Source: an uncultured Clostridia bacterium (lineage in GTDB: Bacteria > Bacillota > Clostridia > TANB77 > CAG-508). From it: 37,934 bases of DNA. The stretch spans positions 1 through 37,934 of the forward strand of contig CAJFUM010000089.1 in NCBI GenBank assembly GCA_904420285.1, given 5' to 3'. The position numbers were made by a program, and so were the translations under genes. The notes under the pieces were generated by a model that worked only from the letters and a program-made list of their open reading frames with translations, was not told where the DNA came from and searched no databases. The stretch's first letter is position 1, and each line of letters opens with the position of its first letter. Below, in pieces: positions 1 through 37,934 of the stretch.

Positions 1-83
1 AAAAAAATTAAGCATTTTGAATGCTTACAAGATTTTTGCATATGGAAAAGTGTTTAAAATCCGAGCTCAACATAATATTTTAG

Positions 84-114
84 TTATCCACATTTTTACA
101 AAAAGTGTGGATAA
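84..114. promoter_or_regulatory. Inverted pair of consensus DnaA boxes
   Basis: TTATCCACA at 84-92 and its exact reverse complement TGTGGATAA at 106-114 both match the DnaA box consensus TTATNCACA. They face each other across 13 nt, so the segment can also form a long hairpin. No dnaA, dnaN or other origin gene is visible in the window, so this is either a dispersed DnaA-binding site, the edge of a DnaA-box cluster lying upstream, or simply a hairpin. The sequence match is certain; the function is inferred. Confidence 0.5.
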
Positions 115-121
115 CTTTATA

Positions 122-162
122 AAGCGGTCAAAATTTTATTTTAGTGGCCGCTTAATTTCTTA
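122..162 (+). terminator. Putative terminator of an off-window upstream gene
   Basis: AAGCGGTCA (122-130) pairs with TGGCCGCTT (145-153), a 9-bp stem with one G-U pair and a 14-nt loop. The tail AATTTCTTATATAATTTT is U-rich but interrupted. It probably ends a transcript entering from the left. Nothing else in the first 180 bases looks coding; the 63-codon open frame here has no ribosome-binding site. Confidence 0.4.
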
Positions 163-182
163 TATAATTTTCCATCAAATTA

Positions 183-211
183 TAGACACTTTTATTAAAT
201 TGTGTTAATAT
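183..211 (+). promoter_or_regulatory. Promoter of tRNA-Gln
   Basis: TAGACA (183-188), a 17-nt spacer and TAATAT (206-211), with an extended -10 TGT at 203-205. It sits 37 nt before the tRNA gene. Confidence 0.5.
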
Positions 212-247
212 ATCTTTAGATAGCTTGTTATTACTATATACACATAT

Positions 248-322
248 TGGGGTGTAGCCAAGCGGTAAGGCAGATGGCTCTGACCCATCGATGCGTAGGT
301 TCGAATCCTACTACCCCAACCA
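248..322 (+). tRNA. tRNA-Gln (anticodon CTG)
   Basis: The cloverleaf is complete. The acceptor TGGGGTG (248-254) pairs with TACCCCA (312-318), with a G-U at the seventh pair. The anticodon stem GATGG/CCATC encloses the loop CTCTGAC, giving anticodon CTG (reads CAG). The T-loop contains TTCGAAT, the discriminator is A, and CCA is encoded at 320-322. The 5' half AGCCAAGCGGTAAGGCA is typical of bacterial glutamine tRNAs. Confidence 0.95.
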
Positions 323-356
323 AAATTCTGCTAAACTAAGATAGAAGGTGAAGAAT

Positions 357-677
357 ATGGTTGAAAGAGTTATTAGCAGAGAAATAATGGAAACAATTAA
401 AAAGTATATTGAAAGAATTAGCAAATATTATAAAATAGAGGCAATAATATTATTTGGTTCTTATGCAAAAGGAACTCAAAATGAAGATAGCGATATTGAT
501 ATAGCTGTAATATCAAGTGATTTTAAAAATCTTATTCAAGATGGTGCAGATTTAATTGGTTATACATGGAAAATAGATACTAGAATAGAACCACATCCGA
601 TTAGAACAGAAGATTATGAAAATATTACTACTCCTTTTGTACAAGAAGTCATAAATACTGGAATAAAGGTAGCATAA
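357..677 (+). CDS. MNT-type nucleotidyltransferase-domain protein, orphan
   Basis: A 106-residue protein with the minimal nucleotidyltransferase signature GSYAKGTQNEDSDIDIAV in its first half: the GS motif followed by the paired metal-binding aspartates (DSDID). A later acidic residue in TRIEPHPI could be the third carboxylate. Proteins of this size and motif pattern (pol beta superfamily, MntA-like) often act as antitoxins that AMPylate a HEPN-domain toxin encoded next door. No HEPN gene is present here; the neighbours are tRNA-Gln and a 45-codon charged ORF. I chose ATG 357 because AGAAGG at 343-348 is well spaced for it, whereas the upstream in-frame GTG at 348 lacks a site. The family call is solid; a toxin-antitoxin role is only inferred. 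Confidence 0.8.
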   Translation: MVERVISREIMETIKKYIERISKYYKIEAIILFGSYAKGTQNEDSDIDIAVISSDFKNLIQDGADLIGYTWKIDTRIEPHPIRTEDYENITTPFVQEVINTGIKVA

Positions 678-709
678 TTATTGGTAAAAAAGAGATGGGA
701 GAAAAAGAT

Positions 710-847
710 ATGATAGTTGATAAAAAAGGAAAAATATTTGAAGATAGAAGAAGGAATAAAACAGATAGAAGAAAAAATGAAATAGATAGTACTGGTGGAA
801 GACGTAAAGAAGAAAGAAGAAAAGAAAACAATAAAATTAGAAAGTAA
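710..847 (+). CDS. Small highly charged protein, unknown function
   Basis: A 45-codon ORF starting at ATG 710 behind GGGAGA (697-702). An earlier in-frame ATG at 695 would give 50 residues but is less well placed. The product is almost all charged, rich in Arg, Lys and Glu, with repeated DRR/RRK triplets (EDRRR, TDRRK, GGRRKEERRK). There is no membrane segment or cysteine. It begins 32 nt after the nucleotidyltransferase-fold gene and precedes the terminator at 894-947, so the two may be co-transcribed. I do not recognise it. The repeated RR motifs could bind RNA or a cyclic nucleotide, but that is speculation. It may also be non-coding. Confidence 0.45.
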   Translation: MIVDKKGKIFEDRRRNKTDRRKNEIDSTGGRRKEERRKENNKIRK

Positions 848-893
848 TTTATTGTATTTATTAATGTTGGTTATAATTTTGGTTATTTAGAAG

Positions 894-947
894 AAGGGAA
901 CATAATGAACTTTATTTTTATATAGTTCATTATAGTTCCCTTGCATT
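894..947. terminator. Bidirectional terminator
   Basis: The arm 894-910 (AAGGGAACATAATGAAC) pairs with 925-942 (one bulged base, complementary through GTTCAT...GTTCCCTT) around a T-rich loop. It sits between the plus-strand ORF ending at 847 and the minus-strand Cys-rich gene ending at 966, and has A/T runs on both sides, so it can end transcription from both directions. Confidence 0.75.
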
Positions 948-965
948 TTTTATTGTATTAAAGGA

Positions 966-1085
966 TTAGCAACATCCTCCTCTACCTCCACCGCAACAGC
1001 AGCAGATTAATATTAATAATATTATTATCCAGATGCAGTCATCACCAAATCCGAAACCACATCCACATCCTCTATTTTCTGGCAT
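966..1085 (-). CDS. Small Cys/Gly-rich membrane miniprotein
   Basis: A 39-codon minus-strand gene with an excellent ribosome-binding site (GGGGGGAATTAAT before the ATG at 1085). It has an N-terminal glycine/cysteine segment (RGCGCGFGFG), a hydrophobic Ile/Leu stretch long enough for one membrane pass, and a Cys-Gly tail starting ICCCCGGG and ending GGCC. Very short proteins of this design occur in spore-forming Firmicutes and are often annotated as YjcZ-like sporulation or high-cysteine proteins. I infer a spore-envelope role. It lies 53 nt downstream of a second gene of the same kind on the same strand (1139-1261), and both probably share the terminator at 894-947. A relative is encoded at 21449-21610. 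Confidence 0.75.
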   Translation of the reverse strand: MPENRGCGCGFGFGDDCIWIIILLILICCCCGGGRGGCC

Positions 1086-1138
1086 ATTAATTCCCCCCTT
1101 TCGTATTTGTAAGTATTTTTAGAAAATTTAATGTAAGA

Positions 1139-1261
1139 TTAGCAACCACAAGAATTGTTACATCCATTACTACAACAATTGTTACCTCCGCAACAGAAAA
1201 GTAGTAAGAATAGGATTATGAACCATAATAGTTCACTATTATTACAACAACAATTTCCCAT
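1139..1261 (-). CDS. Small Cys/Asn-rich membrane miniprotein
   Basis: A 40-codon minus-strand gene preceded by AAAGGAGG seven bases before the ATG at 1261. The product begins MGNCCCNNS, has a hydrophobic core (ELLWFIILFLLLF) that would span a membrane once, and ends in a Cys/Asn/Gly tail (CCGGNNCC...SNGCNNSCGC). The layout is the same as the protein at 966-1085: metal-binding or disulfide-forming cysteines on both sides of one helix. Likely a spore-coat or membrane miniprotein by analogy with other short Cys-rich sporulation proteins; this is inferred. No clear promoter was found upstream. Confidence 0.75.
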   Translation of the reverse strand: MGNCCCNNSELLWFIILFLLLFCCGGNNCCSNGCNNSCGC

Positions 1262-1391
1262 CTCTTTACCTCCTTTAAAACTAGAAAAATGTTTTTAGTT
1301 CTTTCGTATGGTATATATTATTCAAAATCAAAAAAAGGGTTACAGATTTTATTTTAGGTTATTAATATTTAGAATTTTTTTTCTAAAAACC

Positions 1392-1421
1392 TATACAAAA
1401 AATGTAGATTAATGATATAAT
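1392..1421 (+). promoter_or_regulatory. Promoter of mutL
   Basis: TATACA (1392-1397), an 18-nt spacer, and a perfect TATAAT at 1416-1421 with extended -10 TGA at 1413-1415. It lies about 50 nt before the mutL start. Confidence 0.55.
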
Positions 1422-1473
1422 TCTAAAGAAATATGTAATATAACAAAAGACCTTAGAAAGGAAGAAATAATAA

Positions 1474-3726
1474 ATGGGAAATATTGTTTTATTAGATGAA
1501 TTAACAATAAATAAAATAGCTGCAGGAGAAGTTATAGAAAGACCAGCTTCTGTTGTAAAAGAACTTGTTGAAAATTCTATTGATGCAGGAGCAAATAAAA
1601 TAACAGTTGAAATAAAAAATGGAGGAATATCATATATAAGGGTTGCAGATAATGGAAAAGGTTTTCTTCCAGATGATATGGAAATGGCTTTTGAAAGACA
1701 TGCTACAAGTAAAATAAGAAAAGCACAAGATTTAGAAACAGTTACTTCTATGGGGTTTAGAGGAGAGGCTTTGGCAAGTATAGCTGCAATAAGTCATGTT
1801 GAGCTTATATCGAAAACAATGGATAATGATATAGGAAAAAAGATTGAAGTAAAAGGTGGAAATATAATTAGTTTTGAAGATGCAGGATGTCCACAAGGAA
1901 GTACAATTACTATAACAGATTTGTTTTTTAATACTCCTGTAAGATATAAATTTTTAAAGAAAGATTTTACAGAGGCAGGATATATAGAAGATGTAATTAC
2001 AAGAATAGCTTTAGTCCATCCAGAAATTTCTTTAAAACTTATTAATTCTGGAAAAGTTGTAATACAATCTCCTGGAAATGGAGATATAAAGTCAGTTATA
2101 TATAATATTTATGGAAAAGACGTGGCAGAAAATATAATTGATGTAAATTATGATTATGAAGATATAAAAGTTAAAGGTGTTATAGGAAAGCCAGTTATAG
2201 CTCGTTCAAATAGATCTAATCAATTATTTTTTGTGAATAAAAGGTATATAAAGGATAAAACATTAACAAGTGCTGCAGAGCAAGGATATAAAGGGTTATT
2301 AACTATTGGTAAATATGGATTTTTGGTATTAGATATAGAAATGAATCCACAAAAAGTTGATGTAAATGTTCATCCAGCTAAATTAGAAGTAAGATTTGAA
2401 GATGATAACAAAATCTTTAAAGCAATTTATCATGCTATAAGAGATAGTTTATTAAAAGAAGATCTTGTGCCAGATAGAACTAAAATAGAGCTAGATAAAC
2501 AGATGAATTCAAATAATTCATGGAAAATGAATACAAGCTTTACAATGCCAAAAATTAATACTGAGTCAAGTAATGAAAAGCATGAGAAAATAGAAGAGAA
2601 TAATACTCCTAAGATAGATATATTAGAAGAAATAAATAAGTTTAAAGATAAACCATTATTAGATCCATCTCTTATTTCACCTAATAATGAAAAACAAGAT
2701 GATGAAAAAAAGCAAGAAATTAAAGAAGAAGTGGCAGATGACAAAAAAGAAAATGAAGCAGAAGAAAAATTTACTTCAAAAATTAGTGAAATATTAAACA
2801 GATTTGGTAACAAGAAAAAAGAGGAAGAAGTAGAAAAAGAAAAAATTGATGATACTCAAAATTTTATAGCACAAATATATAATAATAAAAATGAAGAAAA
2901 AAAGGATGATAATGGAGAAACTAAAGTTGTAGATTTATCTGAGATAAGTGAAAAAATAAAAGAGATGGATAATTTACAAATAGAGCCAGAATATCAAAAT
3001 TTCGATGAAATGTATGCTCGTACATTTGGAAAAACACTAAAAGCCGAACCAAAAGTAGAAGAAGAAAAAGATGAGTATAAAGTAGATGCAAATGAAATGA
3101 AAACTACCGATAATATATCTATTTTTGATAAATTGCCACAAAGCGAAATTCCAGAGTACAAATATATAGGAATAGCTTTTTCTACTTATATAATAATTGA
3201 AATGAATAATGAGCTATATATTATTGATCAACATGCAGCTCATGAGAGAATAATGTATGAAAAAATAAAAAAGAATTATTATAGTAATGATAATAAAGAT
3301 TCTCAACTTATGTTGTTACCAGATATAATTACATTAAGCCACAAAGATATGCAAATAGCTAAAGATAATATGGAAATATTTGAAAGAGCAGGATTTGATT
3401 TAGAGGAATTTGGAGAAAACACAATAAAATTAAGTGGTGTACCAACAGTTTGCTTGGATTTAGATACAAAAGAATTATTTTTAGAAACATTGGACGAAAT
3501 TAATACTGTTGCACGTACTGCTAAGCAAGAGATTGAAGAAAAGTTTATAGCTACAATAGCGTGCAAAGCGGCAGTTAAAGCAAATATGGCTCTTACAAAA
3601 GAAGAAGTGGATAATTTAATGAAACAATTATTGGTTTTACCAAATCCATTTACATGTCCACATGGTAGACCAACAGCTATTAGAATGACTAAAAATGATA
3701 TTGAAAAGAAATTTTCTAGGAGATAA
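1474..3726 (+). CDS. mutL: DNA mismatch repair protein MutL (endonuclease type)
   Basis: A 750-residue MutL, the mismatch-repair matchmaker and nicking endonuclease. The N-terminal GHKL ATPase shows KELVENSIDAGA, ADNGKG and MGFRGEALASIA. The middle (about residues 330-560) is a long Lys/Glu-rich linker of low complexity. The C-terminal domain has the metal-dependent nicking motif DQHAAHERIMYE (about residues 585-596), the ACKAAVKAN segment and the CPHGRP zinc/metal motif, so it is the MutH-independent type. Start ATG 1474 follows AAAGGAAG. It is the first gene of a run with a membrane protein and miaA. mutS, which often precedes mutL in Firmicutes, is not upstream here. Confidence 0.97.
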   Translation: MGNIVLLDELTINKIAAGEVIERPASVVKELVENSIDAGANKITVEIKNGGISYIRVADNGKGFLPDDMEMAFERHATSKIRKAQDLETVTSMGFRGEALASIAAISHVELISKTMDNDIGKKIEVKGGNIISFEDAGCPQGSTITITDLFFNTPVRYKFLKKDFTEAGYIEDVITRIALVHPEISLKLINSGKVVIQSPGNGDIKSVIYNIYGKDVAENIIDVNYDYEDIKVKGVIGKPVIARSNRSNQLFFVNKRYIKDKTLTSAAEQGYKGLLTIGKYGFLVLDIEMNPQKVDVNVHPAKLEVRFEDDNKIFKAIYHAIRDSLLKEDLVPDRTKIELDKQMNSNNSWKMNTSFTMPKINTESSNEKHEKIEENNTPKIDILEEINKFKDKPLLDPSLISPNNEKQDDEKKQEIKEEVADDKKENEAEEKFTSKISEILNRFGNKKKEEEVEKEKIDDTQNFIAQIYNNKNEEKKDDNGETKVVDLSEISEKIKEMDNLQIEPEYQNFDEMYARTFGKTLKAEPKVEEEKDEYKVDANEMKTTDNISIFDKLPQSEIPEYKYIGIAFSTYIIIEMNNELYIIDQHAAHERIMYEKIKKNYYSNDNKDSQLMLLPDIITLSHKDMQIAKDNMEIFERAGFDLEEFGENTIKLSGVPTVCLDLDTKELFLETLDEINTVARTAKQEIEEKFIATIACKAAVKANMALTKEEVDNLMKQLLVLPNPFTCPHGRPTAIRMTKNDIEKKFSRR

Positions 3727-3729
3727 AAG

Positions 3730-4332
3730 ATGATAGGTATTTTATTATTTATATTATTATTGAATGTGGTTTCAATAGTTTTAATGTATTATTGTTTAGG
3801 AGATATAGATAAAAAAGAAAAATTAATATTTATTGCTGCTGGAACAGCTATAATGTATGTATTAACTAATTTTATTTATTGGATTAGTACAAAAAGCATT
3901 GAAATAACACAAGTTTCAGAGCAAAGTAAGAATTTAATTACATTTTTATTTGTTCCAATTAACGGGATTTTAATTCTTCCACTATTTGCAAAATCGTATA
4001 CAAAATATAAATATGGTAGTTTAAATAAAACAGTATTCACAAAAAGAGGAATTGTACTTGGAGTAATTTTATTAATAATTCTAATAATTGAGTGTATATA
4101 TTTTAAAAATATTCAAGAGCAAATTGTAAATATGATTACAGAAAATATTAAACAAGAGCAAGCAGAAACACAAGAGAATAGTTTGGTAACAAATAGTACA
4201 AATGATATAAGTAATGATGTTAATGTTCAAAATGAAGTATATACTGAAGGTATAAATACTGTAAATGAAACTAATATTATTACAGAAAATATTGTTACAG
4301 ATGCAAATGAAATTAATGTTGTTATAGAATAA
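3730..4332 (+). CDS. Membrane protein with four predicted helices, unknown
   Basis: A 200-residue protein starting three bases after the mutL stop, with AGGAG inside the end of mutL, so it is translated from the same message. Hydrophobic segments lie near residues 1-25, 35-57, 75-95 and 108-128. The rest is a hydrophilic tail rich in Asn, Thr, Glu and Val with repeated NxNxV/TEN-like stretches, probably outside the cell. No motif is recognised. Its position between mutL and miaA suggests co-expression rather than a shared function. Confidence 0.8.
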   Translation: MIGILLFILLLNVVSIVLMYYCLGDIDKKEKLIFIAAGTAIMYVLTNFIYWISTKSIEITQVSEQSKNLITFLFVPINGILILPLFAKSYTKYKYGSLNKTVFTKRGIVLGVILLIILIIECIYFKNIQEQIVNMITENIKQEQAETQENSLVTNSTNDISNDVNVQNEVYTEGINTVNETNIITENIVTDANEINVVIE

Positions 4333-4353
4333 ATTTTTAGCAGGAGTGGAATT

Positions 4354-5274
4354 ATGCAGAAAGTTATAGTAATATGTGGTCCAACAGCATCTGGAAAAAC
4401 TAATTTATCAATAGAGCTAGCTAAAAAAATAGATGGGGAGATAGTATCTTGTGATTCAATGCAAATATATAAAAATATGACAATTGGTACAGCAAAACCT
4501 ACTATAGAAGAAATGCAAGGAATAAAACATTATATGATAGATTGTGTTTCTCCAGATGTAAGATACAGTGTAGCAGATTATAAAAAAGATGCAACTAAAT
4601 CTATACAAGAGATTATAGAAAAAGGAAAAGTTCCAATAGTAGTAGGAGGAACAGGTTTATATTTAGAATCCCTTATTTATGGTATTGATTATAACGAAAT
4701 AAAAGTAGATTTAGAATATAGAGAAAAATTGGAAAAACTATTAGAAACAGATGGATTAGATAAAATATATGATATGGCAAAAGAAATTGATGAAAAAGCA
4801 ATGGAGAAAATAAGTAGAAATGATAAAAAAAGAATCTTTAGAGTTTTAGAAATTTATCATTCTACAGGAAAAACAAAAACACAATTAGAGATAGAGTCTA
4901 GAAAGAATGGTCCAGAATACAATTATATTTTATTTGGAATTACAATGGATAGGGAAAAGTTATATGATAGAATAAATAAAAGAGTGGATTTAATGATTGC
5001 TAATGGATTAATTGAAGAAGTACAGAATTTAATAGCTAAATATAATTCTTTCCCTACAGCAATGCAAGGCTTAGGTTATAAAGAAGTAATTCAATACATA
5101 AATGGAGATTTGACTAAAGATGAAATGATAGATAAAATAAAGCAAGAAACAAGAAGATATGCAAAAAGGCAACTTACATGGTTTAGAAAATATAAAGAGA
5201 TTGTATGGCTTTCGGGATTGGATGATGTTAATAAAAATTTGGAAATTATAATTCAAAAATTGAAGGAAAATTAA
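4354..5274 (+). CDS. miaA: tRNA dimethylallyltransferase MiaA
   Basis: A 306-residue protein that transfers a dimethylallyl group to A37 of tRNAs reading codons that begin with U. It has the P-loop GPTASGKTNLS at residues 8-18, the substrate-binding DSMQIYKNMTIGTAKP, VGGTGLYLESL, and the tRNA-binding C-terminal region with AMQGLGYKE and RYAKRQLTWFRK, all typical of the family, as is the length. Start ATG 4354 follows GCAGGAG. It is the third gene after mutL, a common clostridial order. Hfq, often next, is absent. Confidence 0.97.
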   Translation: MQKVIVICGPTASGKTNLSIELAKKIDGEIVSCDSMQIYKNMTIGTAKPTIEEMQGIKHYMIDCVSPDVRYSVADYKKDATKSIQEIIEKGKVPIVVGGTGLYLESLIYGIDYNEIKVDLEYREKLEKLLETDGLDKIYDMAKEIDEKAMEKISRNDKKRIFRVLEIYHSTGKTKTQLEIESRKNGPEYNYILFGITMDREKLYDRINKRVDLMIANGLIEEVQNLIAKYNSFPTAMQGLGYKEVIQYINGDLTKDEMIDKIKQETRRYAKRQLTWFRKYKEIVWLSGLDDVNKNLEIIIQKLKEN

Positions 5275-5315
5275 TAAAATATTTATACATATATTATGTA
5301 TATTAATATAAAGGA

Positions 5316-6596
5316 ATGGGAGCAATATTGAAGGAAACTAAAGCTAATAAGAATGAAAAAAAGACAAAAATGAAATTTAAAGATATATTAAAAAAGCATA
5401 AAACTAAAATTATTATGCTCTTATTGTTATGCATATTTATATATATAGTATATGTGGTTGTAAGATTAATACAAAATCCTACAGATACAGTTTATGTGGA
5501 AATGGGACAAATACAAGAAGAAGAGGAAGGCGTTGGATATATAGTAAGAGATGAAACTGTACTAAAAGGTGAAAATTATAAAAATGGAATAGAACAGATA
5601 AAAACAGAAGGAGAAAAAGTTGCAAAAAATGAACCAATATTTAGATACTATTCTAATAATGAAGAAAATCTTATAAAGAAAATACAGGATTTAGATGCAA
5701 AAATAGATGAAGCAATGTCGAAAAACAATGTTCCTTCAGCAGATACAAGAGCATTGGAAGAACAAATAAATACTAAAATAAATGAACTATATGGAGAAAG
5801 CAATATAACTAAAATACAAGAAAATAAACAGCAAATAGCAAACAATATGACCAAAAAAGCAAAAATTACGGGAGAATTGAGTCCAGCAGGCTCGTATTTA
5901 AAAAAGTTAGTTGATGAAAGATCTAAATATGAAAATCAGTTAAATAAAGGAGCAGAATATTTAAATGCAACAAAAAGCGGAATTGTATCATATAGAGTAG
6001 ATGGATATGAAGAAGTATTAACTCCTAAAGATTTTGGTAAATATAATAAAGAATTTTTAGAAGGACTAAATTTAAAAACAGGGCAAATAATTCCAACAAG
6101 TAATGAAAGCGGAAAAATAATAGATAATTATTATTGCTATATTATAGTTGTACTAGATTCTAAATATGCTGAAGAAGCAGAAGTTGGAGATGAAGTTACA
6201 TTAAGGCTTCCTAGTGGAGCAGAGGTAGAGGCTAGTATTGAATATAAAATTGTAGAAGATAAAGAATATATACTAACTTTTAAAATTGAAAAAAATGTTG
6301 AGGAATTAATTAGTTATAGAAAAATATCATTAGAAATTATTTGGTGGAGTAAATCTGGTTTAAAAGTACCAAATACAGCTATTTCATATGATGAAAATAC
6401 TAATGTTTCTTATGTTACTAGAACAAGAATAGGATATGAAGATAAAATATTAGTAAAAATTCTAAAATCAAATGAAAAATATTCTATAGTTACTAATTAT
6501 ACTAGTGAAGAATTAGGAGAATTTGGGTATACATCAGCAGAAATAAATAGAATGCCAAGTATTACAATTTATGATGAAATATTAATCAATAAATAA
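5316..6596 (+). CDS. HlyD-like membrane-anchored protein preceding sepF
   Basis: A 426-residue protein with a basic N-terminus, one transmembrane helix (about residues 32-55) and a large extracytoplasmic part. After the helix comes a barrel-sandwich-like half motif (EEEGVGYIVRDETVL...EGEKVAKNEPIFRY), a coiled coil (about 115-210), then a second beta-rich region containing TLRLPSGAEVEASIEYKI and LKVPNTAISYDE. This is the layout of HlyD/membrane-fusion adaptors, although no ABC transporter is nearby. Genes of this kind lie next to sepF in several Clostridia (from memory). The start is uncertain: ATG 5316 has AAGGA immediately against it, and in-frame TTG 5328 has GGGAG at 5318-5322. Confidence 0.7.
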   Translation: MGAILKETKANKNEKKTKMKFKDILKKHKTKIIMLLLLCIFIYIVYVVVRLIQNPTDTVYVEMGQIQEEEEGVGYIVRDETVLKGENYKNGIEQIKTEGEKVAKNEPIFRYYSNNEENLIKKIQDLDAKIDEAMSKNNVPSADTRALEEQINTKINELYGESNITKIQENKQQIANNMTKKAKITGELSPAGSYLKKLVDERSKYENQLNKGAEYLNATKSGIVSYRVDGYEEVLTPKDFGKYNKEFLEGLNLKTGQIIPTSNESGKIIDNYYCYIIVVLDSKYAEEAEVGDEVTLRLPSGAEVEASIEYKIVEDKEYILTFKIEKNVEELISYRKISLEIIWWSKSGLKVPNTAISYDENTNVSYVTRTRIGYEDKILVKILKSNEKYSIVTNYTSEELGEFGYTSAEINRMPSITIYDEILINK

Positions 6597-6600
6597 AGAA

Positions 6601-6644
6601 ATATTACAATTATGTTACAATTATATTAAAATTATATTACAAAA
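6601..6644 (+). repeat. Four tandem 11-bp repeats upstream of the sepF promoter
   Basis: Units at 6601-6611 ATATTACAATT, 6612-6622 ATGTTACAATT, 6623-6633 ATATTAAAATT and 6634-6644 ATATTACAAAA. The last unit ends exactly 12 nt before the -35 hexamer at 6657. The same unit recurs with the same offset before rsmD and ftsK. The 11-bp period places each copy on one face of the helix, which suggests a regulator-binding array. Confidence 0.7.
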
Positions 6645-6656
6645 ATAAAAAAACTA

Positions 6657-6685
6657 TTGACAATATGGATAAAATGATAGATACT
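6657..6685 (+). promoter_or_regulatory. Promoter of sepF-divIVA
   Basis: Perfect -35 TTGACA (6657-6662) and -10 GATACT (6680-6685) at 17-nt spacing. TACTAT at 6682-6687 is an alternative -10. It lies 12 nt after the tandem repeat array and about 45 nt before the sepF start. Confidence 0.7.
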
Positions 6686-6731
6686 ATATAAAGCGAAACG
6701 AATGACGAATATTTTTAAGGAGGTTTTATAA

Positions 6732-7214
6732 ATGTCAGGAGCTATTATGGAAAAAGTATGGGGAATGTTAGGTTTACCAGAAAAGGATGAAGAAGAAGTA
6801 GAAGATATAGATTATGATAAAAATGAAGAAATAGAAGAGCAAGACGAGGAAGAAGAAGATAGAAGAATTTGGGGAAGAAAGAGTAATAAAGTTGTAAATA
6901 TGCCACAAACTCAACAAGTTAAGATGGTTATTTGTCAACCTACTACTTTTGAACAATCAGAGAGTATATGCAATTTATTAAAAGAAAAGAAATCTATAAT
7001 TGTAAATTTAGAATATGTAAACAAAGATGTAGCTAGAAGAATAGTAGATGTTGTTAGTGGAGCTGTTCATGCATTAGATGGAAATTTACAAAAAGTGTCT
7101 AATTCTATATTCTTAGTTGCACCATATAATTATGATATTACAAACGAAATGGCTAGAGAAGAAATAAAAAATAAATTATCTGTTTCATGGCTAAGAAACA
7201 ATTCAAATAATTAA
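6732..7214 (+). CDS. sepF: Cell division protein SepF
   Basis: A 160-residue SepF that anchors and bundles FtsZ at the division septum. It has the N-terminal amphipathic membrane-binding helix (GAIMEKVWGMLGL), an acidic linker very rich in Glu/Asp (residues 19-45), and the C-terminal SepF domain (about 65-150) with QPTTFEQSESICNLL, KSIIVNLEYVNKDVARRIVD and FSGAVHALDG-like SGAVHALDGNLQKVS. Start ATG 6732 follows AAGGAGG. It forms an operon with divIVA 32 nt downstream and has its own promoter and repeat array. Confidence 0.96.
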   Translation: MSGAIMEKVWGMLGLPEKDEEEVEDIDYDKNEEIEEQDEEEEDRRIWGRKSNKVVNMPQTQQVKMVICQPTTFEQSESICNLLKEKKSIIVNLEYVNKDVARRIVDVVSGAVHALDGNLQKVSNSIFLVAPYNYDITNEMAREEIKNKLSVSWLRNNSNN

Positions 7215-7246
7215 TATAGTTATATAAGGAGTTTAGGAGGAAAATT

Positions 7247-7696
7247 ATGTATACACCATTGGATATAGAAAATAAAAAGTTCGCAAAACAAATGATGAAT
7301 GGCTATAGTGTAGAAGAAGTAGACAATTTTTTGGATGAGCTAACACTAGACTATGAAAAACTATATAAAGAATCAAATGAAAACAAAACTAAAATATCTG
7401 AATTAGAAGCAAGTCTTGTAAAATATAAAAATTTAGAATCAACATTACAAAATACTTTAGTAATGGCTCAAAGTACAGCTGATGAAATAAAAAAAGTTGC
7501 AAAACAAGAGGCAGAACAAATAATAAAAGATGCACAAGGAACAGCAAAACAACAAGCAATGGAGCTAGAGCAACAAATTACATTAAAATCTAAAGAATTG
7601 GATGACTTACAAAAACAATTTGATGTATATAAAGCTAAAATGGAATCATTATTAATTTCACAATTAGAATTATTAAAAGAAGTAAATAAAGATTAA
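7247..7696 (+). CDS. divIVA: DivIVA-domain cell-pole/septum protein
   Basis: A 149-residue protein. The N-terminal DivIVA lipid-binding domain shows YTPLDIENKKFAKQMMNGY followed by VEEVDNFLDELTLDYEKLYK, the classic F/Y-x-P-x-(D/E)-I-x(2)-K-x-F pattern. A long coiled coil from about residue 35 to 145 would form the parallel tetramer. DivIVA recognises curved membrane at poles and septum. It is at the short end for the family. AGGAGG sits eight bases before ATG 7247. It follows sepF, as in the Bacillus ylm cluster, but ylmG and ylmH are absent here; a ylmH-like gene lies at 28107. A terminator follows at once. Confidence 0.9.
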   Translation: MYTPLDIENKKFAKQMMNGYSVEEVDNFLDELTLDYEKLYKESNENKTKISELEASLVKYKNLESTLQNTLVMAQSTADEIKKVAKQEAEQIIKDAQGTAKQQAMELEQQITLKSKELDDLQKQFDVYKAKMESLLISQLELLKEVNKD

Positions 7697-7701
7697 AATA
7701 G

Positions 7702-7726
7702 AGCTAGTTAACAACTAGCTTTTTTG
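7702..7726 (+). terminator. Terminator of the sepF-divIVA operon
   Basis: AGCTAGTT (7702-7709), loop ACA, AACTAGCT (7713-7720), then TTTTT. It starts five bases after the divIVA stop. Confidence 0.9.
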
Positions 7727-7798
7727 TTTAAAGTTAGTATATTTACATTAAAGTATTTTTGTTATATAATATTAAAGAAATATTACAAAAATATAACA

Positions 7799-7831
7799 GT
7801 GTTACAAAATTATTAAATATATATTACAATT
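7799..7831 (+). repeat. Degenerate 11-bp repeat array upstream of the rsmD promoter
   Basis: Three units in 11-bp register: GTGTTACAAAA (7799-7809), TTATTAAATAT (7810-7820) and ATATTACAATT (7821-7831). The last is an exact copy of the sepF/ftsK unit and ends 12 nt before the -35 at 7844. A further out-of-register ATATTACAAAA lies at 7780-7790. Confidence 0.55.
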
Positions 7832-7843
7832 GTGTAAAGAATA

Positions 7844-7871
7844 TTGACATATTCAAAATAAAAGTTAAAAT
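7844..7871 (+). promoter_or_regulatory. Promoter of rsmD
   Basis: Perfect TTGACA (7844-7849), a 16-nt spacer and TAAAAT (7866-7871). Transcription would start some 20 nt before the rsmD ATG, which supports the start at 7900 over an upstream one. Confidence 0.65.
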
Positions 7872-7899
7872 ATATTATATACAATATAGGAGTATCATA

Positions 7900-8460
7900 A
7901 TGCGAGTAATAAGTGGAACAGCAAGAGGAACAAAATTAGAGTCAATTGATGATATTAATACAAGACCAACACTAGATAGAGTTAAAGAATCTTTATTCAA
8001 TATAATACAAAATAGAATTGATGGTAGTATGGTCTTGGATTTATTTGCTGGAAGTGGTGCAATAGGAATTGAGTTCATTAGTAGAGGATGTCAAAAAGTA
8101 TATTTTTGTGATAAATCTAAACAAGCAGTAAAAATGATAGAAAAGAATCTTACTAGAACTAAATTTATAGACAAATCTGAGATTTTTAATGAAGATTATA
8201 CTAATGTTCTAACTAAATTAAGTAATAAAAACATTAAATTTGATTTTGTGTATATTGATCCACCATATAAACATAACTTGGCAGCTGACTCTATTGCAAA
8301 AATTCTTACATTAGATTTATTAAAAAAAGATGGAAGTATTATTGTAGAAACAGACGAAAAAGAAAGAGATTTAAAAGAAATAGAAAAATTACAAGTAGAA
8401 GTGTATGATTTAAGAAAATATGGTAGAGCAAACTTAATATTCTTAAATCGAAAGGAGTAA
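7900..8460 (+). CDS. rsmD: 16S rRNA (guanine966-N2)-methyltransferase RsmD
   Basis: A 186-residue SAM-dependent methyltransferase that methylates G966 of 16S rRNA. It begins MRVISGTARG, the usual RsmD N-terminus, followed by TRPTLDRVKESLFNII, the SAM-binding VLDLFAGSGAIGIE (residues 45-58), and the catalytic YIDPPYKH motif (D/N-PPY for exocyclic amino groups). The frame is open upstream to 7759, but AGGAG spaced seven bases before ATG 7900 and the promoter at 7844-7871 fix the start. It is the first gene of a two-gene operon. coaD, its usual partner in Firmicutes, is not next. Confidence 0.95.
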   Translation: MRVISGTARGTKLESIDDINTRPTLDRVKESLFNIIQNRIDGSMVLDLFAGSGAIGIEFISRGCQKVYFCDKSKQAVKMIEKNLTRTKFIDKSEIFNEDYTNVLTKLSNKNIKFDFVYIDPPYKHNLAADSIAKILTLDLLKKDGSIIVETDEKERDLKEIEKLQVEVYDLRKYGRANLIFLNRKE

Positions 8461-8464
8461 GATT

Positions 8465-8902
8465 ATGGAAATATTTACTTTATTAGAAGCCTTAGAAGAT
8501 ATGCTTGATAAAAGCAGAGGAATACCTTTTTCTAGTAAATGTATTGTAAATAAGGAAGAAATTTTGGATATAGTTAAAGAAATTAGGTTGAAATTGCCTG
8601 ATGAATTAAAGCAAGCAAAATGGGTTAAAGAAGAAAGGCAAAGAATATTAGTTGAAGCTCAAAACGAAGCTGATGAAATAATTAAAGAAGCAGAAAATAG
8701 GATTATTTCAATGATAGATGAACATGAAATAACTAAAAAAGCATATGAGAAAAAAGTAGAAATAATAGAAACTGCAAATGAAATGTCTAGAGAAATTAAA
8801 AGTGGTACAGAAGAATATGCAGATGGAATATTAGCAGGAATTGAAGTTGCTTTAGAAGATGCTTTAAAAGTTATTAAAAACAATAGAAAAGAATTAAAAT
8901 AA
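8465..8902 (+). CDS. Coiled-coil protein, V-ATPase subunit H-like
   Basis: A 145-residue protein starting four bases after rsmD with AAAGGAG overlapping its end, so translation is coupled. The N-terminal part (EIFTLLEALEDMLDKSRGIPFSSK...VNKEEILDIVKEIRLKLPDE) is followed by a long helical stretch with ERQRILVEAQNEADEIIKEAE, the pattern seen in ATP synthase b/H-type stalks and DivIVA-like helices. In Clostridia, homologues after rsmD are often named vacuolar-type ATPase subunit H, though no ATPase genes are here. More likely a structural coiled-coil protein. The exact role is unknown. Confidence 0.75.
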   Translation: MEIFTLLEALEDMLDKSRGIPFSSKCIVNKEEILDIVKEIRLKLPDELKQAKWVKEERQRILVEAQNEADEIIKEAENRIISMIDEHEITKKAYEKKVEIIETANEMSREIKSGTEEYADGILAGIEVALEDALKVIKNNRKELK

Positions 8903-8903
8903 G

Positions 8904-8953
8904 AAAAACCAAAATATTAAGCAAATATATTGTTTAATATTTTGGTTTTTTAT
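8904..8953. terminator. Bidirectional terminator
   Basis: A perfect 17-bp stem: AAAAACCAAAATATTAA (8904-8920) with its complement at 8934-8950, flanked by A and T runs. It ends the rsmD operon and, on the other strand, the small membrane-protein gene whose stop lies at 8950-8952. Confidence 0.9.
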
Positions 8954-9138
8954 TTTATTGTAATGTTATTCCGCACACTATTTATATTATCCTCTTCTAC
9001 AACTGTAGGAATATTTATTTGTACATTATTTTTCTCATAATTAGATATAATGAAAAATATACATATAGCGAATATAATAATAAGAGAGATTATTGTAAGT
9101 ATAAATGTACTTTTTTTAACATATCCATCTATTTTCAT
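8950..9138 (-). CDS. Small single-pass membrane protein, unknown
   Basis: A 62-residue minus-strand product: a short basic N-terminus (MKIDGYVKKS), one strongly hydrophobic helix (about residues 11-34) and a hydrophilic Asn/Val-rich tail. The start at 9138 is chosen because AAAGGAG precedes it by the right distance, and it excludes 14 upstream codons. It has its own promoter (9171-9199) facing away from the Fn3-protein promoter, and the two share an inverted repeat, so they may be co-regulated. No family recognised. Confidence 0.65.
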   Translation of the reverse strand: MKIDGYVKKSTFILTIISLIIIFAICIFFIISNYEKNNVQINIPTVVEEDNINSVRNNITIK

Positions 9139-9170
9139 ATTAACTCCTTTACATAAAAAAATACATTTTG

Positions 9171-9199
9171 ATAATAACATATGTATAAATAAAAGTCAA
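9171..9199 (-). promoter_or_regulatory. Promoter of the small membrane-protein gene
   Basis: On the minus strand, TTGACT (9199-9194), a 17-nt spacer and TATTAT (9176-9171). The -35 lies in the left arm of the inverted repeat at 9195-9214. Confidence 0.6.
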
Positions 9200-9214
9200 A
9201 TTGGGAAATTTGAC
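9195..9214. promoter_or_regulatory. Inverted repeat containing both divergent -35 boxes
   Basis: GTCAAATT (9195-9202), a four-base centre GGGA, and AATTTGAC (9207-9214). The arms contain most of the -35 boxes of the two divergent promoters, so a dimeric regulator bound here would affect both genes. The symmetry may instead follow simply from two back-to-back -35 boxes. Confidence 0.4.
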
Positions 9215-9238
9215 AGTAAACATAAGATGTGATAGAAT
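9210..9238 (+). promoter_or_regulatory. Promoter of the Fn3-repeat protein gene
   Basis: Perfect TTGACA (9210-9215), a 17-nt spacer and TAGAAT (9233-9238), about 35 nt before ATG 9273. Confidence 0.7.
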
Positions 9239-9272
9239 AGGAACCAGTAAAAAAGAGAAAGGGGGATGCATT

Positions 9273-11039
9273 ATGAAAACTAAGGCTAAGTATGTGATTT
9301 TTATCACAATTTTAGTTGTATTACTAATGTCAATAACTTTGGCAGTAAGTGCTACAACTAGTTTTGAAGTTACTGATGTAAATGTTACAGTAACTGGAAC
9401 AAAAGCAGAGGTAGAATGGAGTAAAACTGAAAATGCTGATAAATACGAAGTTTATATTGATTTGCCTAATATAGGATATTTACATGTCGGAAGTGTAAAA
9501 AGCAATAAAGTGCAAATTATAGGCTTTGAAGAAGGCAAAATCTACGGAGTAAAGATAAAGGCGTATAAAAATGATAATGGTAGAACAGTAAAATCAGATT
9601 TTTCAGAAGAAGTAAGATTTGAAATTGGAGAAAACGAAAAAGTTACTTCTAAAATTGGTAGTGTAAAAAATATTGAAGCTATATCATTAGGAGAAACTGG
9701 TACACTTTCATGGGATAAAGCAGAAAATGCAACAGGATATGATGTATATGCAAGCATTGGCAATAGTGATTTTATAAATATAGGTTCTACTCAAACTACA
9801 AAAGTACAAGTAATAGGAATGGATCCCGATTTAGTTTATAGCATAAAAATAAAACCATATTTAAAACAAGGAACAGAAAAAATTTATGGCTCTTTTTCAG
9901 ATTTGGCAATTTTAAAGTATGATGATAATAAAAATACAAATGTAAGTAAAGTATATAATTTAAAAGTTTCAATGAATGGAAACAAAGCAAATATAACTTG
10001 GAATACAGTATCTGACGCAGATGGATATGAAGTAATTGTAAGAATGCCAGGTGGAACAGAAGCTACATATTATTCAGATGATAATGATATGTCATTAAGT
10101 GGTTTTACAGAGGATGAAACATATACTGTAAAAGTAAGAGCATACAAATATGTAAATGGAAAAAAATATTATGGAAGTTATTCTACATCAAAATCAATTA
10201 GATATGAAAATGAAAAATTAGCTAAGGTTACAGGGTTAAAAGTAACAATGAATGGAGATAGAGCTAGTTTCAAATGGAATAAAGTAACTGGGGCAGATGG
10301 ATATGAAATTTATATTTATACACCAGGATATGGAGTATCTCGATACAATAATACAAGCACCAGTAGACAAATGAGTGGATTTAATGTTACAGATGAATAT
10401 TATACAGTAAAAGTAAGAGCATATGAATATGTAAATGGAAGAAAAGTATATGGCGATTATTCTAGCCAAGTATATTTTAGAAACCAAGATATAGAAGTAG
10501 ATAAAGTAGAAGGAATAAATGTAACTGTAATTGGAACAAAAGCAACATTAAAGTGGGATAAAGTATATGGAGCAGATGGATATGAAATAAAATTAAATGT
10601 GCCAAATTATGGAACATATACATATACAACAACAGGTACAAGTAAAACAATTACTGGAGTTACTAATAGAACAAGCTTCTATACTGCAAGAGTAAGAGCA
10701 TATGAATATGTAAATGGAAGAAAAGTATATGGCGATTATTCTAATGAAGTTGGATTTAGAAGAGCAGATATTGATGTTGACAGGGTTACTGGCTTAAGAG
10801 TAAGAAGAACTGGCCAAGCAGCACAATTTACTTGGAATAAGGTTTCTGGAGCAGACGGATATGAAATTGCTGTAAACATTCCAGGAATTGGAGAATGCAC
10901 ATATATTGAAACATCTAATAGCAGATATATGACAGGATTTACAGAGACTAGATATAAATATCAAATTAGAGTAAGAGCTTTTAAAAATGTAAATGATGAG
11001 AGAGTATATGGAGATTATTCATATCAAGTTTCATTCTAA
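9273..11039 (+). CDS. Secreted protein of six fibronectin type III-like repeats
   Basis: A 588-residue exported protein. The signal peptide is a basic MKTKAKY, a hydrophobic core and an AVSA cleavage site near residue 27. The rest is six Fn3-like domains of about 93 residues starting near residues 30, 126, 222, 315, 412 and 505. Each has the pattern V.GTKA..W.K...ADGYEI and ends VRAYEYVNGRKVYGDYS. No sortase signal, catalytic domain or membrane anchor follows, so it is probably released or bound non-covalently to the wall, perhaps to glycans. Start ATG 9273 follows AAAGGGGG. Repeats 4 and 5 share an identical 52-bp DNA segment, which suggests recent repeat exchange. Confidence 0.88.
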   Translation: MKTKAKYVIFITILVVLLMSITLAVSATTSFEVTDVNVTVTGTKAEVEWSKTENADKYEVYIDLPNIGYLHVGSVKSNKVQIIGFEEGKIYGVKIKAYKNDNGRTVKSDFSEEVRFEIGENEKVTSKIGSVKNIEAISLGETGTLSWDKAENATGYDVYASIGNSDFINIGSTQTTKVQVIGMDPDLVYSIKIKPYLKQGTEKIYGSFSDLAILKYDDNKNTNVSKVYNLKVSMNGNKANITWNTVSDADGYEVIVRMPGGTEATYYSDDNDMSLSGFTEDETYTVKVRAYKYVNGKKYYGSYSTSKSIRYENEKLAKVTGLKVTMNGDRASFKWNKVTGADGYEIYIYTPGYGVSRYNNTSTSRQMSGFNVTDEYYTVKVRAYEYVNGRKVYGDYSSQVYFRNQDIEVDKVEGINVTVIGTKATLKWDKVYGADGYEIKLNVPNYGTYTYTTTGTSKTITGVTNRTSFYTARVRAYEYVNGRKVYGDYSNEVGFRRADIDVDRVTGLRVRRTGQAAQFTWNKVSGADGYEIAVNIPGIGECTYIETSNSRYMTGFTETRYKYQIRVRAFKNVNDERVYGDYSYQVSF

Positions 11040-11046
11040 AATAAAT

Positions 11047-11096
11047 AAAAAAGTACATTTATTGAATGTTAAAACATTCAGAGTGTACTTTTTTTG
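11047..11096 (+). terminator. Terminator of the Fn3-protein gene
   Basis: The outer stem AAAAAAGTACA (11047-11057) pairs with TGTACTTTTTT (11084-11094). An inner stem TGAATGTT (11063-11070) pairs with AACATTCA (11073-11080). A T run follows. Confidence 0.85.
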
Positions 11097-11098
11097 TA

Positions 11099-11120
11099 AT
11101 ATTACAATTATATTACAATT
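11099..11120 (+). repeat. Two tandem 11-bp repeats upstream of the ftsK promoter
   Basis: ATATTACAATT at 11099-11109 and again, identical, at 11110-11120. The array ends 12 nt before the -35 at 11133, the same offset as at sepF and rsmD. Confidence 0.7.
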
Positions 11121-11132
11121 TTGAAATAATGT

Positions 11133-11160
11133 TTGATTTTTAATTGCCTTGTGATATAAT
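11133..11160 (+). promoter_or_regulatory. Promoter of ftsK
   Basis: TTGATT (11133-11138), a 16-nt spacer and perfect TATAAT (11155-11160) with extended -10 TGA (11152-11154). Confidence 0.7.
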
Positions 11161-11205
11161 ACCAATGGGAAATCTAACAAATTGCATTTTAAAGGAGGAT
11201 TAGCC

Positions 11206-13608
11206 TTGGCAAAGAGGGGAAAAAGAGCAAAAAAGAAAAGTAATAAATTAGATATAAATGTAGCAGTAGTATTTATGTTTTTATTAAGTATTTTACTTGC
11301 AATATTAATATATACAAAATCTGGATATATAGGTGAACATTTAAGTCCAATTCTAGGTGGTATAATGGGAGCAATTAAATATATAATTCCTATTGGAACT
11401 TTTTTAATTGCAATATACATGACAACAGAGGATAAAGATTATTTAATTTCTAAATTAATACAATATGGTATTTTTTTAGTGTGTATAGCAACAATGCTTA
11501 GTGTATTTCAGTTTTCTAATGGAAATATCAATATAAATAGTGAGTTTTCTGAAGCTGTTCAAAAAGGATATGAATTAGGAGAGGTAAATAATGGCGGAGG
11601 AGCAATAGGCACTGCTATTTCGTATGCTTTAATAGGTTTACTAGGAGAAATAGGTACAGTTATTTTGTGTATAGGTGTTGCAGCTATATTATTAGTGTTT
11701 ATGTTCGGAATTAAACCTGCTGAAATGATAGCTGACTTTATAGAAGCAAGAAGAGAAAATAGAGAAGATAGGAGATTAGAAAGAGAAGAAGCAAGAATAG
11801 ATAAAGTTAATGATGAACCAAAAGAGAGAAAAGAAACTAAGAGGGAACGTAGATTAAGAGAAAGAGAAGAGCAAAGAAGAGAAGCAGAAGCTTTGGCAGA
11901 ACAGCTTACTATAAATTTGGAAGATGATGAAGAAGATAAAAAGAAAGAGAAAAAATTAAAAAGATATGATCATAAAGATGATAATTTAATACCATTTAAT
12001 ATAGGTGGAAAAAAGAAGGAAGAAAAAAGTAATCCAGATGTTATAGAGGCAAATTTATTTAAAGAAGAACAGGAAACAAAAGAGGAAAAAGTAAAACAAG
12101 TTTTACAATTGGAACATACTATAACCGTAGAAGATGAACATTATGAATTTCCACCTATACAATTGTTAGGAGAGGGAGATAAAAAGGGTATTAAAGGAGG
12201 AAAAAAAGCAGTTGCAGATACTGCTACAAAATTACAAAAAACATTATATAGTTTTGGAGTTTCTGCTAAAGTAGAAAATGTATCTGTTGGACCTGCTATA
12301 ACAAGATATGAATTAAAACCAGCAGAGGGAGTAAGAGTTAGTAAAATAGCTAATCTTGCTGATGATATAGCTCTTAATTTGGCTGCTGAAACCATTAGAA
12401 TTGAAGCTCCAATTCCTGGAAAACAGGCTGTTGGTATAGAGGTGCCAAACAAAGATAATGAGATAGTACCATTAAGAGATATTATAGATTGTGATGAATT
12501 TAAAGATCACAAATCTAAGTTAGCTTTTGCTTTAGGTAAAGATGTTGCTGGAAAAGAAGTAGTAGCAGATATTGCTAAAATGCCCCATGTTTTAATAGCA
12601 GGAGCAACAGGTTCTGGAAAATCAGTGTGTATTAATACATTAATTGCTAGTATTATTTATAAAGCAAAACCAAGTGAAGTAAAACTAGTAATGGTGGATC
12701 CTAAAGTTGTTGAGCTTTCTGTATATAATGGTATTCCACATTTATTAATTCCAGTAGTTACAGATCCTAAAAAAGCAGCTGGTGCACTTGCATGGGCAGT
12801 GCAAGAAATGGTTAATAGATATAGTTTGTTTGCAAGTAAGAATGTAAGAGATATAAAAGGATATAATGCTTCTTTAGAAGAAGCAGGAGAAGGACAAAAG
12901 CTTCCTCAAATAGTTATTATAATAGATGAACTTTCAGATTTAATGATGGTATCTCCAAAAGATGTGGAGGATTCAATTTGTAGATTAGCACAAATGGCAA
13001 GAGCTGCAGGTATGCATTTAGTAATTGCAACTCAAAGACCATCTGTTGATGTAATTACAGGTATTATTAAAGCAAATGTTCCATCTAGGATTTCATTTGC
13101 AGTTTCATCACAAGTAGATTCAAGAACTATTTTAGATATGGCAGGGGCTGAAAAATTATTGGGTAAAGGAGATATGCTTTTTTATCCAGCAGGTGCTCCA
13201 AAACCAACTAGAATACAAGGTGCTTTTATATCTGATAAAGAAGTTGAAAAAATAGTAGATTTTATTAAAAATAATGGAGAGGCTACATATAATGATGAAA
13301 TAATTAAACAAATTGAGAATGCAAATAGTACGGATAAAGAAATTGATAGTTCTGAAAGTGAAGATGATGCAGATCCATTATTAATGGAAGCAATTGAAGT
13401 GGTTGTAGAGACAGGACAAGCTTCTACATCTTTTATACAAAGAAGATTTAAAGTGGGTTATGCTAGAGCAGGAAGAATTATTGACCAAATGGAGGAAAGA
13501 GGTATTATATCTGGATTCCAAGGAAGCAAACCTAGAGAAGTACTTATGACTAAAGAAAGATGGGAAGAATTAAAAATGAGTAGCAATAATGCTAATGAGG
13601 AAAATTAA
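11206..13608 (+). CDS. ftsK: DNA translocase FtsK/SpoIIIE
   Basis: An 800-residue septal DNA pump that clears chromosomes from the division (or sporulation) septum. The N-terminus is basic ([10 protein letters not shown]) and followed by four transmembrane helices (about residues 18-165), then a charged Lys/Glu-rich linker. The motor shows [20 protein letters not shown], Walker A GATGSGKS (about residue 466), Walker [13 protein letters not shown], and [12 protein letters not shown]. The C-terminal gamma winged helix ([20 protein letters not shown]) recognises polar DNA motifs. The start is TTG 11206, because AAAGGAGG lies exactly seven bases upstream; the in-frame ATG 11182 lacks a site. A tandem operator-like array precedes the promoter. 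Confidence 0.95.
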
Positions 13609-13628
13609 ATTACTAAAGAAGGATGATT

Positions 13629-15119
13629 ATGGAAAAAAACAAGATTTTGTCTAAACTGAATATAAGAATTAAAGACTATAATAATGAGCTAGAAAAAATT
13701 TTAGAGAATAAGTTATTTTCATATGATGTAAAAAATCTTTTACTTAGTATGTTATATAAAATTGAAAATGCGTATAGTGATTATGAAACAGTAAAAGTAG
13801 AAGTACCTACTAAAAATGATTTTATAGAAAATTTACTTAGAATAATTAAAGAAAAAGCTTTAAAGATATTTATAGTTAAAGTAGGAACTGTTGAAGCTGA
13901 AGAATTAGAAAAAAATAATTTAACATACAAAATTGATAAACAAAATGGAGAAATAATTTGCTATCAAAATGAGCTTGTAATATTGGAGGCTTTAATAGAT
14001 TTAGATGATACTTATAAAACAGTAGAAGTTCCATATGATTATGTTTTAGAGCCATTAAATACAATGCTAACAATGGGCAATTTAGATTCTAGGGCAGAGG
14101 TAATAAGAGATTTTAATGGTTGGTCTTGGGATATTGTTTTAAAAGAAATAAATGATATACAATATAATTACATATATGAAACAATATTGCTTCTTAATGG
14201 AAAAAATAATATATATAAGAAAAAGCATAAACTTTTTTATGACGAAATTATAAAATTGCTTGTAAGAAAATATTTTAATAATTCTAATAATTTAGATTAC
14301 GCAGAAAATTTAAAAAATAGAAAAAAAGAAGTAAGTGAGCAATTATATTTATTTGAAAATAAAAAAGAGTTTGTTTCTAGAATAACAGAAGAAAAGAAAG
14401 AGTTTACAAAGCAGATTGAAATAATAGATAAAATATTAAATGATAATGAACTACTAAAAAAAGAATACTATAAAAGAAACGAAAAGTTACCAAACAAAGA
14501 AAAGATTTTTAGTATTAGTTATTTAGTAAGAATTTTAATTAAAGAGAGGGAAGAATTACTTTCTAAAATAGATTATAGCAATAGTATTATACTTCCTAAA
14601 GAGTTTATTTCTAATAAAAGTAAAATTGAAAAAGAAAAGAATTTTTTACAAAATATTGAAGCAAAAGTAGAATTAAAGGATTTATTACAAATAGCAAATG
14701 AATTTTTACAGATTGCAAAAGGCATAATAGATAAAATTGAAGAAACTAATAAAAGTGATTTAATAAAGTGGATGTATAAAATTAGGTACTATAGATATGT
14801 TCCAATAACAGAGGATAAATTTATAAAAGATATGCCAGAATTAGAAGAAAAATTTGATAGTATAATAAAAGCAATAATAAAAAAGGCTCAAATTTTAAAA
14901 ATATGGGATAATTTTTGTGATGATAATGATATAACTTTTAAAATCTTAAAAGAAGTATTTAATACCAAAATTATATATTTGCAAAATATAAATATACAAT
15001 GTAGATATGAAAACAAAGTTCTTTATGTAGAATTTTTAGATGATACAATAATAGAAAATACAATAAATATTAATGCTGAAAATATAAGAATAAAAAGAAA
15101 AACAAAATTGTTTATATAA
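13629..15119 (+). CDS. Unrecognised 496-residue, helix-rich protein
   Basis: I do not recognise this protein. It starts at ATG 13629, well spaced from GAAGGATG, rather than ATG 13623, which overlaps that site. It lies 20 nt after ftsK, probably in the same operon, and 15 nt before the beta-CASP nuclease gene. It has no signal peptide or membrane helix. An N-terminal mixed region (about 1-150) is followed by a helix-rich middle with coiled-coil segments (about 215-300 and 315-400), then a C-terminal beta-rich tail. SWDIVLKEINDIQYNYIYE near residue 160-180 is the most motif-like stretch. No catalytic signature is seen. It may be a filament-forming or scaffold protein, but no function can be claimed. 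Confidence 0.7.
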   Translation: MEKNKILSKLNIRIKDYNNELEKILENKLFSYDVKNLLLSMLYKIENAYSDYETVKVEVPTKNDFIENLLRIIKEKALKIFIVKVGTVEAEELEKNNLTYKIDKQNGEIICYQNELVILEALIDLDDTYKTVEVPYDYVLEPLNTMLTMGNLDSRAEVIRDFNGWSWDIVLKEINDIQYNYIYETILLLNGKNNIYKKKHKLFYDEIIKLLVRKYFNNSNNLDYAENLKNRKKEVSEQLYLFENKKEFVSRITEEKKEFTKQIEIIDKILNDNELLKKEYYKRNEKLPNKEKIFSISYLVRILIKEREELLSKIDYSNSIILPKEFISNKSKIEKEKNFLQNIEAKVELKDLLQIANEFLQIAKGIIDKIEETNKSDLIKWMYKIRYYRYVPITEDKFIKDMPELEEKFDSIIKAIIKKAQILKIWDNFCDDNDITFKILKEVFNTKIIYLQNINIQCRYENKVLYVEFLDDTIIENTININAENIRIKRKTKLFI

Positions 15120-15134
15120 TTAAGGAGGAATTTA

Positions 15135-16784
15135 ATGAAAGTAACTTTTTTAGGAGCTACAAAAACTGTAACAGGTTCAAATTTTTTAGTAGAAGGAGCA
15201 GGTAAAAAATTTTTAGTTGATTGTGGAATGTATCAAGGATCTGCTGCAGATGAATTTGAAAATGAATCTCCATTTTTATTTAATGTTTATGATATAGATT
15301 TTATGATATTAACACATGCACATATAGACCACTCTGGAAGAATACCAAAGCTATATAATGAAGGTTTTAGGAAAGATGTTATAGCAACAAAAGCTACTTG
15401 TGATTTATGTTCTATTATGCTTCCAGATAGTGGACATATTCAGGAAATGGAAGTTGAGTGGAAAAATAGAAAAAGAGAAAGAAAAGGAGAAAAACCACTA
15501 CTTCCAATGTATACCGCAGAAGATGCGGCAAAGTGTTTAGAGATTTTTAAACCAGTACAATATGATGAAATTGTAGAAGTAAGTTCAGATATTAAGGTAA
15601 GATTTAATGATGCTGGACACATGCTAGGTTCATCAATTGTAGAAATTTGGATTACAGAACATGGTAAAACAGAAAAACTTGTATTTACTGGAGATTTAGG
15701 AAATAATGATATACCACTTTTAGCTCCTCCGACTATGATTAGTACTGCAGATTATTTGGTTATGGAATCTACATATGGAAATAGACTTCATATGAGAAAT
15801 GATGATAAAGCCAATATGTTTTTAAATATTGTGTATGAGACTTTAGAAAAAGGTGGAACTGTAGTAATACCTTCGTTTGCTGTTGGTAGAACACAAGAAA
15901 TATTGTTTGAATTAAATAGAATAAAAGAAGAGAAACATGATGAAGAGTTTTATAAAAAATATAAAAGATTAATGAGTGTTCCAGTATATGTAGATAGTCC
16001 TCTTGCAATATCGGCTACAGAGGTTTTTAAAGAAAATACTAATCTTTTTAATGAAGAAACACAAGCAATTATTAATCAAGGGGATAATCCACTAGAATTT
16101 GATGGCCTTAAGTTTACTAGAACAGCAGACGAATCTAAAATGCTTAATGCTAGTAATGAATCATCTATAATTATATCTGCAAGTGGTATGTGTGAGGTAG
16201 GAAGAATAAAACACCATTTAAAACATCATTTATGGGAACCAAATAGTACAATATTGTTTGTTGGTTATCAAGCACCAGGAACTTTAGGTAGAAGATTGGT
16301 AGATGGAGAGAAAAAAGTAAAGATTTTTGGTGAAGAAATTGCAGTTAATGCAAGAATAGAATATATTGAAGGATATTCAGGGCATGCAGACCAAGAAGGA
16401 TTAATGAATTTTGTTTATTCATTTACAAATCCTCCAAAACATATATTTTTAGTACATGGAGAACCAGAAGGACAAATTGTTTTAAAAAATAAATTAGAAG
16501 AAAATACTAATATACCAATTACTATACCAGATTTTGGAGAAACTTATGAATTAGATGAGAATATGGCAATGGTAGGTAAAGTAAATGATAATGCAAGACA
16601 ACAATATCTAAGATTAGAAGTATTAGAAAGAATGAATACATTAAAAGAAGAATTAGAAGATATGTCTACTATTGTTAAAGAAGACTATTTGGGAGAAACA
16701 GCAAGTGATGAAGAAATATTAAAAATAAAAGATAGATTAAAAGAATTGGAAAATCAAATTGTAAAAATAGTAGAAAATAAATAA
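15135..16784 (+). CDS. Beta-CASP metallo-beta-lactamase RNA-processing nuclease
   Basis: A 549-residue cytoplasmic enzyme. The metallo-beta-lactamase part has the zinc-binding THAHIDHSG (residues 60-68), a later DAGHMLGSS histidine and VFTGDLGN aspartate. The beta-CASP insert contains ESTYGN, GTVVIPSFAVGRTQEIL and SASGMCEVGRIKHHL, and IEYIEGYSGHADQEGL and VHGEPEGQ close the active site. This is the CPSF73/TTHA0252-like RNA nuclease type, distinct from RNase J. The last 60 residues are a coiled-coil extension. Start follows AAGGAGG. It is probably co-transcribed with ftsK and the unknown gene. The exact RNA substrates are unknown. Confidence 0.9.
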   Translation: MKVTFLGATKTVTGSNFLVEGAGKKFLVDCGMYQGSAADEFENESPFLFNVYDIDFMILTHAHIDHSGRIPKLYNEGFRKDVIATKATCDLCSIMLPDSGHIQEMEVEWKNRKRERKGEKPLLPMYTAEDAAKCLEIFKPVQYDEIVEVSSDIKVRFNDAGHMLGSSIVEIWITEHGKTEKLVFTGDLGNNDIPLLAPPTMISTADYLVMESTYGNRLHMRNDDKANMFLNIVYETLEKGGTVVIPSFAVGRTQEILFELNRIKEEKHDEEFYKKYKRLMSVPVYVDSPLAISATEVFKENTNLFNEETQAIINQGDNPLEFDGLKFTRTADESKMLNASNESSIIISASGMCEVGRIKHHLKHHLWEPNSTILFVGYQAPGTLGRRLVDGEKKVKIFGEEIAVNARIEYIEGYSGHADQEGLMNFVYSFTNPPKHIFLVHGEPEGQIVLKNKLEENTNIPITIPDFGETYELDENMAMVGKVNDNARQQYLRLEVLERMNTLKEELEDMSTIVKEDYLGETASDEEILKIKDRLKELENQIVKIVENK

Positions 16785-16802
16785 ATTTGGGAGATTAAAC
16801 AT

Positions 16803-18740
16803 ATGAAAAATAAGTATTTTAATGATGCTATAATAGGAGGAAATGAAATAACTGCAACTTATACAAAAAACGGAGAATTACTTAGACTTTTGTATAACAC
16901 ACCAGATTTTAAACAATTTTTAGATTTCCTTCATGTTGGAGTTAAAATAAATGATTCAAATATAATATATTTACATGAAGATCAAAACAATAGGTATAAT
17001 CAATATTATATTTCTGATACTAATGTACTTTGTACAGATATTGAAAACACGTATTTTAATTTAGAAATAAAACAAATAGATTTTGTAGATATAAAGAACA
17101 ATGTATTAGTAAAAAGATATAAATTGAAAAATAATAATGTAATTGACCTAGATGTTAAATTTTTAATACATTCTAAATTATTATCTAATTCTAATAATAT
17201 GGTAGGATCTAAAATAGAAAATAATGTATTATTGCAATATAGTCATAATAATACATTATGTATGTTTTCTAAAGAAAAGATATGTTCACATCAATTAAAT
17301 GATACAGATGCAAATATTGAAAGTGGAATTATACATGATAAAGACTATATTGGAATGAGTAGCGATTCTAGTATAAGTTACAATATAGGAATTATAAAAC
17401 CAGGAGAAACGAAAGAAATATGTATATATATGTATGTAACTGATAATGAAAAAATATCTGCAGATGACATGTGGAAAAATATTGAAAATATAAGAAAACA
17501 GGATATTGCACATAAGCAATTAGAAGTAGAAAAATATTGGAAAAAGTATCTAAAAGAGCATATTAATATAGAATTAAAAGAAGAAAATAACGAATATAAT
17601 ATAAAATTTAATAAAATATATAAAAGAAGTATATTGTTATTTCCACTACTAACAAACAAAGAAACAGGAGGGATACTTGCAGCTATAGAAGTAGATGAAA
17701 GTTTAACACAATGTGGAAGATACGGATACTGCTGGCCTAGAGATGCAGTATTTATTACAAGAGCATTTGATAAAGTTAAAATGCAAAAAGAAACAGAAAA
17801 ATTTTATAAAATTTTTTGTAAAAATACACAAAGTAAAAATGGTATGTGGGAACAGAGATTTTATACAGATGGCAGATTAGCTCCATGTTGGGGATATCAA
17901 ATAGATGAGACTGCAGGAGTAGTATATGGAGTTAATGAACATTATAAATTAACTAATGATAAAAAATTTTTGAAAGATAATTTGAAAATGTGTGAAAAAG
18001 CTATAAAATTTTTATGCATTTATATGGATAATATTTTAGATTTACATGATGATAGTGATATTGTAAAAAATGAGATTGAAAAAACATATCATACAGAAGA
18101 TAGAAATAAATTACCATTAAGTTATGATTTGTGGGAAATGAATGAAGGAGTTCATTTATATTCTTTAGCTAGCATTTATGCAGCATTTAATTCTATTTTA
18201 GAAATGTATGATGTTATAAAACCAGAATATGAAGAAAAAAATAGACTAAAATTAGAAAGCATTAATAAATTATCTGCAAAAATTAATTTTTACAAAAAAG
18301 AAATTGAAAAATATATTGATTTACATTTATATAATGAGAAAACAAAAACATTAAAAAGAAATACAAAAGATGAAAATGTTGATATAAGTGTACTTGGAGC
18401 AGTTGTACCATTTAAATTATATGGAAGCAAAGAAAAAAGAATAATAAATACAGTGGAAAAAATAAACATGACACTTAGAACATATACAGGAGGATACTTA
18501 AGATTTGAAGGAGACCATTATAGAGGTGGAAAAAGCCCATGGTCTATTGCTACTTTGTGGATGGCAATGTATTATAAAGAAATAGGAGAAAAGAAAAAAG
18601 CAAAAGAATGTATAGATTTTATTGTAAATAGTGCAAATGAATATGGATTTATTGGGGAACAAATTGATAATAATTCTTTAAAACCAAATTGGGTTATAGG
18701 ATTAGCATGGGCACATGCAATGTTTATACTATTGGTTTAA
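16803..18740 (+). CDS. GH15 glucoamylase-like glycoside hydrolase
   Basis: A 645-residue protein with no signal peptide, so intracellular. The N-terminal beta-sandwich (about 1-240) is followed by an alpha/alpha-barrel with the GH15 hallmarks CGRYGYCWPRDAVF (near residue 309), DETAGVVYG, a DLWEMNEGVHLYSLASIYAAF-type segment near residue 443 with the probable catalytic acid, and GGKSPWSIATLWMAMYY near the end. GH15 enzymes release glucose from the non-reducing ends of alpha-glucans or cleave trehalose; storage glycogen is a likely substrate but is not proven. GGGAGATT lies before ATG 16803. The terminator follows immediately. Confidence 0.88.
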   Translation: MKNKYFNDAIIGGNEITATYTKNGELLRLLYNTPDFKQFLDFLHVGVKINDSNIIYLHEDQNNRYNQYYISDTNVLCTDIENTYFNLEIKQIDFVDIKNNVLVKRYKLKNNNVIDLDVKFLIHSKLLSNSNNMVGSKIENNVLLQYSHNNTLCMFSKEKICSHQLNDTDANIESGIIHDKDYIGMSSDSSISYNIGIIKPGETKEICIYMYVTDNEKISADDMWKNIENIRKQDIAHKQLEVEKYWKKYLKEHINIELKEENNEYNIKFNKIYKRSILLFPLLTNKETGGILAAIEVDESLTQCGRYGYCWPRDAVFITRAFDKVKMQKETEKFYKIFCKNTQSKNGMWEQRFYTDGRLAPCWGYQIDETAGVVYGVNEHYKLTNDKKFLKDNLKMCEKAIKFLCIYMDNILDLHDDSDIVKNEIEKTYHTEDRNKLPLSYDLWEMNEGVHLYSLASIYAAFNSILEMYDVIKPEYEEKNRLKLESINKLSAKINFYKKEIEKYIDLHLYNEKTKTLKRNTKDENVDISVLGAVVPFKLYGSKEKRIINTVEKINMTLRTYTGGYLRFEGDHYRGGKSPWSIATLWMAMYYKEIGEKKKAKECIDFIVNSANEYGFIGEQIDNNSLKPNWVIGLAWAHAMFILLV

Positions 18741-18747
18741 AAACTAG

Positions 18748-18793
18748 AAAAAACTAGATAAAATCATTTAAAAATTTTATCTAGTTTTTTTAT
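18748..18793 (+). terminator. Terminator after the GH15 gene
   Basis: A perfect 17-bp stem between AAAAAACTAGATAAAAT (18748-18764) and its complement at 18774-18790, followed by T residues. It also faces the minus-strand U32 gene tail. Confidence 0.9.
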
Positions 18794-18810
18794 ATAATAA
18801 ATAATTAATT

Positions 18811-19039
18811 TTAAACATTCCTATTCAAATTTCCATATGTATATTGTTTACCTTCTAGTTTGGTTCCTTTATAAACAGAATCTACTATATCATTAATTTC
18901 TTTTATATTTTCATCAAGTAAATCTATTCGTAAAGATTTTATACCAGTATCTATATGAGATATACTAGTTGTTTTACTATTAAATACAGTTGTAACTGTT
19001 TGAATATTATCTGGTAAAATTCTAAATTCAAAACCGTAG
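18811..19039 (-). pseudogene. Out-of-frame C-terminal tail of the U32 peptidase gene
   Basis: Directly beyond the frame of the U32 gene, the minus strand continues to encode a sensible sequence in another frame. Dropping one base at 19039 (C on the minus strand) turns KDRLRF-stop into KDRYGFEFRILPDN, then a further 65 codons ending NLNRNV at the TAA of 18811-18813. The segment keeps the local codon usage and has no start of its own. The restored product would be about 818 residues. It is therefore a broken end of the same gene, either a real frameshift mutation or a one-base sequence error. A programmed shift is unlikely, because no classical slippery site or stop-proximal signal is seen. Confidence 0.85.
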
Positions 19040-21268
19040 TCTATCTTTTAAATAATATTTATTTTCAGATGTGCATCTCATTTTACATTCTGGATAACAT
19101 TTATTAGATATTCCTAGTAAACAATAATTCATTTTCATTACAGGTGTATTTCCATACACTATCAATTCTAATGGAATTTTATTTTTATTAATAGATTGTA
19201 TATTATTTATATCATCTAAGTTTAATTCTGGAGATAGTGTAATTTTTCTTAATCCTAGTTTATTAAGAATATTTATAGTATTATTATTAAACACATTTAA
19301 AGTAAAGTTTCCAATTAAATCATAATCTTTTTTATACTTTTCTAAAAGTTCAAAGTCCCCAATACTTGCTACAATAAATCCTTTTATATTATATTGTTCC
19401 AATAAATTTTCTAGCTCGTGCTTTAAAAGATTCTTGTAATTAGCTTTTACTATTGCAGGCATGTAGATGTATGTTGGAAACCTAGAAGTAATAACTTTTA
19501 AAGATTCAGCATAAATTTTTTTCATAAAATATCTAAGTGGTATATATACATTAGAAATATATTTAGACGATAAATCATTGTAATTAAATGAAGGATTAAT
19601 TACATTAAAATATAATGAAATTTCTTTATCCTCTACTTTTGTTGTAATATTATCGTTTGTATTAATAGAAAGTTTTATATCATTACATTTTCTTTTTACT
19701 CTAGCTATAATCTCATTTTCTATTTTAGATAAAGCCATTCTTCTAATTTCATTTAATTTTTTTATGCTAGGTATAAATACATCATTTTCTAAGTTAATAT
19801 GTATATCTGTAAATTCAAATACTGTATTATTTGTTTTAGTTAGTTGAGATAAAATTCTATCTTCAGTTATAGGGGCATTTATTGATGCCTCTGGAACTAA
19901 ATCAGACTGTATTTTAACTGATAAGTTTTTATATAGTTTATTTTTAGGAGATAAAACCTCAACTTGCATTGTAATAGGTATATTTTTTCTAACTGTCATA
20001 TTACATTTTAATTGAATTTTTTTATTTTCTGATTCATATGATTTTCTAGCAGTATCTATTTGATCTTTACTAGATAATTTAAAAACTTTGTCTCCAAGAT
20101 GAATATTTCCTTTCATCCTACCAATAGTTACTTTTTTTCCAATACCAGCAGATAATATATTGGATTGATTTAGCATTAACTCTGAAACAGTATATTTAGT
20201 ATTTTCTTTTTCAAAACTAATAGCATCTCCAATTGCAATATTAGAATTTAATTGTAATTTTATATGTCCCTTAATTTTGTTATATCCAGCTACATTTCCA
20301 ATATATATTCCCATATTGTTAGGTTTTTCTTTATATATTAAATTATGGTTAGCACTGTTAGCCAAATGACCAGATGAAAAACCGCCTCTATTAAATATTT
20401 GTTTTAATTCTAAAACATCTTTTTCATCCACTGTATATTCTTGCTCATTTAAAACCATATCAATATATTTTCTATAAATTCTAGTTACAGTTGCAACATA
20501 TTCTGGTGATTTTAATCTACCTTCAATTTTAAAACATTGAACTCCTGCATTAATTAAAGAAGGAATATAGTCTAAAGAACATAAATCACGAGGACTTAAT
20601 AAATATCCTTTATCAATTGTTTTTTCAGATGTTTTAATTTTATTTTTATTTTCTTCAATTAATTCATATGGTAATCTACATGGCTGAGCACATCTTCCTC
20701 TATTGCCAGATCTTCCACCAACCATACTAGAAAATAAACATTGTCCAGAATAGCAAATACAAAGAGCACCATGTATAAAAGTTTCAATTTCTATTTTAGA
20801 ATTATTACAAATGTATTCAATTTCTTGCAAAGATAATTCTCTGGATAGTACAACACGTGAGTAACCTAATTTTTCTAATTCTTGCACTCCTTCTAAATTA
20901 TGAATTGTCATTTGAGTACTTGCATGTATAGGTAAATCTGGAAATAATTTCATAAGTTGCTTAGCAAGTCCAATATCTTGTACAATTAAAGCATCAATTC
21001 CAAGCTCATAAGCTTGTTTAGCAAGATTTATAGCTTCTTCCATTTCACTATCTTTAATTAAAGTATTTAATGTTAAATGAGTTTTTACATTTCTTAGTGC
21101 ACAATAATTTATAACTTTTTCTAATTCTTCATAATTAAAATTGGAAGCGGAAGCTCTAGCATTAAATAAACTACCTCCGAAGTAAACACTATCAGCACCA
21201 TTTTGAACAGCTGCTTTTAAACATTCAAAATCACCAACAGGTGATAAAAGTTCAACATTTTTTTTCAT
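19028..21268 (-). CDS. U32-family peptidase/rRNA hydroxylase-like protein, frameshifted near the 3' end
   Basis: As read, 746 residues beginning MKKNVELLSPVGDFE. The U32 signature ETFIHGALCICYSGQC is at about 165-180, followed by the Cys-rich GRSGNRGRCAQPCRLPYEL. The middle (about 330-560) corresponds to the DUF3656-type collagenase-like insert, then a second U32-like half ends with the Cys cluster NKCYPECKMRC. Members include YhbU-type proteases and RlhA, which hydroxylates 23S rRNA and uses similar cysteines; which activity applies is unclear. AUAGGUG precedes ATG 21268. The frame stops early at 19028 because of an extra base at 19039; the true protein would be near 818 residues. Confidence 0.9.
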   Translation of the reverse strand: MKKNVELLSPVGDFECLKAAVQNGADSVYFGGSLFNARASASNFNYEELEKVINYCALRNVKTHLTLNTLIKDSEMEEAINLAKQAYELGIDALIVQDIGLAKQLMKLFPDLPIHASTQMTIHNLEGVQELEKLGYSRVVLSRELSLQEIEYICNNSKIEIETFIHGALCICYSGQCLFSSMVGGRSGNRGRCAQPCRLPYELIEENKNKIKTSEKTIDKGYLLSPRDLCSLDYIPSLINAGVQCFKIEGRLKSPEYVATVTRIYRKYIDMVLNEQEYTVDEKDVLELKQIFNRGGFSSGHLANSANHNLIYKEKPNNMGIYIGNVAGYNKIKGHIKLQLNSNIAIGDAISFEKENTKYTVSELMLNQSNILSAGIGKKVTIGRMKGNIHLGDKVFKLSSKDQIDTARKSYESENKKIQLKCNMTVRKNIPITMQVEVLSPKNKLYKNLSVKIQSDLVPEASINAPITEDRILSQLTKTNNTVFEFTDIHINLENDVFIPSIKKLNEIRRMALSKIENEIIARVKRKCNDIKLSINTNDNITTKVEDKEISLYFNVINPSFNYNDLSSKYISNVYIPLRYFMKKIYAESLKVITSRFPTYIYMPAIVKANYKNLLKHELENLLEQYNIKGFIVASIGDFELLEKYKKDYDLIGNFTLNVFNNNTINILNKLGLRKITLSPELNLDDINNIQSINKNKIPLELIVYGNTPVMKMNYCLLGISNKCYPECKMRCTSENKYYLKDRLRF

Positions 21269-21391
21269 TAAAATACACCTATCTTTTTTATAAATATAGT
21301 ATAAATATTAACTTTAAATCTTCTTTATTATACTATAAAATGCTTTAAATTACTAGAGCTTATTTTGCAAATATGATGTTTACCAAGTAGT

Positions 21392-21420
21392 AACCAAAAC
21401 TTTAAATCTTGCATAAACTA
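21392..21420 (+). promoter_or_regulatory. Sigma-K-like sporulation promoter
   Basis: AAC at 21392-21394, a 17-nt spacer and CATAAACTA at 21412-21420 match the sigma-K consensus (mAC, 16-17 nt, CATAnnnTA). It lies 28 nt before the Cys-rich miniprotein gene, a sensible position for a mother-cell spore-coat gene. Confidence 0.6.
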
Positions 21421-21448
21421 TATAAACAAGAAGAAAGGGGTTTTTAAA

Positions 21449-21610
21449 ATGCAAGAAGAAGTTAGAAATTGTGGATGTGGTTGCAACAATGGAGGATTTC
21501 TAGGAAATCTTTTCGGAGGATGTGGATGCGGAGACAACAGTATGTTATTTTTTATACTAATATTCTTAATATTATTCTGCGGTTGCGGAAATAGCTGTTG
21601 TAACAGATAA
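21449..21610 (+). CDS. Small Cys/Gly-rich protein, probable spore-associated
   Basis: A 53-codon gene preceded by AGAAAGGGG at a normal distance. The product has an N-terminal Cys-Gly region (NCGCGCNNGG, then FGGCGCGDN), one hydrophobic helix (about residues 32-43, MLFFILIFLILF) and a C-terminal CGCGNSCC tail. This is the same architecture as the two minus-strand miniproteins at 966-1261. The sigma-K-like promoter supports late mother-cell expression and a coat or crust location (inferred). It has its own terminator and lies on the opposite strand from both neighbours. Confidence 0.8.
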   Translation: MQEEVRNCGCGCNNGGFLGNLFGGCGCGDNSMLFFILIFLILFCGCGNSCCNR

Positions 21611-21633
21611 TACTTATATAAATGTAAGAAAAT

Positions 21634-21668
21634 AAAGGCAGAGAATGGTGATTTCTCTGCCTTTATAA
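21634..21668. terminator. Bidirectional terminator
   Basis: AAAGGCAGAGAA (21634-21645) pairs with TTCTCTGCCTTT (21653-21664). It separates the plus-strand Cys-rich gene from the minus-strand dapA. Confidence 0.85.
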
Positions 21669-21689
21669 CTATAAAAACAAAATTTAATT

Positions 21690-22571
21690 TTATATAGCAA
21701 ATTTTTGTAATTCTAAATCTATCTTTTCTTTATTTTTTTCTGTTAATTCTACTAGAGGAAGTCTTGGAACTCCACAATTAAATCCAATTTTATTCATTGC
21801 ATATTTTACAGGAATAGGGTTTACTTCACTAAATAAGGCATTAATAAGTGGTATTGCATAAAGTTGTGAAGCACATGCTTTTTGCCAATTTCCAGAAAGA
21901 TAATCCATAACTAAATTATGAGTAAATTTTGGATAAATATTAGAAAGAACAGATATAACACCTAGGCCTCCAAGTGATAAAATAGGAACTATTTGATCAT
22001 CATTACCAGAGTAAATTGCAAGATCATCTTTACATAGTTGAGCAATTTTAGCTACTTGTGCAATATTTCCACTTGCTTCTTTAATTGCTACAATATTAGG
22101 AATTTTAGATAACTCTAAACATGTTTCTGGTTCTATATTTAAACCTGTTCTACTAGCTACACTATAAAGTATTATTGGTAGATGTACACTTTGAGCTATT
22201 TCTGAAAAATGTTTTATTAATCCTGCTTGTGTAGTTTTATTATAATATGGGGTTACAAGTAAGAGGCCATCTACACCTACACTTTGTGCGTATTTAGATA
22301 AATTAATTGCTTCTTTAGTGTTATTTCCACCTGTTCCAGCAATAATAGGAACCCTGCCATTTGCAATTTTTACACTGAATTCAATTACAGATTTTTTTTC
22401 TTCTAATGTCATTGTAGAAGATTCACCAGTTGTTCCACAAATTATTAAACTATCAATTCCTTCTAGTATTTGAAATTCAATTAGTTTCCTAAGTTCTTCA
22501 TAATTTATGCCATCATTTGTAAAAGGAGTAACTAAAGCTGTACCACACCCTTTGAAAATAACTTTTTTCAT
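21690..22571 (-). CDS. dapA: 4-hydroxy-tetrahydrodipicolinate synthase DapA
   Basis: A 293-residue DapA condensing pyruvate with aspartate semialdehyde, the first committed step to diaminopimelate and lysine (and to dipicolinate in spores). It has GTTGES at residues 46-51, LLLVTPYYNK (catalytic tyrosine pair), and the Schiff-base lysine in VAIKEASGN (Lys164). The usual tyrosine-Asn-Val-Pro segment reads ILYSVASRTG: Tyr and Arg are kept, but Asn and Pro are replaced by Ser and Ala, an unusual local variant. AAAGAGGTG precedes ATG 22571. Its substrate is made by asd, encoded 4 kb away on the same strand. Confidence 0.96.
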   Translation of the reverse strand: MKKVIFKGCGTALVTPFTNDGINYEELRKLIEFQILEGIDSLIICGTTGESSTMTLEEKKSVIEFSVKIANGRVPIIAGTGGNNTKEAINLSKYAQSVGVDGLLLVTPYYNKTTQAGLIKHFSEIAQSVHLPIILYSVASRTGLNIEPETCLELSKIPNIVAIKEASGNIAQVAKIAQLCKDDLAIYSGNDDQIVPILSLGGLGVISVLSNIYPKFTHNLVMDYLSGNWQKACASQLYAIPLINALFSEVNPIPVKYAMNKIGFNCGVPRLPLVELTEKNKEKIDLELQKFAI

Positions 22572-22657
22572 AAATTCACCTCTTTTAATATGTATATGTT
22601 ATAAAATTTATAAAATGCTAGTAGTAATGTATAGTTTAATTGGAACCAATAAAATTG

Positions 22658-22685
22658 TTGACATAAATATAAAGTGTGATATAAT
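22658..22685 (+). promoter_or_regulatory. Strong promoter of the first orphan-island gene
   Basis: Perfect TTGACA (22658-22663), a 16-nt spacer and perfect TATAAT (22680-22685) with extended -10 TGA. The -35 runs on as TTGACATAAA, as in the two other island promoters. Confidence 0.8.
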
Positions 22686-22731
22686 ATATGCGAAAATCTT
22701 TTTTTATAGAGAACAAAGGAGGAGCTACGTA

Positions 22732-23214
22732 ATGAGTAAAAAAGGAAATGGTAATGGAAGAAACAAAGAAATGACAATGGACAAAATGATTCCAAAAAGA
22801 ATTCGGAACATTGCATCACACTTAGAAACATTGAAAGCAAGAACCAATTTTCGTGAAAACGATTTGTTTTTCGAGAGGCTCTGGAATGAGATAAAAAAGA
22901 ATTTTGATGTGTTGTCTGCTTTAACAGATATCACATACAAAATGGAGTTTCGTTTAAAAATTGGCGAAATTCCAAAGGGCTTTGTATTTGAAGTGGTTGT
23001 ATTGCATTATAGGTACAAAACTTATGAAACAGCAACATACACTCGTAAAACGGTGTATTTACCAGAAAAAGACATAAGAACTTATCGCAGGAACAAAGAT
23101 TATATAAAGCGAAAACTGGAAGAAAGATGTTTGAAAAATTGGATTGCGTATTGGGATGACAAGGAAACTAATCACATCACGCTCACGTTCTCTACGGAAA
23201 AAATTTCTGCTTAA
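22732..23214 (+). CDS. Orphan island protein 1, unknown
   Basis: A 160-residue protein with no recognised family. ATG 22732 is fixed by AAAGGAGGAGC nine bases upstream; the frame is open further upstream, but the promoter lies inside that extension. The basic Gly/Asn/Lys N-terminus is followed by helix RENDLFFERLWNEIKKNF, two or three likely strands (KMEFRLKIGEI, FVFEVVVLHYRYK, ATYTRKTVYL), helix NKDYIKRKLEERC and a last strand (HITLTFST). It is very basic. Codon use is foreign to the window (CGG, CGT, CGC, CTC, ACG, GCG appear freely). The helix, strands, helix, strand order is shared with the next three genes. Own strong promoter and terminator. Confidence 0.75.
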   Translation: MSKKGNGNGRNKEMTMDKMIPKRIRNIASHLETLKARTNFRENDLFFERLWNEIKKNFDVLSALTDITYKMEFRLKIGEIPKGFVFEVVVLHYRYKTYETATYTRKTVYLPEKDIRTYRRNKDYIKRKLEERCLKNWIAYWDDKETNHITLTFSTEKISA

Positions 23215-23250
23215 TAGCAGAGGATTTAGCAAAGTTTTATTTTAGAACTT

Positions 23251-23285
23251 TAGAGTGCTTACTTTTTAAGTAGCACTCTATTTTT
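23251..23285 (+). terminator. Terminator of orphan island gene 1
   Basis: TAGAGTGCTTACTT (23251-23264) pairs with AAGTAGCACTCTA (23268-23280) with one bulge, then TTTTT. A small AAAGTT/AACTTT hairpin lies just upstream. Confidence 0.8.
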
Positions 23286-23298
23286 AAAACCACATAAA

Positions 23299-23327
23299 TT
23301 GACATAACATGTAAAATGTTGTATAAT
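23299..23327 (+). promoter_or_regulatory. Perfect-consensus promoter of orphan island gene 2
   Basis: TTGACA (23299-23304), exactly 17 nt and TATAAT (23322-23327): a full consensus sigma-A promoter. The -35 again continues as TTGACATAA. Confidence 0.85.
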
Positions 23328-23365
23328 AAAATATATTATTTTTATTAAGGATAGGAGCGAAGGAA

Positions 23366-23758
23366 ATGAATAGAATGAAGACTTTAGCAATTATGCGGGG
23401 AAGAGAAGGGAAGAGTTCAAAAGAAAGTATAATTGATTTTATTTCTATACATATTTCGAATTTAATGGAAATGTGTATGAGATATTCGAAACAAAGGGAA
23501 GCAATAAATGCCTCTGCCAAAGTATCTGTAAGTGAGACATATTTTAAACTGAATGTTAAGCTTTACGAAATTGATAGAAAAGTATTTGAAGATACTTTTT
23601 ATCTAAGAAATGAACCATGGCTATTGGAATGTTATCATGATAACTTTCCTTGTATTGTGGATTACATTAGGAAAAAGTTGATTATTTCTGGTTGTGAGTG
23701 TCGTTCGCAAATTGAATATCCTACAATCCGATTCGAATTTGAGTGGATAAAAAAATAA
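23366..23758 (+). CDS. Orphan island protein 2, unknown
   Basis: A 130-residue protein with no recognised family. AGGAG sits eight bases before ATG 23366. After a short basic N-terminus comes helix KESIIDFISIHISNLMEMC, then strands ETYFKLNVKLYEI and VFEDTFYL, then helix CIVDYIRKKLIIS, then strand TIRFEFEWI. It contains four cysteines in the second half (ECYHDNFPC, SGCECR). The DYIRKKL helix resembles DYIKRKL in island protein 1, so the two may be distant relatives. Flanked by its own consensus promoter and its own terminator. Confidence 0.72.
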   Translation: MNRMKTLAIMRGREGKSSKESIIDFISIHISNLMEMCMRYSKQREAINASAKVSVSETYFKLNVKLYEIDRKVFEDTFYLRNEPWLLECYHDNFPCIVDYIRKKLIISGCECRSQIEYPTIRFEFEWIKK

Positions 23759-23767
23759 TATTTGTAG

Positions 23768-23809
23768 AAGCTTTAGTTATGTAGTTTATACATACTAAAG
23801 CTTTTTTTA
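23768..23809 (+). terminator. Terminator of orphan island gene 2
   Basis: AAGCTTTAGTTATGTA (23768-23783) pairs with TACATACTAAAGCTTT (one bulge), followed by a run of T. Confidence 0.85.
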
Positions 23810-23888
23810 TGTAATAGGAAATTTTTATATAAGAAAAAATAATAATTTTTTTGTTTATAAATGAAGAAAACCAAAACAACCAAAAAAG

Positions 23889-23917
23889 TTGACATAAATT
23901 GCAGAAAATGATATACT
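23889..23917 (+). promoter_or_regulatory. Strong promoter of orphan island genes 3 and 4
   Basis: TTGACA (23889-23894), 17 nt and TATACT (23912-23917) with extended -10 TGA (23909-23911). It has the same TTGACATAAA start as the promoter of gene 1. Confidence 0.8.
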
Positions 23918-23964
23918 CAGTGTATGTCCATTTGCTTATCCCAAAAATTAAGGAGGAATTCTAA

Positions 23965-24369
23965 ATGAAAATGAAGGACATGGTTATGAGTTCAATGTAC
24001 CAAAATTCTGTTGCAGAGCTGAAAAGCGGAGAAGAGTTGTGGAAGCGGATTCAAAGTCTTTTGATAAAACAAGTTGCTTGGTATGTATTTACTGGGCAAG
24101 CAAAGGACATAAGAGCCATAACTCTAAGTATCAAGAAAGACGAAACAAACAACAAAATTATTGTTGGTAAGGTTTTGGAATTTGATGATGCAGACTACGA
24201 AAAGATTGTGGGCACATGGTATGTTGGGGACGAAGGAATAGAATTTCTCAACAATCACACTCATGAAATGGAAGATTGGGCTAGAAGCGAAGGCTTAAGT
24301 TTCCATGATAGTACAGAAACAGAAACGTTCTATTTCTGTATGACACTTAAGGGACAATATGAGCTTTAA
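23965..24369 (+). CDS. Orphan island protein 3, paralogue of protein 4
   Basis: A 134-residue acidic protein of unknown function with AAGGAGG before ATG 23965. Order of elements: basic/Met-rich start MKMKDMVMS, helix GEELWKRIQSLLIKQVAWYVF, strands ITLSIKKD, KIIVGKVLEFD and KIVGTWYV, helix HEMEDWARSEGL, last strand TFYFCMTLK. It shares with protein 4 the (K/R)-(M/L)-K-D-(M/L)-V start, the G-x-EL...IQS/IKS helix ending in W, and the EWA/DWA-x-EEGL/SEGL helix, so the pair arose by duplication. A 60-base line inside it (24001-24060) has 26 G+C, against 17 in a typical ftsK line. No signal peptide or membrane segment. Confidence 0.75.
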   Translation: MKMKDMVMSSMYQNSVAELKSGEELWKRIQSLLIKQVAWYVFTGQAKDIRAITLSIKKDETNNKIIVGKVLEFDDADYEKIVGTWYVGDEGIEFLNNHTHEMEDWARSEGLSFHDSTETETFYFCMTLKGQYEL

Positions 24370-24384
24370 TAAATATAAGCTCAT
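24359..24384 (+). other. Intercistronic hairpin over the island gene 3 stop
   Basis: ATGAGCTT (24359-24366) pairs with AAGCTCAT (24377-24384) across the TAA stop. No T run follows, so it is more likely an mRNA processing or stability element between genes 3 and 4 than a terminator. A similar hairpin follows gene 4. Confidence 0.45.
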
Positions 24385-24414
24385 AAGTAACCCAAAACTT
24401 AAGGAGGTATTTTA

Positions 24415-24819
24415 ATGCGGCTTAAGGATTTAGTTATTCTTGCAAAGCAAGAGGGAGAAATTCCTGAGAAGAGGCCTGCTACGGGACAGGAATTGGCAGA
24501 ACAAATAAAATCGATGGTTATGGGGCAGTATATGTGGTTTGTTTCAAATAACCATCAATTAAGAAAAGCAACTGATATTAACATCATCTTTAAAGAGAAA
24601 GATGATAAGCTTATAGTTGCGAAAACTGTTCAGTATGATGGGTTGCAGGGTGAGTATAGGCAATTAATTGCCATTTGGGATATTTCTCCTGCGGAAAAAG
24701 CAGTATTAAATACAATGATAGGGCCACTCCATGAGTGGGCAAAGGAGGAAGGATTGGTTTTTTATATACTAATGGAACTGCAAAAAGGGTTTGGATTTAA
24801 TCTTTCCCTCGAGGGATAA
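24415..24819 (+). CDS. Orphan island protein 4, paralogue of protein 3
   Basis: A 134-residue protein, the same length as protein 3. It starts MRLKDLVILAKQ, then helix GQELAEQIKSMVMGQYMWF, strands INIIFKEKD, KLIVAKTVQYD and QLIAIWDI, helix LHEWAKEEGL and last strand FGFNLSLEG. The upstream CCCAAAACTTAAGGAGGTATT matches the leader of gene 3 almost base for base, so the ribosome-binding region was duplicated along with the gene. No separate promoter is seen, so it is read with gene 3. Function unknown. Confidence 0.75.
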   Translation: MRLKDLVILAKQEGEIPEKRPATGQELAEQIKSMVMGQYMWFVSNNHQLRKATDINIIFKEKDDKLIVAKTVQYDGLQGEYRQLIAIWDISPAEKAVLNTMIGPLHEWAKEEGLVFYILMELQKGFGFNLSLEG

Positions 24820-24821
24820 AA

Positions 24822-24898
24822 ATAAGCTTTGGCTAAATAAAAGCTTATAAATGTAAAGGATTACTAATATTTATTGTTAGTAATCCTTTGTTAATAAT
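24822..24898 (+). terminator. Double hairpin ending the orphan island
   Basis: A first hairpin, ATAAGCTTT (24822-24830) with AAAGCTTAT (24840-24848), copies the one after gene 3. A second, stronger stem, AAAGGATTACTAA (24855-24867) with TTAGTAATCCTTT (24877-24889), is followed by GTTAATAATT and is the probable terminator. Confidence 0.7.
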
Positions 24899-24918
24899 TA
24901 TAATTATAATAAAAAATA

Positions 24919-24947
24919 TTGTTTTATTCACGAAAAAATGGTAAAAT
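24919..24947 (+). promoter_or_regulatory. Promoter of sufC-sufB
   Basis: TTGTTT (24919-24924), a 17-nt spacer and TAAAAT (24942-24947) with extended -10 TGG. A leader of about 105 nt follows before sufC, with two AACAATCC/ACAATCC copies and the palindrome CCAATTGG at 25022-25029 but no recognisable riboswitch. Confidence 0.5.
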
Positions 24948-25060
24948 AAATATGGTTAAAAACCAAGTTTACAATCCAAATATATAACAATCCGAAAATC
25001 TATATTTTCAAAAATATAACTCCAATTGGTACAAAATATATGTTAAAAATAGGAGGTAAA

Positions 25061-25798
25061 ATGTTAGAACTAAAAAATATTTGTTTTACAAGAGATAATA
25101 AAAAGATACTAAATAATGTAAACTTGCAAATAGATAATAATAAAATGATAGTAATTACTGGTCCAAATGGTTCTGGAAAATCAACTTTAGCGAAGATTAT
25201 TATGGGAATTGAAAAACCAGATTCTGGAACTATAATTTTTGATGGAAAAGATATTACTAAATTAGATATTACTGAAAGAGCAAAGGCTGGTATAGGATTT
25301 GCTTTTCAACAACCAGTAAGATTTAAAGGATTAACAGTAAAAGATTTAATTGAAATATCAGCTGGTAACAGCATTAAGGTGTGTGATGCTTGCGATGTAT
25401 TAGCTGATGTTGGATTATGTGCACAAGAATATTTAAATAGAGAAGTAAACAATGGGCTTTCAGGAGGAGAATTAAAAAGAATAGAAATAGCAATGTTAGC
25501 AGCTAAAAAATCTAAACTTACTATATTTGATGAACCAGAAGCAGGAATTGATTTGTGGAGTTTTAATAATCTTATATCTGTATTTGAAAAAATGCATGAT
25601 GATATAAAAGGTTCAATTGTTATAATTTCACATCAAGAACGAATTCTAAATATTGCAGATGAAATAGTATTAGTTACAAATGGCAGAATTGATAAACATG
25701 GATCAAGAGAGGAAATGTTGCCTCAAATTTTTGGAAAAATAAAACCATGCCATAAACTTACTGATAATGAAAAATGCATCAAAGGAGGGACAAACTAA
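25061..25798 (+). CDS. sufC: Fe-S cluster assembly ATPase SufC
   Basis: A 245-residue ABC-type ATPase of the SUF iron-sulfur assembly complex. Walker A GPNGSGKST is at about residues 31-39, then the Q-loop FAFQQPVRFKGL, the signature LSGGELKRIEIAML, Walker B LTIFDEPEAGIDLWSF (the DEPEAGID form is characteristic of SufC rather than transporters) and the switch His in ISHQERIL. It starts at ATG 25061 behind AGGAGG; the in-frame ATG 25040 has no site. It is followed at once by a SufB/D gene and no others of the pathway, the arrangement called minimal SUF (SmsCB). Confidence 0.95.
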   Translation: MLELKNICFTRDNKKILNNVNLQIDNNKMIVITGPNGSGKSTLAKIIMGIEKPDSGTIIFDGKDITKLDITERAKAGIGFAFQQPVRFKGLTVKDLIEISAGNSIKVCDACDVLADVGLCAQEYLNREVNNGLSGGELKRIEIAMLAAKKSKLTIFDEPEAGIDLWSFNNLISVFEKMHDDIKGSIVIISHQERILNIADEIVLVTNGRIDKHGSREEMLPQIFGKIKPCHKLTDNEKCIKGGTN

Positions 25799-25799
25799 T

Positions 25800-26717
25800 A
25801 TGGATTTAATTGAGAAGAATTTATTGAAACAGATTGCAGATATAGAAAAAACACCAATGGGAGCATATAATATTAGAGAAAACGGAAAAGGAATTGCAAG
25901 AAATACAACAGCAAACATTGATATTGTAACTAAAAAAGACAAGCCTGGTATTGATATTATTATAAAACCAAATACTAAAAATGAGAGTGTACATATTCCA
26001 GTAATATTAACACAAGGGGGATTAAATGATTTAGTTTATAATGACTTTTATATTGGAGAAAATGCAGATGTTGTAATAATTGCAGGTTGTGGAATTCATA
26101 ATAGTACTTGTGATACTGCTCAGCATGATGGAATACATACCTTTTACTTAGAAAAGGGAGCAAAACTTAAATACATTGAAAAACATTATGGTGAAGGTGA
26201 TGGAACAGGTGATAGAATTCTAAATCCAAAAACTATAATAAACTTAGACGAAAATTCTTCAATGGAAATGGAGTCTGTACAAATAAAAGGTGTTACTTCA
26301 ACTATAAGAGAAACATTTGCAAATATGAAGGCTGGTAGCAGTTTAGTAATATCTGAAAGAATAATGACAACTGGTAAACAATTTGCAAAAACAATATTTG
26401 ATGTGAATTTAGATGGGGAAGATGCAAGTGTTCATGTAGCTTCTAGATCTGTTGCAGAAGATGATTCAGTACAAGAATTCATTTCAAATGTAAAAGGTAA
26501 TACAAAATGCTTTGGACATGTTGAATGTGATGCAATTATTATGGGAAATGCTAAAGTTATATCAGATCCAAAAATAGAAGCAAATAATGTAGATGCTAGT
26601 TTAATACATGAGGCAGCAATTGGAAAAATAGCAGGAGAACAATTAACCAAACTTATGACTTTAGGATTAACTGAAAAAGAAGCAGAAGAGCAAATAATTA
26701 ATGGATTTTTAAAATAG
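25800..26717 (+). CDS. sufB: SufB/SufD-family Fe-S scaffold protein
   Basis: A 305-residue protein, shorter than classical SufB (about 470), like the archaeal and clostridial single SufB/D. The beta-helix core contains ENADVVIIAGCGIHNSTCD with two cysteines, SISERIMTTGK-like VISERIMTTGKQF, and the conserved NTKCFGHVECDAIIMG. The C-terminus has SLIHEAAIGKIAGEQL and EKEAEEQIINGFL, the usual SufC-binding end. With SufC it would form the scaffold ATPase. No SufS, SufU or SufE is next to it, so the sulfur donor is elsewhere. ATG 25800 follows AAAGGAGG by 11 bases and overlaps the region of the sufC stop. Confidence 0.9.
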   Translation: MDLIEKNLLKQIADIEKTPMGAYNIRENGKGIARNTTANIDIVTKKDKPGIDIIIKPNTKNESVHIPVILTQGGLNDLVYNDFYIGENADVVIIAGCGIHNSTCDTAQHDGIHTFYLEKGAKLKYIEKHYGEGDGTGDRILNPKTIINLDENSSMEMESVQIKGVTSTIRETFANMKAGSSLVISERIMTTGKQFAKTIFDVNLDGEDASVHVASRSVAEDDSVQEFISNVKGNTKCFGHVECDAIIMGNAKVISDPKIEANNVDASLIHEAAIGKIAGEQLTKLMTLGLTEKEAEEQIINGFLK

Positions 26718-26726
26718 AATTTATAG

Positions 26727-26771
26727 AAAAGAGCATGTGGGAAAAATAAATTTCTTGCATGCTCTTTATAT
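26727..26771. terminator. Bidirectional terminator between sufB and asd
   Basis: AAAAGAGCATG (26727-26737) pairs with CATGCTCTTT (26758-26767) around an A-rich loop. T and A runs on both sides serve both convergent genes. Confidence 0.8.
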
Positions 26772-26777
26772 ATTTTT

Positions 26778-27881
26778 TTATTCTTTATCATCTTCTATCA
26801 TTTTAGCTACTATTTGTACTGCATTTGTTGCAGCACCTTTTCGAATATTGTCTGCAACTACCCAAAGATTTACTCCAGAATCAACACTATTATCTCTACG
26901 TATTCTACCAACATATACTTCATTATGTCCAGTAACATTAATTGCAAGAGGATATATATTATTTTTTATATCATCTTCAACAATTAAACCAGGAAAACTT
27001 GATAGAGTAGATACTAAATCATCCATATTGAAATCTTTTTCAAATTCTACATTTATAGATTCACTATGGCAATTAAAAACTGGTACTCTTACTGTAGTAG
27101 CGGTAATTTTTAGATTAGGATTTTTTAGTATTTTACGTGTTTCATTTATCATTTTTTCTTCTTCTTTTGTATATCCATTATCTAAAAATACATCAATATG
27201 TGGTAGACAGTTAGAAAATATAGGATAGTCGAATTTTTTTAGCTCATATGCTGAATTACTTTCAAAGTTTTTAAAATTAACAGCATCAAAATTATTTATA
27301 CTATCTTCTGAAACTTCGTATTCATCATTAGCATATGCAATATCAGTTAAATTATTTTTTATACCATTTTCTAAATCCAATACTCCATTTCTACCAGCTC
27401 CAGAAACAGCTTGGTATGTAGAATAAACTATTCTTTTTATCTTATATTTTTCATCTAATGGCTTTAGTGCTACAACAGCTTGGATTGTAGAACAATTAGG
27501 ATTTGCAATAATACCATGATTATTTTTTATTTCCTCTGGATTTACTTCTGGAACAACTAATGGAACGTCTTTATCCATTCTAAATGCACTACTATTATCT
27601 ACTACAATACATCCTTTAGAAGCTGCAATTGGAGAGTATTTTTTTGAAGTAGATCCACCTGCAGAAAATATTGCATAATCAAAACCACTATCAAAAGAGT
27701 TTTCATTTAATTCTTGTACAATATATTCTTTATCCATAAACTTTACTTTTTTGCCTGCAGAATTAGCTGAAGCAAAAAGTACATATTCAGAAATAGGTAG
27801 ATTCATTTCTTCTAATACTTTCATTACAGTTCTTCCTACTAATCCAGTAGCTCCTACAATTGCTAATCTGTAATTTTTCAT
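26778..27881 (-). CDS. asd: Aspartate-semialdehyde dehydrogenase
   Basis: A 367-residue NADPH-dependent dehydrogenase turning aspartyl phosphate into aspartate semialdehyde, the branch point to lysine/diaminopimelate, threonine and methionine. It shows the nucleotide-binding GATGLVG at residues 10-16, SAGGSTS, the catalytic cysteine in NPNCSTIQ (Cys130), and the catalytic histidine region RVPVFNCHSE. Length is typical. AAAGGATGATG precedes ATG 27881. A good promoter lies upstream at 27914-27942. Its product feeds DapA, encoded at 21690-22571. Confidence 0.96.
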   Translation of the reverse strand: MKNYRLAIVGATGLVGRTVMKVLEEMNLPISEYVLFASANSAGKKVKFMDKEYIVQELNENSFDSGFDYAIFSAGGSTSKKYSPIAASKGCIVVDNSSAFRMDKDVPLVVPEVNPEEIKNNHGIIANPNCSTIQAVVALKPLDEKYKIKRIVYSTYQAVSGAGRNGVLDLENGIKNNLTDIAYANDEYEVSEDSINNFDAVNFKNFESNSAYELKKFDYPIFSNCLPHIDVFLDNGYTKEEEKMINETRKILKNPNLKITATTVRVPVFNCHSESINVEFEKDFNMDDLVSTLSSFPGLIVEDDIKNNIYPLAINVTGHNEVYVGRIRRDNSVDSGVNLWVVADNIRKGAATNAVQIVAKMIEDDKE

Positions 27882-27913
27882 TAAACATCATCCTTTACAT
27901 TATTATTTGTATT

Positions 27914-27942
27914 ATTATATTATAAAATAAGAAAAATGTTAA
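27914..27942 (-). promoter_or_regulatory. Promoter of asd
   Basis: Minus-strand TTAACA (27942-27937), 17 nt and perfect TATAAT (27919-27914), about 35 nt before the asd start. Confidence 0.7.
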
Positions 27943-28011
27943 GGCTATAAAAAATAATTTAGCAATTTTATAAAAAATTGTAGAAAATGCATTTATAAAT
28001 GATGAAAAATA

Positions 28012-28020
28012 TGATACAAT
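28012..28020 (+). promoter_or_regulatory. Weak extended -10 promoter of ylmH
   Basis: TGATACAAT (28012-28020) is a good extended -10. No convincing -35 lies 17 nt upstream (TTTATA at 27992). It would give an 80-nt leader before the GTG start at 28107. Confidence 0.35.
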
Positions 28021-28106
28021 GATTCCAATTCAAAAAATATTGAGATTAATTAAAAGTTTTATAGGTATACTTAAAAACCTAAATTTAATATGGGGAAAGA
28101 TTCAAA

Positions 28107-28916
28107 GTGGATAGACAGCAAATAATATCAAAAATTACAAGTGATGAAGATAAACTGTTAGTGTCAAAAATGTTGGATAAAATAGATTTTATGAATAAAC
28201 GTAATTCTATTGAATATACAGATTTTTTAGATATGAGACAAAGGCAATTATTAGAAAAAATATTAAAAGAAATAAGATTCAATAATTATATTGCTACAGG
28301 AGGATTTAAATCAGCAGAAAGAACAGTTTTAATATTTTATCCAGAAAAATTAGAAGAATTATTTAATAATAGTTTTTTTGATTATAATACAATATTAAAT
28401 GGAGTTAGGATAAAACTTCCAAATGAGCTTAAAGGTATATATAGACATAGAGATTATTTGGGTGCGATAATAAAAGTAGGACTAAAAAGAGAAAAAGTAG
28501 GAGATATAATTGTATATAAAGATGGAGCAGATTTAATAGTTTTAAAAGATGCAGCAAAATATGTATTAGAAGGATTACAAAAATTAACTAGATTTAGCAA
28601 ATCAGAATTTGAAAATATTAAATTAGAAGAATTGAATATAGAAGAACCTAAATTGCAAATTTTAAACATTATTGTTCCTTCAATGAGAATAGATAGTATT
28701 TTATCTGAAATAGTTAGAACTTCTAGAGCAAAAGCGCTAGAAATAATAAAAGAAGAAAAAGTATTTATAAACCATGAAATAGTAACTAAAGGTTCAAAAG
28801 AAGTAAAACCAGCAGATATGATTACTGTTAGAGGAAAAGGAAGATTTAAAGTTAATGGAATTATTAATAATACTAAAAAGGGAAATTTAATATTAGAAAT
28901 AGAAAAATATATTTAG
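28107..28916 (+). CDS. ylmH: S4-domain RNA-binding protein YlmH
   Basis: A 269-residue protein. The C-terminal S4 RNA-binding domain (about 190-260) has MRIDSILSEIVRTSRAKALEII and VFINHEIVTKGSKEVKPADMITVRGKGRF. The N-terminal two thirds match the YlmH-type domain (DFLDMRQRQLLEKI, NYIATGGFKSAERTV, HRDYLGAIIKVGLKREKVGDI). In Bacillus YlmH sits with sepF and divIVA and acts on ribosomes/tRNA; here it is 20 kb away from them. The start is GTG 28107 behind GGGGAAAG. It begins a run with folD and dprA. Confidence 0.85.
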   Translation: MDRQQIISKITSDEDKLLVSKMLDKIDFMNKRNSIEYTDFLDMRQRQLLEKILKEIRFNNYIATGGFKSAERTVLIFYPEKLEELFNNSFFDYNTILNGVRIKLPNELKGIYRHRDYLGAIIKVGLKREKVGDIIVYKDGADLIVLKDAAKYVLEGLQKLTRFSKSEFENIKLEELNIEEPKLQILNIIVPSMRIDSILSEIVRTSRAKALEIIKEEKVFINHEIVTKGSKEVKPADMITVRGKGRFKVNGIINNTKKGNLILEIEKYI

Positions 28917-28930
28917 AAAAAGAAAGGAGA

Positions 28931-28955
28931 GTATAATTAATTTATTTAGTTATAC
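28931..28955 (+). promoter_or_regulatory. Hairpin bridging the folD ribosome-binding site and start
   Basis: GTATAATTAA (28931-28940) pairs with TTAGTTATAC (28946-28955), 10 bp with one G-U, loop of five. AAAGGAG lies just upstream (28923-28929) and ATG at 28965. Without folding, the site is 35 nt from the start; with the hairpin formed, the effective gap is about 10 nt. No other Shine-Dalgarno sequence exists nearer the start. Confidence 0.5.
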
Positions 28956-28964
28956 AATAGAAAA

Positions 28965-29807
28965 ATGATATTAATTGATGGAAAAGCTGTTGCAAAAAAA
29001 ATAAGAGAAAATTTAAAAGATAGAGTGCAAGATTTAAAAAATAAAGGAATAAAACCTAAACTTGCAGTTATAATGGTAGGAAATGATAAAGCATCTAGTA
29101 TATATGTTAAAAACAAAAGTAAAGCTTGTAATGAGCTGGGAATAGAATTTGAAGAATTTTTTAAAGATGATTCAATAAGTCAAAAAGAATTAATTGATTT
29201 AATTAAAGAATTAAATGATAGAAAAGATGTACATGGAATATTATTACAAAGTCCTATTCCTAATAATTTAGATATACGAGAGGCATTTAATACAATAGAT
29301 TATAGAAAAGATGTAGATGGATTTAATCCTATAAATGTAGGAAAATTATCTATAGGTGAAGATTCATTTATTTCATGCACTCCTTATGGTGTTATAAAAC
29401 TATTAGAAGAATATAATATAGAAGTGCAAGGAAAAAATGCAGTTGTTATTGGAAGAAGTAATATTGTAGGTAAACCACTAGTACAATGTTTATTAAATAA
29501 AGATGCTACAGTAACAATTTGTCATTCTAAAACAGAAAATATAAAAGAAATTACAAAAAATGCAGATATATTAATTGCAGCATTAGGAAAACCAAAATTT
29601 ATTACAGCTGATATGGTTAAAGAAGGAGCAGTAGTAATAGATGTTGGAATAAATAGATGTGAAGATGGAAAATTGGTTGGAGATGTAGATTTTAATAATG
29701 TATCTGAAAAAGCTTCATACATAACTCCTGTTCCAGGTGGAGTAGGACCAATGACTATAGCAATGTTAATGAATAATGTTGTTAAAGCAGCAAGTATGAA
29801 TAATTAA
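28965..29807 (+). CDS. folD: Methylenetetrahydrofolate dehydrogenase/cyclohydrolase FolD
   Basis: A 280-residue bifunctional enzyme interconverting methylene-, methenyl- and formyl-tetrahydrofolate. Motifs: DKASSIYVKNKSKACNELGI (catalytic Lys), ILLQSPIPNNL, DVDGFNPINVGKL, CTPYGVIKLLEEY, the Rossmann motif VVIGRSNIVGKPL, and VPGGVGPMTIAML at the C-terminus. ATG 28965 is the only possible start, since an in-frame stop lies at 28947-28949. The start has an unusual hairpin between ribosome-binding site and ATG. It lies 48 nt after ylmH. Confidence 0.96.
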   Translation: MILIDGKAVAKKIRENLKDRVQDLKNKGIKPKLAVIMVGNDKASSIYVKNKSKACNELGIEFEEFFKDDSISQKELIDLIKELNDRKDVHGILLQSPIPNNLDIREAFNTIDYRKDVDGFNPINVGKLSIGEDSFISCTPYGVIKLLEEYNIEVQGKNAVVIGRSNIVGKPLVQCLLNKDATVTICHSKTENIKEITKNADILIAALGKPKFITADMVKEGAVVIDVGINRCEDGKLVGDVDFNNVSEKASYITPVPGGVGPMTIAMLMNNVVKAASMNN

Positions 29808-29824
29808 ACTTTAATATTCGGGGG

Positions 29825-29855
29825 CAATTTCTTTAATAATGAAAGGAAGAAATTG
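29825..29855 (+). promoter_or_regulatory. Hairpin presenting the dprA ribosome-binding site in its loop
   Basis: CAATTTCTT (29825-29833) pairs perfectly with AAGAAATTG (29847-29855). The 13-nt loop holds GAAAGG, the ribosome-binding site of dprA, whose ATG begins at 29859, three bases after the stem. No T run follows, so this is not a terminator. It may modulate dprA translation. Confidence 0.4.
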
Positions 29856-29858
29856 GTT

Positions 29859-30512
29859 ATGAGTATTGAATTAAATAAAATTAAGATTATAAAACTTGGA
29901 GAAAAAAATTATCCAGAAAAACTAAAAAATATTTATGCAAAACCGCAGATTTTATATGCTTTAGGAAATATAGAATTATTAAATTCTAAATCTATAGCAA
30001 TTATAGGGTGTAGACAGTGTAGTGAATATGGAAAGAAAAATGCATTTAAATTTGCATATCAATTAGCTAAAAATGGAATATGTGTAATTAGCGGACTAGC
30101 TAGGGGAATTGATACATTTGCACATTGGGGAGCATTAAAAGCAAATGGTTCAACAATAGCAGTGTTGGGGTCTGGTTTAAATGAAATATATCCACCAGAG
30201 AATAGAGAATTATATGAACAAATTTTAAAGAAAAATGGTGCTATAATTACAGAATATCCTTTGAATTCTAAGCCAGAAAAATATCATTTCCCAGCCAGAA
30301 ATAGAATTATAAGTGGGCTTTCAGCTGGAGTATTGGTTGTGGAAGCTAAAAAAAGAAGCGGAACATTAATTACTGTTGAACATGCATTAGAACAGGGAAA
30401 AGATGTATATGCTATTCCAGGAAATATTAATAGCGATAATTCTTATGGCACAAATGAATTAATTAAAGAAGGAGCGATACCAGTAACTAGGATAGAAGAT
30501 TTTATGATTTAA
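29859..30512 (+). CDS. dprA: DprA/Smf DNA-processing protein, short form
   Basis: A 217-residue DprA, which loads RecA onto incoming single-stranded DNA during transformation. The Rossmann-like domain is complete: AIIGCRQCSEYGK, the hallmark CVISGLARGIDTFAHWGAL, STIAVLGSGLNEIYPPEN, EYPLNSKPEKYHFPARNRIISGLSAGVLVVEA, and KDVYAIPGN. The N-terminal SAM-like part and the C-terminal winged helix of longer DprA proteins (about 280-370 residues) are missing, so this is the core only. ATG 29859 is favoured over TTG 29853 by GAAAGGAAG spacing. It lies behind folD, not with topA as often seen. Confidence 0.9.
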   Translation: MSIELNKIKIIKLGEKNYPEKLKNIYAKPQILYALGNIELLNSKSIAIIGCRQCSEYGKKNAFKFAYQLAKNGICVISGLARGIDTFAHWGALKANGSTIAVLGSGLNEIYPPENRELYEQILKKNGAIITEYPLNSKPEKYHFPARNRIISGLSAGVLVVEAKKRSGTLITVEHALEQGKDVYAIPGNINSDNSYGTNELIKEGAIPVTRIEDFMI

Positions 30513-30536
30513 TAACTGAAGATGAAAAGGAGATGA

Positions 30537-31817
30537 TTGCTAAATATGGATGAGATAAAGAACAAAAAAATAAATGTGAATATATATACAAGATATAAAA
30601 TGTTTTCTTGGGATTTACTATTTTATTATGCAATTATATTCTTGTTTTTTACAGAAACAAAAGGTATTTCAGCAGCTGATGTACTTTTAGCAGAATCGTT
30701 TTATCCAATTTTTAAAATTATATTTTTAATTCCAGCTACTGTTTTAATAGATTCTTTTGGAAAAAGAAAAAGTTTAATAATAGGAAATTTTTTTGTGTTT
30801 TTATCCATATTAATTTATATAATAGGAGATTCTTTTGTTTATATAGTAATAGGACAACTTTTTTCTGCAATAGGTTTTATAATTAAAGGAATTTGTGAAT
30901 CTAATATGATTTATGATTCATTAGAAAAAAATGAAAAACGAGGGAGTAGATTTGCAAAGATAGAAGGAGATGGTACATCATATTATTACTATATTGATGC
31001 AATCTCAGCTATAGCAGCAGGATTTTTATTTTCAATTAATGGATATATTCCAATGATTTTATGTTTGTTATCTACAATTTTTTCTATTTATTTATCTACT
31101 AGATTTAAAGATATTGATGTGAAAGAAAAAATAAATTTTAGTATAATAAAAAAAGAGTGTAAAGATTTATTTAATTCATTCAAATTATTTAATAGATCAG
31201 CTAGATTAAAAAATTTAATATTTTTCGGAGCTTTAATTTCTGCTATACTTTTAGCTTTAACAATGCTTAGGAGTAGTATTATGCAGGAAATTGGCATTCC
31301 TTCTGAATATTTTGGAATCATTTTTGCTGTTTTAGGATTAATTTCCGGCATTTCAGCTAAAAATGCACATAGATTTCATAAAAAATTTAGAAACAGAACA
31401 TTAGCAATATTAGCAATTCCTTTAGTTTTTTCATGTATCATTTTAGGAATTTTCTGTAGTTTAAATATAAATTATACTGTAAATATAATTGTAGTATTAG
31501 GAATTTTTTTAATACAATATATTGTAAGAGGACCATTTTATCCACTAATAAAACAGTACCTAAACAATTTTACAACCGCATCTTTACGTAATAAAATATC
31601 TTCTTCATTTAATCTATTAGAAAATATATTAAGATTTCTAATAACATTTACTGCATCTAGCTTGTTAAGATATATGAATACTTCAAATACTTTTATAATA
31701 CTTGGTTGTATTTTAGGTATAGTTATAGTTTTGATGTTAGATAATATGAGAAAAAAAGTAGGGTTAAAACCTGAACAATATTCGGATAGAGATATAAAAC
31801 TAATGGAATTAAAATAA
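30537..31817 (+). CDS. MFS-like multi-pass transporter, substrate unknown
   Basis: A 426-residue integral membrane protein with about 12 hydrophobic segments. The loop after helix 2 (LIDSFGKRKSLIIGNF) matches the MFS motif A pattern, and charged loops near residues 195-220 separate the two halves. No substrate-specific motif is recognised. It starts 24 nt after dprA. The start is uncertain: TTG 30537 is four bases from AAGGAG, ATG 30546 thirteen. The sequence resembles uncharacterised clostridial MFS proteins rather than sugar or drug carriers. Confidence 0.7.
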   Translation: MLNMDEIKNKKINVNIYTRYKMFSWDLLFYYAIIFLFFTETKGISAADVLLAESFYPIFKIIFLIPATVLIDSFGKRKSLIIGNFFVFLSILIYIIGDSFVYIVIGQLFSAIGFIIKGICESNMIYDSLEKNEKRGSRFAKIEGDGTSYYYYIDAISAIAAGFLFSINGYIPMILCLLSTIFSIYLSTRFKDIDVKEKINFSIIKKECKDLFNSFKLFNRSARLKNLIFFGALISAILLALTMLRSSIMQEIGIPSEYFGIIFAVLGLISGISAKNAHRFHKKFRNRTLAILAIPLVFSCIILGIFCSLNINYTVNIIVVLGIFLIQYIVRGPFYPLIKQYLNNFTTASLRNKISSSFNLLENILRFLITFTASSLLRYMNTSNTFIILGCILGIVIVLMLDNMRKKVGLKPEQYSDRDIKLMELK

Positions 31818-31836
31818 TATGAAAAACATAAAAGTA

Positions 31837-31865
31837 TTGACAAATATGCGTTGTATTGATAATAT
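31837..31865 (+). promoter_or_regulatory. Promoter of yqeG
   Basis: Perfect TTGACA (31837-31842) and TAATAT (31860-31865) at 17 nt; GATAAT at 31858-31863 is an alternative -10. Confidence 0.55.
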
Positions 31866-31891
31866 TATAACCGTAGAAATGGAGGATAATA

Positions 31892-32398
31892 GTGTTATAC
31901 CCAAATGAATATTTAGATAGTGTAAAAGATATAAGTTTAGAATTTTTGAATAAAAATAATATTAAAGGATTAATATTAGATGTAGATAATACATTAATTA
32001 ATTTAGAAAGGAAGATGCCAGCAGGAGTATCTGAATGGGCAAAAAATTTAAAATCTAATGGAATAAAAATGTGTATTTTATCTAATAGCAATAAAATAGA
32101 AAAAATAGAAGCAGTGGCAAAAATAATAGATGTACCATATATATTTTTTGCTAAAAAACCATTTAAATCTGGATTTATTAGAGCAAAAGAATTATTAAAA
32201 TTGGATAATAAAAACCTTGCAGTTGTGGGAGATCAAATATTTACAGATGTTATAGGTGCCAATAGATGTAATATGTTTTCTATTTTAGTAAAGCCAATAG
32301 AAGAAAAAGATTATTTATTAACAAAAATAAAAAGACCATTAGAAAAATTAGTAATAAAAAAATATGAAGAAAATAAAAGAAAAAAGAAATTAAAATAA
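31892..32398 (+). CDS. yqeG: YqeG-family HAD phosphatase
   Basis: A 168-residue HAD-superfamily (subfamily IIIA) hydrolase. Motif I is LILDVDNTL with nucleophile Asp30 and acid/base Asp32, motif II CILSNSN, the lysine AKKPFKSGF, and motif IV VVGDQIFTDVIGA. The basic C-terminus ends KRKKKLK. The start is GTG 31892 with GGAGG seven bases upstream. Family members are probable phosphatases, related to PGP phosphatases, of unsettled substrate. It is followed 20 nt later by a prepilin-peptidase-like gene. Confidence 0.9.
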   Translation: MLYPNEYLDSVKDISLEFLNKNNIKGLILDVDNTLINLERKMPAGVSEWAKNLKSNGIKMCILSNSNKIEKIEAVAKIIDVPYIFFAKKPFKSGFIRAKELLKLDNKNLAVVGDQIFTDVIGANRCNMFSILVKPIEEKDYLLTKIKRPLEKLVIKKYEENKRKKKLK

Positions 32399-32418
32399 TA
32401 CTAAAACGGAGGAAAAAA

Positions 32419-33159
32419 ATGTACATTAATGATTTACACATATTAACATATGTTATAGCTGGAATTATAGGATTAATGGTAGGACAATTTATAGATTATT
32501 GTAATAATAGATTGCCAGAATATAAAAAAATATTATCTAAAGATTTTTTTAAAGAATATTTAAAAAATTGTAAGCCAAAATATATACTAATGATAATTGT
32601 AGCAATATCATATATTAGTTTATTATTTTTTAATGGCTTAACAATAAATACATTGCAATTTATGATTCTAATTCCAATGCTTATAATTGCATTTGTAATT
32701 GATTATAGGTTGCAAATAATACCTAATAGATTAACTCTTACAATGTTTGAAGTAGGATTAGTTTTTACATTTATAAAAACATTATTAATTACTGGTGGAG
32801 GCATAAATATATATATTAATAATATGCTGGGAATGATTGTAGGAGGAGGAATCTTTTTACTTATAACATTAATTGGTGGAGCTATAGCTGGAAAAGAAGC
32901 AATGGGCTTTGGTGATGTTAAATTCATGGGTGCATTAGGCTTATTTTTTGGTTGGCTTAATATGATACTAATTTCAGTAATGTCTTTTCTTTTTGCTGCT
33001 ATAGTTAGTATAATAATATTAATAGCAAGGAGAAAAAAGATTAGTGAATATATACCATTTGGACCATTTATTGTAGTAGCTAGTATAATACCTATTTATG
33101 TAAGTACACCAGAATTGCTATTTATTCTATTAAAAATATTTTCACTTGGAACATATTAA
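32419..33159 (+). CDS. A24-type prepilin peptidase-like membrane protein
   Basis: A 246-residue protein with seven or so membrane helices. It has both aspartate motifs of the A24 aspartyl proteases: IDYRLQIIPN (Asp95) and GFGDVKFM (Asp166). The N-terminal part FIDYCNNRLPEY resembles the SFxNVxxxRLP region of PilD/ComC, but the CxxC pairs of the methyltransferase domain are absent, so it probably cleaves but does not methylate. Asp followed by IIPNRL fits the family. No pilin genes are nearby. ACGGAGG before ATG 32419. Confidence 0.85.
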   Translation: MYINDLHILTYVIAGIIGLMVGQFIDYCNNRLPEYKKILSKDFFKEYLKNCKPKYILMIIVAISYISLLFFNGLTINTLQFMILIPMLIIAFVIDYRLQIIPNRLTLTMFEVGLVFTFIKTLLITGGGINIYINNMLGMIVGGGIFLLITLIGGAIAGKEAMGFGDVKFMGALGLFFGWLNMILISVMSFLFAAIVSIIILIARRKKISEYIPFGPFIVVASIIPIYVSTPELLFILLKIFSLGTY

Positions 33160-33209
33160 ACGAAGATTAAAATGTAGAACAATATGTATCATAAAAGGGG
33201 GGATTTTAG

Positions 33210-34277
33210 GTGAATCCTAAGATCAAATGGTTAAGAGATAGAATTCATATGGATAATATGCAAGGCATGATAATATCTAATCCTGTAAATATTAGATATT
33301 TAACAGGAATAAAAGCAGAAGGAGTGCTTTTAATTACAAGAAAAGAAAACTTTTTTATAACAGATAGTAGATATTTAGAAGAAGTAAAATCTACTCTTAC
33401 TATTAATGATGAAATAATTGTAAATGATATTGCCAATATTACTAGAGATGATTTTGAGAATTTTTTCTTATTTTGTGAAAATGTAGGCTTTGAAGAACAT
33501 TATATAACATATGCTACTTACAAAAAATATATAGAAAAATACAAAATAAATAATTTTGAAGAAACAGAATTTTTAATAGAAAAGCAGCGTATGATAAAAG
33601 ATGATGAAGAAATAGGATTAATAGAAAAAGCTTGTTATATTACAGATTTATGTTTTAAACATTTATGTGAATATATAAAAATAGGAATGACTGAAAAACA
33701 AATAAGTGATGAAACAGAAAAATTCTTTAAAGAAAATGGAGCAGAAGAATTAGCATTTGATACTATTGTAGCTTCTGGTAAAAATTCATCAAAACCCCAT
33801 GCAGTGCCAACAGATAAAAAAATAGAAGCAGGAGATCCAATCACTATAGATATGGGCTGCAAATATAAAGGATATTGTTCAGATATGACTAGAACAATTT
33901 TTGCAGGATATGTTCCAGTACAAATACAAAAAATTTATGATTTAGTTTTGAAAAATGAATTACAAACTTTAAAAGAATATAAAGATGGAGCAAGTATAAG
34001 ATTAGCAGCAAGAATGGTTGAAAATGATTTCAAATTAAATGGATATGATTTAATTCATAGTTTGGGACATGGAGTAGGTTTGGAAATTCATGAAATGCCT
34101 TATATAAGCGGAAAGAACGACAACATGCTTAAGGCAAATATGGTAATTACTAATGAACCAGGAATTTATATTCCAGGAAATTTTGGAGTAAGAATTGAAG
34201 ATACAGTATTAATAACAAAATCTGGAAGTATAAATTTAACCAAATCTGACAAGAATTATATTATAGTAGATAGTTAA
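33210..34277 (+). CDS. pepP: M24 Xaa-Pro aminopeptidase
   Basis: A 355-residue M24 metallopeptidase removing N-terminal residues ahead of proline. The creatinase-like N-terminal domain is about 1-130. The catalytic pita-bread fold has the five metal ligands in ITIDMGCKYKGYCSDMT (two Asp), HSLGHGVGLEIHE (His), TNEPGIYIP (Glu) and GVRIEDTVL (Glu). The start is GTG 33210 behind AAAAGGGGGG. It lies just before efp, the usual order in Firmicutes. Gene symbol given by family; papA/ypdF would also serve. Confidence 0.93.
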   Translation: MNPKIKWLRDRIHMDNMQGMIISNPVNIRYLTGIKAEGVLLITRKENFFITDSRYLEEVKSTLTINDEIIVNDIANITRDDFENFFLFCENVGFEEHYITYATYKKYIEKYKINNFEETEFLIEKQRMIKDDEEIGLIEKACYITDLCFKHLCEYIKIGMTEKQISDETEKFFKENGAEELAFDTIVASGKNSSKPHAVPTDKKIEAGDPITIDMGCKYKGYCSDMTRTIFAGYVPVQIQKIYDLVLKNELQTLKEYKDGASIRLAARMVENDFKLNGYDLIHSLGHGVGLEIHEMPYISGKNDNMLKANMVITNEPGIYIPGNFGVRIEDTVLITKSGSINLTKSDKNYIIVDS

Positions 34278-34397
34278 TTAAAGTAGTTTTATAATTTATT
34301 AAAAAATTGTTTTTGTAATATACTATTAATAATTATAAAATATACGTAAAATTTTAAATTGAAATAAGCTTTATTAGAAAATTATAGGAAAGGCCAC

Positions 34398-34426
34398 TTG
34401 ATTTAATGCAACAATTGTGTTAAAAT
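34398..34426 (+). promoter_or_regulatory. Promoter of efp
   Basis: TTGATT (34398-34403), a 17-nt spacer and TAAAAT (34421-34426), with extended -10 TGT. It lies about 40 nt before ATG 34468. The 190 bases between pepP and efp otherwise show nothing. Confidence 0.6.
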
Positions 34427-34467
34427 AGACGATGTTAAAATTATGTTAATTTGAAAGGAGAATATAT

Positions 34468-35034
34468 ATGGCAGAAGTATATATGGCAGGAGATTTTAGA
34501 AATGGAACAACATTCGAAATGGATGGAAATGTATTTAAAGTAGTTGAATTTCAACATGTAAAACCAGGAAAAGGAGCAGCATTTGTTAGAACTAAATTAA
34601 AAAATGTAATAACAGGTGCAGTATTAGAAAAAACATTCAACCCATCTGAAAAATACCCAGGAGCAGAAATAGAAAAGAGAGATATGCAATATCTATATAA
34701 TGATGGAGATTTATATTATTTTATGGATAATAATACATATGAACAAATACCTCTTAATGCAGAACAAATTGGAGATGGTTTAAAATTTTTAAAAGAAAAT
34801 ATGAATGTAAAAATATTATCTTTTAAAGGAAATGTATTTTCTGTTGAACCTCCAATGTTTGTTGAATTAGAAGTTACATATACAGAACCAGGATTTGCTG
34901 GAAATACAACAACAACATCTGGTAAACCAGCTACATTAGAAAATGGATATAAACTTACAGTACCTTTATTTGTAAACATTGGTGATGTAGTAAGAATAGA
35001 CACAAGAACTGGGGAATATATGGAAAGAGTATAG
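34468..35034 (+). CDS. efp: Translation elongation factor P
   Basis: A 188-residue EF-P that relieves ribosome stalling at polyproline. Three beta-barrel domains: the KOW-like N-terminal domain with loop VKPGKGAAF (Lys35 at the tip, the site modified in other bacteria), the central OB fold ([22 protein letters not shown]) and the C-terminal OB fold ending [14 protein letters not shown]. Length is standard. GAAAGGAGAA is close to ATG 34468. The gene behind it encodes a CD1247-like zinc-ribbon protein, a common clostridial pairing. Confidence 0.97.
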
Positions 35035-35050
35035 GAAGGAAGCATGTGTT

Positions 35051-35551
35051 ATGTCTGATATAAAGGGTAAATATAAGAAAATTTTAGAAGATTTGGAATC
35101 TAATATTAAAGATCCAGAAGATTTAGTATATTCAAAAGAAAAAATAATGGAATTAACATTTATTTTTATGGATATAGTTGATAGGTTAACAATGCTTACT
35201 GATGCTAGAATGAAAGAATTAGAGGAAAAACAAAAGGAAATTAACTCTAGAATGCAGGAAGTGCAAGCTATAGTAGACGAAATAGAAGGAGACATTTATG
35301 AAGAAGATGACGGATACGAGTTTGAAATAGTTTGCCCATATTGTAATTATGAATTTACAACAGATATAGCAGATGGAGAAAAAGATGAGATTAAATGTCC
35401 AAAATGTAATAATATAATTGAATTAGATTGGAATTCAGAAGACGAATTTTCTTGTCCAGGAGATTGCTCACATTGTCATGAAGAGCAGGTAGCAGAAGAC
35501 AAGGAAGAATATAAGCATAATGATGATGAACCTGAAGATGACGATATGTAA
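35051..35551 (+). CDS. CD1247-like zinc-ribbon protein
   Basis: A 166-residue acidic protein, 16 nt after efp. The N-terminal half (about 1-85) is helical, with SDIKGKYKKILEDLESN and a coiled coil around residues 45-80, matching what is named the CD1247 N-terminal domain in Clostridia (from memory). A zinc ribbon follows: CPYC near 95 and CPKC near 115. Another Cys/His group (SCPGDCSHCHEE) and a Glu/Asp-rich tail end it. Probably a cytoplasmic zinc-binding accessory protein. Function unknown; the link to EF-P is by position only. Confidence 0.8.
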   Translation: MSDIKGKYKKILEDLESNIKDPEDLVYSKEKIMELTFIFMDIVDRLTMLTDARMKELEEKQKEINSRMQEVQAIVDEIEGDIYEEDDGYEFEIVCPYCNYEFTTDIADGEKDEIKCPKCNNIIELDWNSEDEFSCPGDCSHCHEEQVAEDKEEYKHNDDEPEDDDM

Positions 35552-35564
35552 AATAATATTTGAT

Positions 35565-35607
35565 AAAAGCTCATGTAAAAATTTAAAATTTTATATGAGT
35601 TTTTTAT
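35565..35607 (+). terminator. Terminator of the efp operon
   Basis: CTCATGTAAAA (35570-35580) pairs with TTTTATATGAG (35589-35599, one G-U), followed by TTTTTTATTT. It faces the minus-strand M23 gene ending at 35620. Confidence 0.8.
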
Positions 35608-35619
35608 TTGGAAAATAAC

Positions 35620-36210
35620 TTATTGAAAAAAAGACAGAGGATTAGCATATTCACCATTAATTCTAACACCAAAATGAAGATGAGGACCGGTAGTAGCACC
35701 ATTTGTAGGATTTCCATTTTCATCTTTGTATTGATTTCCTTTAACTCCATATACATTCTTAGGACCAACGTATCCGATTACATCACCTTGTGAAACATAA
35801 TCTCCTTCATGAACTATATAGATAGGAGAAACATGGCAATATGTAAATTTAATATTTCCTGATGTTAGAGTAATAGTATATCCTCCTCCTCCAAGAAAGC
35901 CAGTAAAAGTTATTTGTCCAGAAGTAACAGCAATTAAAGTAGAACCCTCTGGAGCCCCAATATCTATTCCAGAATGATATGATGAAGCTCCAGCTGTAGG
36001 GGAAGATCTGTATCCAAAGTATGAATTTATAGTAGTATAACCTGGAGAAGGCCAAGCATACCCAGATGAACTAATATCAAAAGTAATATTTTGGTTTGGA
36101 ATATAATATGAATCTGGGGCAATAGGAATAAAAAATAAGGAAATAAGGATAATAAAAATTATAAGAATTATAAAGAAAATTTTAAAAGGCATAAAAAAAC
36201 TATTAGACAT
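35620..36210 (-). CDS. M23 (LytM-type) metallopeptidase
   Basis: A 196-residue protein. An N-terminal hydrophobic helix (about residues 6-28) acts as membrane anchor or signal. The C-terminal lysostaphin-like domain has YHSGIDIGAPEGS with the zinc-binding H and D of HxxxD, FTYCHVSPIY, and GPHLHFGV with the HxH motif. It cleaves peptide cross-links in peptidoglycan, or in degenerate members regulates other hydrolases; here the zinc ligands are present, so it should be active. A Gly/Thr insert with KDENGNPTNGATTG precedes the HxH. GAAAGAGG is before ATG 36210. Confidence 0.92.
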   Translation of the reverse strand: MSNSFFMPFKIFFIILIIFIILISLFFIPIAPDSYYIPNQNITFDISSSGYAWPSPGYTTINSYFGYRSSPTAGASSYHSGIDIGAPEGSTLIAVTSGQITFTGFLGGGGYTITLTSGNIKFTYCHVSPIYIVHEGDYVSQGDVIGYVGPKNVYGVKGNQYKDENGNPTNGATTGPHLHFGVRINGEYANPLSFFQ

Positions 36211-36318
36211 AATACCTCTTTCTCAAACTTAATTTATATTAAGCTTGTTAATAAAATCTAATAGCCCCCGAAAATTTATTTTAAATAATTTATTTATAAT
36301 AAATTTAATTTGTAATAT

Positions 36319-36804
36319 TTATTTAGAATCCTCATTTTTTGTAGAATTTCTAAAAGTGAAGAACTTACTAATGAAAAAATTAAGTATTATTACTATTACA
36401 GTAATTAAACATTTGCTTGCAATAGCTGGAATTGGTGCAAATTTAAATAATAGAGAACCTCCAACAGATTCAATAAACATGGTTAATAATCTACCTAAAA
36501 TAAATTTACAAAATTCTATAAACCTTTCACTAAAACCATGTGCTTGTGAATGAAATACTAAATCTTTATTAGTAAAATATGCAAACAAAACAGCAATAAC
36601 AATTGCAACATTATTTGCAATATTATCATCAATATGAAATGAACTAGTCATAATATAGAAAGAGCCTATATTTATTAATGTAGTTAATACTCCAAATATT
36701 CCATACAAAATGATTTCTTTGGTAAAAACTTTTTTTACTAATTTATTAGAAAATAATTTATTTAAAAAACTATTTTCTTTTATTGATTCCTCTAAATTCT
36801 TCAT
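36319..36804 (-). CDS. GtrA-family membrane protein
   Basis: A 161-residue protein with four transmembrane helices (about residues 30-50, 60-80, 103-125 and 128-150). The GtrA pattern is clear: LYGIFGVLTTLINIGSFYI at helix 1, NNVAIVIAVLFAYFTNKDLVF after helix 2, and FFISKFFTFRNS at the end. GtrA proteins help move lipid-linked sugars or act in polysaccharide decoration. No glycosyltransferase is next to it. AAAAGGAT is before ATG 36804. Its termination is not obvious. Confidence 0.88.
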   Translation of the reverse strand: MKNLEESIKENSFLNKLFSNKLVKKVFTKEIILYGIFGVLTTLINIGSFYIMTSSFHIDDNIANNVAIVIAVLFAYFTNKDLVFHSQAHGFSERFIEFCKFILGRLLTMFIESVGGSLLFKFAPIPAIASKCLITVIVIILNFFISKFFTFRNSTKNEDSK

Positions 36805-36860
36805 ATAAAATCCTTTTCAAAATATATTAAAATTACTACATGTATAATATTTAATTAAAA

Positions 36861-36886
36861 ATGCACAATATTTATAAATTGTGCAT
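36861..36886 (-). terminator. Terminator of tRNA-Trp
   Basis: ATGCACAAT (36861-36869) and ATTGTGCAT (36878-36886) form a perfect 9-bp stem. On the minus strand the T-rich TTTTTAATT follows, eight bases after the tRNA 3' end. Confidence 0.8.
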
Positions 36887-36893
36887 AAACAAT

Positions 36894-36969
36894 TGGCAGG
36901 GGTACTAAGACTCGAACTCAGACTTGTGGTTTTGGAGACCATCGTGCTAACCATTAACACTATACCCCT
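36894..36969 (-). tRNA. tRNA-Trp (anticodon CCA)
   Basis: On the minus strand the acceptor AGGGGTA pairs with TACCCCT, D stem GTGT/GCAC, anticodon loop CTCCAAA with anticodon CCA, T stem CTGAG/CTTAG with loop TTCGAGT, discriminator G, and CCA encoded at 36896-36894. The anticodon stem ATGGT/ACCAC has an A-C mismatch at pair 27-43, otherwise regular. Confidence 0.95.
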
Positions 36970-37044
36970 ATAAAAATCCTTTATTATATTAACACAAAAT
37001 ATAAACTAATGCAAGTAAAAAATAAAAAAATTTTAAAAAAACTA

Positions 37045-37073
37045 TTGACAAAATAGTATAAAACTATTATAAT
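37045..37073 (+). promoter_or_regulatory. Perfect-consensus promoter of tRNA-Gly
   Basis: TTGACA (37045-37050), exactly 17 nt and TATAAT (37068-37073), 23 nt before the tRNA. Expected for a highly expressed stable RNA. Confidence 0.85.
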
Positions 37074-37096
37074 AATAATCGTTCCAAGAAACACAT

Positions 37097-37170
<74 letters not shown>

Positions 37171-37175
37171 ACACT

Positions 37176-37221
37176 GAGAACCCTTCTGAAATAAAGAAAT
37201 TTCAAAAGGGTTCTCTTTTTT
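37176..37221 (+). terminator. Terminator of tRNA-Gly
   Basis: GAGAACCCTT (37176-37185) pairs with AAGGGTTCTC (37206-37215), with further pairing inside, then TTTTTT. A strong intrinsic terminator five bases after the tRNA. Confidence 0.9.
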
Positions 37222-37271
37222 ATATATTTATGTAAGAATTAAAAAAGAGTAATATTTTAAAGATAACAACA

Positions 37272-37667
37272 TTAATCTTTATTTTTATTGTTATTTAATA
37301 AATAAATACTAATACAACTTATACCAATACCAAGCATTATTATAGATGATTTTATATCTATTTGATTCAATATATTTAATACTATAACTCCAATTCCCAT
37401 TGCAAGTGCTACTGCTTTAAATATTAAATTTATTAAATCAGTTACCTTTGTATTTGAAGAATCTTTCTTTTTAGTATTTAAAAGTTCTTCAACAGATACT
37501 TCTAATATTTCTGATAATTTTGAAATAGTATTTATATCTGGACAAGATAAATTTCTCTCCCATTTTGAAACAGCTTTATCTGTAACATTCATTTTTTCTG
37601 CTAATTCACTTTGTGTCATTCCTTTTTTCTTTCTTAATGATGAAATAATTTCTCCCATATTTTTCAA
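37272..37667 (-). CDS. XRE-family regulator with two membrane helices
   Basis: A 131-residue protein. The N-terminal helix-turn-helix of the Cro/C1 type (about residues 5-62) has SLRKKKGMTQSELAEKMNV then TDKAVSKWERN and PDINTISKLSEILEVSVEELL. A linker leads to two hydrophobic helices (about 83-100 and 107-123), so it is membrane-tethered. The start is TTG 37667: GGAGG lies eight bases upstream, while ATG 37658 would be seventeen away. The regulated genes are unknown; a palindrome overlapping its own -35 suggests autoregulation. Confidence 0.85.
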   Translation of the reverse strand: MKNMGEIISSLRKKKGMTQSELAEKMNVTDKAVSKWERNLSCPDINTISKLSEILEVSVEELLNTKKKDSSNTKVTDLINLIFKAVALAMGIGVIVLNILNQIDIKSSIIMLGIGISCISIYLLNNNKNKD

Positions 37668-37699
37668 ACTTAATACCTCCTAAAATTACTTATAATAAA

Positions 37700-37728
37700 A
37701 TCTTACTAAGATTTATAAATAAAGTCAA
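37700..37728 (-). promoter_or_regulatory. Probable promoter of the XRE gene
   Basis: Minus-strand TTGACT (37728-37723), 17 nt and TAAGAT (37705-37700), about 33 nt before the TTG start. The -10 is weak, as expected for a regulated promoter. Confidence 0.45.
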
Positions 37729-37741
37729 CCAATAATTGGTT
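37727..37741. promoter_or_regulatory. Palindromic operator candidate at the XRE promoter
   Basis: AACCAAT, central A, ATTGGTT: a perfect 7-bp inverted repeat touching the -35 box of the XRE gene. Cro/C1-type dimers bind such short palindromes, so it is a good candidate for autorepression. Confidence 0.45.
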
Positions 37742-37819
37742 TAGTTTTCTCAACTTTTAGTTTACTTTTAAATTTAATAATAAATGAATCAAACTATATA
37801 TTTTTAAAGGAAAAAGTAG

Positions 37820-37848
37820 TAGACAAAATATGAACAAAATGCTATACT
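37820..37848 (+). promoter_or_regulatory. Promoter of the second tRNA-Gly
   Basis: TAGACA (37820-37825), 17 nt and TATACT (37843-37848), 12 nt before the tRNA. Confidence 0.7.
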
Positions 37849-37860
37849 TATAATATATTT

Positions 37861-37934
<74 letters not shown>

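Follow-up and report, generated by a model that had tools for sequence, protein, structure and literature searches.

The window analyzed here is a 37,934-nucleotide stretch from an uncultured Clostridia bacterium (assembly GCA_904420285.1, contig CAJFUM010000089.1). It contains sepF-divIVA, rsmD, and ftsK, each of which has a promoter preceded by TTACA-type units repeated at a period of 11 bp (Table 1). We checked these arrays on the sequence, and the coordinates given in an initial annotation of this DNA were confirmed. A replaces C (TTAAA) in unit three at sepF and in the central unit at rsmD. TRF picked up the arrays at 6601 and 11099 and not the array at 7799–7831. At sepF, rsmD, and ftsK alike, the final TTACA ends 15 bp short of the chosen −35 element, a distance that corresponds to the 12 nt measured earlier from the end of the 11-mer. 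The −35 element of ftsK is weak, and a TTTGAT at 11132 gives a spacer of 17 bp, so the ftsK register is 14 or 15. The further pair before rsmD is out of 11-bp register with the three-unit rsmD array. Rfam identified four tRNAs in the window, and a search of six leader loci gave no match there.

Table 1. Features of the sepF-divIVA, rsmD, and ftsK region (positions in the window).
Feature	Position	Strand	Description
Four-unit array upstream of sepF	6601..6644	-	TTACA 6604, 6615, 6637; TTAAA 6626; three TGTWAH half-sites and one degenerate
sepF-divIVA promoter	6657..6685	+	-35 TTGACA 6657; -10 GATACT 6680 (by eye)
sepF	6732..7214	+	Pfam SepF 4.6e-24
divIVA	7247..7696	+	Pfam DivIVA 2.2e-35
Pair before rsmD	7782..7798	-	TTACA 7783, TAACA 7794; perfect TGTWAH-N5-TGTWAH
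Three-unit array upstream of rsmD	7800..7831	-	TTACA 7802, TTAAA 7813, TTACA 7824
Inverted half-site TGTAAA, between rsmD array and -35	7833..7838	+	TGTWAH here in 24/25 promoters
rsmD promoter	7844..7871	+	-35 TTGACA 7844; -10 TAAAAT 7866
rsmD (16S rRNA methyltransferase, Cons_hypoth95)	7900..8460	+	Pfam PF03602 1.6e-52
Two-unit array upstream of ftsK	11099..11120	-	TTACA 11102, 11113; perfect TGTWAH-N5-TGTWAH
ftsK promoter	11133..11160	+	weak -35 TTGATT 11133; -10 TATAAT 11155
ftsK, TTG start	11206..13608	+	FtsK alpha, motor, and gamma domains

Frequency and Conservation of the Arrays

With two mismatches allowed, TTACAANNNNNTTACAA matched the window 31 times against a shuffle mean of 22.9, and 11 of 100 shuffles gave an equal or higher number. 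In this form, the motif is background in the AT-rich DNA of the window and is not enriched, as would be expected if the arrays were a chance likeness among AT-rich promoters. However, exact ATTACAANNNNATTACAA occurred 11 times genome-wide, compared with 0 for the backward control, and 24 same-genus genomes (G000–G023, including the window's own genome) contained 186 exact arrays, compared with five backward controls. Among 100 listed of the 115 ATTACA pairs lying 0–30 bases apart, the period was exactly 11 in 48, and the next most common period was 22 (six pairs). The excess of exact arrays over the control, together with their conservation in the orthologous promoters described below, contradicts chance, which we rejected as an extremely improbable explanation.

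The initial annotation had proposed examining the orthologues. An array was present in all 27 same-genus sepF promoters and in all 25 rsmD promoters read, a count that omits two further promoters cut off by contig ends. At ftsK, conservation was partial, with the pair in 12 of 22 promoters. All 25 rsmD promoters had TTACA-TTAA(A/G)-TTACA at a gap of 15, and in 21 of them, TAACA lay 8 bp ahead of the next unit. The sepF promoters of the 27 relatives had TTGACA followed by AGATACT. Variation in 22 sepF promoters amounted to 0.06 bits in the unit columns, 0.57 bits in the linkers and spacer, and 1.11 bits in the upstream flank; the C of TTACA was retained at three units in 21–22 of the 22, while the A/T linkers drifted. 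Because the array is conserved before orthologues, with nearly invariant unit columns and drifting linkers, the TTACA array is under selection. The proposal of a regulon is supported, since a helically phased, promoter-registered array is kept before orthologues.

An AT-rich, helix-phased stretch directly upstream of the −35 element could also aid RNA polymerase directly, as an UP-element-like or bent sequence with no dedicated regulator. However, such an element would not readily account for the retention of the C amid drifting A/T linkers, or for a sepF array that extends upstream to about −90. Furthermore, only one orientation peaked at the register: the gap to the −35 element was 14–15 in 15 of 44 promoters with TTACA, compared with 2 of 31 with the reversed TTGTA. 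An UP element alone is an unlikely explanation, and we assign the reading as a whole a very small probability. In the gap 14–15 set, 14 of the 15 promoters have a TTGAAA −35 element, and most are plainly members of one paralogous family, so the peak represents few independent events. The peak is also evidence for the WalR reading given below, against which the small number of independent events counts.

Arrays were also carried by a pilin-like promoter family, in the same register as the window promoters, and by ftsAZ in the clade, where the ftsA arrays lie at a gap of 7 from the −35 element. The fixed register claimed earlier thus held for the three window promoters and the pilin-like family but not for ftsA, and the different register at ftsA is a further point against WalR. 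PilM- and CpaB-like names for two array-bearing genes were dropped, as they had no Pfam support.

Candidate Regulators

The initial annotation had suggested an MraZ-like regulon. The mraZ gene was present in all 35 genomes searched (the window's own copy is interrupted), and direct repeats that are short, phased, and close to division genes would suit MraZ. However, the region upstream of mraZ had three copies of AAGTG with a period of 10 bp in all nine loci read, and no TTACA array was found there; this operator of the clade shares nothing with TTACA, and its box lies past the −10 element (by eye). It resembles the Mollicutes MraZ box AAAGTG[T/G] given in a passage of PMC8475190. No AAGTG pair of the mraZ-operator type was found within the window. 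Identity with the MraZ operator was rejected on sequence, period, and position, and binding of the TTACA arrays by MraZ or a similar division regulator is contradicted and highly improbable.

The relevant passage of PMC4168254 gives the WalR/VicR box consensus as TGTWAH-N5-TGTWAH, with a refined half-site of TGTWAHA. The opposite strand of the TTACA array has the published half-site (TGTAAT per TTACA), and the earlier description of the binder as an undescribed activator is therefore probably wrong. A scan of the window with TGTWAH-N5-TGTWAH gave four matches, of which three (perfect matches at 6603, 7782, and 11101) were in the sepF, rsmD, and ftsK promoters, all on one strand, and the fourth was at 34433 on the + strand. 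First-order Markov simulations gave an expectation of 0.77 per window and a maximum of 4 in 200, and because simulated windows also reach four matches, the placing of the matches tells more than their number. When 22 of the 27 sepF promoters were compared with TGTWAHA, units −1, −3, and −4 fitted in 21, 22, and 21, respectively. According to a section of PMC10746227, WalR sites upstream of the −35 element accompany activation in S. aureus, and site orientation is unimportant there; the orientation of the arrays is uniform across the sepF, rsmD, and ftsK promoters, which counts against WalR.

A WalR/WalK-like pair is present in the genome: the regulator at C74 is followed by the WalK-like kinase. 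The best NCBIfam family for the regulator is YycF (329.9 bits against a cut-off of 340; next family, 239), and the kinase scores 365.5 for WalK against an equivalog cut-off of 725; that both fall below their equivalog cut-offs weighs against WalR. The DNA-binding domain of the C74 regulator aligns first to the solved YycF, WalR, and VicR domains (2d1v, 2zxj, and 2hwv), and its recognition helix, RTVDVTIRRIREKIE, is almost identical to that of the solved WalR proteins, RTVDVTVRRLREKIE. ftsAZ, which carries the array in this clade, is reported to be a YycF target in B. subtilis (Fukuchi 2000). In addition, part of PMC5717166 states that WalR induces ftsZ. On this evidence, we interpret the arrays as tandem sites for an OmpR/PhoB-family regulator of the WalR (YycF/VicR) type, with a probability of about 0.6. 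That the binder is some OmpR-family regulator appears very likely, and it is probably WalR itself.

WalR was found in 18 of the 23 same-genus genomes searched and WalK in 25 of 30; neither was found in G002, G003, G006, G012, and G013. G006 is 99% complete. All five genomes keep the sepF array, an observation that argues against WalR as the binder. In several genomes, korC sits next to walK or close by, and G002, G003, G006, and G013 lack korC as well, so the failure to find walRK may possibly reflect a binning gap rather than loss. In an FtsK protein tree of 20 of 26 loci, the genomes without walRK formed no clade, and most forks were unsupported. A response-regulator tree had 14 rows; nine of 23 named loci, including the regulators at C74:8437 and C107, are absent from it. 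Autoregulation was rejected: neither walRK, in 17 WalR loci, nor the C35 regulator had an array ahead of it, and the few matches at these loci fall inside the walK or korC coding sequence. Peptidoglycan hydrolase genes are the usual WalR targets. None was recognized behind arrays in the loci read, in a genome that is 80% complete and in which most of the searched proteins had no Pfam match; this and the lack of an array at walRK are points against WalR.

Another OmpR-family regulator, that at C35 or a similar one, could be the main binder, with WalR sharing the sites or uninvolved. The C35 regulator was recovered in all five genomes fetched (G002, G003, G005, G006, and G013), of which four lack walR and walK, and its DNA-binding domain is almost identical among them. 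This domain aligns best to SaeR. The SaeR site is GTTAA-N6-GTTAA; like the arrays, it has a period of 11 bp, and it looks similar to the conserved TTAAA unit. However, C35 and WalR do not have the same recognition helix (that of C35 is SRTIDSHIKKIRHKLG), and the TTACA unit fits the WalR half-site. Moreover, genomes without walRK had fewer arrays than those with walRK (mean 4.0 vs. 8.7, raw p = 0.009; 3.0 vs. 6.3 per Mb, p = 0.021; both uncorrected for ancestry and gaps). We consider this alternative unlikely.

Proposed Mechanism and Significance

In the WalR-type model that we infer, the regulator would bind the arrays and activate rather than repress. Each TTACA would be one half-site, with one winged-helix domain per helical turn, arranged head to tail. 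From the last half-site, at about −55 to −51, the row of phosphorylated regulators would contact RNA polymerase and so increase expression from the sepF-divIVA, rsmD, and ftsK promoters and, at other loci, from those of ftsAZ and the pilin-like surface genes, and an envelope signal through WalK may couple division with surface output. A more speculative extension, which we regard as doubtful, is that one response regulator was rewired in this clade as a master switch of division and surface: the phased arrays, with a fixed weak TTAAA step before the last sepF or rsmD site, would create a cooperative threshold for ftsAZ, sepF-divIVA, ftsK, rsmD, and the multi-copy pilin-like family, and a second regulator would run the division sites where walRK was lost.

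If the WalR-type reading is correct, one envelope-sensing regulator controls the Z-ring genes ftsAZ, sepF, divIVA, and ftsK in a large lineage of uncultured gut bacteria, in parallel with MtrA over sepF and divIVA in mycobacteria. The many natural variants of the regulon would allow promoter output to be studied as a function of the length and phase of the array, and the possible walRK losses in the clade could reveal the replacement of an otherwise essential two-component system.

Comparison With Known Systems

The arrays share with the WalR/YycF/VicR box the half-site sequence, the 11-bp period, the head-to-tail layout, the position upstream of the −35 element, the ftsAZ target, and the presence of WalRK-type genes. 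In contrast to the WalR box pair, there are 3–5 half-sites at sepF, rsmD, ftsA, and the pilin-like family (two at ftsK), a conserved degenerate TTAAA unit, and a 14–15 bp register. The targets also differ, namely sepF-divIVA, rsmD, ftsK, and pilin-like genes, with no wall hydrolase recognized in the loci read and no array at walRK. In B. subtilis, the PhoP box (TT[ACT]A[CT]A with an 11-bp period) is found ahead of promoters in multi-repeat arrays; its half-site is close, but it has T where the units here have A or G. The MtrA box of Actinobacteria is also an OmpR-family direct repeat with an 11-bp period, and MtrA targets listed in part of PMC6265350 include sepF and wag31 (divIVA). However, its half-site sequence and phylum differ, and the C74 protein scores 239 for the MtrA family and 330 for YycF. 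The MraZ box is likewise associated with division genes and built of short direct repeats in phase, but it differs in sequence, period (10 bp), and position, and the mraZ of the clade has its own box. Among the matches listed in the open-access literature, none described arrays of this kind upstream of sepF, rsmD, or ftsK. The arrays of 3–5 half-sites, the conserved degenerate TTAAA unit, the register, and the target set are new.

Arrays at the three promoters

The initial annotation's description of three arrays with an 11-bp period at a constant distance from the -35 hexamer was borne out on the sequence for sepF-divIVA, rsmD and ftsK, gene names that are backed by Pfam. The third unit at sepF and the middle unit at rsmD read TTAAA.

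Arrays and WalR-consensus matches in the window
Feature	Position	Strand	Remark
TTACA-type array, 11-bp period	6601-6644		upstream of sepF-divIVA; ends 15 bp before -35
TTACA-type array, 11-bp period	7800-7831		upstream of rsmD; ends 15 bp before -35
TTACA-type array, 11-bp period	11099-11120		upstream of ftsK; ends 15 bp before -35
WalR-consensus match	6603	-	
WalR-consensus match	7782	-	
WalR-consensus match	11101	-	
Fourth WalR-consensus match	34433-34449	+	~20 bp ahead of frame starting 34468

When two mismatches were allowed, the loose motif occurred at background level in the window (31 matches vs. 22.9 in shuffles). The exact array is commoner than chance: relative to backward controls, it was counted 11 vs. 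0 times in the window's own assembly (1.42 Mb, 80% complete), 186 vs. 5 in 24 same-genus genomes, and 20 vs. 3 in 13 genomes from other families in the order, nine of which had at least one array. ATTACA pairs with a 0–30-bp spacer gave 115 matches vs. 30 backward, and the period was exactly 11 in 48 of the 100 listed.

Conservation and register

The array is a real, conserved array of regulator sites. It preceded sepF in all 27 genomes having SepF among 30 of the same genus, with the last TTACA at a gap of 15 bp from the -35 in 22 promoters, 14 in one and 13 in one; two were shifted, and one had TTAAA at the gap-15 position. Across 22 of these 27 promoters (G009, G014, G015, G022 and G042 omitted), mean variation was 0.06 bits in unit columns, 0.57 in linkers and spacer and 1.11 in the flank, and the penultimate unit was TTAAA in 20. 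Of 27 rsmD loci, two were truncated at contig ends, and all 25 readable ones carried TTACA-TTAA(A/G)-TTACA at gap 15; an inverted TGTWAH lay 4 bp past the last unit in 24 (vs. 3.6% of window 15-mers), and TAACA 8 bp ahead of the first unit in 21. An RsmD search gave 16 loci, of which 13 were read and three from distant phyla left out: the array was present at 10/10 uncultured clostridial loci and absent from 3/3 Clostridium species loci. Judged by length, six of the ten were contigs already in the genus set, so only four are independent (RsmD identity 52–61%). At ftsK, conservation proved partial: a promoter was located at 22 of 23 loci, with a pair in 12 (10 at one place, two off by one base) and no clean pair in 10.

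The pattern TTACA, gap 3–33, TTGAHA, 16–18 bp, TANNAT gave 57 matches vs. 13 backward controls. Removing 13 further units of the same promoter left 44 promoters, one row each (the farther unit was kept at contig C111). The gap was 14 or 15 in 15 of them, and any other gap occurred in at most three. Fourteen of the 15 share the -35 TTGAAA and represent few independent events, since most plainly belong to one paralogous family; the fifteenth is rsmD. This pattern missed the sepF and ftsK promoters, whose -10 and -35 do not fit it. The reversed unit, TTGTA, gave 31 matches vs. 9, with gap 14–15 in two of the 31. The fixed register stands at sepF, rsmD and ftsK and as a peak at 14–15; against a universal rule, ftsA arrays lie at gap 7. 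This was seen, as three or four TTACA units, at 12/12 loci of the same genus that were identified as ftsA, a biased sample picked because array matches had fallen there; TGTAATA overlay the -10 in all 12. The one ftsA locus from another family had two units and a different gap.

Other array-bearing genes

In the window's own genome, some array promoters form a family ahead of (GA)n leaders; the next gene, where the contig reaches it, is in some cases pilin-like (an N-methylation motif in one, at 20.6 bits, below the cut-off of 21.2). Other array-bearing genes were PrgI-like, mannose-6-phosphate isomerase-like, or of unknown family (several). At nine loci (L001, L002, L003, L009, L011, L056, L058, L060 and L063), a promoter, mostly with an array, is followed by a short frame entering (GA)n, and in six (L002, L009, L011, L056, L058 and L060) a common ~70-nt stretch follows, inside which the contig ends. 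These loci seem to be copies of one family whose leader contains a dinucleotide repeat of variable length; a search of six leader loci found no Rfam match. Contigs C19, C33 and C90 start with the repeat TTACATTTTNGTTACAATTATATTACAG and then a common segment GGTTAAAAACC. C85 has units resembling these, and together they seem to be another repeat family built from the same units. At L066 (G027, another family of the order), three similar small frames stand in tandem, each preceded by a TTACA pair; the first resembles a TrbC/VirB2 pilin, under the Pfam cut-off.

Candidate regulators

An MraZ-like regulon, as originally suggested, is contradicted by the mraZ upstream region itself. Among 35 genomes, all with mraZ, the nine loci read carried three AAGTG repeats at a 10-bp period directly upstream and no TTACA array. 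These repeats agree with the Mollicutes MraZ box AAAGTG[T/G] (PMC8475190). The mraZ frame is full (~145 aa) in most relatives listed and interrupted in the window's own genome (L154:1547-2000, contig C106), where the match is in pieces with stops, which could be an assembly error.

On the opposite strand, each TTACA reads TGTAAT or TGTAAC, and the WalR consensus TGTWAH-N5-TGTWAH, which has been applied to C. difficile (PMC9210968), matched the window four times (mean 0.77, maximum 4, in 200 Markov simulations). Judged by sequence, the array is of the WalR kind; its length, register and target set are unusual. The genome encodes six OmpR-type regulators. For the one at C74:19080, YycF is the nearest NCBIfam family, 10 bits under the cut-off, and YycF, WalR and VicR have the nearest solved DNA-binding domains; a short WalK-like kinase follows, scoring well under its cut-off. 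We infer WalR as the candidate protein binding the array.

WalR was found in 18/23 same-genus genomes (in two pieces in G009) and 12/12 of other families, and WalK in 25/30 of the same genus. Neither was found in G002, G003, G006, G012 and G013, all five of which keep the sepF array. This absence is either loss or an assembly gap, since korC, a gene beside or near walK in several genomes, is also missing from four (G002, G003, G006 and G013), G012, which has korC, is only 63% complete, and korC and walK lie on different contigs in G005. Exact arrays averaged 4.0 in genomes without WalRK vs. 8.7 with (p 0.009), or 3.0 vs. 6.3 per Mb (p 0.021), ancestry being ignored. In the FtsK tree, which left out G006, the other four were scattered or unresolved, with G012 beside a genome having WalRK. 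A rival candidate binder, the OmpR-family regulator on contig C35 (nearest solved DNA-binding domain, SaeR), was found in four of the five, the four where it was read. No array lay upstream of walRK or of this regulator at the loci read.

Comparison with known systems

WalR sites in S. aureus are associated with activation when they lie ahead of the -35, and with repression when they fall between the -35 and -10 or farther downstream (PMC10746227). By this rule, the sepF-divIVA, rsmD and ftsK promoters, with sites upstream of the -35, would be activated, as would ftsA, though a half-site also lies over its -10. The TTAAA step may be a tuned half-site, by analogy with S. mutans VicR, whose half-sites reportedly contribute unequally and for which helical phase reportedly matters (PMC4168254). 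Placing sepF and divIVA under an OmpR-family regulator has a precedent: the mycobacterial MtrA regulon includes sepF and wag31 (divIVA) (PMC6265350).
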